Assembly: GCF_001183985.1 (NCBI RefSeq)
Contig: NZ_LFZW01000001.1
Location: 2,755,636-2,819,635, forward strand
Length of the DNA stretch: 64,000 nt
Source of the DNA: Peribacillus loiseleuriae
GTDB lineage: Bacteria > Bacillota > Bacilli > Bacillales > DSM-1321
Reading direction: 5' to 3'
The position numbers and the translations under genes were made by a program. Below are positions 1 to 64,000 of the stretch, in pieces (within the stretch, counting starts at the first letter, position 1; the number at the start of each line of letters is the position of its first letter). A model generated the notes under the pieces. That model searched no databases. It had not been told where the DNA came from and saw nothing but the letters and a program-made list of their open reading frames with translations.

Positions 1-369
1 AATGCCGCGATCATTAATCGCTTCTAAAATTTGTTCAGGGTCATCCTCAACGACAATCTCTTTATGCGGCGGCCAAATATCCATCCAATAATGGGTCATA
101 TGCTGCTTTCCTATATGGAAGATAAAAAACTCGGGATAAATAAACTGTTGTCCAGGTTCTACACCAAGATTAGGTCGGAAAAAATCATAAAATCTTGTAA
201 GTGCCGACATTAGTAAACTACTCGCACCAGTTCCGCCACCTGTTTCTCTTACGACCACTCCAACGCGGTCATATTCATTGAAATTCGGGAAAATATCTTC
301 TAACAGTACTTTCTTCCCTTCTAATTCAAAGTCAAAGTCCTGATAGTTCATGGCATTGACTGTATGCAT
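1..369 (-). CDS. Unknown conserved-looking protein, C-terminus cut by window edge
   Basis: The reading frame opens at an ATG (base 369) preceded by a GGGGGG ribosome site and runs off the left edge after 123 codons without a stop. The visible part is soluble, has a run RETGGGTGASSLL near residues 40-53, and is rich in aromatic residues (YWMDIWPP). I do not recognise the family. It lies upstream of nothing visible here but is co-directional with, and about 100 bp downstream of, two cupin genes, so it probably belongs to the same transcription unit. An enzyme acting on a small molecule is possible, but that is a guess from context only. Confidence 0.7.
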   Translation of the reverse strand, partial: MHTVNAMNYQDFDFELEGKKVLLEDIFPNFNEYDRVGVVVRETGGGTGASSLLMSALTRFYDFFRPNLGVEPGQQFIYPEFFIFHIGKQHMTHYWMDIWPPHKEIVVEDDPEQILEAINDRGI

Positions 370-466
370 TTTTGAATCCCCCCTTTTTTTCTTTTACGGA
401 AATTAGAATATTTAAACGTTATTCAGTTGGGGTCATACTGTTTTTTATTTGTACGTTCAACCAAGT

Positions 467-880
467 TTACAAAAATGATGGTTCAGGTATGCGATGGGCT
501 GTATAGAAAGCTTCTCCATCACTCTCAGCATCAAAAATCACCGGTACATTAGGCGTGAAGATGACGACATCCCCTGCTTTTGCTATATATTTTTTCCCTT
601 CTATATCTCGTAATATAAATTGACCTTTGATGACGAATTTCACTTCTAAAAACTCATAGACAAATTCAAATTCTTCACCTGGTTGCATATCGAAGTATCC
701 CATTGTAATGGCATTTTCTTTTGATGTAACAGGAACATCAATGATTTGACTTTTTAATGCTGGAATTCCTAGCAGACCATTCAATTCTTTCTTTTGATAA
801 GTACCTGCTTTAATAATTTGGATACCAGGTGCTTTGCTCAAATAATCATAGTTTGTTGCTTCTGTTGTTGGTTGGCTCAT
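467..880 (-). CDS. Small cupin-domain protein, copy A
   Basis: A 137-residue protein with a single cupin fold. The core shows the pattern MGYFDMQPGEEFEFVYEFLE, then VKFVIKGQFILRD, then AKAGDVVIFTPNVPVIFD. The second cupin motif (GDVVIFTP) is clear; the histidines of the first metal-binding motif are replaced, so classical metal binding is doubtful. It resembles EutQ-like or sugar-binding single-domain cupins. GGAGTGGG precedes the ATG. It is about half identical to the next gene (990-1403), with the same length and the same C-terminal ending PEPSFL, so the two arose by tandem duplication. The substrate is unknown. Confidence 0.85.
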   Translation of the reverse strand: MSQPTTEATNYDYLSKAPGIQIIKAGTYQKKELNGLLGIPALKSQIIDVPVTSKENAITMGYFDMQPGEEFEFVYEFLEVKFVIKGQFILRDIEGKKYIAKAGDVVIFTPNVPVIFDAESDGEAFYTAHRIPEPSFL

Positions 881-989
881 GTTTACCCACTCCTATCAGT
901 TTTGTTTTATCAATTATTATTTTTATTCAAATAATATAGTTTGTTAACATTTTTTGATTTCGAATTCTACTACTCTCTATTTTTATATG

Positions 990-1403
990 TTACAAAAACG
1001 AAGGTTCAGGCAGACGATGCGCGGTATAAAAAGCGTCTCCGTCGCTTTCACCGTCAAATATAACGGTTGTAGTTGGGCTGAAAACGAATACATCTCCTTC
1101 TTCAGCGATATACTTATTCCCTTGCTCGTCACGAACAATTATTTTCCCTCTAAAGACGATTTTTATTTCTAAAAACGTGTAAGTAAATTCGAAATCTTCT
1201 GAATTTTGCATAGAGAAGTAACCCATTTGTAAACCATGCTTATCTGTGCAAACTGGAACATCAATAATTTGGCTCTCAAGATTTGGAATACCAAGAATAC
1301 TATTTAATTCCTTCTTTTTATATGTCCCAGCTTTTATGACCTTCACACCTGGTTTATCATTTAAATACGTTAATTCATCTAACCATGTAGTTTCTGTACT
1401 CAT
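990..1403 (-). CDS. Small cupin-domain protein, copy B
   Basis: A 137-residue paralogue of copy A with the same order of blocks: GVKVIKAGTYKKKELNSILG at residues 19-38, then MGYFSMQNSEDFEFTYTFLE, then AEEGDVFVFSPTTTVIFDGESDGDAFYTAHRLPEPSFL in two parts. TGGAGG precedes the ATG. It lies between copy A (110 bp downstream) and the RibF-like gene (31 bp upstream), which suggests an operon. Two retained copies next to a flavin-type nucleotidyl transferase suggest subunits of, or accessory binders for, one pathway. This is inference; no biochemical role can be read from the sequence. Confidence 0.85.
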   Translation of the reverse strand: MSTETTWLDELTYLNDKPGVKVIKAGTYKKKELNSILGIPNLESQIIDVPVCTDKHGLQMGYFSMQNSEDFEFTYTFLEIKIVFRGKIIVRDEQGNKYIAEEGDVFVFSPTTTVIFDGESDGDAFYTAHRLPEPSFL

Positions 1404-1434
1404 TTTTGTTCCTCCATTATTTTTATATTTTTTT

Positions 1435-2322
1435 TTATAATAGTCCGGAAGTAAAAACCGGTTTATTCATCATGTTATATTTAGGGTGTTGCTCCAATAT
1501 CGTGAACAATCCAGAAGACAAACGATTTATCCAGCTTATATGAATCTCTTCTTGGTTTTCTAATAATCGCATGCTGTGAGCAGGAAAAATTATTTTAGCA
1601 GCATCTTGTGTGACTAATACGACTTGGTCGTATGTTTCATCCCCTTTTAAAACAGATACTTCATATACTCCAGGGGGAGGAAGTAGATAATAAGGGCTCG
1701 GTACTACTGCAACACTTGTATTATTTGAAAAAACCTTCCCTTTGATCTGATAATGTTCGCCTAAGTAACGATGAATGATGTCCATTTTTCCGGTAGAAAT
1801 TAAATTTCTTATTAGAGTAGAGCTTATTTTTTCGCCTTCAATCTCCACTTTCTTTACTTTTATTCCTTCAATGACGTGGTTAGAGTCCTCTTTTATTCGA
1901 TCCATATTCCCTTCTCCAAATTGACCATAAGTAAAGTCAAATCCTGCAACCGCATACTTTACTCCAAAATCAAGGAGATATTTTTGTACGAATTGCTCTG
2001 GTGTTAACGAAGCAAAATCCGGATCGAATTGCACGATGTAAAATTTTTCTACACCTAACTTTTTCAAAATTCGTTGTTTGGCAATCATTGGCATTAAATA
2101 TTGAATTTTTTTCTTATCTCGTTTCAGTACTTCTTTTGGGTGGGGGAAAAAGCTCATACATGCAAGTTGCAGTTGCTTTTCATCAGCGATTTTTATAGCT
2201 TCGTTGATGACTTGTTGATGACCTAGATGAACCCCATCAAAAAATCCTAAAGCAATCACATTTGGTTCACATTCCGCTAGAAACGAATGCCGGTTGCTTT
2301 TATTTACATAAATGACTTCCAC
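1435..2322 (-). CDS. RibF-like FAD synthetase-family protein with degenerate kinase half
   Basis: A 295-residue protein with a GTG start after GGAGGCGG. Residues 1-185 match the nucleotidyl transferase domain of bacterial RibF/RibC: ALGFFDGVHLGHQQ (HxGH-type motif near residue 32), FFPHPKEVL, the GFDFTYG motif and ISSTLIR near residue 170. The C-terminal part aligns in position with the riboflavin kinase domain (YLGEHYQIKGKVF) but lacks the GFPTAN signature and its catalytic region. A monofunctional FMN adenylyltransferase, or an enzyme acting on another substrate, is therefore likely, and a normal bifunctional RibF presumably lies elsewhere in the genome. It is first in the cupin operon, which hints at a dedicated flavin-linked pathway. 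Confidence 0.8.
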   Translation of the reverse strand: MEVIYVNKSNRHSFLAECEPNVIALGFFDGVHLGHQQVINEAIKIADEKQLQLACMSFFPHPKEVLKRDKKKIQYLMPMIAKQRILKKLGVEKFYIVQFDPDFASLTPEQFVQKYLLDFGVKYAVAGFDFTYGQFGEGNMDRIKEDSNHVIEGIKVKKVEIEGEKISSTLIRNLISTGKMDIIHRYLGEHYQIKGKVFSNNTSVAVVPSPYYLLPPPGVYEVSVLKGDETYDQVVLVTQDAAKIIFPAHSMRLLENQEEIHISWINRLSSGLFTILEQHPKYNMMNKPVFTSGLL

Positions 2323-2374
2323 TTATCCGCCTCCTAATCGTTAATTTAAAGAATTAAAGGTTTAAGTTAGTCGA

Positions 2375-2640
2375 TCTACTTTCAATAAGCGTCACCATCG
2401 CTTTCATCATTAAAAACATCTTTGTACTCAGCGATTAACACGTATAGATCAACTACTTAGGCATTATGTTTTTCCATTGATTGTTAGAAACAATAATTTC
2501 TTCACTGAAGACAAATTATTTTTCTAAACGTGTAGAATTCTTCTAGGTACATGGATGATACCCACACCTGTTAACGCTTTCATTACGAGTGGTCGTAAAT
2601 CCTGAATTACTATAGTACTGTTCGATTCACTAATTCCGTG
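2375..2640 (-). pseudogene. Decayed third cupin copy
   Basis: The stretch upstream of the RibF-like gene still resembles the 3' part of cupin copy B at the nucleotide level. AAGCGTCACCATCGCTTTCA here parallels AAGCGTCTCCGTCGCTTTCA at about 1031-1050, and the TTTCTAAA-CGTGTA block recurs as well. No open frame remains. The order suggests an ancestral tandem array of three cupins, with the RibF-like gene now between the second and third. The limits are approximate. Confidence 0.5.
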
Positions 2641-2825
2641 TATCTTGTTGTGGCTGTTGCTTTTTTCTATATATGTATCATATGATTTATTTATAAAGTT
2701 ATCCTAAAGTCAATCTAAACTAACGATAAAATTTCAATAAATTCCAAAAAATATAAAATTTCTCATGAATTTTCACTATTTTACAGGCTTCATGTCGACG
2801 GTTGAAAGGATATCGAACACTTAAA

Positions 2826-2947
2826 CAAAAAAATAGGGTGTCCCAAAAAGCCTGTCCTCACACTCTATAAACCGTTTAGTATGTTATCACACGTTAAATA
2901 AACGATATATAGGAAATGTGAATCTAACCTTTTTATTTGGACACCCT
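2826..2947. repeat. Dispersed palindromic repeat, copy 1
   Basis: A stretch of about 120 bp with outer inverted ends (GGGTGTCC near 2836 and GGACACCC near 2939). Its core (ACCGTTTAGTATGTTATCAC, then ATAAACGATATATAG) is shared with copies at 29115, 47515 and 52357. It lies between the RibF-like gene and the sensor kinase and carries no open frame. It could fold as a long hairpin and act as a terminator. Confidence 0.7.
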
Positions 2948-3095
2948 TAATTCGTCAATTGTAAACAAGAAATCTAGTTTGTTAAATGTTTCAACGTTTG
3001 TTGTCGGAATATAAACTTAATGTTGTTCTGAAGTCACATTTTGTATTAATGGAATGGGCATTTCCCTCGATTTGCTAAATAGTTACTTATATTGC

Positions 3096-5246
3096 TTAAA
3101 TGTCTGATAGCTCTACTAATGGTAGCACAATCGTAATCGTCGTTCCTACGCTTACTTTACTTTCTACTAAAATATGTCCATCGTGTGCGGTAATAATTTT
3201 TTTAACGATAGGCAAACCTAATCCATTTCCTTGAATTTTTTCGGTACTTGTTCTTTTCTCTCTAAAAAATGGAAGGAATATTTTTTCTTTATTATTTTCC
3301 GATATACCAATTCCGTAATCTTTGAACTTAATAATCAAGTTTTCATTTTGTTGGTAGGCAAAAATGTCTATTTTAATTTTCTTACCATTATTTGATTTTG
3401 AATACTTAATGGCATTTTCTAAAATATTAATAAAGACGCGATTCATTTTCTTAGGATCAACAAAAATGAACAATGAACCTACTTCATAGTTTTTAGTAAT
3501 TTCAATATCGGACCCTTCTGATCGGATCGCAATCATGTTTAACGATTGCTCCATCAAGAAATCAAATGGAATGACTTCTTTTACGTAATCTCCATCATCA
3601 TCCGTGTTCATATCAAATAAGTCATTAATTAATTGGATAATATGATTACTGCGTAGTAGTATGGAATTCATAATTTCCTTTTTCTGGATTTCAGGAAGTG
3701 ACTGATGATTAACTAAGATTTCCGTGTATTCTCTTACGGACGTTAATGGCGTTTTTAAATCGTGAGAAATCTGTGACATAAATTCTTTTCGCCGTTTCTC
3801 AGATTCTTGAAGTTGTTGGTTTGTGTTAATTAACCGTTCATTAGCATTTTCCAACTCCTTCGTTCGCTCTAACACTTTGTCTTCCAGTTGATGAGCTTTT
3901 AAGTTTAATTCCCCAATTAATTCTTGGATTTTTCGGTTCATAAAATTAAACGCTACCGCCAAGTTACCAATTTCATCTTCTTGCTCAATATGAAGTTCTT
4001 TCACAAAATTGCCGTCAGCACTTTCTCTTAGCGCAGTAGTTAACTGATCAATTGGTTGGGTGATTGTTCGTGAAAAACGGTAGGTCATATATAACAGAAT
4101 AATGATTCCGAAAAGTAAAAATACTAAAAGATGAGATAAAAAAAGAAGCATATGCTTATTCGTTTGTGCCTCTGTACTTTTGACGATTGGTTCGACAATA
4201 TCAGATTCTGAAATGATAAAATTGAGACGCCATCCGTTATTTAATGATGAAGATAAAAGATACGCTTCTGAATTGGAATAGGTTATTGGCAAGATGCCTT
4301 CTTTATTTTTTAAAGCGCTATTCATAAGAGGTACGTTCTCCTCGATCCCTTCTGCTTTCGTTTGTCCCGAAATAAAATTACCTTTATCATCAATTAAAAA
4401 GGCAAAGGCGTTTGGTTCACTGAATTTGACGTCCATTAATTTGTTTGTAATGTTTTCAATGGGTACATCTAAACCTACCATTCCTTTAAATTCGACCGAA
4501 TTCAAATAAACGGGTGCCCCGACTGATATTAGCCAATCCTCTTTCGTTACATCCCCCATGGGTTTAGCCGACCATATAAAAGGTTTCGTCCATTTCACTT
4601 TCCGTTGTGGATTTAAAGCAACTGTATAAAATTCATAATCTTGAAAACGCAGATTAGGTGCAAATTTTTTTGAAGAAATGGCTGCCTCAACGTCTAAAAA
4701 CGGATAATATAGCCAAGAAGAACTAGGTAACGCTAAGTAAACGGCATTGATCATCGTTTCATTTTCCATCGTTTGAACGAACAATGGTTCAAGTTGCTTT
4801 GCTATTTTCAGGTCATTTATTGCTGTATCAACCAAATCGCTTGATCTCGAACTAATAAAAACATTTGTTTTTTCATATTTATCGTCAAATGTTTCCCACC
4901 AGTAACCTTCTTTTCCCTTTGTTACATGTAATTCATTTGAAAGACCTAGATTAGGCCGACTATAAATAGTCTCAGCTTGTTTTTGAATTAATCTTAATGT
5001 GTTTTCGAGATTATGCAAATCTGTATTCAAATTTTGAGTTTCTTTTTGTAAATACAAGAGTTTTTGTGATAAAACTTCTTTTTTTGTATTGGCTATTTGA
5101 TCTTTCATAATTTGATTTGATAGATTGCTCCCTTGATACATACTGTATGCAGCGATCATAACAAAGGGAATAAATGAGATCATTGTTGTAAATGCTAATA
5201 TTTTAAAATAGTAGGATTTATTTAACTTAAATGGACGCTTGCACAA
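3096..5246 (-). CDS. Membrane sensor histidine kinase with large extracellular domain
   Basis: A 716-residue kinase. A membrane segment (about residues 13-33) and a second (about 365-390) bracket some 330 extracellular residues that look like a double Cache-type sensor (WLYYPFLD, VSVGAP, GLDVPIENI). A HAMP linker and a coiled coil follow, then the HisKA box SHDLKTPLT (phosphorylated His near residue 490) and an HATPase domain with ENAIKYS, DYGIGI and GNGLGLPI. The TTG start overlaps the response-regulator gene by 20 bp, so the two are translationally coupled. No obvious target gene is adjacent; the ligand is probably a small extracellular metabolite, as for other Cache kinases, but this is inference. 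Confidence 0.92.
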   Translation of the reverse strand: MCKRPFKLNKSYYFKILAFTTMISFIPFVMIAAYSMYQGSNLSNQIMKDQIANTKKEVLSQKLLYLQKETQNLNTDLHNLENTLRLIQKQAETIYSRPNLGLSNELHVTKGKEGYWWETFDDKYEKTNVFISSRSSDLVDTAINDLKIAKQLEPLFVQTMENETMINAVYLALPSSSWLYYPFLDVEAAISSKKFAPNLRFQDYEFYTVALNPQRKVKWTKPFIWSAKPMGDVTKEDWLISVGAPVYLNSVEFKGMVGLDVPIENITNKLMDVKFSEPNAFAFLIDDKGNFISGQTKAEGIEENVPLMNSALKNKEGILPITYSNSEAYLLSSSLNNGWRLNFIISESDIVEPIVKSTEAQTNKHMLLFLSHLLVFLLFGIIILLYMTYRFSRTITQPIDQLTTALRESADGNFVKELHIEQEDEIGNLAVAFNFMNRKIQELIGELNLKAHQLEDKVLERTKELENANERLINTNQQLQESEKRRKEFMSQISHDLKTPLTSVREYTEILVNHQSLPEIQKKEIMNSILLRSNHIIQLINDLFDMNTDDDGDYVKEVIPFDFLMEQSLNMIAIRSEGSDIEITKNYEVGSLFIFVDPKKMNRVFINILENAIKYSKSNNGKKIKIDIFAYQQNENLIIKFKDYGIGISENNKEKIFLPFFREKRTSTEKIQGNGLGLPIVKKIITAHDGHILVESKVSVGTTITIVLPLVELSDI

Positions 5247-5922
5247 ACTTGTAGCCGACCCCCCTCATTGTAATAATGTAGGATGGGTTTACTGGATAAT
5301 CCTCAATCTTTTTCCTCAAGTTTGAAATATGAACGATAATCGTACTTTTCTCACTAAACGAATCATATCCCCAAATTTGATTTAAAAGCTGTTCCGCTGA
5401 AAATACTTGATTTGGATGCTGGGCAAAAAAAGTAAGCAATTCAAATTCCTTTGCTGTTAATTCAATCACATGTCCGTTTCGCCTTACTTCCCGAGCAGAT
5501 AAATCGATGACGATATCATCAAAAGTTATTTGCCTTTTTAACGTGTTTTGATTGTGATTAATCGAATTTCTTCTTAAGTGAGCTTTAATGCGGGCAATTA
5601 AAACTCTTGAGTTAAAGGGTTTTTCAATATAATCGTCGCCCCCCATTGCAAAAGCTAGAATTTTTTCCTTATCTTCATTATTACAGGTTACATACAAGAT
5701 GGGAACGGCTGTCATTTCTCTTAGTTGCTGGCATAAATCAATTCCATTCATATCAGGTAATTGTATATCCAAAAGAATAAGATCTGGTGCTTTTTCCCGA
5801 ACCTTTTTAATAGCATCCATTCCAGTTGAAGCAATCGTATAGGCAAACCCTTCTAGAGTTAAATTCATCGATAAAATTTTCTGAATATCCTTATCGTCTT
5901 CAACAATTAAAATTTCATCCAA
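5227..5922 (-). CDS. OmpR/PhoB-family response regulator
   Basis: 231 residues. An N-terminal receiver has acidic residues EDD near residue 8, the phosphorylated Asp in LILLDIQLPD near residue 52, and a conserved Lys in YIEKPFN. A C-terminal winged helix follows (LTAKEFELL, VHISNLRKKIE, RGVGYKF). The start is TTG with GGAGG about nine bases upstream. It is the first gene of the two-gene operon with the Cache kinase. The regulon cannot be read from the window. Confidence 0.93.
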   Translation of the reverse strand: MDEILIVEDDKDIQKILSMNLTLEGFAYTIASTGMDAIKKVREKAPDLILLDIQLPDMNGIDLCQQLREMTAVPILYVTCNNEDKEKILAFAMGGDDYIEKPFNSRVLIARIKAHLRRNSINHNQNTLKRQITFDDIVIDLSAREVRRNGHVIELTAKEFELLTFFAQHPNQVFSAEQLLNQIWGYDSFSEKSTIIVHISNLRKKIEDYPVNPSYIITMRGVGYKFVQASI

Positions 5923-6343
5923 GTATGATGACCTCCAGCTATTTAATTTTAAATTATTATCTGAATTTTTAATCTACTCACTTTTATAAAGATTACCAAA
6001 AAATAAAAGCGCTTTCAACACTTTTGAAAGAATCGGTTAAAACACCTTTATATTGAAGTACACAAATAACCGTTTATAACTACAACCCCTATCATTTTCC
6101 TTTATTTATATATTTTAACACAACAAACCAATTATTTTTCAAGTATGTTCTGCTCTAAAAATTGTTTTATAGGCTTTATTAGGTGAAAAAAACAGAATTT
6201 CTCTAAATGAAGTCAGGTTTTCCCACCTAAATTCAAAAAGTCTATAAAAATTTACCGGGAGCGATGTTGGATTCTATTGAAAAAGAAAAAAGGATAGGTC
6301 GACTAATCTAATCAGTTAGTGCAGTATGACTTGTGTGAACACT
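5923..6343. other. AT-rich intergenic stretch
   Basis: No credible open frame or structured RNA was seen. It must contain the promoter of the response-regulator/kinase operon on the minus strand, but I could not pick a convincing -35/-10 pair. Confidence 0.4.
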
Positions 6344-6517
6344 TTATTCTTGTTTGCTTAAAATCGGCTTCGCAAGCTGTATTATTAAATTTTCATCATG
6401 AATTTCTAATGAACTTAATAGAATGATCATATAACAATCAGTGGATTCAGGTTTCCAAGAGATATGTTCATGAACTATAGGGAGAATGTCCTCCCCAAAG
6501 GTTTTAACTGTATCCAT
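6344..6517 (-). CDS. Small unknown protein, 57 residues
   Basis: An ATG-to-TAA frame of 57 residues (MDTVKTFGEDILPIVHEH... ending ILSKQE), with AAAGGA a few bases before the ATG. The composition is protein-like (acidic, leucine/isoleucine pattern SSLEIHDENLIIQLA). I do not recognise it. It lies next to decayed genes, so it may itself be a remnant. Confidence 0.45.
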   Translation of the reverse strand: MDTVKTFGEDILPIVHEHISWKPESTDCYMIILLSSLEIHDENLIIQLAKPILSKQE

Positions 6518-6587
6518 TCCTTTTCTTTAAAATGTCCATGTTACATATATGTCCATAGAATATCGAGTGAGTTTGCCCAAGGAGGTA

Positions 6588-7740
6588 ATGATCATTTGGC
6601 ATAAGATCATGAATCAGAAAAAAAGAATACTTCCTGAACCTCTTATAGAAATAAAGAAAGAGCTGAAGAATAAAAGCAAAAAGTCGCTTAAAGAAGAAAA
6701 TCTTTCGTCGAAAGAAGAAGCTCTTGTCCAGAAGATCAAACATGCATTTTGAATAAAAATAATGTCACGAGAACGAAAGCGTATCTTGATTTTTATAATG
6801 TGCATCCGGAAATCCATTAGGTATTTTTAGGACATATGGTTTCTCGAAATGGCAGATGGAATATGACGGATTTAAAAGGTGGATTACTACCAAGGCTACT
6901 GACAAAGAGTGAAGCGGATTCATTCTTCACATTTTTAGAACGTGGAAATTGGCTGATTTTCCAAGATGTATTCCTGCAATTTTTGGTGTATGAAGAAAGT
7001 AAAAAAAGAGGACAGAACTTATTTTACCTGTTAAAGCATTTACATGTGTCAACTTTTATGGAAACGATTTGGCTTTATTTTTGGAGTGAACATGACCCCT
7101 ATCTATTAACTGTTGATCTTATCATTAATGAACAAAACGATCTAGAATCAAGAGTGCTTGAAAATCCCACGTTTAAAAAAGAAGTTTTCAGCAAATTAGA
7201 ATTTAAATTACAGGACTTCCTTTCCATGAATCATATTCTTTTTCCATATGTAGTGGATGGGGAGGTGAAAATCGCTGGCCAAGCGCTACATCATTTTGAG
7301 GATTTACATAAGCGGATCATGCTAGGAAAACGATTGTATACCATTTTGTTTGGTGATGACGAGCGATTAAAAATGATAGAAAAATGGGAGATTTCAGCTC
7401 CTCATACTGGTTCTAGAATGGATTATTGGCCCCATATATTTAATCATATAGATGAAGAAACTCCAAGTAGACTATTGAAAACAAGGATAAAATCATGCCA
7501 GCTGTTACCAGGTTCAACGAGATTCTATAGCCCTAAACTAATATTTTCGTGGAAGAATCGAATGCATATACGTGCTGGAATTGCTGACTGATACAAAGAG
7601 TGGCAAGTAATCTATTACTTAATCAATTCTAAAGAAAATATAGTTGGAGAGATTAAACATGAATATTGCAAAACACTCGAAAGACTTGAATTCGCGGCAA
7701 TCACAAAAAAGGCGATTTCCCCCGATTGGATTAAAAACAG
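6588..7740 (+). pseudogene. DUF2515 (YppC-like) gene, broken
   Basis: The first part (from ATG 6588 after GGAGGT) reads HKIMNQKKRILPEPL ... ALVQKIKHAF and stops at about 6750. The continuation is in another frame: NVTRTKAYLDFYNVHPEIH, an in-frame TAG at 6818-6820 where a Trp codon is expected, then FLGHMVSRNGRWNMTDLKGG and a long body to a TGA at 7589-7591, again at a likely Trp position. More DUF2515-like sequence follows. I therefore see one frameshift and two nonsense codons. Intact relatives are cytoplasmic proteins of unknown role. The 6836-7591 segment (251 residues) could still be translated from an internal ATG. Confidence 0.7.
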
Positions 7741-8137
7741 TTCAAATTTCCTTCCATCAATCCTGCTTGCCTCATTATTAGGAACGTACCTCGATCTATA
7801 TTTTATAGGAAAAGGCTTCTATTCCTTTCCTATAAGGCCCATGTCAACGGTCTTTTCAATTAATATTGCTTTTACTTTGATTGGTCTTCCCTTGTTGATT
7901 GGTGTCTTTCTTTATGCTTGTAATAAAATGAACTCATAGGGAATAGGAGGACTGATTATCATTTTAAGTCTTTTGATGGCTGTTGGTGAAAAACAAGCGG
8001 AAACATTTAGCTTGTTCTTTCATAGTGTTTCATGGAATCATATTTATTCATTGATCGGTTATATCCTCTATTTAACTTTCATCTATTCTTTTTATTGTTG
8101 GTTAAAACGTGGCTGCCCCCTGTTAGATAATCGATAA
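7722..8137 (+). pseudogene. Small multi-pass membrane protein (CBO0543-like), broken
   Basis: In one frame the sequence reads ILLASLLGTYLDLYFIGKGF, then SFPIRPMSTVFSINIAFTL with further membrane segments, an in-frame TAG at 7937-7939, and then LIIILSLLMAVGEKQAETF, HSVSWNHIYSLIGYILYL and a TAA at 8135-8137. The motifs match, from memory, the CBO0543-type small integral membrane proteins of spore formers. The stop in the middle and the missing clear start make it a pseudogene. It lies directly behind the broken DUF2515 gene. Confidence 0.55.
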
Positions 8138-8510
8138 CGGAGGTCAGGTATATTTTTACAGTGAGACAAATGCTTTTTTCATTCCCCATTCATCTGCATT
8201 ATTATGAATACTTGCTCTCCAAGTTCCCCTACTTTAATTAAATCTTTCACTGAGAATTTTTTTAGTTTATTTTCGGATCCTTCTTCTATCCCTTACCGTT
8301 GTGCCACGTTCTTTATACGTTTGAAGAGTAGTGCTGTTAAAAAGTTAGCATCCATTTACTAGGACGACTAATTTCGCATCAAATCAACACTTTTTGTTGA
8401 ATCTTCCCTTCTTTTGATAGCTTTTGTCATGTAGCAGGAAAAAGAGAACCACAATCAAGAATATATCTTAAATTAACCCAATTTGTGGCCACTTAGAAAG
8501 GAATGGAGAT
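8138..8510. other. Intergenic stretch with possible minus-strand remnant
   Basis: On the minus strand, about 8180-8265 reads SVKDLIKVGELGEQVFIIMQ before a stop, which looks like a gene fragment but has no start or continuation. Nothing else was recognised. The promoter of the following plus-strand gene should lie near 8400-8500. Confidence 0.3.
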
Positions 8511-9434
8511 ATGGACAATAGTCAGATTTTAAGAGCCTATTCAATTAATGAAGTTTCTAGACAAATAAATATTCCAACAGGGACAATTAGACAGTGGGAA
8601 AGGGATTTACAAGGACTTCTTATTATTCCTCGTACGAAGCAAGGTGCTAGATATTATACAGAGAAAGAGATTACACTACTTAATAAAATAAAAGAGATGC
8701 GTGAACAAGATATAAGTAAAGGGATGATTCGTTCTTTATTAAAAAAACATATAAAAATCGATTCAGAACCTACTTCCGAAACGTTCGAAATGACGATTCG
8801 GCCTTCCGAAGAGACATCCATTCAGCCATCAAAGGGGCGTCAAACAGACAATATGCTGGAATTTAATACTGCTTTGGAAACATTCAGGGAGAATCTATTA
8901 TCAGAAATCAAAAATGAGATGGTGGTAAGCCGTAATGTACTCATTGAAGAAATCAAAAATGAGTTTTTAAATGCCTCCTTTCAAACCGTTGAAGAAATTT
9001 CTAAATCGATTCAGAGATCTGATGATAAGAGAAAAGTGGAGGTTCTTGAAATTTCGGAGATGGTTATGAAGGCTTCGGAACGTACTTCTGAAACATTCAC
9101 AACCCTTTCCATTGATGTTGTGAAGGATTCGAAAGCTACTTTCGAAAAGCTTTCGAAGCGAATGGATCTGACTGTAAAAGTTGCTGAAATAGAGAATCAA
9201 AATATACTAGAGAAAGTTTCTCAAACTGTAAATGAAGCAAAGGATGAAATAAGACATATCACGCAATCATTCGATACTAGGCAGGATGATCTAATTGAAT
9301 CTCTTAACGAACTAAAACACTCGACAGGTGAAATACAAAAAATTGAAGAGGTTTTTAAAGTGATGATATCAACCTATCGTGATGCCGCAGCAACTAAAGA
9401 AAAAAAGAAAAAATGGTGGCAGCTAAAGTCTTGA
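8511..9434 (+). CDS. MerR-type DNA-binding protein with long coiled coil (DUF3967-like)
   Basis: 307 residues. Residues 10-60 form a MerR-type winged helix (YSINEVSRQINIPTGTIRQW, then GARYYTEKEI). About 100-280 are heptad-rich helix (ENLLSEIKNEM repeated twice, ISEMVMKASERTSETF), and the tail is basic and Trp-rich (KEKKKKWWQLKS). This architecture matches, from memory, DUF3967-containing MerR proteins found on Bacillus plasmids and mobile DNA, and is reminiscent of RacA, which links DNA to the cell pole. A DNA-organising or partition role is more likely than simple transcription control. AGGAATGGAG precedes the ATG; a strong hairpin follows. Confidence 0.75.
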   Translation: MDNSQILRAYSINEVSRQINIPTGTIRQWERDLQGLLIIPRTKQGARYYTEKEITLLNKIKEMREQDISKGMIRSLLKKHIKIDSEPTSETFEMTIRPSEETSIQPSKGRQTDNMLEFNTALETFRENLLSEIKNEMVVSRNVLIEEIKNEFLNASFQTVEEISKSIQRSDDKRKVEVLEISEMVMKASERTSETFTTLSIDVVKDSKATFEKLSKRMDLTVKVAEIENQNILEKVSQTVNEAKDEIRHITQSFDTRQDDLIESLNELKHSTGEIQKIEEVFKVMISTYRDAAATKEKKKKWWQLKS

Positions 9435-9473
9435 TAAAGGAGGTAAATTAATTTAAAACCCTGTAACGTGACG

Positions 9474-9536
9474 GATTTTTGGCTCATTTTAGCTCTAGGT
9501 CGATGAAATCGTGATTTCACATGAATGAGCCAAAAA
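9474..9536 (+). terminator. Terminator hairpin after the MerR-type gene
   Basis: Inverted repeat TTTTTGGCTCATT / AATGAGCCAAAAA with an inner loop of about 36 bases. Runs of A and T flank both sides, so it may work in both directions. Confidence 0.6.
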
Positions 9537-9667
9537 ATGTGTTATTTTATTTTCGTTTTTCATTTCTCCTAGTTCGCTTAAATTATATGTTTGATTTTAC
9601 CACCCCTTACTTATCAATTTTCTTGTTACAATTCTTATGTTGAATAAGTATGGGGAGGAATACATCT

Positions 9668-10834
9668 ATGAAAAATCTTAAACTCCTTCTTCTTCTAGTA
9701 TTGGTCATAACCTTTACAGGAGGATTTTTTGCAGGTAAATTATTTTCTACTAATAATCAGCAAGAAAGATTAACAATGGAACAAACAACCAAATCAGCCA
9801 TAAAACCTGTCCCTAAGCAACTGCCAAAGTTGGAATCGGAACAAGCCAAAGTATTAATTGGTTATATTCAGGATTTTCGTGATCCCGATAAGCTTGATTA
9901 TGATAATATGACACATATTATTTTTTCTTTCGCCCATCCGACAAAGGATGGTGGTCTTTTGCTTAATGGAGAAACCGCTTTGAATAACTTACGGGTCATG
10001 GTTTCAAAAGCACATATGCATGATACGAAAGTTATACTTGCTGTAGGTGGGTGGTATCACATCCAGGGTGGCGAATCCTATGAATATTTTAAGTCTGCGA
10101 TTGCTAACCCAGTATCGAGATATAAGCTTATCAATGAGCTTGTAAGTATAGTAGACCGGGAAAATCTTGATGGCATAGATATTGACTTTGAACACCCACG
10201 ATCATGGGAAGATGCGCAAGATCTAGCTAGTTTTATCAAAGTATTAAGTGAAAAGCTTCACGATAAAGATAAAGAACTATCCACTGCAGTTCAAGCAAAA
10301 ATTAACAGTGTTACAGGTAGTGAAATCAATAATGTCCTGTATGAACCATCGATGTTCGAATATGTCGACCATGTAAACATAATGGCTTATGATGGTCAGT
10401 GGGATGGTGGGTATGTTGCGGCTAACTTGTCTCCATATCCGTTTAATGAGAAAGTCGTAAACTATTGGACTAAGCTGTTTGAAGCTCATAATCTTTCAAA
10501 AGAAAAACTTGTATTAGGGGTTCCCTTTTATGCGCAGCCAGAAGATCCTTCGATTAAGCAGATATCCTATGAGGCAATCATCAAAAATAATCCGAAAAAT
10601 GCTGAACGAGATACTGTGAATATGAATGGAACAACATATTATTACAATGGTGCCAAGACCATTCAAAAGAAAACAAAGTTAGCACTAGATAATGGATTTG
10701 GCGGGATGATGCTCTGGGAGGCTGGACATGATGCAAAAGGATTATTCAGTTTGACGGGTGTTATTTCCAAAGCATTAAAGGCTGATGATATTTATGTATT
10801 TAAACAAAATAACATACTAAAAGGAATAGATTAA
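9668..10834 (+). CDS. Glycoside hydrolase family 18 protein, membrane-anchored or secreted
   Basis: About 388 residues. The start is the ATG at 9668, because the GGGGAGG ribosome site covers the upstream ATG at 9650. An N-terminal hydrophobic segment (residues 5-23, LLLLLVLVITF) serves as signal or anchor. The catalytic domain has the GH18 signature LDGIDIDFEHP, whose final Glu is the acid catalyst, plus ILAVGGW, MAYDGQWD and LGVPFYAQP. Family members cleave chitin or peptidoglycan-type GlcNAc linkages; YaaH-type spore enzymes are relatives. No LysM or chitin-binding domain is present. It stands alone between terminator-bounded regions. Confidence 0.88.
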   Translation: MKNLKLLLLLVLVITFTGGFFAGKLFSTNNQQERLTMEQTTKSAIKPVPKQLPKLESEQAKVLIGYIQDFRDPDKLDYDNMTHIIFSFAHPTKDGGLLLNGETALNNLRVMVSKAHMHDTKVILAVGGWYHIQGGESYEYFKSAIANPVSRYKLINELVSIVDRENLDGIDIDFEHPRSWEDAQDLASFIKVLSEKLHDKDKELSTAVQAKINSVTGSEINNVLYEPSMFEYVDHVNIMAYDGQWDGGYVAANLSPYPFNEKVVNYWTKLFEAHNLSKEKLVLGVPFYAQPEDPSIKQISYEAIIKNNPKNAERDTVNMNGTTYYYNGAKTIQKKTKLALDNGFGGMMLWEAGHDAKGLFSLTGVISKALKADDIYVFKQNNILKGID

Positions 10835-10885
10835 TCCTTCCCTTCTATACAGTATCAATGTTCCGCTAATTATTTGACAAGACCA

Positions 10886-10917
10886 AGTGAGGTTGACCCT
10901 TTCGGGACATCCTCACT
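10886..10917. repeat. Fragment of the dispersed palindromic repeat
   Basis: GTGAGGTTGACCCTTTCGGG and the following CCTCAC, read in reverse, match the GAGG-TGTCCC-AAAGGGT-AACCTCAC end of the copy at 29115. Only this end is present. Confidence 0.45.
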
Positions 10918-11651
10918 CAACTAAAAGAACTGTTGAATCAACGGTCTATCGCATGTTTTCTCAAATACAAACATAAAAAGATTTCGTGTTCTTTACGAGA
11001 TAAGATTCGGCGATAATATATCCCATTTGAAACTATTTTTCAGTAATACTAATAATTCGCTAATTTTTTTTCCACTCACTTAAAGCATTTTTTATGTGTG
11101 CCTCCATCTTTCTCCCCCTCGAATATTCACAATATGTCTCATAAAAAAATCACTTCTAAAAATATTACCAATGATTCTTTTCAGTTTTATTTCTTGGAAG
11201 TTACTTTTGCTTTTTGAATATATTCACTTTCTTCTTCAGCTACTAGTTGTTGCAGGGTCTGCCCCTTGCTTTTGAGGCGCCCCCTTTTTTCTTACCTGAA
11301 ATATCTAATTGTAGATTTTTCTCCAGTTCACCTTTATCTTTTCTCTCAATGCCATTTTTTGTTCATAACGTTATTACTGAATCATTAATCAAGAAAGGCT
11401 TGCTATCGTATTTATAGGACAAGCTCTTAATCTGAATTTTTCCAAATTCTTAGTAATCAGTAGCAACCCAAAAACGAACATACACTCTCGTGTTTTTCTT
11501 ATTCTAGTTGTTATAATGATTTATGAAAGAAAATATGCAGGTGGAGGGGCTGTTGTATCAGTAAGTCCAATTTCTGAAATCAGCTACGATAACAGTGGAT
11601 GCAAAAGAGCAGCTATTAAACTATTTCGAAAAAAAACGAGGAGTTGTAATT
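10918..11651. other. Intergenic stretch of about 730 bp with possible remnant
   Basis: No intact gene. On the minus strand, about 11190-11290 reads KRGRLKSKGQTLQQLVAEEE and ends at a TAA, apparently the tail of a lost gene. The C-rich block near 11270-11290 (GAGGCGCCCCCTTTTTT) is unusual for the region. A frame opening at 11595 runs into the VOC gene but lacks a ribosome site. Confidence 0.3.
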
Positions 11652-12059
11652 ATGAAACAGATTACACCGTATCTAAACTTTAACGGAAATGCTAAAGAAG
11701 CATTAGAATATTATAAGATGATTTTCGAAGGTGAAATCTTAGGTATTCAAACTTTTGGTGAAGCAGACTTTCCAACTCCATCAGAAGCTGATGACCGCAT
11801 TATTCATGCACAATTTAAAAAAGATGATTTATTTTTCATGGTTTCAGATACGTTTCCCGGTAATTCAATAGAATTTGGAAATCACATTTCTTTGACAATT
11901 GATTTCGAGGATGAAGCGGAAATTCAAAAAGTCTATGAACGACTAATTCAAAATGGAACAATCCATATGGAGCTACAAGACACTTTTTGGGGAGCAAAAT
12001 TTGCAAAAGTGAAAGATCCTTTTGGTATGATTTGGGACCTTAATTACACCCAATCTTAA
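11652..12059 (+). CDS. VOC-superfamily protein (PhnB-like)
   Basis: 135 residues from the ATG at 11652, which follows GAGGAG. The frame is open further upstream, but without a ribosome site. The typical PhnB/YjdN pattern is visible: ITPYLNFNGNAKEALEYYK at the start, then FEGEI, DRIIHAQF, FMVSDTFPG, and the closing block WGAKFAKVKDPFGMIWDLN. Such proteins bind metals or small ligands (glyoxalase/bleomycin-resistance fold); the ligand here is unknown. It is monocistronic, about 450 bp before the glycosyltransferase. Confidence 0.88.
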   Translation: MKQITPYLNFNGNAKEALEYYKMIFEGEILGIQTFGEADFPTPSEADDRIIHAQFKKDDLFFMVSDTFPGNSIEFGNHISLTIDFEDEAEIQKVYERLIQNGTIHMELQDTFWGAKFAKVKDPFGMIWDLNYTQS

Positions 12060-12505
12060 GTAAAGTCCATTACAATTGATTTGACGAATAAATAAACAGT
12101 TTTAAAACCCTTTTGCAAGGAATACAAAGTTTTGTAAATAAGTTTATATTTCTTGTTCTGGGTGTTTTCCATTAGCATAAGTGCGTTACATAGATATAAA
12201 CAGTTAAAATAATCTATAATAGGGAATTGATTATTTTACAATAACTAATAAAAAGGTTATCACAATTGAATAATTAGGTACCCAAAACAGGCAATAATTA
12301 TTGGTCCATTCTTTACTATCGAAAATTATTCTGGATCCCCCTACGTTTTTTAATTATTAGATGCTAGCAACAGCATATTTTCGATTCAAAACTTCCACAT
12401 AAATCTCATCAAATATTTTCATTCCCTTTACAAATCCTTCTTGTCCCTTCATATTTCCTTAAAACAGGCATGTTACTCTTAAAAAAACAAGAGGGGGGTT
12501 TAGTT
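12060..12505. other. Intergenic stretch before the glycosyltransferase
   Basis: AT-rich with no open frame of note. It presumably holds the VOC gene terminator and the promoter of the 12506 gene; neither stands out. Confidence 0.3.
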
Positions 12506-13633
12506 TTGCGACGTGCTTCCGCTTTAGTCCTTACAGCGCATTATGGGAACGGCCATCTTCAGGTTGCTAATGTTATTGCAAGCGAACTTAAACAAAAAGG
12601 ATTTGAGCCTATTATATCTGATTTATTCGGTGAGTCTTATCCTGTATTTACTACCTTTACGCAATCTTTACTAGTCAAAAGTGTTTCGTATGGACCTTCT
12701 TTTTATAAATGGTTTTATTACGGAACAAAAAAAGTAAATTCGAAAGGGCTTTCTCAATTCTCTCGATATTTAGGCAGAAAAAGGCTACAGGAACTTATTA
12801 ACGTTCATCGACCCTATTTTATCATTACAACTTTCCCTCTTCACGCTGCACCTTTTCTTAGCAAAAGATCAGGATTTTTCATTCCAACCTACACTGTCAT
12901 AACGGACTATTGCATTCATCCTTATTGGATTAATCCATTAATTGATCATTACTTTGTAGGTTCTGAATCGGTTAAAAACACTTTATTAAATCAAAACATC
13001 AAGGGAAAATGTATTACGGTAAGCGGTATTCCCATTCGACCAGAATTTGAAATGCTTATTGATAAGAGAACTATTTACCAAAAATACAATCTAGATCTGA
13101 ACAAAAAAATAATTACGGTGCTTGCAGGAGCCCTAGGTGTTTTAAAACACGTAAAAGAACTTTGTCAGCTCCTAGTGTGTAATCCTACCTATCATATTGT
13201 AGCCATTTGTGGAAAAAACAAGAATTTGTACGATAAGCTTCTCCCGCTTGCTCTTCGCTATCCTGAGTCTTTTCACTTATTCGGATATGAAGAAAAAGTC
13301 CATGAGCTTATGGCAATATCTGATTGTCTCATTACAAAACCAGGAGGAATAACCCTTACTGAAGCCACCGCATTGAAAATCCCTTTAATTCTTTATAATC
13401 CTGTGCCCGGACAAGAAGGTGAAAACGCTCGACATTTTGAGGGAAATGGCGCGGCTCTTGTTTCCCGCACTAAAATGGAAACGGTTCAGCATGTACATGC
13501 GCTTACAAGAAATGAAGATTTAGCGCAAAGTATGAAAAAGGCATTACATATAATTCACAAGTCACAATCTTCTGCTCTCATCGCCGATTTTGCTATCAAT
13601 CAGATCAAACAGCAAGATTCAATATTTCGCTGA
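12506..13633 (+). CDS. UgtP/MGDG-synthase-like glycosyltransferase
   Basis: About 375 residues. I choose the TTG at 12506 because GAGGGGGG lies eight bases upstream; the ATG at 12470 has no ribosome site. The N-terminus carries ALVLTAHYGNGHLQVA, typical of monogalactosyldiacylglycerol synthases and the Bacillus diglucosyl-diacylglycerol synthase UgtP. The C-terminal GT-B half has FGYEEKVHELMAISDCLITKPGG in order and the nucleotide-sugar site GGITLTEA. It probably glycosylates a lipid at the inner membrane face. It is 12 bp upstream of the yfhP-like gene and likely co-transcribed with it. It is shorter than UgtP in its acceptor region, so the acceptor may differ. Confidence 0.85.
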   Translation: MRRASALVLTAHYGNGHLQVANVIASELKQKGFEPIISDLFGESYPVFTTFTQSLLVKSVSYGPSFYKWFYYGTKKVNSKGLSQFSRYLGRKRLQELINVHRPYFIITTFPLHAAPFLSKRSGFFIPTYTVITDYCIHPYWINPLIDHYFVGSESVKNTLLNQNIKGKCITVSGIPIRPEFEMLIDKRTIYQKYNLDLNKKIITVLAGALGVLKHVKELCQLLVCNPTYHIVAICGKNKNLYDKLLPLALRYPESFHLFGYEEKVHELMAISDCLITKPGGITLTEATALKIPLILYNPVPGQEGENARHFEGNGAALVSRTKMETVQHVHALTRNEDLAQSMKKALHIIHKSQSSALIADFAINQIKQQDSIFR

Positions 13634-13645
13634 GGAGGTATGATA

Positions 13646-14665
13646 ATGGATACAACTTCCCATATTATTATTGGCTTAGGATTAGGAGCGCTCTCTCATA
13701 TTGATCCTATGGTCGCTGAAAGTGCAACGTTATCATACGCAGTCCTTATAGGTACAGTGTTTGGTTCAAACGCTCCTGATTTTGATTATGTTTATAAATT
13801 AAAAGGAAATAGTAGCTATTATCGCCATCATAGAGGATGGTCACATTCACTTCTAGCTCTACCTCTTTGGGGTCTCATCGTTTCTGGATCCATATATTTC
13901 TTTTTTTCAGAAGTACCCTTTTTACATTTGTTTTTATGGACGTTTCTCTCTGTGATTTTACATGTTTTTTTAGATTTATTTAATGTGTATGGAACTCAAG
14001 CTATTCGTCCATTTTCCACGAAGTGGATTTCTTTTGACTCTATACCGTTGGTAGATCCGTATATTTTATCCCTTCATATTATTGGATTTTTTCTTCTTCC
14101 TTTTTATGAAGCAGGAAGAGTTTTTATCATCATATACATGCTGATATTCTTATATCTATTGCTTCGCACGTCTTATGCCAGCTTTACAAAAAGATATTTG
14201 CAAGGCCACTTTCAAAATGCAATTCGCATTAAACTCATGCCGAGAGCCGGAATCCTTTATTGGGATTTGTTGATAGAAACGGAGGATGATTTTTTATTTG
14301 GTGAATATTCTAGGAAAAGTCTTGTTATTGATCATACACTACCGAAAAAGCAGGATGATTCTGATTTGATTTTGGAAAGCATGAATGACAGTCTCGTATC
14401 AGATTTTCTTTCGAGCACAAATTTTGCCTACCCTTTTGTCCAGAAAAAGAAAAATGGAACCTTTGTTTGTTGGAAAGATCTCCGTTTTCGTAACAATAAA
14501 TTTTTTCCTTATCTTGCTGTTGTGTTTATTTCCACTGAATTAAAAAGCAAAGCTTCCTATACGGGGTGGGTTTATTCTTTGAAGAAATATAAAAAGGTTT
14601 TAAGGAAATTAGAGCATACTTCACCTTCTTGTTCTGGAAAGAAGCAATCTTACTTAGAGGGATAA
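13646..14665 (+). CDS. yfhP: YfhP-like membrane-bound metal-dependent hydrolase
   Basis: 339 residues from the ATG at 13646, with GAGGAGGT seven bases upstream; the ATG at 13640 is too close to that site. The N-terminal half matches the DUF457/YdjM-type inner-membrane hydrolase family: MDTTSHIIIGLGLGALSHID, GSNAPDFDYVYKLKG, YRHHRGWSHSLLALPLWG and LDLFNVYGTQAIRPFS supply His/Asp metal ligands within four to six membrane segments (roughly residues 65-185). A soluble C-terminal domain of about 150 residues follows. B. subtilis YfhP has this layout and is unassigned biochemically. Coupling to the glycosyltransferase suggests a lipid- or envelope-related role. Confidence 0.85.
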   Translation: MDTTSHIIIGLGLGALSHIDPMVAESATLSYAVLIGTVFGSNAPDFDYVYKLKGNSSYYRHHRGWSHSLLALPLWGLIVSGSIYFFFSEVPFLHLFLWTFLSVILHVFLDLFNVYGTQAIRPFSTKWISFDSIPLVDPYILSLHIIGFFLLPFYEAGRVFIIIYMLIFLYLLLRTSYASFTKRYLQGHFQNAIRIKLMPRAGILYWDLLIETEDDFLFGEYSRKSLVIDHTLPKKQDDSDLILESMNDSLVSDFLSSTNFAYPFVQKKKNGTFVCWKDLRFRNNKFFPYLAVVFISTELKSKASYTGWVYSLKKYKKVLRKLEHTSPSCSGKKQSYLEG

Positions 14666-15022
14666 TTTATGAATAAGTGATTTTTTAGAAAAGCTAAAAA
14701 TTGTAACAGGAAAAACGAGCCTTAGAAATAATTCTAAAGGCTCGTTTTTTTGACTAACTAACATTTCCGGGTAGAGAACAGAGTTTGTGGGTGTCAGTTT
14801 TTTCACTCCCGGACTCTCCATCGAGTAAATTAGAAAAACTTCGCTAATTATGGGAGCTATTATTTTTATGTTCGTTTGTATGAACCCATTTTGTTCATTT
14901 ACTAGTGAATGTAATAAATCATCTACGATTTCCTTTTGTTGATATAAAAATAGTGAAGATAGTTTGTATTCGTTAAACAAAGAAATTTGTGAAGCATAAT
15001 CTTTAAGTGTGATTTGAGACAT
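14654..15022 (-). CDS. Unknown protein, 122 residues, frame runs through a terminator
   Basis: The ATG at 15022 has a strong GGGAGGGAG ribosome site; the open frame further upstream lacks one. The protein begins MSQITLKDYASQISLFNEYK and contains IIAPIISEVFLIYSMESPGVKKLTP. I do not recognise it. The last 35 or so codons are read through the hairpin at 14711-14752 and overlap the 3' end of yfhP by 12 bp. That suggests the original stop, near 14760, was lost by a small frameshift, and the last residues are not native. Confidence 0.5.
   Translation of the reverse strand: MSQITLKDYASQISLFNEYKLSSLFLYQQKEIVDDLLHSLVNEQNGFIQTNIKIIAPIISEVFLIYSMESPGVKKLTPTNSVLYPEMLVSQKNEPLELFLRLVFPVTIFSFSKKSLIHKLSL
14711..14752. 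terminator. Hairpin terminator, both strands
   Basis: AAAAACGAGCCTTAGAA-TAAT-TTCTAAAGGCTCGTTTTTTT with one bulge. T-runs are available in both directions. It terminates the yfhP operon, but it also lies inside the apparent 3' end of the minus-strand frame at 14654-15022. Confidence 0.85.
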
Positions 15023-15370
15023 AGTCTCCCTCCCTTTATAAATTTGATAGATGGTCATCGGAAACATTTGATCAATACTCTTACTCACTAATGGTATTTC
15101 GACTAAAATTGAACTCAAACTACATATTTGATTTTGCGAATTGGTTAAATGTTGCTTTAATTTCCCCTATATTAAGGGCCATAATTTACTATGACCTTTT
15201 AACTAATTGTTTACAAGGCAATATCGGAATGTAATACTAGAACAGGACCGTCTAATAGTTGTAATGCTGAACTAGAAAACTTCTGTTATGTGCAATCTAT
15301 TTATGTTTATGATTTATTCGATAGCTAATTTGTTAAAAGTTTTTATTTTCAATACTGGGTGGGTGAATCC
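15023..15370. other. Divergent intergenic stretch
   Basis: It lies between a minus-strand unknown gene and the plus-strand dedA gene and should carry both promoters. A frame remains open on the minus strand to 15118 without a start signal. Nothing else was recognised. Confidence 0.3.
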
Positions 15371-15979
15371 ATGATGCAGCATTTGATGTATCTTCTAGGA
15401 CATTTTGGATACTTTGGTATCATCATAGCTTTAATGGGGGGGATTATAGGACTTCCAATACCAGATGAGATTCTTTTGACATATCTAGGGTATTTAGTTT
15501 ATAAAGGTCAATTGTCTTACATAGTTTGTTTGGTAAGTGCTGTTGTAGGTGCAACTGCGGGTATTTCGATTAGTTACCTATTAGGTATTAAATTAGGATT
15601 ACCGTTTTTAAGGAAATATGGACCTAAAATTCATCTTACTGAGAAAGGAATTAATAAAACCAAGATATTATTTTTGAAATTTGGACCTTTTCTTCTTTTT
15701 ATCGGCTATTTTATTCCTGGAATCCGTCATGTAACCGCCTATCTAGCCGGTATAAACGGTCTTTCCTTTAAAAAATTTGCTGTGTATGCCTATTCTGGTG
15801 CTTTATTGTGGTGTTTTACTTTTATCACAATTGGGACAAAACTAGGTAGGGAATGGAAAAAGGTTGGTTTCTATCTATCAAAATATAGCCTAAATGTTAT
15901 TGTCTTTGTAGTTGTTCTTAGTTTAATTATTGCATTTGTATATTGGAGAAAGACCAAATATAATGGAAAAGTCATGTGA
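15371..15979 (+). CDS. DedA-family membrane protein (1)
   Basis: About 202 residues. GGGTGGGTGA precedes tandem ATGs at 15371 and 15374; a GTG at 15359 is less likely. DedA/SNARE-associated features are GLPIPDEILLTYLGYL near the N-terminus, then LGIKLGLPFLRKYG, and FIPGIRHVTAYLAGI with the conserved Arg and Pro-Gly of the family, followed by two C-terminal membrane segments. DedA proteins are lipid scramblases or flippases (undecaprenyl phosphate or phosphatidylethanolamine in known cases). This copy is divergent from the canonical type that faces it at 16238, which suggests a different lipid. A hairpin follows at 16222. Confidence 0.87.
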   Translation: MMQHLMYLLGHFGYFGIIIALMGGIIGLPIPDEILLTYLGYLVYKGQLSYIVCLVSAVVGATAGISISYLLGIKLGLPFLRKYGPKIHLTEKGINKTKILFLKFGPFLLFIGYFIPGIRHVTAYLAGINGLSFKKFAVYAYSGALLWCFTFITIGTKLGREWKKVGFYLSKYSLNVIVFVVVLSLIIAFVYWRKTKYNGKVM

Positions 15980-16141
15980 AATCATTTAATTACATAAAAA
16001 GTTATATTGACTTTTATATTTTTGAATTTAGCCTATAAAGTTCATGTGGAATACCAAGCACATAAACTTCGTAGGCTACTTGCGTTAGATACGGATAGTG
16101 CTTTACATTATCTAAAATAATACCCGAATAGGAATGCGAAG

Positions 16142-16170
16142 CAAAAAAAGAGCTGCAAAAACACAGCTCT
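16142..16170 (-). terminator. Minus-strand terminator of the second dedA gene
   Basis: On the minus strand AGAGCTG-TGTTTTTG-CAGCTCT is followed by TTTTTT. It lies about 70 bp past the stop of the gene at 16238. Confidence 0.8.
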
Positions 16171-16221
16171 AATAAATCAATTTCTTTAGTCTTATAAACC
16201 ACTTACCTTGCCATGTCTGTT

Positions 16222-16252
16222 GCTAACTATTTTCGAGTTAGCTTGTTTTTTT
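16222..16252 (+). terminator. Plus-strand terminator overlapping the convergent dedA stop
   Basis: GCTAACT-ATTTTCG-AGTTAGC is followed by TTGTTTTTTT. The right arm includes the TAA stop codon of the opposing dedA gene (16238-16240). The two convergent genes therefore have interleaved terminators. Confidence 0.75.
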
Positions 16253-16882
16253 AAATTTCATTTGAATGACGCTTTTGGCGACCGGAATGAGTGAAATGAT
16301 GATAATTGCTATCGTAACCAGACTAAAGTTTTCCTTAATTATCGGAATACTTCCAAAGAAGAATCCGGCTAGTGTCATTAAAAAGATCCACAATCCCCCA
16401 CCTACGATATTGTAAATGACGAATTTCCTAAAATTCATTTTACTAACACCGGCTACAAAAGGTGCAAATGTCCTAACTATAGGAATGAATCTAGCTAAAA
16501 CAATGACGATAGGACCTTTTCTCTCATAAAAATCCTGTGCCTTTAGTAAATATTTTTTATTGATTAGTTTAAACCGATCATTTTCAAATACTTTTGGACC
16601 AATATAATGACCTATCCAAAAATTAACAGTATCTCCGAGTATGGCTCCAATAAACAAGATTATTAGTAATATCCATATATTTAAGGAACCCTGTGCTGCT
16701 ATTGATCCAGCTACAAATAGAAGTGAATCTCCTGGAAGAAAAGGAGTGATGACTAATCCCGTCTCACCAAAAATGATTAAAAACAATATGAAATATGTTA
16801 GGGTACCATATTGGCTTACTAATGCTAATAGATGGGTATCAATATGTAATATAAAGTCGATTAAGCTTTTAATTGCTTGCAC
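16238..16882 (-). CDS. DedA-family membrane protein (2)
   Basis: 214 residues from a GTG with AAAGGAGGTG upstream. It is a canonical DedA: FGETGLVITPFLPGDSLLF, then FIGAILGDTVNFWIGHYIG, then FYERKGPIVIVLARFIPIVRTFAPFVAGVSKM in sequence, with the R-F-x-P-x-x-R motif and a GGGLWI segment. The role is likely transport of a polyprenyl- or phospholipid across the membrane (known for the family). It converges with the other DedA gene; the two sequences differ greatly, so they are not a recent duplication. Confidence 0.9.
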   Translation of the reverse strand: MQAIKSLIDFILHIDTHLLALVSQYGTLTYFILFLIIFGETGLVITPFLPGDSLLFVAGSIAAQGSLNIWILLIILFIGAILGDTVNFWIGHYIGPKVFENDRFKLINKKYLLKAQDFYERKGPIVIVLARFIPIVRTFAPFVAGVSKMNFRKFVIYNIVGGGLWIFLMTLAGFFFGSIPIIKENFSLVTIAIIIISLIPVAKSVIQMKFKKTS

Positions 16883-16913
16883 TTTTTCACCTCCTTTGCT
16901 CTTCGTCTTTTAA

Positions 16914-17602
16914 TTTAACATGATTGCCTGTTTTAAGGTAGTTTTTTTAAAAAAACGTACTATTTTCTTTATGCTTTTGCTTGTATTTGAGTTTACCAGC
17001 TTTTCATGTTTATCATATACCAAATACCAATTTCTCTAGAATCTCTAATTACCATTACTAGTATCTTACTTTATCGATATAAAGGCTAGATGAAGGAATT
17101 GTAAAAAAATGATTGGTGTTTCATTAGAATTTTCTAACCTTTTTTTGTCTTTATGTTTAGTTTATAAAAACAGTATTTTTCATTTTCAGTACCATCTTCT
17201 TCCTAATTCAGTAAATAGCCAGTTCTCTGAGTGATCTTTGTGAAAAGGTATAACATTTAGTTTGATATTCTGCAATAATTTTATGATGCATTTTTAACTA
17301 CTGGATTTATCTCAATCTTTTTAGCTGGTAATGCTATAGTTTCAGCATTAATTGAATCATTTTCTATCAGCTTAAAATAATAATAGTAATCGCAGGGTGA
17401 TGAACAAAAGGGTAAGTTGCTGAAAAAAAGAACACAATCCAGAGTTTTAAAAGTCTGATAGTTTAAAGTGCTTTGTGTTTATAACACGAAGCATTTAGTA
17501 AATAGAGCCAAATGCTTGATCCTAACGAAAATAAGTTCGGTATGATCACTTGTGTTTCAAACACGGGTACTTGATGGAATTCTTAATTTTTTTTCTAATT
17601 TG
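16914..17602. other. Intergenic stretch of about 690 bp
   Basis: AT-rich with no credible gene. Two short hairpins sharing a GTGTT-AACAC theme occur at about 17470-17494 (TGCTTTGTGTT/AACACGAAGCA) and 17555-17570 (TTGTGTTTCAAACACGGG). Their meaning is unclear. Confidence 0.35.
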
Positions 17603-17613
17603 GACATTTACCT

Positions 17614-17642
17614 ATACATCTTCTAGGTATAAGCATAGTTTA
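17614..17642 (+). promoter_or_regulatory. Candidate sigma-E/sigma-K promoter of the coat-like gene
   Basis: ATAC at 17614-17617, a 16-base spacer after AC, then CATAGTTTA at 17634-17642. This fits CATANNNTA for the mother-cell sigma factors, with AC (sigma-K) or ATA (sigma-E) at -35. It lies 29 bp before the start codon. Confidence 0.55.
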
Positions 17643-17670
17643 TAGAGAATTAGAAAAAAGGAGGCCCTTT

Positions 17671-17973
17671 ATGAATACTGAATTAATAAATCATATAGAT
17701 GCAAATGACTTGAGAAGACCATTTGGTTTTGGAGGTTTTGGTCATGGATTTGGTGGATTTGGTGGATTTAGAAGGCCGTTTGGGTTCGGAAGACCATTTG
17801 GGTTCGGAAGACCATTTGGGTTTGGCTTCGGTGCTCCTTTTCTTGGAGGTTTGGTCGCAGGTTCCTTATTGAGCGGCGGATATGGATACGACGGCGGATA
17901 CGGATACGGCGACGGCTATGGTTATCCATATTCATATTCATATCCTTATTATGGTGGATACCCATATTATTAA
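17671..17973 (+). CDS. Gly/Phe/Tyr-rich repeat protein, probable spore coat component
   Basis: 100 residues with AAAGGAGG ahead of the ATG. After a short leader (NTELINHIDANDLRR), residues 16-58 repeat RPFGFG-type units, three of them nearly identical at the DNA level. A GGLVAGSLLSGG patch follows, then a Gly-Tyr tail (DGGYGYGDGYGYPYSYSYPY). The low-complexity aromatic/glycine composition resembles small insoluble spore-coat or crust proteins, and the sigma-E/K-like promoter supports expression in the mother cell. The repeat number may vary between strains. No enzymatic motif is present. Confidence 0.75.
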   Translation: MNTELINHIDANDLRRPFGFGGFGHGFGGFGGFRRPFGFGRPFGFGRPFGFGFGAPFLGGLVAGSLLSGGYGYDGGYGYGDGYGYPYSYSYPYYGGYPYY

Positions 17974-18023
17974 GTAGATAGTTTAACTAATAGAAAATAC
18001 GGATTGTTTGACTATATTTAAAG

Positions 18024-18052
18024 CAAAAAAGGCTGACTCAGGTGTCAGTCTC
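18024..18052 (-). terminator. Weak minus-strand hairpin
   Basis: Minus-strand CTGAC-ACCTGA-GTCAG is followed by CCTTTTTTG. It lies about 260 bp past the rocF stop and could end that transcript. The rest of 17974-18307 holds nothing recognisable. Confidence 0.4.
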
Positions 18053-18307
18053 TTTCGCTTCGCAGTGAAAATGAGGATATCATCCTAGTAAATGCGTAGC
18101 TTTTTCCATTGATTGAAATAGAATCTTACATAATAATAACGATTAAAGAACAGAACGGTGTTAAGAAGCTTGTTCGACAATAGTTTCTTAGTCCCTATAT
18201 ATGGTGATGGCAGTAATTATAGAACCAATAAGGAATAATACGGTACCTGCCAATGTAAATAGCCTTCCGGTCAATATGTCTCTTGCTTCCAATAGTTGGG
18301 CGTTCAA

Positions 18308-19207
18308 TTATAGAAGCTTTTCGCCAAATAATGAGCCCATCAATGCCACAGCAGCAATCGCAGTTTTATTCTTTTCATCTAAAATCGGATTGACTTCGAC
18401 AAATTCTGCTGATGTTATAATGCTTGCTTCTGCCAACATTTCCATAGCTAAATGACTTTCCCTATATGAAATGCCTCCTATAACCGGTGTTCCGACTCCG
18501 GGGGCATCAGTTGGGTCAAGCCCATCTAAATCTAGTGATAGATGAACATGATTTGTACGTCCTCTAAAGTGTTCAATTGTTTCTTCTATCACTTTTGTCA
18601 TGCCGATTCGATCAATTTCATGCATTGTATACACTTTGATTCCTTTTTCTTTAATTAACTCTTTTTCTCCTTCATCCAATGCGCGTGCACCGATAATAAC
18701 TACATTTTCAGGTTTGATTTTCGGCGTGTATCCCCCACACTGAGTAAGTCTAGGATGTCCCAATCCGAGACTTACAGCAAGCGGCATTCCGTGAATATTA
18801 CCTGAAGGTGATGTTTCCGCCGTATTCAAATCGCCATGTGCGTCATACCAGATGACCCCTATATTTTCATAATGTTTGGAGACGCCAGCAAGCGTTCCAA
18901 TTGCAATACTATGATCGCCGCCAAATACTAATGGAAAAGCACCGTTTTCGATTGCTTTATGTACCTCAATGGCCAAAAGTTCATTCTTTTCGGCTATTAA
19001 TTCTAAGTTTCGAAGCTTTGAATCCTGGTCAATGCTCATTTCAGGGCGTCCGATATGAATATCTCCAATATCGTGGACTTCGTAATTCAGACTGCCGAGC
19101 CTCTCTACTATACCAGCATAACGGATGGCACTAGGTCCCATATCTACTCCCCGTCTCATTTGTCCCAGATCCATCGGCATCCCAATAATCGTAATTTTTT
19201 TATTCAT
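18308..19207 (-). CDS. rocF: Arginase
   Basis: 299 residues from the ATG at 19207, which follows GAGGAG; the ATG at 19225 would place that site inside the gene. It hydrolyses arginine to ornithine and urea. Mn-binding motifs are all present: GGDHSIAIGT near residue 100, YDAHGDLNT with the paired aspartates, SLDLDGLDP, and the late Glu in EFVEVNP. The length is normal. It lies downstream of rocD in the same direction with a hairpin between, so the two may be partly uncoupled. Together they convert arginine to glutamate semialdehyde. Confidence 0.95.
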   Translation of the reverse strand: MNKKITIIGMPMDLGQMRRGVDMGPSAIRYAGIVERLGSLNYEVHDIGDIHIGRPEMSIDQDSKLRNLELIAEKNELLAIEVHKAIENGAFPLVFGGDHSIAIGTLAGVSKHYENIGVIWYDAHGDLNTAETSPSGNIHGMPLAVSLGLGHPRLTQCGGYTPKIKPENVVIIGARALDEGEKELIKEKGIKVYTMHEIDRIGMTKVIEETIEHFRGRTNHVHLSLDLDGLDPTDAPGVGTPVIGGISYRESHLAMEMLAEASIITSAEFVEVNPILDEKNKTAIAAVALMGSLFGEKLL

Positions 19208-19268
19208 CTTAATTCTCCTCATCAAGTAAGCTTGGTCTTAAAGAACATCATAATCGTTAGTAATAGAA

Positions 19269-19309
19269 GGAAAATGGGGAGCAATTTATACACTACTCCC
19301 CTCGCTTTT
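19269..19309. terminator. Hairpin between rocD and rocF
   Basis: GGGGAG / CTCCCC arms around 14 bases, with T-rich sequence on both sides. It could attenuate rocD-rocF read-through. Confidence 0.45.
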
Positions 19310-19394
19310 TAGAGCTATATTGTTTAGAAATAATACTACGTTGATGAGTAAGTAATTCGATTTTATTCTTGTGTAATCCTTCTTGAAACACCAT

Positions 19395-20591
19395 TTATTT
19401 TGAAAGAACCCTTTGGATTATTGCGATAGCCCAATCAAGCTCTTCTTGTGATATCACTAAAGGAGGTGCAAAACGTATGACTGTATCATGTGTTTCTTTA
19501 CATAATAGGCCTGCTTCCATCAACTTCTCACAAAAAGGTCGTGCAGCTTCCGTTAACTCAAGTCCAATGAATAAACCTTTACCGCGCACTTCTTTCATAA
19601 GAGGATTTTCAATTTCTTGAAGTTTTTCTTTAAAGTAATTTCCTAACAATAATGAACGATCAGATAGCTTTTCTTCCTCTAATACTTCAAGTGAAGCTAT
19701 TGAAACAGCGCATGCAAGTGGATTTCCACCAAATGTTGAACCATGTGACCCAGGATTGAATACGCTGAGAATGCTTTTATTAGCCGCAACGCATGAAATC
19801 GGGAATACGCCTCCACCTAGTGCTTTACCTATAATATATACATCAGGAATCACATTTTCCCAATCACAAGCAAAGTTTTTTCCAGTACGACCAAGTCCAG
19901 ATTGGATTTCATCTGCGATGAATAATATATGCTCTCTTTTACAAATCTTTTCAACCTCCCGTAAATAACCATCCGGAGGAATGATGATGCCAGCTTCACC
20001 TTGGATTGGTTCAACGATAAAAGCTGCTGTAAGCGGAGTGATTGCTGCCTTTAGTGCTTTTATATCTCCGTATGGAATCAGTTTAATTCCCGGCAGGAAC
20101 GGACCAAATCCTCTTTTATATTCATGTTCTGAAGAAAGCGAAACAGCCGTCATCGTTCGTCCATGAAAATTCCCGATACAAGCAATAATTTCTGCTTTGT
20201 TTTCTGCAACGCCCTTTACATCATATGCCCAGCGTCTTGCTGCTTTAATAGCTGTTTCCACAGCCTCAGCACCCGTATTCATTGGTAGAATCATATCTTT
20301 TCCAGTTAATTTTGCGATTTTTTCATAAAACGGTGCAAGCTGGTCATTATGAAAGGCTCGTGATGTTAAAGTTAATTTATCTGCTTGCTCTTTTAACGCT
20401 TGAATGATTTTGGGATGTCTATGCCCTTGATTCACTGCCGAATAGGCACTTAACATATCCATATAACGTTTGCCTTCTGGATCATTTACCCACACTCCTT
20501 CGGCATATGAAATTACAATTGGCAGCGGATGATAATTATTGGCACCATATTTAGTCGTTTTTTGAATAATTGCTTCTGATTTCGAGTTCAT
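19395..20591 (-). CDS. rocD: Ornithine aminotransferase
   Basis: 398 residues, a class-III PLP aminotransferase. It transfers the delta-amino group of ornithine to 2-oxoglutarate, giving glutamate semialdehyde (second step of arginine catabolism). Motifs: [34 protein letters not shown], the cofactor Asp in [14 protein letters not shown], and the PLP-binding Lys in [10 protein letters not shown]. The ATG follows a GGGGG run. No -12/-24 (SigL) promoter like that of B. subtilis rocDEF was found upstream, so regulation may differ. Confidence 0.95.
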
Positions 20592-20968
20592 TTCTTTATT
20601 CCCCCTTATAAAATTGCTTCTAGTTAATTCCTATACAAGATATTGACTCAACTTTAGCACTTTCTTTATTTTTTATTTGCTGAAAACTGTCACATATCAT
20701 GTCTTTTTTATATAGTAATTAACATAGGAAATTTCATTACGAAAAGGTGGCGAAATGAAATTTATATTTATGTACGCAGCGTTAAATATTAGTGGTTTGG
20801 AATAATACTTTTAAATATAAAATTATTTATTTTATGTAATTTAGGGATTAAGGATATATTATATATTCTATCGAGGTAATTATTGAAATACATATTTCCT
20901 TAGAATAAGTTAAATCCTTATTATTGAAGGGTTTCTCATCTTTGTTCCTTCTTAATATGATTTACAAA
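20592..20968. other. Upstream region of rocD
   Basis: AT-rich. It should contain the rocD promoter on the minus strand; no SigL (TGGCA-N7-TTGCA-like) site was found. No gene was seen. Confidence 0.35.
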
Positions 20969-21058
20969 AAAAGAGTTAGACCACGTTCTCTATACACAGC
21001 GCTTGTGGTACTAACTCCCAATTTGAGCTGCAATTTTGAGTGCGGGTCTGACTCTTAC
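20969..21058 (-). terminator. Long stem-loop after the opu operon
   Basis: Minus-strand AAGAGTCAGACC pairs with GGTCTAACTCTTTTTTT across about 65 bases, with further pairing possible inside. It ends the OpuA operon. Confidence 0.6.
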
Positions 21059-21080
21059 TTTATTAGATATTTTGATCTTT

Positions 21081-22808
21081 TTATTTTAATTCTTCTATAG
21101 AATTAATATCGACATATTTTGGTACAACTAAGCCCGTCTTCGTTCCTTTAAGGTTGGGTCCTAGGTCAACGAAATTATTTTTATAAGTATTATAATATTC
21201 GAGATGGGTACTTGGTAGCCACGCACTAACCGTTGCATCGGCACTGCCATTGGCAATACCAGCATACATTGGTCCCACTTCAACTTGACTTAGTGTAACC
21301 TTGTAGCCATTTTGCTCAAGAACTTTGCCAATCACATTTGTACTGGCTATTTCTGTGTCCCAGGCAACATAGACAAGTTTGATACTTTCACTATTTCCTG
21401 TTTGAGCACCTTTTGTCCATTCAGCTACTTTATCTTGATTCGCATTGATCCATTTTTCAGCAGCTTTAGATGGGTCCATACCTCCAGTAACATCAACCAT
21501 CACCTCTTCCATATCACTTGTTTTCCAAGCAAATTGATCGAGAATGGTATAAGCGCCCGGTGCATCTTGTTCGAGTCCTTTTCTAACGATTGTATTAATG
21601 TTTTCGGCCCCACCATAAGAATTATTGGGGTCTTCGAGATATTTCAAATCGTATGTTGAGAACATCCAATGTGGTGACCATCCAGTAACAATGATTGGTT
21701 CTTTCTTATTATAGGCTTTCTTCAATTCTGCAACCATTGCCGCCGATGACCCTTCAACAAGTTGCCAATTATTCAATTCGTATTTTTTTAATGCATCCCT
21801 AGTCTGCTTCATCAACCCAGCGCCAGGTTCAATACCAATGATTTTATAGTTCGTTTGTCCGCCAATGCTGTTTGGATCTCCTTTCACAGCATTTTCCTTT
21901 GTAATTGTACCAAATAATGCTGCAACTACCACAAGTACAGCTAAAATTGAAATGACAATTTTTCGGCTAACAATATGCTCATACGCTGGTTTACGTAAGT
22001 TCTGCGTAATACGATCGAGAATAATTGCAATGAAGACTATGGATAATCCAGCTTCAAAGCCTTGCCCTACATTTATTTGACTTACAGCTCTGTAAACATC
22101 TGCTCCAAGTCCAGGTGCTCCAACTAATGAAGCAGTAACAACCATTGATAGAGCAAGCATGATACTTTGGTTAACCCCTGCTAAAATCGTTGGAGTTGCC
22201 AATGGTAATTGGACCTTAAATAATTTTTGACTACTAGTCGAACCAAATGCATCCGATGCTTCTATTAGATCTTTAGGTACTTCTTGAATTCCAAGATTGG
22301 TCATGCGGATTGTCGGTGCAATCGCGAAAATGAACGAAGCGATAATCCCGGGCACGACGCCAATTCCAAAAAATAAGATGGATGGAATTAAATAAACAAA
22401 TGCAGGCATTGTTTGCATAAAATCTAAAATGGGTGTAATAATTTTTCTCACTGTGTTACTTTGCGCACACCATATTCCGATTGGTATCCCAATCAGTATG
22501 GTGAGAAATCCTGATAATATTACGATTGCAAGTGTTTGAATACTTGATTCCCAATAACCAAGGTTATCAATCAATAGTAAGCTAATTAACGTAAAAATTC
22601 CTAAAGGCCATCTACTTGTATATGCAACCAAAAGGGTAAAGACAATAATTAATACGATAGAAGGTCCTACACTCATTACATCCACTAGGAAATTTAATAG
22701 CCCCTCAATCGCACTGGTTATAAGAGAAAATAATCCAGCAAATGCAATCGTTATCCAATCCACTAGAGAATCTACCCAAGCTCCTAGGGGAATTTTCGGC
22801 ATATTCAT
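21081..22808 (-). CDS. opuABC: OpuABC: glycine betaine ABC transporter permease fused to binding protein
   Basis: 575 residues. Residues 1-290 are the permease, with six to seven membrane segments and the ABC-coupling region (EVPKDLIEASDAFGSTSSQ). A transmembrane anchor near 285-305 leads into the substrate-binding domain (NYKIIGIEPGAGLMKQTR, VTGWSPHWMFSTYDLKYLEDP), whose Trp residues form the aromatic box for quaternary amines. In B. subtilis these are separate OpuAB and OpuAC; the fusion parallels the OpuABC of Lactococcus, where the number of tethered receptors per complex is fixed at two. It lies four bases after opuAA. The role is osmoprotectant uptake. Confidence 0.93.
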   Translation of the reverse strand: MNMPKIPLGAWVDSLVDWITIAFAGLFSLITSAIEGLLNFLVDVMSVGPSIVLIIVFTLLVAYTSRWPLGIFTLISLLLIDNLGYWESSIQTLAIVILSGFLTILIGIPIGIWCAQSNTVRKIITPILDFMQTMPAFVYLIPSILFFGIGVVPGIIASFIFAIAPTIRMTNLGIQEVPKDLIEASDAFGSTSSQKLFKVQLPLATPTILAGVNQSIMLALSMVVTASLVGAPGLGADVYRAVSQINVGQGFEAGLSIVFIAIILDRITQNLRKPAYEHIVSRKIVISILAVLVVVAALFGTITKENAVKGDPNSIGGQTNYKIIGIEPGAGLMKQTRDALKKYELNNWQLVEGSSAAMVAELKKAYNKKEPIIVTGWSPHWMFSTYDLKYLEDPNNSYGGAENINTIVRKGLEQDAPGAYTILDQFAWKTSDMEEVMVDVTGGMDPSKAAEKWINANQDKVAEWTKGAQTGNSESIKLVYVAWDTEIASTNVIGKVLEQNGYKVTLSQVEVGPMYAGIANGSADATVSAWLPSTHLEYYNTYKNNFVDLGPNLKGTKTGLVVPKYVDINSIEELK

Positions 22809-22812
22809 TTAA

Positions 22813-24021
22813 TCAATCACTCTCCATCTCGTTCAAAGAATCTTTATTACCCGCTAAAGCACCTATTACAGCTCCACGAATAATAATCCCTTTAATTCTA
22901 TTCTCTGCATCTATGACCGATATCGGTAGACTTGAGGTTGCCATCACGTCCATAAGATCTACAAGTAATGAATCTTCTGTAACGGTTGGGATATCAGTTG
23001 TCATCACTTCAGAAATGGATTGATTCTGATCAATTGCCTGACGTGCTTCTTCGGCAGTCAACGCCCCTAATAGCTTCTGCTTACGATCCACAACAAATAT
23101 GCTGGAATATCCTTGTTTTCGCATAATTTCCAGTGCAACCCTTGGTCCTCGGTCTACACCGATTTTCTCTGGACGTTTCATAACATGTGATGCCGTTAAT
23201 ACTTTGGATAAGTCCACATCTTCAACAAATTTTTCAACAAATTCATTTGCAGGATTCATCATTATTTGTTCAGGTGTACCGAGTTGAATGACACTGCCAT
23301 CTTTCATCAAGGCAATTCTGTCACCTATTCTTAACGCTTCATCAAGGTCATGAGTAATAAAAATAATCGTTTTTTTGTATTGTTCTTGTATTTCGAGTAA
23401 TTCATCTTGCATGTCTTTACGAATTAATGGATCGAGTGCACTAAAAGCTTCATCCATCAATAAGACATCTGTGTCACTAGCTAGTGCCCGTGCAAGACCT
23501 ACCCTTTGTTGCATTCCACCACTAAGCTGTGATGGAAGCTGGTTTTCATACCCTTTTAAGCCAACGACTTCAAGCGCATTCATCGCCTTTTCTTTACGAA
23601 CATTGGGATCTACTTTTTGAATTTCGAGCCCATATTCGGTGTTTTCCAAAATCGTTTTATGAGGAAATAGTGCAAAATTTTGAAAGACCATGCTTATTTT
23701 CTTTTGCCTTACTTCTCTTAATCGATTTGCATTCATCTTCACAATATCTTCATTTTCAATCAAGATTTCTCCAATTGTTGGATCAATCAATCGATTAAAC
23801 ATGCGAATTAGAGTGGATTTCCCACTTCCTGATAACCCCATAATAACGAAAATTTCACCGGGGTAAATTTCGAAATTAATATTATTAACCCCGACAGTTT
23901 GACCTGTTTCTTTCAAAATTTCCTTTTTTGATTTGCCTTGCTTCAATAAATCAATGGCCGCTTTTGGAGATTTGCCAAATATTTTCGAGACATTCCTGAC
24001 TTCTACATACGGATTCATCAA
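22813..24021 (-). CDS. opuAA: OpuAA: glycine betaine ABC transporter ATPase with CBS domains
   Basis: 402 residues. It has Walker A GLSGSGKST, a Q-loop VFQNFALFPH, signature LSGGMQQRVGLARAL, Walker B DVLLMDEAFSALDPL and the H-loop FITHDLDEA. Tandem CBS domains occupy residues 280-395 (SIFVVDRKQKLLG, ITSVIDAENR-type segments), as in the ionic-strength and cyclic-di-AMP-sensing OpuA subunits. The ATG follows GAGGTG. A perfect palindrome lies 54-80 bp upstream of the start. The gene heads a two-gene operon with opuABC. Confidence 0.95.
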   Translation of the reverse strand: MMNPYVEVRNVSKIFGKSPKAAIDLLKQGKSKKEILKETGQTVGVNNINFEIYPGEIFVIMGLSGSGKSTLIRMFNRLIDPTIGEILIENEDIVKMNANRLREVRQKKISMVFQNFALFPHKTILENTEYGLEIQKVDPNVRKEKAMNALEVVGLKGYENQLPSQLSGGMQQRVGLARALASDTDVLLMDEAFSALDPLIRKDMQDELLEIQEQYKKTIIFITHDLDEALRIGDRIALMKDGSVIQLGTPEQIMMNPANEFVEKFVEDVDLSKVLTASHVMKRPEKIGVDRGPRVALEIMRKQGYSSIFVVDRKQKLLGALTAEEARQAIDQNQSISEVMTTDIPTVTEDSLLVDLMDVMATSSLPISVIDAENRIKGIIIRGAVIGALAGNKDSLNEMESD

Positions 24022-24074
24022 GTCACCTCATTCTAATAGTTGCCCATATCGTATTCAGTTTTGCCGAATTTTTC

Positions 24075-24101
24075 TCGTTTTATGATGATTAATCATAAAA
24101 C
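24075..24101. promoter_or_regulatory. Perfect palindrome upstream of opuAA, candidate operator
   Basis: CGTTTTATGAT-gatta-ATCATAAAACG, with 11-bp perfect arms. It lies 54-80 bp upstream of the opuAA ATG, where a repressor site or promoter would be expected. A GbsR/OpcR-type regulator is possible but not shown. Confidence 0.5.
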
Positions 24102-24351
24102 GTGCAAGCGCCTATATGAAACTTCGACTAGGAATTGCTATATCCATTCAGACGCCGAAGTCAGCACACTCGAGATAATAGAAGAAGCGCTAAGTGCCAC
24201 CTCCATATGTCTCCTTCGTTCTGACCCACATACTTCGATTAATATTTCGACTAAGGAATACCGCGTCTTTGAGAATGACGAACTCAGGTGATCCTGTGCT
24301 TGCCGTCAAGGCTTTGCTTGACGCGACTCGAGAGGTCAGCTGCTTGCGCTA
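24085..24351. repeat. GC-richer block resembling a Bacillus dispersed repeat
   Basis: Read on the minus strand, it begins TGTCTAGCGCAAGCAG, continues CCTCTCGAGTCGC, and ends TAGGCGCTTGCACG. This ordered set of motifs resembles, from memory, a repeated intergenic element common in Bacillus and Geobacillus (TGTCTAGC...CTCGAG...GGCGCTTGCGC). The ends are imperfectly inverted (GCGCAAGC / GTGCAAGCGCC). It is a single copy in this window and clearly richer in G+C than its flanks. It overlaps the palindrome at its right end. Confidence 0.45.
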
Positions 24352-24752
24352 GACACCAAAATTGAAAAAAAAGATTCCCGTAAGCAATTTTTGCTTTAAG
24401 TAAGTTTGTGATTAAATGAGCATTTCGAGTAGGGAAAGAGGTACAATCACAATTGAGGAAACTAGCAGATACAGCATACATCAACTGATATATAATGGTT
24501 ATTTTTACTCCCAAGGTTTGACTTAGTCCATAATTTACTAATTGTGTAACCCGGAAGTACTTGTTTACCTTAACAAAAAGTGAATAAAAATTCAAACGAA
24601 GAGGGTCGGAAATTAAAAAATACTTATATTTTTGTATAAAACAAGACCTAAAACCAATCAAAAAGACTTCTGCAAAAGAAAAAACAACACCTTAAATGTG
24701 CTGTTTCTAAATTTTTCATATTCAATAGATTATATATAGTTATTTATCTCGC

Positions 24753-24854
24753 ATTAACGGGCAGTATTTCCCTAACCTCAAGGTTTAGAGGAATCAAGGA
24801 AGCGTAGGTGGGAGATAACTTGCCCGTAAAATCCCGATTGAAGTTTCACTTTAT
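24753..24854 (+). repeat. Short repeat with IS200/IS605-like ends, copy 1
   Basis: It begins ATTAACGGGCAGTA, contains TTGCCCGTAAAATCCCGATT and ends AAGTTTCACTTTAT. The same order occurs at 58259-58381, and the head alone at 60075. GGGCAG pairs with TTGCCC to form a hairpin. No transposase is present. The motifs recall ends of TnpB-carrying IS200/IS605 elements, so this is probably a non-autonomous derivative. Confidence 0.6.
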
Positions 24855-24908
24855 ATTTTTTTATACACTACATTTATACACTACCTATGTAGTTTTTATT
24901 AAATATCT

Positions 24909-25550
24909 TTATAGTGAATCCCAAAGTGCTGCAACTTCGGTTTGTTTTTGTTCTTTTTTCAGGGCTTCAATTGTTTTTATTTTCTCTTGTGCTGATTTTA
25001 TCAGTGTTTGGTATTCAATAAAAATAGCTTTCATCTCTTTAGGTATAATTATTGCATATGGGAATATCGGCTTCTCATCCATATATTTATTTCCACTTTC
25101 AATCCACGCTTTATATTTTTGTTGCCCAGAAGTAGATGAAAGATTTATAAATCCGTCTTTAGAAAGAACCACTCCCAATTGCCCAAATATATATTTAATT
25201 GCTTTTTCGATATCATCGGGAATTCTGTTATTTTCATAATATGATCTATCCTGCTGATCATTTAAATGCCACCAAATAGTAGTATTGTCGAGATGTACAT
25301 CAATTAAACTGGCAGCATTTTCGATTAAAGCGTTAACTTCAGACTTTAATTCCTTTAGTCTTTTTTCGCCAACTTTTTCTGCTAATTCTGGGTTTTCTTT
25401 AATTTCATTTCTGGCCGTATGTCCCATCCACTCCTTTACATAGGGAACAGCCGCTTTCTTAAATCTTATTCTAACTTCTTCCATTTTGTTAATCACATCA
25501 TTGATAACGCTTTCATAATTAGAAATAGATACTTCGTAATTTTCAGACAT
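24909..25550 (-). CDS. Unknown soluble protein, 213 residues
   Basis: GGAGG is placed before the ATG. It is helical and charged: residues 10-80 look like coiled coil (VINDVINKMEEVRIRFKK, EKRLKELKSEVNALIE), a central part is Trp/Asp-rich (TIWWHLNDQQDRSYYE), and the C-terminus is another helix (AQEKIKTIEALKKEQKQ). There is no signal peptide or membrane segment. I do not recognise a family. It is monocistronic and flanked by repeats and gene remnants, so it may be an accessory gene. Confidence 0.7.
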   Translation of the reverse strand: MSENYEVSISNYESVINDVINKMEEVRIRFKKAAVPYVKEWMGHTARNEIKENPELAEKVGEKRLKELKSEVNALIENAASLIDVHLDNTTIWWHLNDQQDRSYYENNRIPDDIEKAIKYIFGQLGVVLSKDGFINLSSTSGQQKYKAWIESGNKYMDEKPIFPYAIIIPKEMKAIFIEYQTLIKSAQEKIKTIEALKKEQKQTEVAALWDSL

Positions 25551-25699
25551 TTATATTACCTCCTTCATTTATAAATATTGTATCATAATTCCGAAAATAC
25601 AGACAATATTTTTTACATATCTTATCGTTAATAATTTAATTGTAATTTTCAATGGAAATATATTATTATTTTTGTTCAGTTACGTACTATTGTTTACAA

Positions 25700-25737
25700 A
25701 AAAAAGAGACCTTCAATCTTATTAAAAAGAAGGTCCA
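25700..25737 (-). terminator. Terminator behind the truncated flavoprotein gene
   Basis: Minus-strand GACCTTC-N13-GAAGGTC (TTTTTAATAAGAT loop) is followed by TCTTTTTTTT. Confidence 0.8.
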
Positions 25738-25749
25738 TTCTAAAAAAAT

Positions 25750-25899
25750 TCATTTAAGCAAACCATGTTTATTCAAGATTTCTGTTTCAATATCTTTACC
25801 GTTGAAAAAGATCGGTACTTCTTCGACCAATGCAAGGGTATTTGATTTTTCCGAGCTTCTCTTCAATGTACAATTGAGTATAAGGGCTTTAATTGTCAT
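25750..25899 (-). pseudogene. Truncated NAD(P)H-dependent FMN reductase/flavodoxin-fold gene
   Basis: 49 codons, ATG to TGA: TIKALILNCTLKRSSEKSNT matches the N-terminal beta strand and the phosphate-binding loop of flavodoxin-like reductases. The frame then degenerates (EEVPIFFNGKDIETEILNK) and stops. Intact relatives have about 190 residues. A ribosome site (GGTGG) and a downstream terminator survive, so a short peptide may still be made. Confidence 0.6.
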
Positions 25900-26462
25900 T
25901 TCACCACCAATTCTTTAAGTATATGTTACCTCCCTTCTTCCCTATCGTACTTTATGTAAAACATTTGAATTAAGATTATGAACAATTCACGTTTTATCTA
26001 GGTATAAAAGCTAAAATATCTCCATCAAGAAGTGGTAATTAGTAATAAGTCTCTTCATTATAAATATGTTGTAATAGAAGGTGGAGATTATCAATCTTAT
26101 AGTGCTCGGGAAACCATACTGTTATCTACTCTTTCGAGTTCTTATTTTCTTAAATACGCCAATTAAATTTTAAAACAATTGAGTAAATTAATTGGGGATT
26201 TCAAATGGAGATAATATAGAAGGACAATCCGGACATTCATAAGGAGTTTGATACATTCATTTCTATCTCTATAAACTTAAAGCCTGTTTACACTTCATGA
26301 TTAGAGGAATGTTATCACAAGAGAGCTAATTAAAGGATCTTCTTATGCAACGTTATAATTGCTTGTGAAAAAGCCATCATGGAAACCATTCCATTTTTCA
26401 CTTGTTCTTTCCCTTCTGGTGTTTTAAAGTAATGGGTATATATACAAGTTAGAGGTGAGTTA
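25900..26462. other. Intergenic stretch with gene debris
   Basis: Near 26060-26110 the plus strand reads YVVIEGGDYQSYS, like a worn alpha/beta-hydrolase segment. Near 26335-26430 the minus strand reads YFKTPEGKEQVKNGMVSMMA and ends at a stop. Both are short fragments without starts. Confidence 0.35.
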
Positions 26463-27107
26463 ATGGGTTTGCGTTTTTTTCGCTATTTTATATTTTTCCT
26501 AGGCTTAATATTATTTGGATTAGGGAATGCGATTGCGGTCAATGTGAAATTTCTCGGCTTGCACCCTTGGGAGGTTCTTAATGTTGCCATGTTTCAACGT
26601 TTTGGCATGACGATTGGAACATGGAATGTAATTTGTGGACTAATACTGGTATTTATTGTCTTTATTATTGACAAAAGATACATTAGTGTCGGTACATTTT
26701 TTAATGCATTACTGATAGGTCCAATCATGGATTTTTTCTTATGGCTTAATATTCTTCCCCATGCAACGGAGCATTTATGGTTAAATTTGCTAATTCTATT
26801 ATCTGGAGTTACAATCACCGGGATTGGCGGTGGTATGTATGTAGCTTGCGGGTTTGGAGCAGGTCCACGGGATGGATTTATGCTATCGGTATCTGATAAA
26901 ACGGGATTATCTGTAAGTCGCGCTAGGATTGTCGTAGAAACACTGGTTCTGATCATCGGGTTTATTTTGGGAGGTCCAGTGTTTGTTATGACATTTATTT
27001 ATACGTTTATTCAAAGCCCTGTATTTCAGTATTCAATGAAAATAATCCGAACATTTATAGATTCCTTAGATAGAAAACAGAAAGAACAGCTTGAAGTACC
27101 CCTTTAA
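26463..27107 (+). CDS. YczE/YyaS-type integral membrane protein
   Basis: 214 residues with AGAGGTGAG before the ATG. There are five membrane segments (approximately 5-25, 50-72, 80-100, 105-130, 150-185), with the family pattern LGLHPWEVLNVAMFQRFGMTIGTWNV split across segments 1-2 and GGMYVACGFGAGPRDGFML. The family is widespread in Bacillus. YczE is linked to lipopeptide production in B. subtilis, but no transport substrate is established. It is monocistronic; a hairpin terminator follows within 10 bp. Confidence 0.87.
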   Translation: MGLRFFRYFIFFLGLILFGLGNAIAVNVKFLGLHPWEVLNVAMFQRFGMTIGTWNVICGLILVFIVFIIDKRYISVGTFFNALLIGPIMDFFLWLNILPHATEHLWLNLLILLSGVTITGIGGGMYVACGFGAGPRDGFMLSVSDKTGLSVSRARIVVETLVLIIGFILGGPVFVMTFIYTFIQSPVFQYSMKIIRTFIDSLDRKQKEQLEVPL

Positions 27108-27110
27108 CTA

Positions 27111-27155
27111 TGAAAAAACAGCCCTAAATAAAATTTAATGGGCTGTTTTTTCATA
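27111..27155 (+). terminator. Terminator of the YczE-type gene
   Basis: AAAAAACAGCCC-taaataaaatttaat-GGGCTGTTTTTT: a symmetrical hairpin usable on either strand. Confidence 0.85.
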
Positions 27156-27223
27156 GTTATTGGAGATAGAAAACTATAAGTGTATCGGCAAATCCTCCAC
27201 TTTTCGTATAGCCAATCTCTCTT

Positions 27224-27826
27224 TTACTTTGCCACTTCGACTTCTGCAACTAATGTAAATAAGAAACGGTAAATAAGTTGAAGTGCTTCCCCGATCGATA
27301 GTTCCTCTTTAAAATCAGAGAGAGGATTCAATGAAAAATTCAGATCCCACATACCATCTCCTTGGTTGAATAGTAAATCAAAAGATGTTGAATCACCAAG
27401 ATGTTTTTCCAGTAATTGTTTAATGACAGGACCCATTTTTTTCTGTTGCTTTAGGCCAAGCATTACATCGTATGTACCAAACACATCATCAAGTTCAAGT
27501 GACACAGATTCAACCCCAATTAAATCAAATGAATCAGACTCAAAATACATAAACTCCTTCTGATTTTTTTTCAAAAAATCAAGGGATTGAGTTAAAAAAG
27601 CACTGTTTTCTTCTGCAATGAGATCTTCCGATTCTTTATCGCTTCTTTCGATATAAACATCAGCAAAACGCATTTCATCTTTCTTCTCTTCTACATATAT
27701 TGTATTTAGATCAATGAGTTGATATGTTTCAGCATACTCTTTTTCTTCCTTGTATAATTCAATCTTCTTTGTATCGCCCTTTCTTAATTCTTCCGCTATA
27801 TATTGTTCCAATTTGTTTTTTATCAA
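27224..27826 (-). CDS. Unknown cytoplasmic protein, about 200 residues
   Basis: I place the start at the TTG at 27826 because GAGGAGG lies nine bases upstream; the ATG at 27844 would be part of that site. The protein is acidic with no membrane segment (IKNKLEQYIAEELRKGD at the N-terminus, FNQGDGMWDLNFSLNPLSDF near residue 160). I recall similar Bacillus proteins carrying misleading aminotransferase names, but no PLP motif is present. Function unknown. It is divergent from the oxidoreductase at 27988. Confidence 0.75.
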   Translation of the reverse strand: MIKNKLEQYIAEELRKGDTKKIELYKEEKEYAETYQLIDLNTIYVEEKKDEMRFADVYIERSDKESEDLIAEENSAFLTQSLDFLKKNQKEFMYFESDSFDLIGVESVSLELDDVFGTYDVMLGLKQQKKMGPVIKQLLEKHLGDSTSFDLLFNQGDGMWDLNFSLNPLSDFKEELSIGEALQLIYRFLFTLVAEVEVAK

Positions 27827-27987
27827 AATAATAATCCTCCTCATGTCGCTCTAACCTTGCAACTGATTATACAATACTTTACACAAGGAACGGAATGATT
27901 TTCGATTCAATCTTGGCAGAGACTGTGACGTTCTAGTAAATAGGTATATAATGATCATATTGAAATTGTAAGAAAAGGATGTTTTAT

Positions 27988-29106
27988 ATGCAAAAGTTTA
28001 TTATCGTTGGAGCTGGAATTCTTGGAGCATCAACCGCTTATCAGCTTTCAAAAATGGGTTCGGAAGTCATCATTGTCGACCGCAAAGATGCTGGTCAAGC
28101 GACAGATGCGGCGGCAGGAATTGTTTGCCCTTGGCTATCGCAGCGCCGAAATCAAGCATGGTATCAGCTTGCGAAGTCAGGTGCACGTTTTTATCCTGAA
28201 TTAATTGACGAACTTGAAAAAGATGGAGAAATGGAAACCGGTTATGCTCGAGTTGGAGCGATTAGTATACATAAGGATGAAGAAAAAATTAATGCCATGG
28301 AAAAACGCGCTTTAAAGCGAAAAGATGATGCACCTGAAATCGGGAAAATCGTCAAACTCTCGGAAACAGAAACAAATCGCCTATTCCCTCCGCTTTCAGA
28401 AGAATATGCTTCGCTACATGTCAACGGTGCGGCTAGAGTAGATGGTCGTTCGCTGAGAGATTCATTGCTTCGGGCGGCAAAAAAAAACGGAGCAAAACTT
28501 GTTTATGGAGATGCTGTTCTTCAATTTGAAGGAAAGCGAGTTACTGGAGTTCAAGTACATGATCAGAAGCTAGTAGCAAGTAAAGTGATTGTATGTGCTG
28601 GTGCATGGGCCAATCAATTATTCCAGCCATTAGGAATTAACTTTCAAGTAAGCTTCCAAAAAGCACAAATCGTTCATTTAGAACTGCCAGAAACAGAAAC
28701 AAGCGCTTGGCCGGTCGTTATGCCACCGAATGACCAATATATGCTCGCATTCGATAATCAGAAAATTGTGGTGGGTGCTACGCATGAAAACACGGTGATG
28801 TATGATACACGCTTGACAGTAGGTGGAATGAAGGACGTGATGGATAAAGCATTGGATATAGCACCTGGTCTATCGGATAGTACGTTTTTAGAAGCGCGGG
28901 TCGGTTTCCGTCCGTTTACACCTGGATTCCTTCCAATTATCGGATCTATGCCAGGTTGGGATGGACTAATAGTCGCAAACGGCCTAGGAGCTTCAGGACT
29001 GACAATGGGGCCTTATATCGGATTGCAAATGGCAAAGCTCGCACTTGATTTGCCATTGGATATTGAATTAGAGCTTTACGATGTGAAGGGGGCAATAGAA
29101 GACTGA
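27988..29106 (+). CDS. FAD-dependent amine/amino-acid oxidoreductase (DAO family)
   Basis: 372 residues from the ATG at 27988, following AAAAGGATG. An N-terminal Rossmann motif VGAGILGASTAYQLSKMG and the second strand VIIVDRKDAGQATDAA bind FAD. ARVDGRSLRDSLLRAAKKNG and VIVCAGAW are typical of D-amino-acid dehydrogenase/glycine oxidase-type enzymes, and the C-terminal FAD block GFRPFTPGFLPIIG plus GLGASGLTMGP completes the fold. It oxidises a D-amino acid, glycine or an N-methylated amine; the exact substrate is not readable. It is monocistronic and ends against a copy of the palindromic repeat, which may serve as terminator. Confidence 0.88.
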   Translation: MQKFIIVGAGILGASTAYQLSKMGSEVIIVDRKDAGQATDAAAGIVCPWLSQRRNQAWYQLAKSGARFYPELIDELEKDGEMETGYARVGAISIHKDEEKINAMEKRALKRKDDAPEIGKIVKLSETETNRLFPPLSEEYASLHVNGAARVDGRSLRDSLLRAAKKNGAKLVYGDAVLQFEGKRVTGVQVHDQKLVASKVIVCAGAWANQLFQPLGINFQVSFQKAQIVHLELPETETSAWPVVMPPNDQYMLAFDNQKIVVGATHENTVMYDTRLTVGGMKDVMDKALDIAPGLSDSTFLEARVGFRPFTPGFLPIIGSMPGWDGLIVANGLGASGLTMGPYIGLQMAKLALDLPLDIELELYDVKGAIED

Positions 29107-29114
29107 TTTTCCGA

Positions 29115-29245
29115 ACTCAAAAACGAGGTTGTCCCAAAGGGTCTAACCTCACACTCTATCACCGCTTATTGTGTCATTTACACATTATAAGCGATATCTA
29201 GTAGATGTGGGGTTCTGATCCTTTCGTTACGGAACAGCCTCGTTC
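29115..29245. repeat. Dispersed palindromic repeat, copy 2
   Basis: Outer arms AACGAGGTTGT...and...CAGCCTCGTT pair. The core CACCGCTTATTGTGTCATTT, ACACATTATAAGCGATATCTAG is shared with the copies at 2826, 47515 and 52357. It fills the whole gap between the oxidoreductase and the clpE stop. Confidence 0.75.
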
Positions 29246-29250
29246 ATCGT

Positions 29251-31371
29251 TTATTTTTCCACAATTTTCATTTTGTTATTTTCTACAATTGCCTTAAAGC
29301 TTTTTACTTCAGGTTGTTCAAATATAAAATCTGCAATCCCATCTTCCAATTGTTCTTGAATCATTCTGCGAAGAGGACGTGCCCCGTAAGCTGGATGATA
29401 TCCGAGATCCACAAGTTTTTCTTTTGCTTCTTCTGTCACTTCTATTGAAAGATCTTGTGCTTCAATTGTTTCATACAGTTCTTGTAACAGTAAGTCAACA
29501 ATTTGCAATAGGTCATCTTTTTTCAGTGCTGCGAATTCAATGATGTTGTCGAAACGGTTTAAGAATTCAGGCTTAAAGAAACTGCCGAGTGATTGCAGAA
29601 TACTTGCTTCCTCAGCTACAGTACTTGTTCCAAAACCCATGACATTTTGTTTTTCTCTAACACCGGCATTACTTGTCATGATTATGACTGTATCTTTAAA
29701 GTTAACGGTTCGCCCTTGACTATCCGTTAGACGCCCATCTTCTAAGATTTGTAAAAATATATGCATTACATCAGGATGGGCTTTTTCAATTTCATCAAGA
29801 AGAATAATGCTATACGGTTTACGACGAACACTCTCGGTCAATTGTCCTGCCTCTTCATGCCCTACATAACCTGGTGGAGAACCAATTAGTTTTGATACAC
29901 TATGTTTTTCCATGAATTCGCTCATGTCTAGTCGAATCATCGCATCTTTAGAACCGAATAACTCACTTGCTAGTGATTTTGAAAGTTCGGTTTTCCCAAC
30001 GCCAGTAGGCCCTACAAAAAGGAAGGAACCAATCGGACGTGTTTTTGATTTCAATCCAGCACGGCTTCTTCGGATTGCTTTGGCTACTTTTTTCACAGCT
30101 TCTTCCTGACCAATGACTTTCTTCGCTAGTTCTTCTTGCAAATGTAACATTTTCTGCTGTTCATCTTCCTGTAATTTGCCGACAGGAATGCCGGTTTTTT
30201 GCTCAATAATGGCTTGTATGTCCTCTACTGTGACAATTGGGCTTTCCGGATTTTCTTTTTGTAGGAGCTTGCCTAGTTTTTCTTCCTCGTCTCGTAATTT
30301 AGCAGCATCTTCATAATTTTCCTCTTTAAGTGCTTGTTCTTTTTCTTGGAAAATTTGCGCCAAACGGGCTTGGATATTCTCTTGATCCCTTGCTTCTATC
30401 TTTAAGTTCAATTTTGAACCTGCTTCATCCATTAAATCTATCGCCTTATCTGGAAGAAAACGATCTTGAATATAACGATGTGATAGCGTAACCGCTGCTT
30501 TAAGCGCTGCTTCACTGTATTCAACTTCATGATAGTTTTCATAGTTTGATTTTAGTCCTTGTAAAATCGTTATCGCATCAGCAATACTTGGTTCGTTAAC
30601 AGTTATGGGTTGGAAACGACGTTCTAGTGCCCCATCTTTCTCAATTTTTCGATACTCTGATAGAGTTGTCGCACCGACAAGCTGAAGTTCACCACGTGCT
30701 AAAGCAGGTTTTAGTATATTACCAGCATCCATGGAGCCTTCTGCAGAACCCGCACCAACAATTTGGTGAATTTCGTCAATAAATAAGATGACATTTTTTC
30801 TATCCTGCAATTCAGAAATTAGCTGTTTCATGCGTTCTTCGAATTGTCCACGTATTCCGGTGTTGGATACAAGCGAAGCAACATCAAGTGTATACACTTC
30901 TTTCGTTCGTAATTTTACCGGAACATCCCCCACTACAATTTTCAAGGCCAATCCTTCAGCAATCGCCGTTTTACCAACACCTGGCTCCCCGATCAATACG
31001 GGGTTGTTCTTATTCCGGCGGTTTAATATTTCAATAACGCGTCTCACTTCTTCTTCCCTACCGATGACTGGATCAATAAGACCAACTTTTGCTACATCCG
31101 TTAAGTTTCGGCCATATTCGTCAAGTAATCCTCCACCTTTATGTTCCGTTTGTTTCGTAGCTTGATTATGACTATTTATATGATTTAGATGTTGATTGAA
31201 TGCTTTAAAGAAATCTGGGTTGAATGAAGACATCTCCTCATTCATCGCTGATAATTTATTTGATTCTTTTTTATAACATGTGGAGCACAATTTCACGTCA
31301 TGCTGCTGACCGTTGACAACCATATAAACTTGAATATTAGCTTGTTTATCTTGACAAATTTCACAGTACAT
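29251..31371 (-). CDS. clpE: Clp protease ATPase subunit ClpE
   Basis: 706 residues. The N-terminal zinc finger (CEIC near residue 3, CSTC near 29) distinguishes ClpE from ClpC. Two AAA+ modules follow: Walker [10 protein letters not shown] and Walker [16 protein letters not shown]; then GPTGVGKTE and [16 protein letters not shown] UvrB/C-like linker ([18 protein letters not shown]) lies between them. It unfolds aggregated or regulatory proteins for ClpP, chiefly after heat shock, and helps inactivate CtsR. The expected CtsR-controlled promoter is directly upstream. Confidence 0.96.
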
Positions 31372-31405
31372 ACTGTACTCCCCCTTAATTGTTTCGAATT
31401 TTAAC

Positions 31406-31453
31406 TTTGACTATCTTTGACCTTATTATACCTTGACCTTCTTTGACTTTCAA
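31406..31453 (-). promoter_or_regulatory. clpE promoter flanked by two CtsR boxes
   Basis: A sigma-A promoter, -35 TTGAAA (31448-31453), 17-base spacer and -10 TATAAT (31425-31430). CtsR heptad repeats overlap it: AGTCAAAGAAGGTCAAG inside the spacer and GGTCAAAGATAGTCAAA just after the -10. Both fit RGTCAAA-NAN-RGTCAAA with at most small deviations. Binding would block RNA polymerase. Confidence 0.9.
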
Positions 31454-31648
31454 GATTTTTGCTTAAATGAAAAATTGGTGTTTTTAGAAGAGCTTAATCA
31501 AATAGCTTGAGGTACAATTGTTTAGTTTGAAGATGTAAGCGAGATTAGGATTTTGTAAAAAAACTAATGAGGATTTCTATCGCACTTTCATTTCCGCTTC
31601 TAAAGCGTACTACAAGCATCCATTTTAGTTCTAACTTAAACTTTGTCA

Positions 31649-31702
31649 TAAAAAACCGCACCTCCAATTGTTAGATTGTGTCTAACAATTGGAGGTGCGG
31701 TT
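31649..31702 (-). terminator. Very strong terminator behind the DCC gene
   Basis: 22-bp perfect inverted repeat (AACCGCACCTCCAATTG... at 31654-31675 and its complement at 31681-31702) with a 5-base loop; minus strand ends in TTTTTT. Confidence 0.9.
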
Positions 31703-31731
31703 CACGACTACTCTGCTTTTTCTCATCCCCA

Positions 31732-32124
31732 TTAATCTAAAAATCGCTTCCTAATTTCTGGAGAAGGAATTACACATTGATCTTTTTTGCCGAACCATTT
31801 ATATCTATTTTTAGCGATGACCCCATAAATCCAATTTCGAAATGGTACAGGAACAAGAATTAAAGGGTAAAGAAATTTCCAGCACCATCTTAAGTTTTTG
31901 GTGATTCTAAGTGCAGCTGCGGACTTTTCATAGGCTTTATTATGTTCTATAAGGACAAAGCTGTCCATGTTTGAATCAAGATTGTACTTTTTTAAAAGAT
32001 CTTGCCCTAATGTACTTTGGATTGATGCGAAATTATAATACCCTTTTGGATCACGTTTGATGATGAACTGCACACTTTTATCACAAAAATTACATTCTCC
32101 ATCAAATAAAACGATACCCTTCAT
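31732..32124 (-). CDS. DCC-family thiol-disulfide oxidoreductase-like protein (DUF393)
   Basis: About 130 residues from the ATG at 32124, preceded by AAGGTGAGAAG. The family signature is complete: IVLFDGECNFCDKSVQFII with the CxxC-like CNFC near residue 13, FASIQSTLGQDLL, ALRITKNLRWCWKFLYPLIL, and VIAKNRYKWFGKKDQC. B. subtilis YuxK is a relative. These proteins have a thioredoxin-like fold and are presumed redox or electron carriers; partners are unknown. It is a single gene closed by a very strong terminator. Confidence 0.9.
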   Translation of the reverse strand: MKGIVLFDGECNFCDKSVQFIIKRDPKGYYNFASIQSTLGQDLLKKYNLDSNMDSFVLIEHNKAYEKSAAALRITKNLRWCWKFLYPLILVPVPFRNWIYGVIAKNRYKWFGKKDQCVIPSPEIRKRFLD

Positions 32125-32421
32125 CTTCTCACCTTCCATCGCCGACACATGATTTTGTTTTGGATCTAAGAAGTTTCTTTCATTTATCTATTTTTTAAAA
32201 TTGTTTGAACAACACTGATGTACATTGAGCTTCCTTATTCTTTAACATTAGCGTTTCACTACACATATTGCAACAGATGTGTTTCTTGAAGTGCGTAAAG
32301 TCATTCACTGACCTCAATACTCCACAAAAAAATTGGCGGGGGCAGATGGTTATTTTTACGCACACGTTGGGGTGTGCTTGTCTATACTATTAAGAAAGGT
32401 AAATGGATTGGAGGTTTATAG
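32125..32421. promoter_or_regulatory. Divergent control region; likely promoter of the PHA operon
   Basis: On the plus strand a palindrome GCACAC-gttggg-GTGTGC (about 32361-32378) is followed closely by a TATACT -10-like box and GGAGG before the ATG at 32422. The palindrome lies at the -35 position and could be an operator. Assignment is by position only. Confidence 0.4.
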
Positions 32422-33189
32422 ATGAATCGATTCGATTTAACTGGAAAATCAGCTATTATTACAGGGGGTGGCCGCGGTCTTGGGTTACAGATTGCGAGTG
32501 CCTTAGCTGAAGCTGGTGCCAATATCGTAATTGCCTCCCGCGACATTACGGCGTGTGAGGCTGCCAAAGAAGAACTTAGTAAAATGGGGGTCAAAGTGCT
32601 TGCTTTTCAATGTGATATTACAAAAAAAGCCGATATCGATCATGTTGTGAGTGAATCTGTTGCAGAATTTGGTTCAATCGATATTTTAGTGAACAATAGC
32701 GGTACATCCTGGGTATCTCCTATGCTTGATCTTAAAGAGCATCAATGGAAAAAAGTAATGGATGTTAACGTAACCGGTACTTTCTTATTTTCTCAAGCAG
32801 TCGCAGCAGTCATGATCAAACAGCAATCTGGAAAAATTATTAATATAGCCTCTGTGAATGGATTTGGAGGTACTGCCCCTGAATTATTAGACACTATTGC
32901 TTATAACACAAGTAAAGGAGCAGTGATTACCTTTACGAAAGACTTAGGCGTCAAACTTGCAAGACATGGGATACAAGTAAATGCGATTGCCCCTGGTTTC
33001 TTTCCTACAAAAATCACACAAAAAATTATTGCGCAAACAAATTTTGATATTCTCGGGAATATGCCGGCAGGACGTTTCGGAAATCAAGAGGATTTAAAAG
33101 GTGCTGCTATTTTCCTTGCCTCAAAGGCATCTGATTATGTGATTGGTCATGTATTGGTTGTCGATGGCGGAATTACAGCACTCGTGTAA
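32422..33189 (+). CDS. Short-chain dehydrogenase/reductase in the PHA operon
   Basis: 255 residues. It is a classical SDR: NADP/NAD site TGGGRGLGLQIA, NNSGTSWVSP, the catalytic Ser in IINIASVNG, and YNTSKGA (Tyr-x-x-x-Lys). GGAGG precedes the ATG. The overall pattern is close to gluconate 5-dehydrogenase-like SDRs (FDLTGKSAIITGG), but its place 22 bp before phaR suggests a ketoacyl-CoA reductase making 3-hydroxyacyl-CoA for the synthase, as PhaB does. In B. megaterium phaB lies between phaR and phaC, so this order differs. Function is inferred from context. Confidence 0.85.
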   Translation: MNRFDLTGKSAIITGGGRGLGLQIASALAEAGANIVIASRDITACEAAKEELSKMGVKVLAFQCDITKKADIDHVVSESVAEFGSIDILVNNSGTSWVSPMLDLKEHQWKKVMDVNVTGTFLFSQAVAAVMIKQQSGKIINIASVNGFGGTAPELLDTIAYNTSKGAVITFTKDLGVKLARHGIQVNAIAPGFFPTKITQKIIAQTNFDILGNMPAGRFGNQEDLKGAAIFLASKASDYVIGHVLVVDGGITALV

Positions 33190-33211
33190 ACTATATGAAA
33201 GGAAGATCATG

Positions 33212-33649
33212 ATGGCTAAAAAACGGGATGTTTATTATGAATTGAAGAAACACGGAACCAATGCAGAACGAAAGATTAATAAGAAAATTCAAGATTCATT
33301 GAATAAAAAAGAAATCATTGAACTCGCAAGTTTATACTCTAATCAAATTGCCCCGCAAATTAAAAGAAACCAAGAAATTGTAGACTCGTTGTCCATTGCT
33401 CTTAATTTTCCTACAAAAAAAGATGTAGCTAATATCGCTAAAATGACCGTTCAACTTGAAGAAAAACTTGATAAATTAGACGAAACCCTGACTTCCCTGT
33501 TTCAAAAAAACCCTCAAATTAACATGGCTAATAACAAAACATCTGCAGATGAAAGAAAAAAACGACTAAAAAAGATTTTACTAACTTCCCTCTTTTCTGG
33601 AGATAATGCAAATGAGATGGGGAATTTAATTGGAAAAGCGAAAATCTAA
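33212..33649 (+). CDS. phaR: PHA synthase subunit PhaR (class IV)
   Basis: 145 residues from the ATG at 33212; an ATG three bases earlier is equally possible. AAAGGAAG precedes both. The sequence is lysine-rich and helical (NKKEIIELASLYSNQIAPQI, LEEKLDKLDETLTSLFQK), as in the PhaR partner subunit that activates PhaC in Bacillus. It has no catalytic motif of its own. Its 3' end overlaps the phaC start by 20 bp, giving translational coupling and equal subunit supply. Confidence 0.85.
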   Translation: MAKKRDVYYELKKHGTNAERKINKKIQDSLNKKEIIELASLYSNQIAPQIKRNQEIVDSLSIALNFPTKKDVANIAKMTVQLEEKLDKLDETLTSLFQKNPQINMANNKTSADERKKRLKKILLTSLFSGDNANEMGNLIGKAKI

Positions 33650-34676
33650 TCCAAAAAAAGCATCGAGATTGCAAAGTTTCTTAGACATCAAAAATCAAGA
33701 AATGCCACAAATAGGGATGACTCCGAGAGTAGCTGTCTGGAAAAAGAATAAGGCAACATTATGGCATTATCCAGCTAAGAAAAAACGATACAGCGTACCA
33801 ATTGTTATCGTTTATTCATTAATAAATCAGCCTTATATTTTTGATTTAGGTCCTGGTAATAGTTTGATAGAAGCTTTTGGTAAAGAAGGATATGACATCT
33901 ATTTATTAGATTTCGGAATTCCTGGGTACGAAGATGGAAACATTTCGTTAGATGAGTATATATTGGATTATATTCAAAAAGGAGTACAGCGAGTTCTTAG
34001 ACATTCCGGTGCAGAGGAAATTACCTTACTTGGTTCTTGTATTGGTGGTACATTAGCTGCCATGTATGCAGCGATTGCAGAGGAGCCAATAAAAAATTTA
34101 ATCTTAACGGTTTCTCCAATCGATTTCGAATCAGTACCCCAGTTTGATCAATGGACTGAAGCACTGCGTGAAGGAAGAGTCTCGTTTGATGAGATTTTGG
34201 ATGTATTTCAAATTGTACCAGCTAAAGCCGTTAAGTCCGGTATGCGACTGATGACTTCTCCCGTTTATGTGTCTCCTTTGCTGTCCTTATTATATCGGGC
34301 GGATGATGAAGAATATGTGAAAAGATGGCGGCGTTTTAATGCCTGGACAAATGATCATATTCCACTAACGGCAGGAACAATAAAGCAGATGGCGGATGAT
34401 CTCATAATTGGTAATAAATTGATTAAAGGAACACTTAAGATTCGAGGAAAAAAAGCAAAACTAAATAAAATAAAAGCTAATTTATTAGTCATTGCAAGCC
34501 AAAGTGATCGACTCGTGCCTAAAGCGATGATTGATCCGATTATGGGTGCCGTTTCAAGTACTGATAAAACATTACATCTATTAGAAAGTGGTCATGCCCA
34601 AATGCATTACGATGATACACTTCCTACTTATTATAAAGAATGGCTACCAGAGCGATCTGGACCGATTGGTCCCTGA
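33630..34676 (+). CDS. phaC: Class IV polyhydroxyalkanoate synthase catalytic subunit
   Basis: 348 residues from a TTG inside phaR. The alpha/beta-hydrolase core is clear: VPIVIVYSLINQPYIFDL, the lipase-like box GSCIGG with the catalytic Cys near residue 140, the Asp in ASQSDRLVP near 290 and the His in ESGHAQM near 322. It polymerises 3-hydroxyacyl-CoA into storage granules. The length matches class III/IV enzymes (about 360), and the neighbouring phaR makes it class IV. The first residues (EKRKSNPKKASRL) are basic. A group II intron relic begins immediately after the stop codon. Confidence 0.9.
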   Translation: MEKRKSNPKKASRLQSFLDIKNQEMPQIGMTPRVAVWKKNKATLWHYPAKKKRYSVPIVIVYSLINQPYIFDLGPGNSLIEAFGKEGYDIYLLDFGIPGYEDGNISLDEYILDYIQKGVQRVLRHSGAEEITLLGSCIGGTLAAMYAAIAEEPIKNLILTVSPIDFESVPQFDQWTEALREGRVSFDEILDVFQIVPAKAVKSGMRLMTSPVYVSPLLSLLYRADDEEYVKRWRRFNAWTNDHIPLTAGTIKQMADDLIIGNKLIKGTLKIRGKKAKLNKIKANLLVIASQSDRLVPKAMIDPIMGAVSSTDKTLHLLESGHAQMHYDDTLPTYYKEWLPERSGPIGP

Positions 34677-34677
34677 A

Positions 34678-35249
34678 ATCGAGTAGGGGTTGTCATTTTT
34701 GACCACCCCTCTTACTGATCCGTACGTGCGGATCTTCGCATACGAATCCTTTCACTAATTCCCATTTGTTACAAGGGGCATATATCTAGACTCAAGACTG
34801 ACCAATCCAAGTTTTATAAGGTACTGATTGTCCAAGGCTCCATGTATCATGGAGCTTTTTGAACTCCTCCAGGCGAACATTCTCGTACCTCTCAAGCTAC
34901 TTTCATTCCACCCTTTCTTTCTAAGATCCCGATACAGGCTTTTTACATGCCTCCAACTTTTTAGTTGAACCATCCTTACCCTTCTTCGTATCTATGAATC
35001 CAAGTTTTTAAAGAGTGTTTTCACATTTCGTTTTCCAAAGTAATTTCCCCATCCTCTAATGAGAGGATTAAGTTGCTCTTTTATGAGTAGCCCTATATCT
35101 ATAGTTTGATTCTTGTGTGTTTTCTTTTTCATTTTTTCTTTGAATTTCCGAAGTTTCTTTGGATCTATGCGTCGGATGTTGCGGATAAATTCATACCCTA
35201 GAAAAGTGAAGGTTTTTTTGCTTAATTCACTTTCATAGATGCTATTCAT
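34678..35249 (-). mobile_element. 3' remnant of a group II intron with maturase gene
   Basis: On the minus strand the last part of an intron-encoded reverse transcriptase/maturase survives (34755-35249), followed by what looks like ribozyme domains V and VI at about 34678-34755 (GTATGCGAAGATCCGCACGT, then a GGGGTGGT...AACCCCTAC stem and the end CTCGATT). The 5' ribozyme domains and the RT catalytic part are missing; the neighbouring MFS gene abuts the break. The element cannot move on its own. Confidence 0.8.
34755..35249 (-). pseudogene. Group II intron maturase, C-terminal fragment with nonsense codon
   Basis: The frame begins ESELSKKTFTFLGYEFIRNI and includes INPLIRGWGNYF-type sequence (EQLNPLIRGWGNYFGKRNVK), the GIIM maturase domain. 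A TAG at about 34989-34991 replaces the expected Trp in the LDSWIRRR region. The same frame then continues IRRRVRMVQLKSWRHVKSLY to ALDNQYLIKLG. Only the last 165 or so residues of a protein normally near 420-600 remain. Confidence 0.85.
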
Positions 35250-36493
35250 TAATTTAGCTTAGTATCAGGCCTCATGTGACGCATTTTATCCTTGCTGTTT
35301 GTACGCTCAGGGTGTGACTCCACTTGGACAGGAACCTTTAGAGTGATAGCAATTAAGAAAGAAATCACGCATAGTACGGCAATCACCGTAAAAGTTGGTA
35401 CGAATCCTCCAAGCATTGCGGCAATGAATGACCCTGCTAACGCCCCAATTCCAAAGCCTTGATAAATTATACCATAGTTTTTACTTTGGTTTTTCAAACC
35501 GAAGAAGTCGGCGACGATAGCTGGAAATATGGTGATATTTCCGCCGAAGCAAAATGCGATTGCCGCAACACAGCCAAAGAATAAGCCGTAATTCAAGTCA
35601 GCGAAGCTCAGGATCGTAACCGCCGTTGCCATAACGAGAAATGTGACTGAAACTACTTTTAAACGACCAACTTTATCAGATAATGCTCCAAGTATAAGTC
35701 TTCCAGTTGTATTGAAAATTGCCACTAACGCTACTGCATTTCCTGCTGTTGCTATATCAAGACCTGCTAAGCTTACACCTACATCCTTTACAATTCCGAT
35801 TAAATACAATCCGCTCATACAAGCTGTGAAGAATATCACAAATAATAAGTAGGCTTGCTTTGTTTTCAGCATTTCTTTCACTGTGTAATCCTTTGTCGCT
35901 ACCCCATTCAACTTGCTTACTTCTACTGCCTGTGCTTCCCTAATAAGGAATGATCCACCTAAAATCATCACAAGAACGATGATTCCCCAAATTAGGAAGG
36001 CTTGTGTCACACCGACTGACTCAATTAGCGATCCATTAATATATTTAAATAATAAACTGCCTGTCCCATACGCTCCCACTGAGATACCAGATATTAAGCC
36101 TTTATTCTTCGGAAACCATTTAATTAAATTAGATAGGGTTGTAATGTATGCTGTTCCATCTGCAAAACCCACGATAAAACCTGCTAATAGATAAAGCATC
36201 CATAATGATGACACCTGAGAACTAAGAATTAGCCCGATTCCAAGCACGATACCGGCGCAACCTACCAACCGACGTATGCCCCACTTATCCTGTAGCTTTC
36301 CGGCAAATAAGGTCGCAATTGCCAAGGCAAAGGTTGTGATTGAAAATGTTATCGCCACTGAGCTTAGCTCCCAGCCAAATTTATCCACTAACGGTTGATT
36401 GAATAAACTCCATGTATAGATTGTGCCAAGTCCCATCTGGACAATGATGGTACCTAATACAATAAGCAAACGGTTACCTGTGCTTGTTTTCAT
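35249..36493 (-). CDS. OFA-family MFS transporter (YhjX-like)
   Basis: 414 residues, 12 predicted membrane segments. Signatures are GTIYTWSLFNQPLVDKFGWE, FAGKLQDKWGIRR (MFS A-motif), FADGTAYITTLSNLIKWFPK and the second-half A-motif LILGALSDKVGRLK. The family includes oxalate:formate antiporters and the pyruvate-induced YhjX of E. coli; a monocarboxylate substrate is likely. Upstream lie direct repeats and genes for a LytS/LytTR system, exactly the partners seen for YhjX. Its TAA overlaps the intron remnant (TAATG), so the C-terminal tail (PERTNSKDKMRHMRPD) might be affected by that insertion. Confidence 0.9.
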   Translation of the reverse strand: MKTSTGNRLLIVLGTIIVQMGLGTIYTWSLFNQPLVDKFGWELSSVAITFSITTFALAIATLFAGKLQDKWGIRRLVGCAGIVLGIGLILSSQVSSLWMLYLLAGFIVGFADGTAYITTLSNLIKWFPKNKGLISGISVGAYGTGSLLFKYINGSLIESVGVTQAFLIWGIIVLVMILGGSFLIREAQAVEVSKLNGVATKDYTVKEMLKTKQAYLLFVIFFTACMSGLYLIGIVKDVGVSLAGLDIATAGNAVALVAIFNTTGRLILGALSDKVGRLKVVSVTFLVMATAVTILSFADLNYGLFFGCVAAIAFCFGGNITIFPAIVADFFGLKNQSKNYGIIYQGFGIGALAGSFIAAMLGGFVPTFTVIAVLCVISFLIAITLKVPVQVESHPERTNSKDKMRHMRPDTKLN

Positions 36494-36556
36494 CTTGATC
36501 TCCTCTTTCCATTCTGTCTTTCTTAGTTGTGGTTAAACTCTTTTGTCTATAAAAAA

Positions 36557-36625
36557 AGTATACCACCAGAATAAAAAATGAAATCGTTTCCAGAATGAAA
36601 TGCGGCGAATTCGGAATGAATTGCA
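36557..36625 (-). promoter_or_regulatory. LytTR-type direct repeats and promoter of the OFA transporter gene
   Basis: Minus-strand TGCAATTCAT (36616-36625), 11 bases, CGCATTTCAT (36595-36604); a third half-like GATTTCATTT lies nearer the promoter (about 36578-36587). The extended -10 TGGTATACT follows (TATACT at 36557-36562), with no good -35, as expected for an activated promoter. The spacing and sequence match the motif reported for E. coli YpdB (GGCATTTCAT-N11-GGCATTTCAT) at 8-9 of 10 positions per repeat. Confidence 0.75.
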
Positions 36626-36626
36626 C

Positions 36627-37397
36627 CTAGATTCGCATAATTTGTCGAAACTCCTTCACTTTGCTTCGGCTTACCGAAATCTCAACATCCATATCCTTCA
36701 ATTTCAACAAATAGGTTTGATTAAACCAAGGGATGATTTCATGAATTTTAGAAAGATTAACTGAGAATGAACGGTGGCATCGAAAAAAAAGGTCCGGTGG
36801 TAGCTTTGAATGAAATTCGGTGATACTCATCGGCATGATGTATTTCTCGTTTTTTGTAAATACCAGGGTTACCTTTTCACTCGCAGAAGAATAGTAAATA
36901 TCATTCGCATCTGTGACGATGATTTTCTCGTCTTTTCTCAGGTTGATACGATTAACCGTTCCAACTGGTTCCTTAACAAGGATAGTCTCTGTATTCGCAG
37001 CTTCATTTTCTTCAGAAACAGGCCCCTGCTGACTTCGCTTATAAGAAGTCTCGAGCTTGGTCAACATAGCGGCTATCCGTTTCTCATCATAAGGTTTTAA
37101 AATATAATCAAAGGCTTCGAGCTCGAAAGCTTGAACTGCATGCTCCCTATAAGCTGTCGTGAAAATAATATACGGCTTTTTAGCGAACTTATGGATATTT
37201 GCTGCTAAAAACATTCCATCGAGTGAGGGTATGTTGATATCTAAAAAAATAGCATCGGGTTCCTGATCCTTTAAATACTTCAAAACGTCCAGTCCATCCT
37301 CAAAATAGTCCGTCACTTCAATATCACTATATCTTTTTATTAAATACTCAAGCTCCTCACGAGCCAGTATCTCATCTTCCACTATGATCGCTTTCAT
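36627..37397 (-). CDS. LytTR-family response regulator (YpdB/BtsR-like)
   Basis: 256 residues. The receiver domain has acidic residues EDE near residue 7, the phosphorylated Asp in AIFLDINIPSLDG near 54, and KPYDEKR. A linker follows, then a LytTR DNA-binding domain (about 150-256: KIIVTDANDIYYSSASEK, HRSFSVNLSKIHEIIPW, VSVSRSKVKEFRQIM). AAAAGGAGAA precedes the ATG. The gene overlaps the kinase gene by four bases (ATGA). The LytTR type predicts binding to direct repeats spaced by two helical turns, which are found just after its own stop codon in front of the OFA transporter. Confidence 0.93.
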   Translation of the reverse strand: MKAIIVEDEILAREELEYLIKRYSDIEVTDYFEDGLDVLKYLKDQEPDAIFLDINIPSLDGMFLAANIHKFAKKPYIIFTTAYREHAVQAFELEAFDYILKPYDEKRIAAMLTKLETSYKRSQQGPVSEENEAANTETILVKEPVGTVNRINLRKDEKIIVTDANDIYYSSASEKVTLVFTKNEKYIMPMSITEFHSKLPPDLFFRCHRSFSVNLSKIHEIIPWFNQTYLLKLKDMDVEISVSRSKVKEFRQIMRI

Positions 37398-39058
37398 ACG
37401 TTCTCCTTTTTTGTAATGTCAAAGTAGACTTCTGTTCCAGGCGATAATCTACGGATGATCAGACCTTCCCCATAAATAAGCCTTACCCTTTGATGGACAT
37501 TGTATAAGCCAATTTGTTTGGTAGGAACATCATCTTGATGTATTTTATCAATCACTTCCTGTCTGATTCCGACACCCGTGTCCGTCACACTAATTCTTAC
37601 CTTATCTTTTAGATCTCGGACGGCTATCGTGACGACTCCAGGTTCCTTCATTTTTAACACTCCATGATTGATCGCATTCTCTACCAATGGCTGAATTAGT
37701 AGGTTTGGTATTTGCACGTTCACTTCATCTATTTCATATTCCACTTGTAATCGGTTCCCAAATCTAGCTTTTTCAATTTCCACATAATCACGTATCTGCT
37801 TAAGTGCCCTATGAATATCAATCATTTCATCAGTCAGCTCTAGATTATAACGCATATAGCCAGAGAGATTGATGATTAATTCACGTGCCTTTTCAGGGCT
37901 TTTGCGCGTAGTCGAGGCGATAGCATTCAAGGCATTGAACAGAAAATGCGGATTGATTCTTGTCTGAAGAGCTCTCAACTCTGCCTTATTCGCTGCTTCC
38001 TTAATCTGTTCAACCCGAGATACTTCCATGAGAGTTGAAATGATCTGAGCTAAGCCGATTGCCATTGTCTGTAATGGATACGTGATTTTATATGCTTTGC
38101 GGTAATAGATTTTCATCGTTCCCGTAATTTCTCCTCTTTCCGCTAAAGGAATGATCAATAGACATTTCATTTCCGGCATATTACTATCCGTGGCTCGGTT
38201 GCGAATCGTAATTTCACCACTTCGAATCGTTGCCTTCGTCAACTCACTATTTATTTCATGCTCAATTCGATACCTTTCCTCACCAAACCCTACATATGCA
38301 AGAACATCTCTCGTATCGGTAATCGCGACTGCGTCTGCTTTGATGTCATTTTTGATAATTTTGCATATTGTATGCAATGATTTATTGTTCATCGAACGGA
38401 AATATGGGAGCGTTTTGTTGGCAATATCCAAAGCTAATTTGGCCTGCATAGCTGCAATCATTTCCTTCTCACTTTCGACGCTCCTTACCAATATCACAAT
38501 GAATCCAATACTAACCTCGCCAATAATCATTGGCAGCCCAATAATAGTAACAATTTCTAAACCAAGCTCAAAGGGCTCAGCAAAAACAAGGATGAGCAGC
38601 ATCGTCATGACTTCGAGAAGCATTCCTACAGCTATCCCCGAAATCCAATGCAGCGATCTTTTGACCTTGACACTGATATAGGCCGAGACAACTCCAGCGA
38701 TAACACTTGTGATGAGACATGGAATCGAGGTGATGCCGCCAATATCAATCAAATAGCGGTGAATCCCTGAGACAAGCCCTGTAACAATCCCTACCCAAGG
38801 GCCAAACAAAATCCCGCCAGATACTATGGCAATAATTCGTACATTCACGAGTGAGCCATCCACATCAATTCCTGAATAAGTACCAAAAACAGCAAAGCCG
38901 CAGAAAACAATCGTAATGACAATCAGTTCAAGTGGCGAGTTTTTGTCTTTTTGAAGCGATTCCTTAAATCTCGGGATTCTAATTAAGAAGAACAAGAATA
39001 AGAGAAGTAGGGCAGCCCGTTCAAATAGCTGGGTCACCATTTCTAAAGATGTACTCAT
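37394..39058 (-). CDS. LytS-type sensor histidine kinase (YpdA-like)
   Basis: 554 residues. The 5TMR-LYT membrane sensor (residues 1-190, LELIVITIVFCGFAVFGTYSG, GPWVGIVTGLVSGIHRYLIDIGG) is followed by a GAF-like region (220-345), a His-kinase domain with the phospho-acceptor in RINPHFLFNALNAIAS (His near residue 370), and HATPase motifs ENAINHGV and DTGVGI. This architecture is shared by LytS, BtsS and YpdA, which sense pyruvate. The ligand is inferred from the family and from the target transporter. It is the first gene of the three-gene set. Confidence 0.93.
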   Translation of the reverse strand: MSTSLEMVTQLFERAALLLLFLFFLIRIPRFKESLQKDKNSPLELIVITIVFCGFAVFGTYSGIDVDGSLVNVRIIAIVSGGILFGPWVGIVTGLVSGIHRYLIDIGGITSIPCLITSVIAGVVSAYISVKVKRSLHWISGIAVGMLLEVMTMLLILVFAEPFELGLEIVTIIGLPMIIGEVSIGFIVILVRSVESEKEMIAAMQAKLALDIANKTLPYFRSMNNKSLHTICKIIKNDIKADAVAITDTRDVLAYVGFGEERYRIEHEINSELTKATIRSGEITIRNRATDSNMPEMKCLLIIPLAERGEITGTMKIYYRKAYKITYPLQTMAIGLAQIISTLMEVSRVEQIKEAANKAELRALQTRINPHFLFNALNAIASTTRKSPEKARELIINLSGYMRYNLELTDEMIDIHRALKQIRDYVEIEKARFGNRLQVEYEIDEVNVQIPNLLIQPLVENAINHGVLKMKEPGVVTIAVRDLKDKVRISVTDTGVGIRQEVIDKIHQDDVPTKQIGLYNVHQRVRLIYGEGLIIRRLSPGTEVYFDITKKENV

Positions 39059-39220
39059 TTCTTTATGTCCTCACTTTCAGTATTCCAAAATTCATTTGTT
39101 TAGTTTACCAAAGTTTTATTTCAAATAAAAACGCTTACGCTTTTTATAAAAAATATTGAAGTTTATCACTATAAAACTGTCTATACCCTCTCTTTAAAAT
39201 TGAAAGCACAAAATTTCATT

Positions 39221-39256
39221 AAAAAAGGCTCATTTCTGGTTTCGAAATGAGCCTCT
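39221..39256 (-). terminator. Terminator of the MarR-ABC operon
   Basis: Minus-strand AGGCTCATTT-CGAAACCAG-AAATGAGCCT is followed by TTTTT. Confidence 0.9.
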
Positions 39257-39263
39257 CTTTATT

Positions 39264-41123
39264 TTATCCTACTGATTTTTCCGAGAACTGACTGTTGTAA
39301 AGTTCAGCGTAGAAACCATTATCCTTTAATAGTTCTGAATGCGTTCCTTGTTCAATCACTTTTCCTTGATCCATCACAAGAATTAAGTCTGCACCCTTAA
39401 TTGTTGAAAGGCGATGAGCGATGACAAAACTAGTCCGTCCTTCCATCAATTGGTTCATTGCTTGTTGGATAAAGACTTCAGTTCGTGTATCTACGCTCGA
39501 TGTCGCTTCATCCAATATCATGATTGGTGGATCTGCGAGAATAGCTCTTGCAATGGTCAGAAGTTGCTTTTGTCCTTGTGAGATGTTCGAAGCCTCTTCG
39601 TTTAAGACTGTTTCGTACCCATCGGGAAGTGTCCGGATAAAGTGATCCGCATGGGACGAACGAGCGGCTGCGAAAATTTCTTCGTCTGTTGCACCACTTT
39701 TTCCGTAAGCAATATTATCTTTAATCGTTCCATTAAAAAGCCAAGTGTCTTGAAGCACCATGCCAAAGGTTTTTCGAAGATCGTTCCGAGACATATCTGT
39801 TATATCAAGACCATCAATCGTAATCTTTCCGCCATTTAGCTCATAAAAGCGCATTAAAAGATTAATCATCGTCGTTTTTCCAGCGCCAGTCGGACCAACG
39901 ATTGCGACCGTCTGTCCTGGGAAGACATTGATGTTCATATCTTCAATTAATAAGTCTTCTCCATACCCGAAATCTACATGGTCGAATGTAACAGCTCCTT
40001 GCGCTCTCGTTAAATGAGCTGTCGTTCTTTCTTCGATTTCTTCTTTTTCATCGAGTAATTCAAATACTCGTTCAGCAGCTGCGACCGTTGACTGAATAAT
40101 GTTTGCGATATTAGCTGTTTGTGTGATGGGCTGTGTGAACTGACGAGAATAGGTGATAAATGCTTGAATATCACCTATTGAAATCGCACGTTGCGTCACT
40201 AAAATCCCACCGACAACACTAATTAAGACATAACTCAGATTCCCGATGAACATCATCATTGGCATGATAATACCAGATATGAACTGAGCTTTCCGTCCCG
40301 CTTCATACAATTCTTCATTGACTGTATTAAATTGGGCACCAGCCTTTTTCTCGTGTCCAAATGCTTTAACGACTTGATGACCAGTATACATTTCTTCAAT
40401 ATGCCCATTTAATTGCCCAAGTGTTCGCTGTTGAGTAGCAAAATATTTTTGAGATCTTTTTAATATAGGTCGAATTGCAAAAATGGAAATCGGTAAACTA
40501 ACAATCGCTATTAAAGTTAAAACAGGACTAATTGACAGCATCATAATGATAATCCCAATAATCGTAACAATTGATGTGATAAACTGCGTCAAACTTTGTT
40601 GAAGCGTGCTTCCGACTGTATCAATGTCATTTGTCACGCGGCTGAGCGTTTCTCCATTCGAACGTCCGTCAAAATATTTGAGCGGAAGTTTCTCAAGCTT
40701 TTTATTGACATCTTCTCTGAGATCATACACTGTCTTTTGCGCAACACTAGACATAATATACTGCTGTACGTAGTTGAACAGGCTACTTATAACATACAGC
40801 CCCGCCAATAGTAGAAGAATATGACCAATTTTATCAAAGTTAATGGATGCTCCTGGTACTCCTTGAAACTTTCTATATGCCCCTTCAAACAATTCTGTAA
40901 TTGCCGTCCCCATGATTTTCGGGCCAACGATCATAAAGATTGTACTTAAGATTGCAAAGAAGAATACAGCGATTAATTGATTGCGACGCGGTTTTAAATA
41001 CATTAAGAGACGTCTGAGCGTTCCTTTAAAATCTTTTGCTTTTTGTCCCATCATCATCATATTGCCGCCGCCTGGACCATGTCCCATCGGTCCGCCACCT
41101 TGAGGTTTTTTATGTTTACTCAT
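39264..41123 (-). CDS. Heterodimeric ABC exporter subunit (canonical catalytic residues)
   Basis: 619 residues. A Gly/Met-rich leader (GGGPMGHGPGGGNMMMMG) precedes six membrane helices (about 35-330) and a nucleotide-binding domain: Walker A GPTGAGKTT, a diverged signature NISQGQKQLL, Walker B PIMILDEATSSVD with the catalytic Glu, and the H-loop FVIAHRLST. It pairs with the product of 41120-42853, four bases upstream (ATGA overlap). Such pairs (YfiBC, LmrCD, BmrCD types) export drugs or lipids. The intact Walker B and H-loop here complement the degenerate residues of the partner. Confidence 0.93.
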   Translation of the reverse strand: MSKHKKPQGGGPMGHGPGGGNMMMMGQKAKDFKGTLRRLLMYLKPRRNQLIAVFFFAILSTIFMIVGPKIMGTAITELFEGAYRKFQGVPGASINFDKIGHILLLLAGLYVISSLFNYVQQYIMSSVAQKTVYDLREDVNKKLEKLPLKYFDGRSNGETLSRVTNDIDTVGSTLQQSLTQFITSIVTIIGIIIMMLSISPVLTLIAIVSLPISIFAIRPILKRSQKYFATQQRTLGQLNGHIEEMYTGHQVVKAFGHEKKAGAQFNTVNEELYEAGRKAQFISGIIMPMMMFIGNLSYVLISVVGGILVTQRAISIGDIQAFITYSRQFTQPITQTANIANIIQSTVAAAERVFELLDEKEEIEERTTAHLTRAQGAVTFDHVDFGYGEDLLIEDMNINVFPGQTVAIVGPTGAGKTTMINLLMRFYELNGGKITIDGLDITDMSRNDLRKTFGMVLQDTWLFNGTIKDNIAYGKSGATDEEIFAAARSSHADHFIRTLPDGYETVLNEEASNISQGQKQLLTIARAILADPPIMILDEATSSVDTRTEVFIQQAMNQLMEGRTSFVIAHRLSTIKGADLILVMDQGKVIEQGTHSELLKDNGFYAELYNSQFSEKSVG

Positions 41124-42853
41124 GCAATCTCCTCCTCTGAAAGCTGCGACTCGACGATTTCACGATATACATCATTTGTTTGAAGCAACTCTTTATGTGT
41201 GCCTATGCCTGCAATGTGCCCATTATCTAACACGATAATTTGATTTGCATCAACGACCGTACTAACACGTTGAGCAACGAGTAACACCGTTGCGTCTTTT
41301 GTTTCATCTTTAAGCGCCGCACGAAGATTAGCATCAGTCTTATAATCTAGTGCAGAAAAGCTATCATCAAAAATATAAAGATCAGGTTTTCTGACAAGGG
41401 CTCTCGCAATCGCCAGACGTTGTTTTTGTCCACCTGATACGTTCGATCCACCTTGCTCGATATTTGATTGATAGCCGTCTTTCATTTGCCCAATAAAATC
41501 TGCCGCTTGTGCAATCTGAGCTGCGTGTTCCATTTCATCCTGTCTTGCATTTTCTTTTCCAAAGCGAATATTATCCGCAATCGTACCTGTAAAAAGGACT
41601 GCCTTTTGTGGCACGTAACCAATTTTCGAACGAACTTCTTCATGTGATAGCTCGCGTATATCAACACCATTGACACGAATTGTTCCACTCGTTATGTCAT
41701 AAAAACGCGGAATCAAATTAACGAGCGTTGTTTTTCCTGAACCTGTTCCACCGATAATTGCAGTAATTTCACCAGGGCGTGCGGTAAAGCTGATGTTCGA
41801 TAACGCAGGTTCTTCTGCTCCTGGGTAACTAAATGTTACTTGATCAAATTCAAGAGTACCGTGTTCAAGATCCGCCCTTTTTGTCCCTTCATCTAAGATG
41901 ACTGGTTTCATGTTAAGTACTTCGTTAATTCGTTTTGCTGATACTGCAGCACGTGGAACCATAATAAACATCATAGATGCCATAAGTAAAGCGAACATAA
42001 TTTGCATGACATATTGGATATATGCCATCAAATCTCCAATCATCATGCCGCCGTTATCTATCCGAATCCCACCAAACCAAATAATAGCAACAACAGTCAA
42101 GTTCATAACGAGCATCATCACAGGCATCATAAACGCCATGATTTTATTTACTTTAATCGAGACATCAGTCAACTCTTTATTCGCTTTATTTAGACGTACT
42201 TTCTCTTCTGTTTCACGATTAAAGGCACGAATGACACGAATCCCAGTTAGATTTTCTCGTACAACAAGATTCAACCGATCCAATCGTTTTTGCACCATTT
42301 GAAAAAGTGGCATCCCTTTATAGAGAATAAGTAGTACCGAACCAATCAATACAGGCATTGTAACAACAATAACAAGTGATAATTTAGCATCCTTCGATAC
42401 AGCCATAATGATTCCACCGACTAACATAATCGGGGCACTAACAACCATACGAAGCATCATAATAACCACTTGTTGGACTTGTGTAATGTCATTAGTTGTC
42501 CGTGTTATTAATGACGCCGTTCCTACTTCATCAAATTCCTGTAGTGAAAATTGTTCAACTTTATTAAAGACGTTCCGACGAAGATCGCGCCCAAGTCCCA
42601 TTGCAGCTTTTGCTGAATAGTAGCTTGCAAAAACAGAGGCAATAGCCCCTAGAGCTGCTACGAGCATCATGAACCCACCAATTTTCCAAATATAAGGCGT
42701 GTCTCCTACTACGACCCCTTTATCGATAATATCTGCCATTAGCGTAGGTAAAAAGAGGTCAGACATTGATTGAACAAAGATTAGACCGAAAACCGCTAAT
42801 ACAATCCACTTATAAAACGCGAGATTTTTCAGGATTTTAATCATTTCGTGCAC
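41120..42853 (-). CDS. Heterodimeric ABC exporter subunit (degenerate catalytic residues)
   Basis: 577 residues with six membrane helices and an ABC domain: Walker A GGTGSGKTT, canonical signature VSGGQKQRLAIARAL, Walker B LYIFDDSFSALD (Asp where Glu is catalytic) and Q-loop QKAVLFTGT. The H-loop His is replaced by Gln (LLVAQRVSTV). With the partner subunit this gives one consensus and one degenerate ATP site, the established arrangement of heterodimeric type IV exporters. It overlaps the marR gene by 13 bp, so the regulator and both subunits form one operon. Confidence 0.93.
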   Translation of the reverse strand: MHEMIKILKNLAFYKWIVLAVFGLIFVQSMSDLFLPTLMADIIDKGVVVGDTPYIWKIGGFMMLVAALGAIASVFASYYSAKAAMGLGRDLRRNVFNKVEQFSLQEFDEVGTASLITRTTNDITQVQQVVIMMLRMVVSAPIMLVGGIIMAVSKDAKLSLVIVVTMPVLIGSVLLILYKGMPLFQMVQKRLDRLNLVVRENLTGIRVIRAFNRETEEKVRLNKANKELTDVSIKVNKIMAFMMPVMMLVMNLTVVAIIWFGGIRIDNGGMMIGDLMAYIQYVMQIMFALLMASMMFIMVPRAAVSAKRINEVLNMKPVILDEGTKRADLEHGTLEFDQVTFSYPGAEEPALSNISFTARPGEITAIIGGTGSGKTTLVNLIPRFYDITSGTIRVNGVDIRELSHEEVRSKIGYVPQKAVLFTGTIADNIRFGKENARQDEMEHAAQIAQAADFIGQMKDGYQSNIEQGGSNVSGGQKQRLAIARALVRKPDLYIFDDSFSALDYKTDANLRAALKDETKDATVLLVAQRVSTVVDANQIIVLDNGHIAGIGTHKELLQTNDVYREIVESQLSEEEIA

Positions 42854-43323
42854 TCTCCTTGTTCTTTTGCCTGCGCTTCTAAATAAGTTGAAATTTGAAG
42901 TTGTGATTTAAGCAGTTCTTCAACCTGCTTGTCAGTCAGCGATTCAATTGCAGCTTGGAAAACTTGGTGAATACCACCTTCTTGCCGATGGATCGTTTTT
43001 AAAAAGGTTTCTCCTTTATCACTAAGCGTTAGTTGCATCTCCCTCCGATTGCCTTCTACTTGCTTTCGACCTAGCCAGCCTGCTTGAACGAGTCCATCAA
43101 CTGCCTGACTAAGTGTACTTTTTGGTAGAAATGTTTGCTCTCCAAGTTTCTTTTGCGTCATTTCCTTATGAGGTGCAATACACATCAAAACTGCATATTG
43201 TGGAACAGATAACCCATTCTCTACTGCTGTCTTTTGAACAAATCGCATCATGTTTTTCTGCACGTTCCAAAATGAACGCATGAGTAGTATTGAACGCATG
43301 ATTTGTTGATTTTCACTTTCCAT
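42841..43323 (-). CDS. MarR-family regulator of the ABC exporter
   Basis: 160 residues from the ATG at 43323, with GGTGATG upstream; a GTG at 43329 is possible. A winged-helix core shows LSVPQYAVLMCIAPHKEMTQ, LGEQTFLPKSTLSQAVDGLV and GWLGRKQVEGNRREMQLTLSDKG in order. It most likely represses its own operon by binding the perfect palindrome at 43351-43372 and is released by a substrate of the exporter. No cysteine redox switch typical of OhrR is placed at the N-terminus. Confidence 0.92.
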   Translation of the reverse strand: MESENQQIMRSILLMRSFWNVQKNMMRFVQKTAVENGLSVPQYAVLMCIAPHKEMTQKKLGEQTFLPKSTLSQAVDGLVQAGWLGRKQVEGNRREMQLTLSDKGETFLKTIHRQEGGIHQVFQAAIESLTDKQVEELLKSQLQISTYLEAQAKEQGECTK

Positions 43324-43350
43324 TTTCACATCACCAATCTTCTATTTGTG

Positions 43351-43372
43351 AATAGTTCATTTTCGAACTATT
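43351..43372. promoter_or_regulatory. Palindromic operator for the MarR regulator
   Basis: AATAGTTC-ATTTTC-GAACTATT, 8-bp perfect arms, 28 bp ahead of the marR start codon. The size and position are typical of a MarR autorepression site. Confidence 0.7.
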
Positions 43373-43457
43373 AAAACTTACTCCTTTTTTTCTGTTAAGT
43401 CAATCAGTTTGTTTCATCTAGAATTGAATAATTAATTCAGTAATATTTATAGCTAAA

Positions 43458-43528
43458 TAATAGGAAAAGAGCTGTCCCTTCAGTCAGTTTATTTACCAAC
43501 TACAGGTACAACTCTTGTCTTCCTATTA
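43458..43528 (-). terminator. Terminator of the MFS gene
   Basis: AATAGGAAAAGAGCTGT and ACAACTCTTGTCTTCCTATT form an imperfect long stem about 10 bp past the MFS stop. Confidence 0.6.
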
Positions 43529-43536
43529 TAAAGAGG

Positions 43537-44787
43537 CTATTTTTGCGAAATTAGTTTCTCCGGCTTCACTTCCGTTTTCTGATTGTATAACGGCAAAATG
43601 AAAAACATGCCGATGATAAACAAGACTGCTGCTAGTTCAAAGGTAGCAACCAAGGAAAATTGTTCTTTTACTATACCAGCCATACTCATCGTTAATACCA
43701 TCGAACCAGTAAACAGCGGCATTAAAATTCCGTTGACCCTACCAATATAAGCCCCTTCCGTTTTTTTCAAAATCATCGTATTAATACCAATCTGAATACA
43801 AGGCAACATTAAGCCATTAACAAACTCAGCTGTTAACGTAATCCAAAGCGTTGTTGATAATCCCATTACCGCTAAGCCAAGGGCATTCACGAGCATTCCA
43901 ATGGTGATGAGCCTCTGAGGAGCCACTGTTTTGGCAAAAATCATGACAACTGCTCCGCCTACTACCATTCCAATCCCATTAACCATAAACAACCATTGAA
44001 GGTTTTCCTTTGGTAAGCCTAATTGTTCCGTTACAAGGAAAATCGAAAGAGGGTGAATGAATCCTAATCCAAGACCTGCGGCTAGAAAACATAAACCTAA
44101 CAAGCTTAATTCCTTCTTATTCAAAACATATTTAACTCCGCTCTTCATTTCTTGCCATAACGTTGATGCTCTTTCTTCCCCTTCCATTTTGTAATCTTTT
44201 GGTAGAAAAGTGAGTGCACCAGCTGAAAGTAAAAAGGCGATGCCTGTAATCATAATTGATATCTCTATTCCAAAGGATTGAAAGGTAACTGTCCCAATAA
44301 CAGGACCTAGTACCATAAATACGGCAAAAATCGTTTGATAGACCGACATTCCAGCCTGAACTTGTTCTTCTGGCAAATGCAATTTAAATAACTTCATTCC
44401 TGAAGGCTGGGAAAATTGTGATAGAATCGCCGAGATCAATGTTACAAAAAATATCACTTGCCAAGTTCCGATTAAAAGCGTTATGAGTACGGCAAAAACA
44501 GATAAAGCACTTAAAATATCGCACCATACCATTGTTTTTTTCGGATTCCAGCGGTCAGCAAACGTCCCGCCAATAAATGAAAAAATAAAAATAGGGGCAA
44601 ATTCCGCTACCGAAATCATGGAAACCGCAAATGGATCACCGTTAGTCTGTTCCATAACAAATAACAGTACCGCAAAGTTTCTTATCCAAATTCCTATTTG
44701 TAAAAACAATCCCGAAACGATAATGGCCTGAAAAACACGGTTGCTAAACAACTTAGATGACGGGCCAGCTGAATGATTACTTTCCAA
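43537..44787 (-). CDS. MFS drug-efflux-type transporter
   Basis: 416 residues, 12 membrane segments, start TTG with an ideal AGGAGG eight bases upstream. Motifs include GTFADRWNPKKTMVWCDILS (MFS A-motif), PSGMKLFKLHLPEEQVQAGM and GAYIGRVNGILMPLFTG, which match the Mef/MFS-3-type family that exports macrolides and other lipophilic compounds. The substrate is not readable. The preceding leader, with a short open frame and an intrinsic-terminator-like hairpin that also hides the ribosome site, indicates induction by a ribosome-targeting drug. Confidence 0.88.
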   Translation of the reverse strand: MESNHSAGPSSKLFSNRVFQAIIVSGLFLQIGIWIRNFAVLLFVMEQTNGDPFAVSMISVAEFAPIFIFSFIGGTFADRWNPKKTMVWCDILSALSVFAVLITLLIGTWQVIFFVTLISAILSQFSQPSGMKLFKLHLPEEQVQAGMSVYQTIFAVFMVLGPVIGTVTFQSFGIEISIMITGIAFLLSAGALTFLPKDYKMEGEERASTLWQEMKSGVKYVLNKKELSLLGLCFLAAGLGLGFIHPLSIFLVTEQLGLPKENLQWLFMVNGIGMVVGGAVVMIFAKTVAPQRLITIGMLVNALGLAVMGLSTTLWITLTAEFVNGLMLPCIQIGINTMILKKTEGAYIGRVNGILMPLFTGSMVLTMSMAGIVKEQFSLVATFELAAVLFIIGMFFILPLYNQKTEVKPEKLISQK

Positions 44788-44851
44788 TATAAAAAACCTC
44801 CTGTGAAATATCTGGACAGGAGGCAGTACGATACAATGTCAAGAATGGCAT
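44777..44851 (-). CDS. Leader peptide of the MFS efflux gene (24 residues)
   Basis: ATG at 44851, then PFLTLYRTASCPDISQEVFY and a TAA that overlaps the MFS start region. Codons 10-18 cover the hairpin at 44797-44823. Stalling around codons 6-9 (LYRT) would hold the ribosome on the left arm and release the AGGAGG. The ribosome site (AGGG, close spacing) is weak. This is a prediction; the peptide is too short for homology by eye. Confidence 0.55.
   Translation of the reverse strand: MPFLTLYRTASCPDISQEVFYIGK
44790..44823 (-). promoter_or_regulatory. Attenuator hairpin sequestering the MFS ribosome site
   Basis: Minus-strand CCTCCTGT-ccagatatttc-ACAGGAGG-TTTTTT. The right arm is the Shine-Dalgarno sequence itself, and the U-run makes it an intrinsic terminator as well. 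This is the classic layout of inducible antibiotic-resistance leaders. Confidence 0.75.
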
Positions 44852-44957
44852 AATATCCCTAACAGAAGGAACACAATGATCTTATTGGCTTGTATGAAAA
44901 ATGTACAGACTAATCCTATCCAGAAAAAAATATCGTATTTCTAACGAATTTTTTTAA

Positions 44958-44986
44958 AAAATAGGATTAATTGATCATTGTTTCAA
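44958..44986 (-). promoter_or_regulatory. Sigma-A promoter of the MFS leader
   Basis: -35 TTGAAA (44981-44986), 17 bases, -10 TATTTT (44958-44963). Transcription would start about 100 bases upstream of the leader ATG. An inverted repeat TAATCCTAT/ATAGGATTA (44911-44919, 44961-44969) overlaps the -10. Confidence 0.65.
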
Positions 44987-45237
44987 GGTCACCCTTCCGT
45001 TTTTCGTTACTTAATATAGTAAATGCTTCACAATGATAAATCAAGACTTATTTTGTAAAAAATCCCACCCTAAGTATATCTGATTCTTCATTTACATAAG
45101 TCTTTCTCGGATATCAAATAAATAGTGAACCTCACGCGAATCAATAGAATTGCTTGACTCGCCCAAACAAGTAGTGAAAGAGTTAATGACTGAATATCAC
45201 ATAAATAATATAATTGTTTCAACTAACCAACCATATT
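44987..45237. other. Intergenic stretch behind the lysR gene
   Basis: No gene or clear terminator was recognised between the MFS promoter and the lysR stop. Confidence 0.3.
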
Positions 45238-46152
45238 TCAACTGCCTTCCGTTCTTTTCATAATCGTCAAATATGTTTGTTGTTCTTTCAATAGATCGAT
45301 GAATACCTCTAATGCTTTTGTTTTGAATGATGTGCGCAATACGATTGAGAATTTTCTTTTAAAAGGGCTTCCTATTACTTGAACGATTTTCAATAGGTCC
45401 AGAGCCAGCTCCTTGCGAATGGCTAAATGGGACAGGATAGTAAGACCTAGTCCTGATTCAACCGATTCTTTTATCAATTGGGTGCTGCCGAATTCCATGA
45501 TATCATTTGGGGCAATTGACATGGATTGAAAGACTTTTTCTGTTACCTCTCTCGTGCCTGATCCTAATTCACGAATGATCCACGTTTCTTTTTCTAAATC
45601 AGATATTTTCACTACTCGATCTCCTTGAACCAAATGGTGGTGAGAAGCAGCAACAACAAACATCTTATCTTCCGCAAATGCTTCAATTGAAAGTTCTGCA
45701 TTCTTGAAATCCCCTTCGATAATTCCAACATCCAGTTGATTCTTAAGGACCAACTCCGCTATCTCCTTTGTATTTCCAATTGTAATACTCGGCTTTATGA
45801 GAGGATATTGTTCGTGCATTCTAGCAATAAAATGTGGAAGAACGTATTCTCCGAAAGTGTAGCTCGCTCCAACTGATAGCGGCCCGCTTGCTCGATTAGG
45901 CAAGTCATCAATTATTCCTTGCATTTTCGTATAAAGTCCTAATATTTCTTTTGCATGATAATAAACAATTTCTCCCGCTTTGTTTAACCGAACATATTTG
46001 TTATTGCGATCGAGAAGCTTTGTCCCATAAGAACGCTCCAATAATTGGATATACTGGCTGACTGCTGGTTGGGTCATATGCAGATCCTCTGCAGCACGGG
46101 AAAAGTTTCCCTTTTCGACTACTGTTACAAATACAAGTAAGTGTTGATCCAT
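45238..46152 (-). CDS. LysR-family regulator, divergent from yeiH-like gene
   Basis: 304 residues with a GGGGGAGGC ribosome site. The N-terminal helix-turn-helix is FSRAAEDLHMTQPAVSQYIQLLE; the effector domain follows (SVGASYTFGEYVLPHFI, LDVGIIEGDF, ELGSGTREVTEKVF). It resembles the CysL/YeiE group. Its start is 115 bp from the yeiH-like ATG, with a perfect palindrome between, so it most likely controls both itself and the membrane protein. In E. coli the corresponding yeiE-yeiH arrangement is established. The inducer is unknown, possibly a sulfur oxyanion. Confidence 0.92.
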   Translation of the reverse strand: MDQHLLVFVTVVEKGNFSRAAEDLHMTQPAVSQYIQLLERSYGTKLLDRNNKYVRLNKAGEIVYYHAKEILGLYTKMQGIIDDLPNRASGPLSVGASYTFGEYVLPHFIARMHEQYPLIKPSITIGNTKEIAELVLKNQLDVGIIEGDFKNAELSIEAFAEDKMFVVAASHHHLVQGDRVVKISDLEKETWIIRELGSGTREVTEKVFQSMSIAPNDIMEFGSTQLIKESVESGLGLTILSHLAIRKELALDLLKIVQVIGSPFKRKFSIVLRTSFKTKALEVFIDLLKEQQTYLTIMKRTEGS

Positions 46153-46166
46153 AGCTGCCTCCCCCT

Positions 46167-46187
46167 ATAATAAGTATTACTTATTAT
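46167..46187. promoter_or_regulatory. LysR-type operator palindrome
   Basis: ATAATAAGTA-t-TACTTATTAT, a perfect 21-base palindrome 15 bp upstream of the lysR start and 80 bp upstream of the yeiH-like start. It contains the T-N11-A signature of LysR sites. Confidence 0.75.
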
Positions 46188-46266
46188 TAACATCAAATAT
46201 ATTTATTTTCCTTATCATAAATTATGAATTAACTTAATAGTGTATTACATTTATGGGGGTATTGAA

Positions 46267-47307
46267 ATGAAAGCTGAGAAAGTAAAAGTGCTAGAACCAA
46301 TGAAACCAAAACGGAAATCTTCTGGACTCCTATGGGTCGGTGGAATTGTTTTCACCTTTTTTATCGCTTTACTTGGCTACTTATTAGCTAAAGTGCCTGG
46401 ATTTGACCATGTTGGCCAGCTCGCCTCTGCTATCGTTATAGCGGTTGTATATCGTCAAATATTCGGTTATCCAGAGATGATTCGCCCAGGAATTGGCTTT
46501 TCGTCGAAAAGGCTTTTACGCTTTGCCATTATTTTGTACGGTTTGAAATTAAATATCAATACGGTTTTACACGACGGAATCGGGTTACTTATTCGTGACG
46601 CTGGCGTTATTATTTTTGCGATTCTCCTTACAATTTGGCTTGCCAAGATATTAAAGGCTGACAAAAATATTTCTTTATTATTAGCTGTTGGGACTGGAGT
46701 TTGCGGTGCTGCTGCCATCGCTGCGATTGCTCCTATTGTCAAATCAAAGGATGAAGATACGGCCATTGGAGTAGGAATTATTGCACTAGTTGGGACAATT
46801 TTTGCGATTACTTATACAATACTCCGTCCTGTTTTACCATTATCAGCCATCGATTACGGGATTTGGTCTGGTATTAGCCTACATGAAATCGCCCATGTTG
46901 CTTTAGCAGCTGCACCTGGTGGCGAAGATTCCCTTGCTATCGGCTTACTAGCAAAATTAGGTCGCGTCTTCCTTCTCGTTCCTTTATGCTTTATTTTCAT
47001 GTACTTTATGAAACGGAAAAATCATGATCAGGATTCTCTAGAGAATAAAATTGAATTTCCATGGTTCTTGATCGGTTTCATCCTAATGAGTTTATTTGGG
47101 AGCTATGCCTTTGGTAGCCATATTCCTGTTTCTGAAGGTGTTCTGAGTGGACTTTCTAATCTTACTACTTGGTGTTTGACTGCAGCCATGGTTGGACTTG
47201 GTTTAAATGTAAGCCTTCTGGAACTTCGAACAAAAGCATTAAAACCATTAATCGCAATGCTAATTACCTCGATTTGTCTTAGTATATTAGCATATTTTAT
47301 CGCTTAA
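46267..47307 (+). CDS. YeiH-family membrane protein (UPF0324)
   Basis: 346 residues from the ATG at 46267, after GGGGGT; the GTG at 46240 lacks a site. About ten membrane segments. The family pattern is clear: LASAIVIAVVYRQIFGYPEM, LRFAIILYGLKLNI, GTGVCGAAAIAAIAPIVKSK, GISLHEIAHVALAAAP and AAMVGLGLNVSL. Members are annotated as putative sulfate exporters on weak evidence; adjacency to a CysL/YeiE-like regulator agrees with sulfur metabolism. A long imperfect hairpin follows the stop. Confidence 0.9.
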   Translation: MKAEKVKVLEPMKPKRKSSGLLWVGGIVFTFFIALLGYLLAKVPGFDHVGQLASAIVIAVVYRQIFGYPEMIRPGIGFSSKRLLRFAIILYGLKLNINTVLHDGIGLLIRDAGVIIFAILLTIWLAKILKADKNISLLLAVGTGVCGAAAIAAIAPIVKSKDEDTAIGVGIIALVGTIFAITYTILRPVLPLSAIDYGIWSGISLHEIAHVALAAAPGGEDSLAIGLLAKLGRVFLLVPLCFIFMYFMKRKNHDQDSLENKIEFPWFLIGFILMSLFGSYAFGSHIPVSEGVLSGLSNLTTWCLTAAMVGLGLNVSLLELRTKALKPLIAMLITSICLSILAYFIA

Positions 47308-47308
47308 A

Positions 47309-47396
47309 AAAGCTGTCCTATTAGAAAATCGTTGATTAAATCTTGCATACTTCAAATAATTGCTAATCAACATTTTGATTTGAGGTAGGAGCTTTC
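47309..47396 (+). terminator. Long imperfect stem-loop after the yeiH-like gene
   Basis: AAGCT-TCCTA and TAGGAGCTTT form the base and GTTGATTA/TAATCAAC an upper stem; T-rich sequence (GTGTTTTC) follows. Confidence 0.55.
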
Positions 47397-47514
47397 GTGT
47401 TTTCGTACAGGTAGACATCCACTAATATGATGACTTTCTTCATTAGAAGATAGATCATAACTAGTAAAAGGTAGCTCTTTAAGTTTCACCGAACAACATA
47501 ATCCCATTTAATAG

Positions 47515-47632
47515 AATTGGTTGTCGTAATAGGGTCTTGGCCATCTGTTCTATACATCGTTTCTTGCGTCATTTACACGTAATTTAAACGATATGTAGTT
47601 GATTTGGCCCAAGGCCCTCTCGTTATATGAGG
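47515..47632. repeat. Dispersed palindromic repeat, copy 3
   Basis: Core CATCGTTTCTTGCGTCATTT, ACACGTAATTTAAACGATATG, TAGTTGATTTGG is shared with the other copies; GGTCTTGG-CC and GGCCCAAGGCC form the outer arms. It lies between yeiH-like and leuA 3' ends, where it may terminate either transcript. Confidence 0.7.
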
Positions 47633-47644
47633 TTCAATCACCAA

Positions 47645-49210
47645 TTACACCGGAATTAAATTTTCAACTACTATACTGTTTACCGCATTAATATAAGCTA
47701 AAGCACTTGCTTTGATTACATCTGTATCTGTTGCTTTGGCGATGTATTTTTCTCCGTTATATTCCACTTGTAGTTTTACTTTACCTAACGCCTTTTTACC
47801 TCTTGATACACTGCTAATTTTGTACTCTAATAATTTAATATCTAAATCAATGATTTCTTTAATAGAAGAATATAGAGCATCAATTGGTCCCGAACCTACA
47901 GTGCTGCTCTTATATATTTGATTTCCCTTCTTAATTTTCACGCTTGCAGAAGGAAAAATGGTATTACTAATTACTTGAAGGTCCATGAGTTCATAGAAAT
48001 TGTCACTATAATATTTGATATCCTGATTGTTCATATCATGTTTTGAGTAATAGTTTTCGACGATTACATATAAATCATGATTATATACTTCTTTTTTCAC
48101 ATCTGCTAGCTCAAGAAAACCAGCAAATATATCTTCAAATTGTGGATCTGTTAACTGATTAAAGCCTAATTTTTCAAGTGCATTTTTCACTGCATGACGA
48201 CCAGAACGAGCCGTTAAAACAAGCTCCATATCACTTAAACCAACTTCTGTTGGGCTAATAATCTCATAGGCATCTCTTGATTTCAACAACCCATCTTGAT
48301 GGATACCAGAAGAATGTGCGAAGGCATTATCCCCTGTAATCGCTTTATTTACTTGTACATCAAGTCCCATTAAACTACTGACAAGTTTTGATGTATTCAT
48401 TATTTCTTTCGTATTGATGTTTGTGTGAACATTATAGAATGCTTGTCGCGTATTAAGAGCCATAACAACTTCTTCAAGAGCAGCATTACCTGCACGTTCT
48501 CCAATTCCATTAATTGTACATTCAACTTTATCAGCACCATTTTTAATAGCAGCCAAAGTGTTTGAAGTTGCCATACCAAGATCATTATGACAATGTACAC
48601 TTAAAAGTACTTGATCATTTAAATTTTTCAAGCGGTCATTTAATTTGAAAATTAATTCACCAAACTCTTCAGGAACGGCATAACCAACGGTATCAGGTAC
48701 ATTAATAATCGTAGCTCCTGCCTTCACAACTGCTTCAATTGTTGTCCATAAGTATTCAAAATCTGATCGAGAAGCATCTTCGGTTGAATATTGTACATCA
48801 GGTAGTAATGTTTTCGCATATTTCACTGCTTCCACACCAATGTCTAAAATTTGATTTTTGGATTTGCCAAATTTCTTTTCTACATGAATATCTGAAGTTC
48901 CAAGTACCATATGAATTAACGGTTTTTCTGCATATTTCACACTATTATAAACAGAATCAATATCTGCCTTTACTGCTCGTGCTAACGCTGTGATTATGAT
49001 ATCATCTGTATTTCCAACATTTGTTGCAATTTCTTTAACAGCATTAAAATCACCAATTGAAGATGCAGGGAATCCAGCTTCAATAATATCGACTTGTAGT
49101 TTCTTTAATTGACGGGCCACTTCGAGTTTTTCATATAGATTAAGTTTAGCGCCGGGAACTTGTTCCCCATCCCGTAAAGTCGTATCAAATACCCATATTT
49201 TTCTTGTCAT
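47645..49210 (-). CDS. leuA: 2-isopropylmalate synthase
   Basis: 521 residues from the ATG at 49210; the AAAGGAGTGA ribosome site lies just upstream, so the ATG at 49231 is excluded. It condenses 2-oxoisovalerate with acetyl-CoA, the first committed step of leucine synthesis. The TIM barrel shows [13 protein letters not shown], the [16 protein letters not shown] metal site and [13 protein letters not shown]; the C-terminal LeuA dimer (allosteric) domain starts near residue 385 ([16 protein letters not shown]). It is a single gene: no ilv or leuBCD follows. A T-box with a Leu specifier controls it, which also argues for LeuA rather than citramalate synthase. Confidence 0.95.
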
Positions 49211-49242
49211 TTCAGAATCACTCCTTTTCAATAAATAGCAAT

Positions 49243-49512
49243 AAAAAAAGCCCCGCCTCTATAGAAACTATAGAGACGAGGCTGTGCTCGCGGTACCACT
49301 CTAATTGATTAATTTACATAATTAATCCACTTAAATCGGTGGCTATTACCACCTATCCTTATAACGGTCGAAAACCGACATCCCCTACTATTAGTTCACG
49401 GAGTAGCTTATGGACGAGTTCAAAGGCAAACAACTGCCGATTTCCACCATCCATCGGCTCTCTTTAAGTTTATTCAACCTTTTACTATTTCCAATCATCG
49501 CTTATTAATTAT
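49243..49512 (-). promoter_or_regulatory. Leucine T-box leader of leuA
   Basis: On the minus strand, stem I (AAAGAGAGCCGATGG, GGTGGAAATCGGC) leads to the specifier loop GAACTC, with CTC (Leu codon) at 49416-49418. The conserved T-box AGAGTGGTACCGCG lies at 49288-49301, and the terminator GCCTCGTCTCTATAG-tttc-CTATAGAGGCGGGGC-TTTTTTT follows at 49248-49283. Uncharged leucine tRNA would stabilise the antiterminator and allow leuA transcription. Confidence 0.93.
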
Positions 49513-49706
49513 TTAATTTATATAATTCTAACTTGATAAAATTGGGAGGTCAATTTTTTTCTGAAAATAAAGAGTATTGAAAAATGAGAATGATAGCAAT
49601 AACATTAACCTGGTATAAAGACATATCTTTTTAAGTTTAATTCTTAATACGATCTAACAAAATATTAAAGAACTCGGAAATTATTTTGAGTACATTTACT
49701 TAATAC
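49513..49706. other. Gap between leuA leader and the papain-like gene
   Basis: It contains the leuA promoter on the minus strand; nothing else was recognised. Confidence 0.3.
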
Positions 49707-50309
49707 TTAACTAATATCAACTGCATTACCAATAAAATCGCTTCTAAAACTTAATTCTAAATTGTTTATCCCCGCTATTTCTTTAGTCTGATATGGAAAT
49801 AAATGAAGCTTTCCTTTATAAACTAATTCAAGACTATTTAGAGCCAATAAATTTTGCGGTGTCACCATATTTGGTGATTTATCAATTACATGTTTTTTTT
49901 CATTTAAAATCATTGCCACAAATTGAGAGCAAAAAAAAGCATTTTTTCTCTTAAAATTTATATTTAGTAGAATAGCAAATAGGCCAAGTAAATTATATTT
50001 GTAAAGGTTTTTCTCAGCTTCAATTTGTTTTACTTTACATAACATTCGTTCGTAATCCAATTCTGAAACTTTAAAACTATATAGTTCACATCTAGCCTTC
50101 TTAAATAATCCTACTGCTATTTGCTCTCTTACAAATCCACCGATAAAAGGATTATCATGTTTTTTACGGCCAAAACTAAAAATTTCTCTTAATTCTCCAT
50201 CGAATGAGATCGAAACATGATTATATGGTTGCTTCGTAAATAGTTTAATTAGCTTCGTAAAGTTCGTTCCTGTATCCGTAAATAGGAGATAAACCTTTCT
50301 TTCTTTCAT
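49707..50309 (-). CDS. Permuted NlpC/P60-like (YiiX-type) cysteine hydrolase, putative
   Basis: 200 residues. The pattern VYLLFTDTGTNFTKLIKLFT, a conserved His in PYNHVSISFD near residue 32, and a Cys in KNAFFCSQFVAMIL near residue 125 fit the circularly permuted papain-like fold (YiiX/YebB group). Such enzymes cleave amide or ester bonds in peptidoglycan, lipids or proteins. No signal peptide is visible, so it may act in the cytoplasm. It is last in the direction of the padR operon (19 bp gap) and probably co-transcribed, which is an unusual partnership. Confidence 0.7.
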   Translation of the reverse strand: MKERKVYLLFTDTGTNFTKLIKLFTKQPYNHVSISFDGELREIFSFGRKKHDNPFIGGFVREQIAVGLFKKARCELYSFKVSELDYERMLCKVKQIEAEKNLYKYNLLGLFAILLNINFKRKNAFFCSQFVAMILNEKKHVIDKSPNMVTPQNLLALNSLELVYKGKLHLFPYQTKEIAGINNLELSFRSDFIGNAVDIS

Positions 50310-50328
50310 TTATCCGTACCACCATTTT

Positions 50329-50985
50329 CTATAGTTTCAAATTACTTTCTACATTCCTTTTATACACAAAATAGTACATACTAAGTGGCCACCATAGTAC
50401 ACAAAAAATCGGATAAACTGCCCATATCGTATGCGGCGTGGAAATAATATTTATACATATAAAAAAAGTAATGAGTAATATACTTGCATGGATTGAGAAC
50501 TTATAGTACGTCTTTTTCCGTGCATGAAATAAAGATAGCGGCCACCATAATACTACAAAAGATGGATAAATAGACCAAAGATATCCTGGTGAAAAGAATC
50601 CGTTTAAGATCGAATAATATAAGATAATGCTCAAACTTCCAATTATTGCGACACGTATCATTTTTGCCTTTTTGCCTAAAAGTACAAGAATTGGCCACCA
50701 TAGGATTGGATAAATCGCATACAAAGACCATGCATAATTAGGTGAATAAATGAAATTTTCAGCAATTATAATACCAATAATAAACGTACTACAAATAATG
50801 GAAAGTAGTTTGTAATTCCCACTTTTTCTAGAGTACAAACCAATAGGCCACAACAGTAGTAAGATAGACGGATAAATAAACCAAGGATATTGTGAGCTTG
50901 TTAGATAATTAACAAGCATGATAAAGATTATACTCATCACACTTCCTACCGCAGCAAAACCAATATCATATTTTTTCACTTTCAA
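50329..50985 (-). CDS. Membrane protein of four repeated W-Y-P-LWWPL units
   Basis: 218 residues, about eight membrane segments arranged as four two-helix units. Each unit ends with the same consensus: SSQYPWFIYPSILLLLWPIG, SPNYAWSLYAIYPILWWPIL, SPGYLWSIYPSFVVLWWPLS, TPHTIWAVYPIFCVLWWPLS. A fifth unit forms the membrane part of the upstream gene (50992). Function is unknown; the repeats look like serial duplication of a two-helix (2TM) domain. It is six bases behind the HAAS-domain gene in the padR operon. Confidence 0.8.
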   Translation of the reverse strand: MKVKKYDIGFAAVGSVMSIIFIMLVNYLTSSQYPWFIYPSILLLLWPIGLYSRKSGNYKLLSIICSTFIIGIIIAENFIYSPNYAWSLYAIYPILWWPILVLLGKKAKMIRVAIIGSLSIILYYSILNGFFSPGYLWSIYPSFVVLWWPLSLFHARKKTYYKFSIHASILLITFFICINIISTPHTIWAVYPIFCVLWWPLSMYYFVYKRNVESNLKL

Positions 50986-50991
50986 TCCCCC

Positions 50992-51390
50992 TCATTTTGA
51001 ACGTTGCCAATGAAAGTACATCGTTAAAGGCCACCATAAAACAGCGAAGGTTGGATAGACAAACCAAATTGTTTCCGGGGAATATGAAACATTAATAAAA
51101 ATAAAAAGTGCAATGATTAAAAGACTCCCCCAAACGGAATATCCTAAATTTAATTTTGTCATGTTTTTCTTTGTTGGTTGCTTTACCCCAAGTTCCATTT
51201 TAATCTCTTCAATATCTCCAAAATCGACAATTGCTTTATTAATGGCATCTTCTTCTTCTTTTCCTTGTTCCATTAAATCCCACACTTTTTCTTCAAGGTT
51301 TTCCAAAACTTCTTGTTTGATTGCTTTTTTTTGCTCACTTTCTGGAATATCTTTAAATAACTCTTCAACATGATTTTTCAGTCTCTTCAT
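50992..51390 (-). CDS. HAAS-domain membrane protein (DUF1700-like)
   Basis: 132 residues. The N-terminal soluble domain (1-70, VEELFKDIPESEQKKAIKQE, INKAIVDFGDIEEIKMELG) is the HAAS signalling domain typical of genes next to PadR regulators. Two membrane helices follow with the same closing motif as the neighbour: SPETIWFVYPTFAVLWWPLT. The gene overlaps padR by four bases. HAAS proteins are thought to be partners of PadR-family regulators; the exact role is unknown. Confidence 0.85.
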   Translation of the reverse strand: MKRLKNHVEELFKDIPESEQKKAIKQEVLENLEEKVWDLMEQGKEEEDAINKAIVDFGDIEEIKMELGVKQPTKKNMTKLNLGYSVWGSLLIIALFIFINVSYSPETIWFVYPTFAVLWWPLTMYFHWQRSK

Positions 51391-51716
51391 TTTAAACCCT
51401 CCATAAATAAATCAATTATTTCCTTAACCTCGTTCCATTCTTCAACCAATTCTTTCAAATAGGCTTTTCCAAGTAATGTGATTTTGTAATATTTCCTTTT
51501 CCCACCCTGAGAAACATTCCCTATATAAGCTTCAATTAATTCCTTTTTTTCTAGTCGCTGAAATACAGCATATAAGGTTGCTTCTTTTATTTGAAATCGA
51601 TTGTCTGTTCGTAAGCTAATTTCCTTTGATATTTCATATCCATACCTATCTTCTTCTAAAATCAAGCGCAAGATAATCGAATCCAAATGGCCACGAATAA
51701 TATCACTTCTTATCAT
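51387..51716 (-). CDS. PadR-family transcriptional regulator
   Basis: 109 residues from the ATG at 51716, with AAGGAAGTG upstream. The longer open frame reads through its own promoter and is discarded. The family pattern is complete: GHLDSIILRLILEEDRYGYE, IKEATLYAVFQRLEKKELIE and GGKRKYYKITLLGK. It is the first gene of the padR-HAAS-repeat protein-hydrolase cluster and probably represses it from the inverted repeat downstream of the -10 box. The ligand is unknown; envelope stress or a membrane-active compound is plausible. Confidence 0.92.
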   Translation of the reverse strand: MIRSDIIRGHLDSIILRLILEEDRYGYEISKEISLRTDNRFQIKEATLYAVFQRLEKKELIEAYIGNVSQGGKRKYYKITLLGKAYLKELVEEWNEVKEIIDLFMEGLK

Positions 51717-51732
51717 ATTGTCACTTCCTTGT

Positions 51733-51788
51733 ACTCTAACTATTCTATCTGATAGAGTAATTTTATCTTGGATTGCTCTATCTGTCAA
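51733..51788 (-). promoter_or_regulatory. padR operon promoter and operator
   Basis: -35 TTGACA (51783-51788), 17 bases, -10 TAAAAT (51760-51765). An inverted repeat ACTCTA-N14-TAGAGT (51733-51758) covers the start-site region, with an additional GATAGAG inside the spacer. This is a good layout for PadR autorepression. Confidence 0.8.
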
Positions 51789-52127
51789 AGTAATTTTTTT
51801 TGAAATGCTACATATATGACGATGGTGATTTTTCGTTCATTTTAATTATTGAATTCATAAATGGAGGAAAAAAATGAGCTTTTATTTGACAATTCATGTA
51901 CCGATATTCCCTTTTAGTTATCCTAATTAGACATGTGTATACGCAGTTTTAAACAGTGAGTCCAAAATTGATTTTTATAAAACTTGTTTTCCTTTTTCAA
52001 CTGCCTATCATTAGTCGGTGCTATAGGAATATTTATATAAAGTAAAATGGCCTTTTTTCCCACCAATAAAACCATTAAGCTAGGCCAATCTATAAAGGTA
52101 TTTCAATTTGAATAGGAGAGGATTAAA
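51789..52127. other. Divergent intergenic stretch
   Basis: No gene recognised. The upstream region of the small gene at 52128 contains no clear promoter, although GGAGAGG precedes its ATG. Confidence 0.3.
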
Positions 52128-52346
52128 ATGAGCCCAAATAATCAACCAATTGATGTTAATCAACTAAACCAAGCTAAAGCAAATGTTACTCTCACTCAAA
52201 CATTATTAAGTCAAGCAATCGAAAAGTCTGCTTCAGATCCTACGTTAGCTGAGGAAGCAATCAAACAAGCTGCTAATGAAATCGCCCAAGCCCAAACAGC
52301 GGTTAGTCAAGTCCAAAGTGCAATAATCGTCCAACAATCTGAATAA
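52128..52346 (+). CDS. Small Ala/Gln-rich helical protein, 72 residues
   Basis: AGGAGAGG lies before the ATG. After a short Asn/Gln-rich start, the rest is an amphipathic helix (LSQAIEKSASDPTLAEEAIK, AANEIAQAQTAVSQVQSAII). There is no membrane segment. I do not recognise it; small proteins of this composition occur in spores and plasmid-borne loci. It is monocistronic and followed by a copy of the palindromic repeat. Confidence 0.7.
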   Translation: MSPNNQPIDVNQLNQAKANVTLTQTLLSQAIEKSASDPTLAEEAIKQAANEIAQAQTAVSQVQSAIIVQQSE

Positions 52347-52356
52347 AGATATTTCG

Positions 52357-52480
52357 ATACTATCCCATAACGTAGGGGCTATACCCAGCATCTCCTATAT
52401 CGTTTATGAAGTGAACATGACACAATAAACGATGTAAAGAGTGAGTGATCAGACTCTTTTAGGAAAACCTCATTCCGCTT
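52357..52480. repeat. Dispersed palindromic repeat, copy 4 (inverted)
   Basis: Read on the minus strand, CTTTACATCGTTTATTGTGT, CATGTTCACTTCATAAACGAT, ATAGGAGATGCTGGG match the core of the copies at 29115 and 47515. It begins 11 bp after the small gene and is in the opposite orientation to the other copies. Confidence 0.7.
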
Positions 52481-52511
52481 TTTAAACTAATCAAAAGTAG
52501 CACTATAATTG

Positions 52512-52552
52512 AATAATGGGTTCTCATTTAGAAGTAATGAGAACCCATTATT
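52512..52552. terminator. Perfect 17-bp inverted repeat
   Basis: AATAATGGGTTCTCATT-tagaagt-AATGAGAACCCATTATT. It is a stable hairpin on either strand between the small gene and the decayed oxidase, likely a bidirectional terminator. Confidence 0.7.
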
Positions 52553-52573
52553 TAAGGGATTTTTTATAAGCTC

Positions 52574-54094
52574 TTATTCCGGTGGATTCAACGTACCTCG
52601 CCCAATTGAAAATAGTGAACTGACTCCTTCATAGGATAAATGCATAGTCATTCCTACGGCTGCATGTTCGAGATTGTGACAATGATCCATCCACACACCT
52701 GGATTGTTCGCCAAAAAAGCGACTTCAAATGTTTACGTTCAGAGTATCTGTTGCCTGTTACGGGCTTGCCATTCTTACTTAATACAAGCATACGATGGCC
52801 ATGTAAATGCATAGGATGATCCATGAAATTCTTATTCACAAATGTTATTTTCACCAAATCCCCTTCCTTCACCATCAGTGTCGGGGCGTTCGGAAATACC
52901 TCCCCATTAATTGTCCATAAATAGTTGGGTTTCCCATCGTAAAAACCGAATCGTTGCCCAAGAATCATTATGATTTCTCGATCAAAATGGCTTAAAAGAT
53001 CAAAGGGTGTTTGCAGACTTTCCCCATATTCTTCAGGTCTAAAGCTCGGCATTTTAGCAGAAATAAGTGGAATACTTCCTTGATCATCTTGGCTCAATAA
53101 GAGCTGCGCACCTGTTTTACCGTGTTGTGAGTATCCACTTGTCTTAATTAACACAGGTTTTTCCGGCATCGTAAACATAACATCATATCTTCCACCCGCA
53201 CCAAGTTCTAATTTCGTATTTTCTAGCTCTTGAGGTTTGTGGACAGATTGCCCATCAATCGCCGCTACTTTAAACCTCGTGCCTTCAATAAAATACTTTT
53301 TTGTATGATTTGTCGTATTAATGAAGCCCATACGGACATCCGAATCTGTTGACATCCTTTTTTTCACACCCCTTGGTCAAGCTCCTCAGAAACGAGCACT
53401 TCTTGACCATTGAAAAGCCAGTCGTCTCCGATGAAGGTAATTTTCTTCGTTTTACCTTCTTCATCACCTGACAAAACAACAAATGATCCGAAAAGTCCTC
53501 TTTTCACCTGTTCAGAGGATTACTGATGTGAGTGATACCAGTACATTCGCTCTAAAATGATAAGTAAATTATTCCTCCAATTCGCCCTTTTGAATTCTTA
53601 ACTCCGGACCAGGATATTTCCCATTAAATGTCCAAGCATCAAATGTCTCCCTATCACTTAATTGGATGGTCTTTTTCTGGGCGACAAGGGGGTAGGTACG
53701 GTCTAGTTTGGCTGTACTACTTTACACCAAGCCCCCCGCTTTGATGACTATGGTTATGGTGAATCATTGAACCACCGCCCAATTCGACGTTGTCATGATT
53801 CACCATACTAATTTCGGATGGCATTGTACTTCTTTCCATTCCCAAAGCGATCCAACTGATGCCGCCGATGATAAAAACAGTGATGATAGCCAATCGTTTA
53901 ATTAATTGTTCCGTCCACTTAGGCTTTTGATACTCTCCTTTTGCAACCTTCTTATATATTCTTTTTTGAAGGAAAAATAAAAAACAGACTACTAATCCAA
54001 ATACAACAAAAAAGAGGATTAAGTCAATTCCTTCTGGTAATACACCTGACCCAAAAATCGATAAACATAAGACAATGACTGCACCTAGCTTCAT
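52574..54094 (-). pseudogene. Multicopper oxidase, multiply frameshifted
   Basis: Reading 5' to 3' on the minus strand: an N-terminal membrane part (53717-54094, three hydrophobic segments and HHNHSH) is cut by a stop. The cupredoxin start QLSDRETFDAWTFNGKYPGP follows in another frame and hits TAA. Then come HSHQ and VKRGLFGSFVVLSGD, and an intact stretch (52654-53367) with HPMHLHGHRM copper ligands. A last shift leaves GVWMDHCHNLEHAAVGMTMH (type 1 copper site) out of frame, ending at 52574. All copper-site blocks survive, so inactivation is recent. Confidence 0.88.
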
Positions 54095-54128
54095 CGTCTT
54101 AATTGGGAATGAAAAGTGTGGGAGGCGG

Positions 54129-54494
54129 CTATTTTCCTAAATGAGGATATAACCTCTCTTTCTCCCCCTTAATCGATTTTATTTGCTTAAAAACCGGCAT
54201 CGTCCAAACTATCACCATGATTGATGGGAATAGAACCAATGGAAGAAACACCCATACTTTATCTTCTATAAATAGCCAACCTAACATCACACCCATCGTT
54301 ATTATTGAACTAATCCAAGCGAAATTGAGCACGACCCCTGAGCGAATACTAAAGAAGTTGACTCCTTTCCAAATTCTTTTCCCCTTCTTTGTTAAAGCAT
54401 ATATAAGGCCAGTCGCTGAATAAATGGCCAGCCCCTATATCACAACAAGTAAGATGGTAATAAACTGATCTACTGAATAAATAAATTCAAACAT
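54129..54494 (-). pseudogene. Small membrane protein next to the oxidase, with nonsense codon
   Basis: From the ATG at 54494 (after GGGAGTG) it reads FEFIYSVDQFITILLVVI, then TAG at about 54435-54437, then GLAIYSATGLIYALTKKGKR and VVLNFAWISSIITMGVMLGW to the stop at 54129. There are three to four membrane segments. A restart at 54332 could give 67 residues. It seems to belong to the same decayed locus as the multicopper oxidase, 34 bp downstream. Confidence 0.6.
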
Positions 54495-54578
54495 AAATGC
54501 ATAGCACTCCCTTTCATATAACAGCATTAACGATACATGAAAAGGGATATTTTAAACATGGACTTGAAAAGTAATGCC

Positions 54579-54600
54579 AAATAAGACCTAGGTCTTATTT
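54579..54600. promoter_or_regulatory. Perfect 22-bp palindrome, candidate operator
   Basis: AAATAAGACC-TAGGTCTTATTT is perfectly self-complementary with no loop, more like a protein site than an RNA hairpin. It lies about 85 bp upstream of the decayed membrane-protein/oxidase locus. A metal-responsive repressor is conceivable. Confidence 0.5.
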
Positions 54601-54672
54601 GACACGAAACTTGATTGGCCTACGTTAATGATTTTTGCAAATGATCTACACGAGAGAACGTCAACAAAAACA

Positions 54673-54703
54673 CAAAAACTATCCTGATAGACAGGATAGT
54701 TCT
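54673..54703 (-). terminator. Terminator behind the GIY-YIG gene
   Basis: Minus-strand AACTATCCTG-TCTAT-CAGGATAGTT followed by TTTGTGTTTTTG. Confidence 0.75.
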
Positions 54704-54867
54704 TGTGATTAAGATTTATATACATGGCAAATGAATCATTAAATATTTTATAATTTCAAGATTATCTACTCTAGTTGGTTCATCGTCTACTGGAAGTATT
54801 CTTCGTCCTAGATAAAAATTACTTTTACTTAGTGAGTCTATTGATGATTTCAAACCTCAATTCCTCT

Positions 54868-55224
54868 TCAACCGTTTTTTTTCTGATTATATCCGCTTTC
54901 TCCATAAGGTTGAAGCTCATTTAGCCACTTTTCTTTAAGCTTTTCCAACTCTTTTTTTTCATCAAAATATCCTTCTTTTTTCTTTTTTAGAATTTCTAAA
55001 ACCTCAAAAGTAAAAGCATTTTTTCCGAAATGATCCCAGTCTTCCTGCAGCATTTTATTCGTATGTCCACCTGTTTCTAGCATGAACCTACTTCCATTTA
55101 ATGTCTTCAAATTTCGGGTACTTCCAATAAATGACTTTTCATTCATAGTGTTTTTTATTTGATAAATTCCCGCTTCTATTTCAGTTTCTTTATAAAGCTG
55201 CTTCAATTCTTTTTTATGTTCCAT
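54868..55224 (-). CDS. GIY-YIG nuclease-family protein
   Basis: 118 residues. The GIY motif is in AGIYQIKNTMNEKSFIGSTR near residue 19 (YIG is replaced by FIG), with the conserved Arg of GSTRNLK and a later ENA/EF-type region GKNAFTFEVLE. The metal-binding Glu of the fold appears present (FEVLEIL). It could be a small nuclease or a DNA-repair-like domain protein; no homing-endonuclease DNA-binding module is attached. It is the second gene after the DUF2087 regulator (22 bp gap), a pairing I recall in other Bacillus genomes. Confidence 0.8.
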   Translation of the reverse strand: MEHKKELKQLYKETEIEAGIYQIKNTMNEKSFIGSTRNLKTLNGSRFMLETGGHTNKMLQEDWDHFGKNAFTFEVLEILKKKKEGYFDEKKELEKLKEKWLNELQPYGESGYNQKKNG

Positions 55225-55246
55225 AATTACCCATTCACTCCCACTA

Positions 55247-56002
55247 TTATTTTTTCAGCCAGTATTGGCTGCCATCTGCTTTTCTATCTAAAAACCCATA
55301 TTCAATTAAATATCTTCTTAACAGAACATAGTCATGATAAGCTTCCTTCAAAAGTTGATTGATTTCCTTTTCTTCATAGATCTGATCATCTACAAATCGC
55401 CTGCTTAGTGCCCCAAGTACAATAAGCCTCTGTTTTTCCTTCGGTGGGAAGGATTTCAATGGTCCCGTTATCCCTTCAGGAAAAAACTTATTTAATATTT
55501 TCTCATTCTCTTCTTCTGTCACATTGTAGCGGTCATCGACCATCCTTGCCGTTTTATGATAATCAATAAAAGCTGGTGCATGATTGTCTCTCTCCTTTAA
55601 TAGCTCCATCATTGTCAAAAACAACTTAGCCTGGCGCTCTTTCTCTTTTAATACAAAACGATGATTCCGAATTGTAGAAGCACTTCCGATGCCCATTTCT
55701 TTCTGTACTTCTGTATCGCTTTTCCCCTCATAAAAAAGACGAAGAAGACGATTTTGATGATCGGTTAGCCCTGTAAGCTTTTTATCAAGATCAATCATGT
55801 AATCAAACACCGATTGATGGGTATTCTCAATATGCTGTAGCATATACCTTTCAGCTTCGAAAAAAACACCATTATCTTGATAAACAATCCCTTTTTCAAT
55901 TGATTTTCCGCATAAAAGACACATAAAATAAGCAGGCTCCTCTATATACCCGCGTTTAAGATCCCCAAGTCGCGCATTCCAAAAAACTTCCGACAGTTGC
56001 AT
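55247..56002 (-). CDS. DUF2087-domain protein with central HTH
   Basis: 251 residues. The N-terminal part has CLLCGKSIEKGIVYQ and a later HIENTH, a possible zinc site. A helix-turn-helix of the LuxR/sigma-4 type is central (LTDHQNRLLRLFYEGKSDTE, IGSASTIRNHRFVLKEKE). The C-terminal DUF2087 winged-helix-like domain is KEKQRLIVLGALSRRF, VLLRRYLIEYGFLDRKADGS. A transcription-regulator role is likely but no target is known. It starts at an ATG without a strong ribosome site and forms an operon with the GIY-YIG gene. Confidence 0.85.
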   Translation of the reverse strand: MQLSEVFWNARLGDLKRGYIEEPAYFMCLLCGKSIEKGIVYQDNGVFFEAERYMLQHIENTHQSVFDYMIDLDKKLTGLTDHQNRLLRLFYEGKSDTEVQKEMGIGSASTIRNHRFVLKEKERQAKLFLTMMELLKERDNHAPAFIDYHKTARMVDDRYNVTEEENEKILNKFFPEGITGPLKSFPPKEKQRLIVLGALSRRFVDDQIYEEKEINQLLKEAYHDYVLLRRYLIEYGFLDRKADGSQYWLKK

Positions 56003-56587
56003 TTACATAGTCACTTCCTTGTTTTGTTTATAATATAATAGATATTATATTTATTTGTCTATAATATGTCAAACGTTATTACTAAAAGTTTACTATTTCT
56101 AAAAGAAAATATATATAAGCATTGAATGATTAAAGGAATCCTTTGTATACAAAAGATACCGGTCGACTATATTTGATTTACTGATTAGTGAAAACCCGTG
56201 CAACAAACACTAAAAATACCGATAAAAGTATTATATTTTAGAAAGCATTTTTTTAAGACTATATAGAGCGAACAGAAATGCAACATAAAATAATATCAGA
56301 AGTATATCGAAATATTTTATATTAATTCTGTACTAATTTTAATAATCAACTGTTATAATTTTTCTTTTTTATCTGTATTACTTTAAAAGATAAAAAATTG
56401 AAACAGTTCATTATTATTGATATGCCAATAAAAATCAAAACTTTATCAATAAAGTGTATTGACAATTAGCAATAAAATGATAAAAAAGGCACCATTCAAA
56501 TGTGATTGGTGAACAAAATATCTTTATCGTTTCCTCTAAACAAAGCACTTTTGTTAACATAATATTATTATTTATAAAAGTTAAATC
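56003..56587. other. AT-rich intergenic stretch of nearly 600 bp
   Basis: No gene, repeat or structured element was recognised. It should hold the promoter of the DUF2087 operon near its left end. Confidence 0.4.
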
Positions 56588-56633
56588 AAAAAATGCTGCC
56601 CTTCCATTCAAGGAAGCGCAGCATTTTTTATTT
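56588..56633. terminator. Bidirectional hairpin behind the thioredoxin-like gene
   Basis: AAAAAATGCTGC-CCTTCC-attcaa-GGAAG-GCAGCATTTTTT. Confidence 0.8.
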
Positions 56634-57185
56634 CAGTCTCGTTATTACACTTTCTATAACAACTCGCCACATGTCAGGATCTGTCGTAACTTTTTCTTTA
56701 AACTGACCAAAAACTTCTTTTTGTTTGTCTTTGAAGTCAGAGGCATCTTTGTCTGGGAGATTAATCAGCAATGTTTGTAAAAACTCCTGCACTTTTTCCG
56801 CTCGAGGTCCCCATACTCTTTGCTCGTTTCCAGCTTCATCAATAAAGACAAAAATTGGAATGGAGCGCGCTGTCCCGTTTGTTAAATATTGATCCATTAA
56901 TTCTAAATTTTCATCGCGGATTAAAAACTTCAATTCCATATTGCTTTCTTCTCCGATTCGTTGAATAATCGGGACACAGAAAGACGCATCGCCACACCAA
57001 TCAGCGGTAAGTACGACACCTCTCCATTTCTCGTTAGCTAAATTGGCGAAGAATTGTAAGTCTTCTTCAGTAAAATCCACTTTTTCGTAAACACGAGAAA
57101 GTTCATCACGATTTACTTCCATACTCTTTCTGTATTCATCAAACGACATTCCTTTTTCAAACCATGTATTCAATGACAACTTCAT
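56628..57185 (-). CDS. Thioredoxin-family protein
   Basis: 185 residues from the ATG at 57185; a GTG at 57197 is possible, and neither has a strong ribosome site. An N-terminal helical region (SFDEYRKSMEVNRDELSRVY) precedes a thioredoxin fold with GVVLTADWCGDASFCVPIIQ. The first Cys is the family's conserved residue (DWCGDA); the second Cys is five residues further on rather than in CxxC. ARSIPIFVFIDEAGNE contains the cis-Pro. It is an uncharacterised redox or chaperone-like protein of Bacillus. Confidence 0.85.
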   Translation of the reverse strand: MKLSLNTWFEKGMSFDEYRKSMEVNRDELSRVYEKVDFTEEDLQFFANLANEKWRGVVLTADWCGDASFCVPIIQRIGEESNMELKFLIRDENLELMDQYLTNGTARSIPIFVFIDEAGNEQRVWGPRAEKVQEFLQTLLINLPDKDASDFKDKQKEVFGQFKEKVTTDPDMWRVVIESVITRLK

Positions 57186-57423
57186 CACTACTTTCACTTT
57201 AGAATGGTAATATCTCCATATTAAAAGATTTGCGATGATTTTGGAAGAAATTGAACTTGCTTAATATCAGATAAATAGTTCCTTTTGCAAATGGAAACAT
57301 TTGATGCGTGAAAAACTGACATACAGCACTAAGTTAGTGAATTAGTTTGATTATAAATGACTTTTATCTAGTAGTTCTATTATTTATGAACTGAATTATT
57401 ACCATTAACGATCAAAAGTTGTT

Positions 57424-58233
57424 TCATTCTTCCTTCATATTTCTTCCAAAAAAAATTTCATCCATTTCGCGCTTTAGTCTTCTTGTGATTTCTTTCTCTT
57501 CACTCTGTGAAATCTTATCTTTTGAATATCCGAACAAATAATTATTTAGGTCAAATTCTCTTAATTTACATTTTGTATGGAAGATATTTTCTTGATACAC
57601 ATTAACATCAATCATGTCATATTGATCTTTTACTTTTTCAGGAATGTAATTTTGAATGGAGTTAATGTCCTGATCTATAAAGAGTTTGTGACCGTTTTTG
57701 TCTCGTGTAAAGCCTCGAACACGGAAATCCATAGTCATGATGTCGGTGTCAAACGAATGGATTAAATAATTCAACGCTTTAAGCGGGGAAATCTCCCCAC
57801 ATGTTGAAACATCAATGTCTGCCCGGAATGTACTAATTCCTTCATCTGGATGATATTCGGGGTATGTATGCACCGTAATATGACTTTTATCAAGATGCAT
57901 GACTAGTGCTTCTGGCAATGGACCTGGCGATTTCTCTAAAGATTCTGAAGGAGCAATGATCGGCCCTTCTGACACCAACATCGTAACACTTGCTCCTTGT
58001 GGAAAGTAATCCTGTCTTGCCACATTTAATACATGTGCACCTATCATATCTGACACCGCTTCTAAAATAGCAGTTAACCGTTCAGCGTTATACTGCTCAT
58101 CGATATATTCTAGGTAAGCTTCACGCTCTTCTTTCGTTTTTGTATAGCAAATATCATACATATTAAAGCTAAGTGATTTCGTTAAATTATTAAATCCATG
58201 TAATTCAATACGCTGCTCTGGTGTAAGTTTCAT
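57424..58233 (-). CDS. speD: S-adenosylmethionine decarboxylase proenzyme, long (E. coli) type
   Basis: 269 residues with GGGGGGAA before the ATG. It makes decarboxylated SAM, the aminopropyl donor for spermidine. The self-cleavage site that generates the pyruvoyl group is [13 protein letters not shown] near residue 112, and the catalytic Cys lies in [11 protein letters not shown]. The length and C-terminal block ([20 protein letters not shown]) match the E. coli type (264 residues), not the 126-residue form of B. subtilis. No speE is adjacent. An IS605-like repeat lies directly upstream. Confidence 0.95.
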
Positions 58234-58258
58234 TTATAATTCCCCCCATTTATTCCGT

Positions 58259-58381
58259 ATTAACGGGCAGTAAGACCCCCACCTCAACGAAGAAGTGTAT
58301 TCTTCTGCCCGTAAAAGCCCGATTTGTTCAACTAACAGTCAGTGGGGATGAAGCCCCCCACCAATTAAAGTTTCACTTTAT
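58259..58381 (+). repeat. Short repeat with IS200/IS605-like ends, copy 2
   Basis: ATTAACGGGCAGTA at the head, CTTCTGCCCGTAAAAGCCCG in the middle, a hairpin AGTGGGGATGAAGCCCCCCAC, given here in part as GTGGGG/CCCCAC, and AAAGTTTCACTTTAT at the end. It is longer than copy 1 by the extra hairpin. It lies 25 bp upstream of the speD start codon. Confidence 0.65.
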
Positions 58382-58518
58382 TGAAAAGGCAGTTATGTAT
58401 TATCATTACCCAACCTTATCGATAAAAAACGAGGAGTTGAAGCAGGCAAACAGATTGAAAGAGCAGTTCATAAGTGAATTTAATACTTTTCAAAATTAAA
58501 GTAAATAGGAGTAATCCT

Positions 58519-58570
58519 TAAAAAAATAAACCAGGATAACTTCTTAATAAAGAAGTTATCCTGGTTTTTA
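58519..58570. terminator. Terminator of the YjzC-like gene
   Basis: CCAGGATAACTTCTT-aata-AAGAAGTTATCCTGG, with T-runs on both strands. Its plus-strand T-run touches the stop codon at 58568. Confidence 0.85.
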
Positions 58571-58780
58571 CTTAATTAGCTTCCATTGACGCTGTCTTTC
58601 TACTGATTTTTCTGTCCCTTTATATGCTAATTTAATCGTATAGGACTTCAATTCGGGTAGTTCAGTTCCTTCTTTTGCTTCAAAAGTTTGTGCCCTTTTG
58701 ATTTTCCCTCCACCTTGTCCAACTTCTACATACTTTCCTGAAAATAGTGCTGTTTGATTTGATTTTACAAATGTACTCAT
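58568..58780 (-). CDS. YjzC-like small protein
   Basis: 70 residues from the ATG at 58780, with AAGGAGGTTTA directly upstream. It contains FSGKYVEVGQGGGKIKRAQT, which resembles the conserved SGxYVEVGPxGGK core of the YjzC family, and a basic end (VERQRQWKLIK). Its function is unknown; YjzC-type proteins are conserved in spore formers. It is monocistronic. Confidence 0.75.
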   Translation of the reverse strand: MSTFVKSNQTALFSGKYVEVGQGGGKIKRAQTFEAKEGTELPELKSYTIKLAYKGTEKSVERQRQWKLIK

Positions 58781-59121
58781 GATAAACCTCCTTATATTTG
58801 GTAAATCTAGTTTAATCATACATAAATTACATAGTTAAATGCAAGTGGATATATAGTGAATTTTCTGTTTTTTCTATATTAGAGTGAATAGGGAAATTCA
58901 CTATTATCCTAAGATAGATGCTTGCATTATTGCATTGCTTCACTAATCATCGGCATATGATTCAAACCTACCTTTCCGTAGTACTTATGCCAATTTAAGT
59001 AGTAAAGTTACATTTATTTTACTTAAGTTAAAATTATTCTTTTAATCAATTCATAGCTTTTACGCAATAAGATGGTTTATACTAGACGTACACGACATAC
59101 TTGATCAGGAGGATTTTTTAC
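58781..59121. other. Divergent intergenic stretch
   Basis: It should hold the promoters of the YjzC-like gene (minus) and the 59122 operon (plus). On the plus strand TTATACTAG near 59087-59095 is a -10 candidate. Nothing else was recognised. Confidence 0.35.
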
Positions 59122-59325
59122 ATGACAGAAAATAACCAAGTTACCCCAGATGAAACACCAAAGAAGAAAATGAGCCTTCAAGATGCAATTAAACAGCAGC
59201 TTGAAGCTAAAAAAAATAAAGGTGCTAAAGGAAAAACAAATACGAACGGGCTGCAAACAGGTCAAAAGATGAAGAGCCAGCAAACGAAAAAAATTAGCAA
59301 TACCCGCAGAAAAATGGGTGTATAA
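59122..59325 (+). CDS. Small basic protein, 67 residues
   Basis: ATG at 59122 after CAGGAGGA. The sequence is lysine/glutamine/threonine-rich and probably disordered (KKKMSLQDAIKQQLEAKKNK, GLQTGQKMKSQQTKKISNTR). I do not recognise a family. It is coupled to ywbE by a TAATG overlap; nucleic-acid binding is possible given the charge. Confidence 0.75.
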   Translation: MTENNQVTPDETPKKKMSLQDAIKQQLEAKKNKGAKGKTNTNGLQTGQKMKSQQTKKISNTRRKMGV

Positions 59326-59522
59326 TGAACGGGCAAACTAGAAAAGATATCATACCTGGTGCTGCTGTTGAAATTGTCCTTAAAGCAGACCAACGCACTG
59401 GAAATTTAACAAGTGGTATTGTGAAGGATATCTTAACGAAATCAAGTTCCCATCCTCATGGCATTAAAGTAAGGCTAACCGACGGACAGGTTGGTAGAGT
59501 AAAAAACATCCGTTCAACTTAA
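59325..59522 (+). CDS. ywbE: YwbE-family protein
   Basis: 65 residues. It matches YwbE closely: RKDIIPGAAVEIVLKADQRT, then GIVKDILTKSSSHPHGIKVR and LTDGQVGRVKNI. It is a small all-beta fold of unknown role, widespread in bacteria. It starts inside the stop codon of the preceding gene and is followed by a terminator. Confidence 0.92.
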   Translation: MNGQTRKDIIPGAAVEIVLKADQRTGNLTSGIVKDILTKSSSHPHGIKVRLTDGQVGRVKNIRST

Positions 59523-59529
59523 TATCTAT

Positions 59530-59567
59530 AAAAAGGCATCGAGAAGAATTCTCTGATGCTTTTTTTA
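59530..59567 (+). terminator. Terminator of the ywbE operon
   Basis: AAAAGGCATCGAGAA-GAA-TTCTCTGATGCTTTTTTT. It also faces the GNAT stop codon. Confidence 0.85.
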
Positions 59568-60014
59568 CTTCTTCTCAAACCCTGACAGAAAGATACCGTC
59601 TGCCACTTCAACGGTTTTTACTTTTATAAAGCCGAGTGACAAATATAGATTTTTTGCTGGGTAGTTTTTCTCGCCAGTCATGACCGTTATTTTTTTATGG
59701 CCTTTGATTGTATGTAAAATATACTGAATAAGTTTTTTTGCTATTCCTTTCCTGAAAAAATTAGGATGAACAACCATGCGGCAAATATCGATTTCACCCG
59801 CTGTTTCTTCGAAAGATATAAACCCAGTAAGCTGACTTTCTATATAATAGCCAAAGAATTGTTCTCTACTAGCCATAATCGTCTCTACTTTGTCTTTTAA
59901 AGGTGGAATTTCATGAAAATTAATTAGCTCTGCCTCAATTTGATAGGCTGGAAGTTGGATACCTAAAGCTTCACGTGCTGTTTCTTCTTGTTTTATATTC
60001 ATTGCTTTGATCAA
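59565..60014 (-). CDS. GNAT-family N-acetyltransferase
   Basis: 149 residues from a TTG with AAGGAG seven bases upstream. The acetyl-CoA site is in MVVHPNFFRKGIAKKLIQYI (R/Q-x-x-G-x-G/A variant: RKGIAK) near residue 88, with the C-terminal NYPAKNLYLSLGFIKVK typical of the fold. The substrate is unknown (amine of a small molecule or protein). It is a single gene. Confidence 0.87.
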   Translation of the reverse strand: MIKAMNIKQEETAREALGIQLPAYQIEAELINFHEIPPLKDKVETIMASREQFFGYYIESQLTGFISFEETAGEIDICRMVVHPNFFRKGIAKKLIQYILHTIKGHKKITVMTGEKNYPAKNLYLSLGFIKVKTVEVADGIFLSGFEKK

Positions 60015-60074
60015 AATAATTCTCCTTGGCTTATTTCACATGATTTCCAATCGTTTATCGCCTTTTTATCCCGC

Positions 60075-60100
60075 ATTAACGGGCAGTAATAATCCTCCAT
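60075..60100 (+). repeat. Head fragment of the IS605-like repeat
   Basis: ATTAACGGGCAGTA is followed by unrelated sequence. Only the head of the element seen at 24753 and 58259 is present. Confidence 0.45.
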
Positions 60101-60133
60101 GGATCCACCTCTTTTTTATACATAAACAGATCA

Positions 60134-60161
60134 TAGACCCTCAATAAGCATTGAAGGTCTA
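60134..60161 (-). terminator. Hairpin behind the 60170 gene
   Basis: TAGACCCTCAAT-aagc-ATTGAAGGTCTA, one bulge; weak T-run. Confidence 0.5.
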
Positions 60162-60169
60162 CGCCGAAA

Positions 60170-60568
60170 TTAGTCTAGGTTAATCGAATTCCCCTCTTCA
60201 GCAACATGGAATAATAGATGTGCCAAGTGATGAATGGGACCATACGAATCATCATCTTCATCATCTTCTGGGAAATCATCAACCCCTTGTAAATAAAGTG
60301 TGATGAACTCATAAAAATCTTTCATTTCAAATGCATAACATGCTTTTGGATCTTCACTGTCTTCTTCATATTGAAGCATCAAATAAGACAAGTCTCCATC
60401 TTTGTCTTGTCCATCAAAAAATACGAAAAATCCTACATTCGTATCAAGCTCAAATAATCGACGTGTTCCTCCAACAGTCGCTTGTTCGAATTCCTGCTCT
60501 GCCAGTTTTTGGACAAGCATTGTATCTACATCGTCTTCTTTGTGAAATGTTACATTAAATGATTTCAT
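60170..60568 (-). CDS. Acidic protein of unknown function
   Basis: 132 residues from the second of two ATGs, with AAAGGAGGA at better spacing. It is strongly acidic near the C-terminus (DDFPEDDEDDDSYG) and has GGTRRLFELDTNVGFFVFFD near residue 35. It is cytoplasmic. I do not recognise a characterised family, although very similar small proteins seem common in Bacillaceae. Confidence 0.8.
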   Translation of the reverse strand: MKSFNVTFHKEDDVDTMLVQKLAEQEFEQATVGGTRRLFELDTNVGFFVFFDGQDKDGDLSYLMLQYEEDSEDPKACYAFEMKDFYEFITLYLQGVDDFPEDDEDDDSYGPIHHLAHLLFHVAEEGNSINLD

Positions 60569-60622
60569 CATATCCTCCTTTAATTTGGTGACTGTGTTAG
60601 TACTATAACCGATTATTGGAGA

Positions 60623-61381
60623 TTATATGAAATCTACTTCCAGATAAATCGGACAGTGATCACTTCCAAGAACCTGCGGATGAATCCCGGCATCCTTTAA
60701 CTTGATTCCAAGGCGTTTTGATGCAAGGAAATAGTCAATCCGCCAGCCGATGTTCCGCTCCCTCACCTTGCTCATATAGGACCACCAAGTATAAGCCCCT
60801 TCCGTGTCCGGGTGAAAATAACGAAACGTATCAATAAAGCCCGCTTGAAGCAACTCTGTCATTTTCCCACGTTCTTCAATCGTAAATCCAGAATTACCGA
60901 AATTAGATTTTGCATTTCGTAAATCAATTTCCTGATGGGCAACATTTAAATCTCCACAAAATAAAACCGGCTTCATCTGATCCAGTTCAGTTAAATAGGC
61001 GCGGATTTCATCTTCCCATTGAAGCCGATAATCTAGTCTTGTTAAATCCCGCTTCGCGTTTGGCACATACACGTTTACTAGATAAAAACCCTCGAACTCT
61101 AACGCTATAATGCGCCCTTCTGGTTCTTCTTCATGCTCGCCGACACCATATGAAACAGATAATGGCTTTTGTTTTGTAAAAATAGCCGTTCCAGAGTAGC
61201 CTTTTTTCAATGCATAATTCCAATATTGATGGTAACCATCAAGCTCTAATTCGATTTGCCCTTCTTGCAGCTTTGTTTCCTGCAAACAAAAGATATCTGC
61301 ATCTACTTCATGAAAATAATCAAGAAAGCCTTTCTTTACACAGGCTCGAATTCCGTTTACATTCCAAGAAACTAATTTCAT
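60623..61381 (-). CDS. exoA: Exodeoxyribonuclease III / AP endonuclease
   Basis: 252 residues, typical length. It cleaves DNA at abasic sites in base-excision repair. Conserved blocks are SWNVNGIRACVKKG, FCLQETKLQ (metal Glu), VNVYVPNA, FCGDLNVAHQEIDL (catalytic Asp/Asn) and VLGSDHCPIYLEV (general-base Asp-His). It is monocistronic, 40 bp from the acidic protein, and oriented like the cardiolipin synthase gene. Confidence 0.95.
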   Translation of the reverse strand: MKLVSWNVNGIRACVKKGFLDYFHEVDADIFCLQETKLQEGQIELELDGYHQYWNYALKKGYSGTAIFTKQKPLSVSYGVGEHEEEPEGRIIALEFEGFYLVNVYVPNAKRDLTRLDYRLQWEDEIRAYLTELDQMKPVLFCGDLNVAHQEIDLRNAKSNFGNSGFTIEERGKMTELLQAGFIDTFRYFHPDTEGAYTWWSYMSKVRERNIGWRIDYFLASKRLGIKLKDAGIHPQVLGSDHCPIYLEVDFI

Positions 61382-61459
61382 TTTTTCTACTCTCCCTAAA
61401 ACTATTACTATTTGCTATTTTCTATTTTCTACTATACAATTTTCATGCTCATATTCCTA

Positions 61460-62965
61460 TTAAAGAACATCTGAAAACAAACGGCTGAAAGCTTCCTTCG
61501 ATTTCACAACAAACCCGCGCTTACGATACGTGTCTATCTCTACTTTTTCACTCTCTAGAATGTCTCCTTCATAATCTTCCACAAGTTCATTAATAGATTG
61601 TGTTCCAAGTAAAAAAACATTTACTTCGAAATTCAAATGAAAACTGCGTTTGTCCATATTAGCTGTTCCTATTGTCGCCATATCATGATCGACAATAATA
61701 ACTTTCTGATGTAAAAATCCCTTTTTATACAAATAAATCTCAACATTGCATTCCAAGAGCTCATTGAAATAGGAACGACTTGCATATTGAGTCAGAAACC
61801 CATCATTTATTTCTGGAATCATTAAGCGTACTTGAACGCCTTTTTGAGCAGCGGATTTCATGGCTGCACGAATTGCCTCATCTGGAACAAAATAAGGAGT
61901 CGCAATCCAAATCGATTTCGTTGCACACGAAATAAGCGAATAATAAAAATCACTCATGATGCCTTGTTGAGTATCTGGACCGCTTGCTACAATCTGGACA
62001 GCACCATCACCTGGTTTGTGAGTCTGCATCATCTTCGCTCTTTCATTAAGTACCTGCTCCCCACTCACATACTCCCAATCCATCAAAAATACCGTATGCA
62101 ATGTATAGACTGCTTCACCCTTTACTTCCAAATGAGTATCTCTCCAGAACCCTATTTTTTTATTTCTACCTAAGTACTCTTCCCCAACATTCAAACCACC
62201 AACAAAACCGATTTCCCCATCAATCACGATAATTTTCCTATGATTTCTAAAGTTAAATTTTTGATTAAAAAAGCCACTTTTCAATGGTGAAAATGGTTGT
62301 ACCTTCACTCCTGCAGAAATCATATCCTTAATATCAGATTTGGCTAGACTAAAACTACCAGCTGCATCAAATATAAATAAAACTTCCACACCTTCTTTAG
62401 CCTTCTCCATCAAAATATGTATGATCTCTTTTCCAAGCCTGTCTGACCTGAAAATATAATATTCAATATGAATAAACTGCTTTGCTTCTTTAAGTTTCTT
62501 AATAATTTCACTAAATGTTTCTTTTCCATTTTTTAATACATACGTATTAGAGTTCGTGCTGAATGCAGTTTGTGAGGCATTACTGGCAAACGTTGAAAAG
62601 GCTCGTTGATGATCGTTTAGAAAGGATAAATCAGGCGATGTCGCTTGATTTACGAGCTTTTTCCATTCTTCTCGATTTCTATGACGCTTCGTTCTAAATA
62701 AATAACCTTTTAAGTAAAGTTGCCCTGAATACAGGTAAAACATATAACCAAACACTGGAATAAACAGCAAAACATACATCCAGAGCAAAGTATGGTGAGA
62801 AGATCGGTATTCCAACATCAAGGAATACATCGTAATGAGGATAATGAGAACGTATAATCCAATCGAAAAAAGCTTCAAGTTTGAGCTAAAGCTACCAAAA
62901 AGAACAATATAAACGGATAACATCAAGACAAATAAAAATATAAATTCCATTCTCCGTCTTTTCAT
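61460..62965 (-). CDS. cls: Cardiolipin synthase
   Basis: 501 residues from the ATG at 62965, following GTGAGGATG; the upstream ATGs overlap that site. Two N-terminal membrane helices (about 8-28, 32-50) and a third hydrophobic stretch (WMYVLLFIPVFGYMFYL) anchor two phospholipase D domains with HKD motifs NHRKIIVIDGEIGFVGGLN near residue 235 and HQKVIIVDHDMATIGTANMD near 415. It condenses two phosphatidylglycerols to cardiolipin. It is a single gene of the ClsA/YwnE type. Confidence 0.94.
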   Translation of the reverse strand: MKRRRMEFIFLFVLMLSVYIVLFGSFSSNLKLFSIGLYVLIILITMYSLMLEYRSSHHTLLWMYVLLFIPVFGYMFYLYSGQLYLKGYLFRTKRHRNREEWKKLVNQATSPDLSFLNDHQRAFSTFASNASQTAFSTNSNTYVLKNGKETFSEIIKKLKEAKQFIHIEYYIFRSDRLGKEIIHILMEKAKEGVEVLFIFDAAGSFSLAKSDIKDMISAGVKVQPFSPLKSGFFNQKFNFRNHRKIIVIDGEIGFVGGLNVGEEYLGRNKKIGFWRDTHLEVKGEAVYTLHTVFLMDWEYVSGEQVLNERAKMMQTHKPGDGAVQIVASGPDTQQGIMSDFYYSLISCATKSIWIATPYFVPDEAIRAAMKSAAQKGVQVRLMIPEINDGFLTQYASRSYFNELLECNVEIYLYKKGFLHQKVIIVDHDMATIGTANMDKRSFHLNFEVNVFLLGTQSINELVEDYEGDILESEKVEIDTYRKRGFVVKSKEAFSRLFSDVL

Positions 62966-63099
62966 AAGGTTCATCCTCACTTAAATAAATTATTCTCTCT
63001 TCTTTATACCCGATTTGGAGAATAAAGAAAACCTTGCATCTATACTGATTATGCATATAATGAAAGAAGCATAGGATCTTTTTAAAGGAGTGACAATAA

Positions 63100-63318
63100 T
63101 TGGCTAAATCAAAAGCAATGAAGTTGAGAGAAAAACAACTAAGAGAAGGTAACAGGGATGTTTCAAAAAGCAGAGGAACATGGTGTGACATTAAACCAAT
63201 TAGCCGAATGACAAAAACGAAGCAGGCAACTTTAGAAAAATATGAAAAAAAACATAAAAGGAATCAATCTCAAGACCGATATGAGAATGGTTCCTTTTTT
63301 ATATTTTGCTACATATAA
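63100..63318 (+). CDS. Small basic protein, 72 residues
   Basis: TTG start with AAGGAGTGA eight bases upstream. It is very basic (AKSKAMKLREKQLREGNRDV, RMTKTKQATLEKYEKKHKRN). Its last codons are read through the terminator hairpin (DRYENGSFFIFCYI). I recall conserved Bacillus proteins with this MAKSKAMKLREK start, but no function. Nucleic-acid or ribosome association is plausible from charge alone. Confidence 0.75.
   Translation: MAKSKAMKLREKQLREGNRDVSKSRGTWCDIKPISRMTKTKQATLEKYEKKHKRNQSQDRYENGSFFIFCYI
63253..63301 (+). terminator. Hairpin overlapping the end of the small basic gene
   Basis: AAAAGGAATCAATCTCA and TGAGAATGGTTCCTTTTTT pair imperfectly with a U-run. It lies just before the stop codon, so translation to the end would cover it. 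Confidence 0.65.
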
Positions 63319-63510
63319 ATTTGTGTACTTATTTTAATTCATGAACCATGAAGAATGCCATCCAACACTGATCATTAAACTAAATTTTCTTTCATTTTAT
63401 ATTCGTAATTGATTTATAAAAATGCAATGCTGTTTTTGTAAAAAAAGACCCGTCACTTCCCCCCTTCATTTTCAACTCAAGAATAGTAATGCAGTCCCAA
63501 CCAAATCGGC

Positions 63511-63542
63511 AAAAAGCACTTCCAGATTACCATGGAAGTGCT
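63511..63542 (-). terminator. Terminator of glgA
   Basis: Minus-strand AGCACTTCCA-TGGTAATC-TGGAAGTGCT-TTTT, directly past the glgA stop. Confidence 0.85.
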
Positions 63543-63549
63543 ACTTATT

Positions 63550-64000
63550 TTATACTAGCATTTCATACAGCTCTTTGTATTCCTTAGAGGAAGCATCCCA
63601 ACTATAATCGATACTCATTGCTCGTTCAACGAGTTTTTTCCATTTCTTCGGTTGATAGCGATAATACCAAACTGCCCGTTCAATCGTGTATAACATATCA
63701 TGGGCATTGTAATTCGAGAAGCTGAATCCATTCCCTTGATCGCTCAACTCATTATATGGAACGACGGTATCTTTAAGTCCTCCAGTTTCTCTTACAAGCG
63801 GAAGTGTACCATAACGTAGTGCAAGTAACTGCCCGATGCCACAAGGCTCAAAGTGGGAAGGCATTAAGAATAGATCAGAACCCGCATAAATTTTCCGAGA
63901 TAGTCCTTCGTCGAAGTAAATTTGTGCTGAGACTTGATCAGGGTAGCGATGTGCTAAATCTTTAAAGGCCCATTCATAATGTTCTTCACCTGTTCCAAGT
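63550..64000 (-). CDS. glgA: Glycogen synthase, C-terminal part (cut by window edge)
   Basis: About 150 codons are visible, ending at 63550. GlgA/starch synthase GT5 motifs: AGSDLFLMPSHFEPCGIGQL, followed by ALRYGTLPLVRETGGLKDTV with the K/E-x-G-G ADP-glucose region. It elongates glycogen using ADP-glucose. The frame is open to the right edge (HRYPDQVSAQIYFDEGLSRK). Other glg genes presumably lie to the right. A terminator follows the stop, so glgA is last or second-last in its operon. Confidence 0.93.
   Translation of the reverse strand, partial: LGTGEEHYEWAFKDLAHRYPDQVSAQIYFDEGLSRKIYAGSDLFLMPSHFEPCGIGQLLALRYGTLPLVRETGGLKDTVVPYNELSDQGNGFSFSNYNAHDMLYTIERAVWYYRYQPKKWKKLVERAMSIDYSWDASSKEYKELYEMLV

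Follow-up and report, generated by a model that had tools for sequence, protein, structure and literature searches.

We found in Peribacillus loiseleuriae a cassette of three genes that is very likely a Bacillaceae form of the YpdA/YpdB (PyrS/PyrR) system, with a single target, the gene of a YhjX-like monocarboxylate (pyruvate/lactate) transporter. The counterpart in E. coli is already known; no paper on a Bacillota form was found in the literature searched. Within the window, by which we mean the whole 64-kb stretch of DNA that was analyzed, the transporter, the regulator and the kinase are encoded by three adjacent open reading frames on the minus strand. The features of the cassette and its surroundings are:

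34672..39213: insertion that contains the cassette, about 4.5 kb, beside phaC (limits approximate)
34678..34750, minus strand: RNA resembling a group II intron 3' end (29 bits, Rfam gathering score of 40 not reached), located at the insertion's left edge
34992..35249, minus strand: group II intron maturase fragment (GIIM domain), adjoining the 3' end of the transporter gene
35249..36493, minus strand: YhjX-like OFA/MFS monocarboxylate transporter, 414 aa
36557..36562, minus strand: predicted extended -10 element (TGG-TATACT) of the transporter promoter
36579..36592, minus strand: cre-like box TGGAAACGATTTCA, 2 nt after half-site B and spanning the expected place of the -35 element
36595..36604, minus strand: predicted operator half-site B, CGCATTTCAT, 21 bp from half-site A
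36616..36625, minus strand: predicted operator half-site A, TGCAATTCAT, followed by TCCG and starting 1 nt after the regulator stop codon
36627..37397, minus strand: YpdB-type (PyrR) response regulator, 256 aa, with receiver (Asp53) and LytTR DNA-binding domain
37394..39058, minus strand: YpdA-type (PyrS) histidine kinase of the LytS family, 554 aa, with 5TM-5TMR_LYT, His_kinase and HATPase_c domains; phosphorylation residue His371 in the H-box NPHFLFN

Genes of the cassette and their counterparts in E. coli

The set of kinase, LytTR regulator and OFA transporter, which a sequence-only reading of this DNA had described as a YpdAB-YhjX-like module, was borne out by the open reading frames and their domains. 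As expected of YpdA and YpdB, the kinase combines 5TM-5TMR_LYT with a LytS-type transmitter and the regulator a receiver with LytTR. The histidine of the H-box and Asp53 of the regulator are invariant in the alignments, and the equivalent of BtsS His382 is present in 94 of 94 kinase rows, among which the window sequence occurs once more as L124. A GAF domain has been reported for E. coli YpdA (PMC5552118); a scan of the window kinase alone gave no Pfam match to this domain at 1e-3.

The identity to the E. coli proteins amounts to 58% for YpdA (553 aa), 60% for YpdB (260 aa) and 48% for YhjX (391 aa). Over its last 100 residues, which comprise the LytTR domain, the regulator is 69% identical to YpdB, 24% to BtsR and 38% to the LytT of its own genome, and in a quick tree the window pair groups with YpdAB, apart from BtsSR and LytST. 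Sequence comparison thereby confirmed kinase and regulator as orthologues of YpdA and YpdB and the transporter as a homologue of YhjX, an assignment that the operator described below also upholds. Both systems share the orthologous pair, the homologous transporter, a nearly identical operator with 21-bp spacing and a single target, which is reported for E. coli in PMC5552118 and corresponds here to one genomic site as judged by sequence only. They differ in that E. coli yhjX is unlinked to ypdAB and encodes a divergent OFA type grouping with those of Aeromonas and Plesiomonas (quick tree), whereas in the window the three genes lie side by side, with the operator next to the regulator stop codon and accompanied by a cre-like box.

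The BtsS/BtsR-btsT system of E. coli resembles the cassette in the architecture of kinase and regulator and in three of four pyruvate-site residues, but its kinase and regulator are only about 30% identical to the window pair and its target is of the CstA type. No CstA-type target lies beside the window pair and the similarity is not high; by gene content, the better counterpart of BtsSR-btsT is the genome's own LytST-CstA locus. At that locus we observed a tandem TGCA-N-CTCA pattern. When this pattern was sought in 28 LytT-CstA loci of the genus (L009-L036), the regulator end could be used in 14, of which 4 matched with at most three mismatches.

Operator and promoter of the transporter gene

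The two half-sites form the tandem site TGCAATTCAT-N11-CGCATTTCAT at 36595-36625 on the minus strand. The corresponding E. coli promoter PyhjX reads GGCATTTCATTCCG-N7-GGCATTTCATGCCG, so that the likeness extends beyond the first 10-mer into TCCG. Relative to the operator GGCATTTCAT-N11-GGCATTTCAT in front of the yhjX-type gene, half-site A has two differences and half-site B one. An IUPAC pattern allowing up to three mismatches found one match in the 64-kb window, with no mismatch, and GCAWTTCATTC-N10-GCAWTTCATTC at the same tolerance found one match, again without mismatch, in the whole 5.43-Mb genome, in which the reversed pattern as a control had none.

It is scarcely credible that these repeats are due to chance or are a generic feature of LytTR promoters. 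LytTR sites generally consist of two repeats of 9-11 bp, 11-13 bp apart, according to PMC4847170, and 14 of 100 shuffled windows were matched once or more when up to three mismatches were tolerated. Against this reading, the letters are conserved at a fixed place: the operator starts exactly 1 nt past the regulator stop codon in 72 of the 77 loci that share this gene order, and it is the only match in the genome. The site was furthermore absent from the promoters of unlinked OFA genes examined (37 matches, 9 of them without a locus), since all 28 that were scored remained below 0. Using an operator matrix with leave-one-out scoring, 74/79 loci reached at least 15 and 790 shuffles reached 7.8 at most; two of the 79 (L073 and L078) did not reach 10 even when the 350-bp cut was dropped. 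The E. coli yhjX promoter scored 35.7 with a training set that did not include any gammaproteobacterium. At two Sporolactobacillus loci, where the transporter gene precedes the kinase gene, the operator stays with the transporter and is not found behind the regulator. For the sequences that follow the regulator genes in Acetoanaerobium, Ilyobacter and K. aerogenes, the matrix scores were 5.3, -24.9 and -35.2, respectively, and repeats with 20-bp spacing seen by eye in Salinivibrio scored -17.2. The conservation of the site at a constant position among orthologous loci confirmed that the window repeats are not a product of chance, and both the matching 21-bp-spaced repeats claimed in the sequence-only reading and the scan of OFA promoters next to LytTR genes in Bacillota that it proposed came out in its favor.

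Another stretch resembling the repeats, located 21 bp upstream of half-site A within the last codons of the regulator (RQ[IL]M), was considered as a third half-site and is not claimed. Synonymous codon choice gave no signal for the Ile/Leu codon (third-base C in 18/76, 18.3 expected); third-base G in the Arg codon occurred in 42/69 (20.3 expected), a count to which related Paenibacillus rows sharing AGG do not contribute independently.

The predicted transporter promoter has a good extended -10 element and, by eye, no good -35 element, as expected of an activator-dependent promoter. The cre consensus is TGWAANCGNTNWCA, and the box that abuts the operator deviates from it by one mismatch. Such a box is present in 32 of the 34 loci labelled Bacillaceae, 27 times at the identical offset (shuffles 7.1%), and is mostly absent from Paenibacillaceae (9/34, scattered). 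In B. subtilis, the cre of pftAB overlaps the -35 element, as described in PMC5626966. The position of the box after the operator suggests that pyruvate activation and glucose repression would meet at the transporter promoter; the earlier reading, correct about gene set and site, had missed this box.

Ligand, substrate and alternative explanations

Three of the four residues assigned to pyruvate binding in BtsS (PMC10653868) are retained in the window kinase: Arg74, Arg101 and Cys114 correspond to Arg72, Arg99 and Cys110, the equivalents of which occur in all 94 kinase rows. The position of BtsS Ser113 is occupied by Thr in the window kinase and in E. coli YpdA. As BtsS-S113T is inactive according to the same paper, affinity or ligand may differ. 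From the three retained residues we infer that the kinase senses pyruvate. It would bind extracellular pyruvate through its membrane domain by means of Arg74, Arg101 and Cys114 and phosphorylate the regulator at Asp53; two regulator molecules would then occupy half-sites A and B, 21 bp apart, and switch on the transporter promoter. In the presence of preferred sugars, CcpA bound to the cre-like box between half-site B and the -10 element would shut the promoter off.

What YhjX itself does is described as elusive in PMC7730263. A system that senses and takes up lactate or another monocarboxylate instead is a less probable but serious alternative: the transporter exceeds the cut-off of the NCBIfam model for the L-lactate transporter SfMCT (NF049980; 394.9 bits, cut-off 320), and changes at Cys110 or Ser113 of BtsS, the latter being Thr here, may alter the ligand, for example to lactate, as the authors of PMC10653868 suggest. 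However, Cys110 and both arginines are kept in the window kinase, and the pyruvate-responsive YpdA of E. coli has the same Thr. It is highly improbable that the transporter is an oxalate:formate antiporter (OxlT), as the name of the OFA family would imply. The protein matches two OFA models (TIGR00890 and TIGR04259), and its second-best PDB match is OxlT, but both scores lie below the cut-offs (325.5 versus 374.85 and 183.4 versus 335). The pocket of OxlT contains Lys355, which binds oxalate, and Arg272. The arginine is shared by 83/83 aligned transporters including YhjX, and the position of Lys355 is Phe in all 83.

It is also very unlikely that the pair is a LytST of the B. subtilis kind, controlling pftAB/lrgAB or cstA and located beside an OFA gene by accident. 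The domain architecture is the same, the genome has two LrgB homologues and, according to PMC5626966, the LytT site of B. subtilis resembles the YpdB site; LytST-pftAB likewise uses LytS/LytTR proteins for pyruvate, with two 13-nt boxes 8 apart and thus a 21-bp period. Yet the same genome has a separate LytST, which adjoins a CstA-like gene and shows 33% and 38% identity with the window pair, whereas the identity of the window pair to YpdAB is 58-60% and the tree separates the pair from LytST (SH-aLRT 99, quick tree). The transporter gene adjoins the pair in 78/80 loci (best 80 of 512), and the operator has its single genomic match there. LytST-pftAB differs in its LrgAB-type target and belongs to a distinct subfamily, as judged by the LytT of the window genome itself (38% identity in the LytTR domain). 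No LrgAB-type target lies beside the window pair, both LrgB homologues being located elsewhere.

Genomic setting, distribution and probable transfer

The pair is flanked by the OFA gene and an ABC transporter gene, the latter judged from sequence. In G029 and G017, the genomes with the closest phaC, the segment between phaC and the ABC transporter gene is missing, and 343 and 203 unaligned bases, respectively, are found at that site instead. The cassette was probably gained by insertion at this site, with the PHA synthase genes on one side and the ABC transporter gene on the other, rather than lost from the relatives. The sequence-only reading had recognized the cassette genes, but had overlooked their location on an insertion as well as their recurrence in many Bacillaceae and Paenibacillus and their patchiness in the phylum. 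Among the fetched Bacillota loci (best 80 of 512), 78 of 80 have all three genes, and in the exceptions (L053 and L077) the contig ends shortly past the regulator; among 397 other Bacillota genomes sampled, 6 have the kinase at E 1e-130 or better.

The kinases of the 80 best loci share 57-64% identity with E. coli YpdA, the split reading frames of L062 being left out. The corresponding values are 60% for Aeromonas, 58% for Plesiomonas, 55% for Salinivibrio, 76% for Serratia and 88% for Klebsiella aerogenes. Aeromonas caviae and Plesiomonas share gene order and an operator 1 nt past the regulator stop codon with the window, but differ in the first 200 kinase residues (52% and 54% identity) and in the OFA type. 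The earlier view of a striking conservation across distance has to be softened, because Bacillota kinases are about as near to E. coli YpdA as those of several gammaproteobacteria, or nearer. Horizontal transfer from one phylum to another is thereby favored over retention of the system since the phyla diverged.

Three trees were calculated on hand-chosen rows (43, 40 and 41) and not on all loci, those of OFA and the first of kinase/regulator being quick trees; Salinivibrio forms a long branch in all three. In the best tree, gammaproteobacterial YpdAB is nested inside Bacilli (support 95/95). Monophyly of Bacilli was not rejected by the AU test (p-AU 0.357). The OFA protein of Serratia is Bacilli-like, and those of E. 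coli, Aeromonas and Plesiomonas are of another type. We tentatively propose, at somewhat less than an even chance, that the cassette of sensor, regulator, operator and transporter originated in Bacilli and crossed once to Gammaproteobacteria, where the transporter was exchanged and the operator letters remained nearly fixed. The scattered ypdAB and yhjX of E. coli would then be a broken-up form, and a cre box fused to the operator in Bacillaceae would have added CcpA control.

These results extend a pyruvate circuit of E. coli, treated for Gammaproteobacteria alone in the literature examined, to Bacillaceae and Paenibacillus, in which the operator letters are almost unchanged, and the 74 natural operators with their regulators provide a comparative set for the DNA code of LytTR domains. 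In this strain, the predicted link between pyruvate uptake and glucose repression adjoins genes of PHA (bioplastic) synthesis. The findings suggest that a whole sensor-to-promoter unit may move between phyla, and the cassette with sensor, regulator, transporter and likely operator may have spread as a unit between distant bacteria.

The YpdAB-type cassette and its operator

Three minus-strand genes form the cassette, which agrees with the grouping of kinase, LytTR regulator and OFA transporter made in the sequence-only reading. The features are:

37394-39058, minus strand: LytS-family kinase, 554 aa
36627-37397, minus strand: LytTR response regulator, 256 aa
36595-36625, minus strand: predicted tandem operator TGCAATTCAT-N11-CGCATTTCAT, one base after the regulator stop codon
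36579-36592: cre-like box, 1 mismatch
35249-36493, minus strand: MFS transporter of the OFA type, 414 aa

BLASTP against E. coli K-12 proteins taken by accession gave 58% over 553 aa for the kinase and YpdA, 60% over 260 aa for the regulator and YpdB, and 48% over 391 aa for the transporter and YhjX; BtsS and BtsR reached 29-32% with the window pair. A second LytST pair of the ordinary type (33% and 38%) is located elsewhere in the genome and adjoins a gene which we take to be CstA-like from the start of the protein. The genome therefore resembles E. coli in having LytS/LytTR systems of both kinds, CstA-linked and OFA-type.

The E. coli YpdB target is given as GGCATTTCATTCCGTTCTGATGGCATTTCATGCC in PMC4847170 and was also read from the K-12 sequence. 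The similarity of the repeats in the transporter promoter to this motif, pointed out earlier, was borne out by the comparison and extends to the TCCG after the first half-site. With up to three mismatches the two-part pattern matched the whole genome only at the window site, and the single half-site TGCANTTCATTCC occurs there and at one other place.

Conservation of the operator

Scanning of GTDB species genomes with a kinase alignment yielded 512 relatives, and the best 80 of these, all Bacillota by title, were fetched. A regulator and an OFA gene lie beside the kinase in 78 of the 80; the contigs of L053 and L077 stop shortly past the regulator. The check suggested by the sequence-only reading, a motif scan of OFA promoters beside LytTR genes, was run on 79 loci (the 78 and the window) with a position weight matrix built from 74, after five loci with more than 5 mismatches had been dropped. 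Using leave-one-out matrices, 74 of the 79 loci scored at least 15 and 75 at least 10 within about the first 350 bp; the best score of 790 dinucleotide shuffles was 7.8. Without the 350-bp cut and with a matrix leaving out the window only, 77 of 79 reached at least 10, those below being L073 and L078. The operator starts exactly 1 nt past the regulator stop in 72 of the 77 regulator-then-transporter loci; three of the other five have it at 99, 337 and 345 nt, and in two it was not found by the matrix scan.

In two of the 78 loci, both from Sporolactobacillus (L109 and L111), the transporter is located before the kinase. Here the operator was found in front of the moved transporter (scores 33.2 and 43.3) and not behind the regulator (-12.5 and -20.5), which indicates that it goes with the transporter. 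A further 37 family OFA hits are not beside YpdAB and come from genomes without an orthologous regulator; the promoters of all 28 with a scored locus were below 0 (10 at 67-76% identity, 18 at 28-30%). One gene of this unlinked set (L144) has an internal stop. The E. coli yhjX promoter scored 35.7 with a training set containing no gammaproteobacterium.

A search with YpdB gave 2098 proteins with E-values of 1e-50 or lower, and the organisms named among the best 120 of these are Enterobacteriaceae; a plasmid collection contained 54 matching records, some of megabase size or chromosome-like. The loci fetched from this collection were those of Serratia proteamaculans, Klebsiella aerogenes, Aeromonas caviae, Plesiomonas and Salinivibrio, with Acetoanaerobium and Ilyobacter added as distant relatives. 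Aeromonas and Plesiomonas show kinase, regulator and OFA gene in this order, and their operators start 1 nt past the regulator stop (20.9 and 18.3), the same arrangement as in the Bacillota. In S. proteamaculans the operator (23.0) is in front of the OFA gene, one gene from the regulator; this promoter (L131, 7991-8046) contains three tandem repeats spaced at 21 bp, with GCAACTCAT and GCATTTCAT alternating. According to PMC5552118, no YpdB motif could be identified in S. marcescens or A. hydrophila; the congeners examined here do have repeats resembling this motif. In Salinivibrio the repeats are spaced 20 bp by eye and were not recognised by the matrix (-17.2). The K. aerogenes stretch contains no OFA gene and no operator behind the regulator (-35.2). 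Acetoanaerobium and Ilyobacter scored 5.3 and -24.9; they carry distant YpdAB-like pairs (L136 and L137, kinase 40-43% identical), and an OFA gene is absent from the fetched stretches.

A careful kinase-plus-regulator tree of 40 rows unites the six gammaproteobacterial rows in a single clade (100/100), which falls within the Bacilli (95/95); a tree with the Bacilli as one clade was not rejected (p-AU 0.357). A quick OFA tree groups E. coli YhjX with Aeromonas and Plesiomonas. The other four gammaproteobacterial transporters form a clade in this tree that excludes the one from Serratia, 66% identical to that of the window, which joins Bacilli rows at an unresolved fork.

Possible catabolite control boxes

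Boxes were searched with TGWAANCGNTNWCA, the cre consensus, allowing up to 2 mismatches within 60 bp of half-site B in the 74 of 79 loci with a site. A cre-like box was present in 32 of 34 loci labelled Bacillaceae, in 27 exactly 2 nt past B (shuffles 7.1%); two rows with this label, L092 and L110, resemble Paenibacillus by eye. Paenibacillaceae had it in 9 of 34 loci at scattered places (shuffles 3.7%), Sporolactobacillaceae in 2 of 4 and Carnobacteriaceae in 1 of 1. In the kinase promoter (39130-39160, minus strand) AAAAGCGTAAGCGTTTTTAT resembles, by eye, a second cre with two mismatches.

In the B. subtilis pftAB promoter two LytT boxes are combined with a cre that overlaps the -35 (PMC5626966). 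The predicted layout of the transporter promoter in the window is the same, with another regulator and another transporter. At the LytST-CstA locus of the same genome (L038, 5890-6065) the CstA-like gene promoter contains, by eye, TGCATCTCAC-N11-TGCAACTCAA, and a possible -10 there is covered by the cre-like TGAAAACGCTATAA; this would be a sister operator within one cell, written in other letters.

Distribution, history and probable ligand

Of 398 evenly sampled Bacillota genomes, seven had the kinase at E 1e-130 or better: the window genome and six others, of which five are from one family of the same class and one is from another class (45% identity). The distribution in Bacillota is patchy. 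Among the papers listed in a search covering subscription literature thinly, none deals with a Bacillota YpdAB-OFA system by title or start of abstract; as far as searched, the system is new for this phylum.

Among 43 family genomes, 36 of the genus, the cassette regulator occurs only in the window genome and G006; other matches show 32-41% identity. In the family genomes with the closest phaC genes, G029 (93%) and G017 (87%), phaC and an ABC transporter gene adjoin and about 34672-39213 (4.5 kb) is absent, both flanks aligning at 86-94%. The junction is not clean, since 343 (G029) and 203 (G017) unaligned bases replace the segment. Because few relatives have the cassette, gain is a simpler reading than loss. 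At the left edge of the insertion are a maturase fragment and a 29-bit match (gathering 40) to the 3' end of a group II intron; they may be connected with the arrival of the cassette. This intron remnant (34678-35249, minus strand) abuts the transporter 3' end. PHA genes (SDR reductase, PhaR-like, PhaC; 32422-34676, plus strand) directly adjoin the cassette and are present without it in G029 and G017.

With the NCBIfam SfMCT (L-lactate transporter) model the transporter scores 394.9, above the cut-off of 320, and it is below the cut-off of the oxalate/formate antiport models. We aligned 83 transporters (window, 77 fetched Bacillota loci, four gammaproteobacterial loci and YhjX), leaving out L095 (split ORF), L053 and L077. 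All 83 keep the pocket Arg common to SfMCT (Arg280) and OxlT (Arg272) and have Phe at the position of OxlT Lys355. The pyruvate site of BtsS consists of Arg72, Arg99, Cys110 and Ser113 (PMC10653868). The equivalents of the first three are invariant in 94 kinase rows (L124 repeats the window; L062 was dropped for a split ORF and L113 for a short one), and the Ser113 position is Thr in 84, Ser in six, Ala in three and Val in one, with Thr in the window kinase and E. coli YpdA alike. These residues would fit pyruvate sensing of the YpdA kind; lactate is also possible. Taken together, it is well supported that the window system is a real orthologue of the known system with an intact operator; we infer the mechanism of its regulation with confidence, and its exact ligand and substrate with less.
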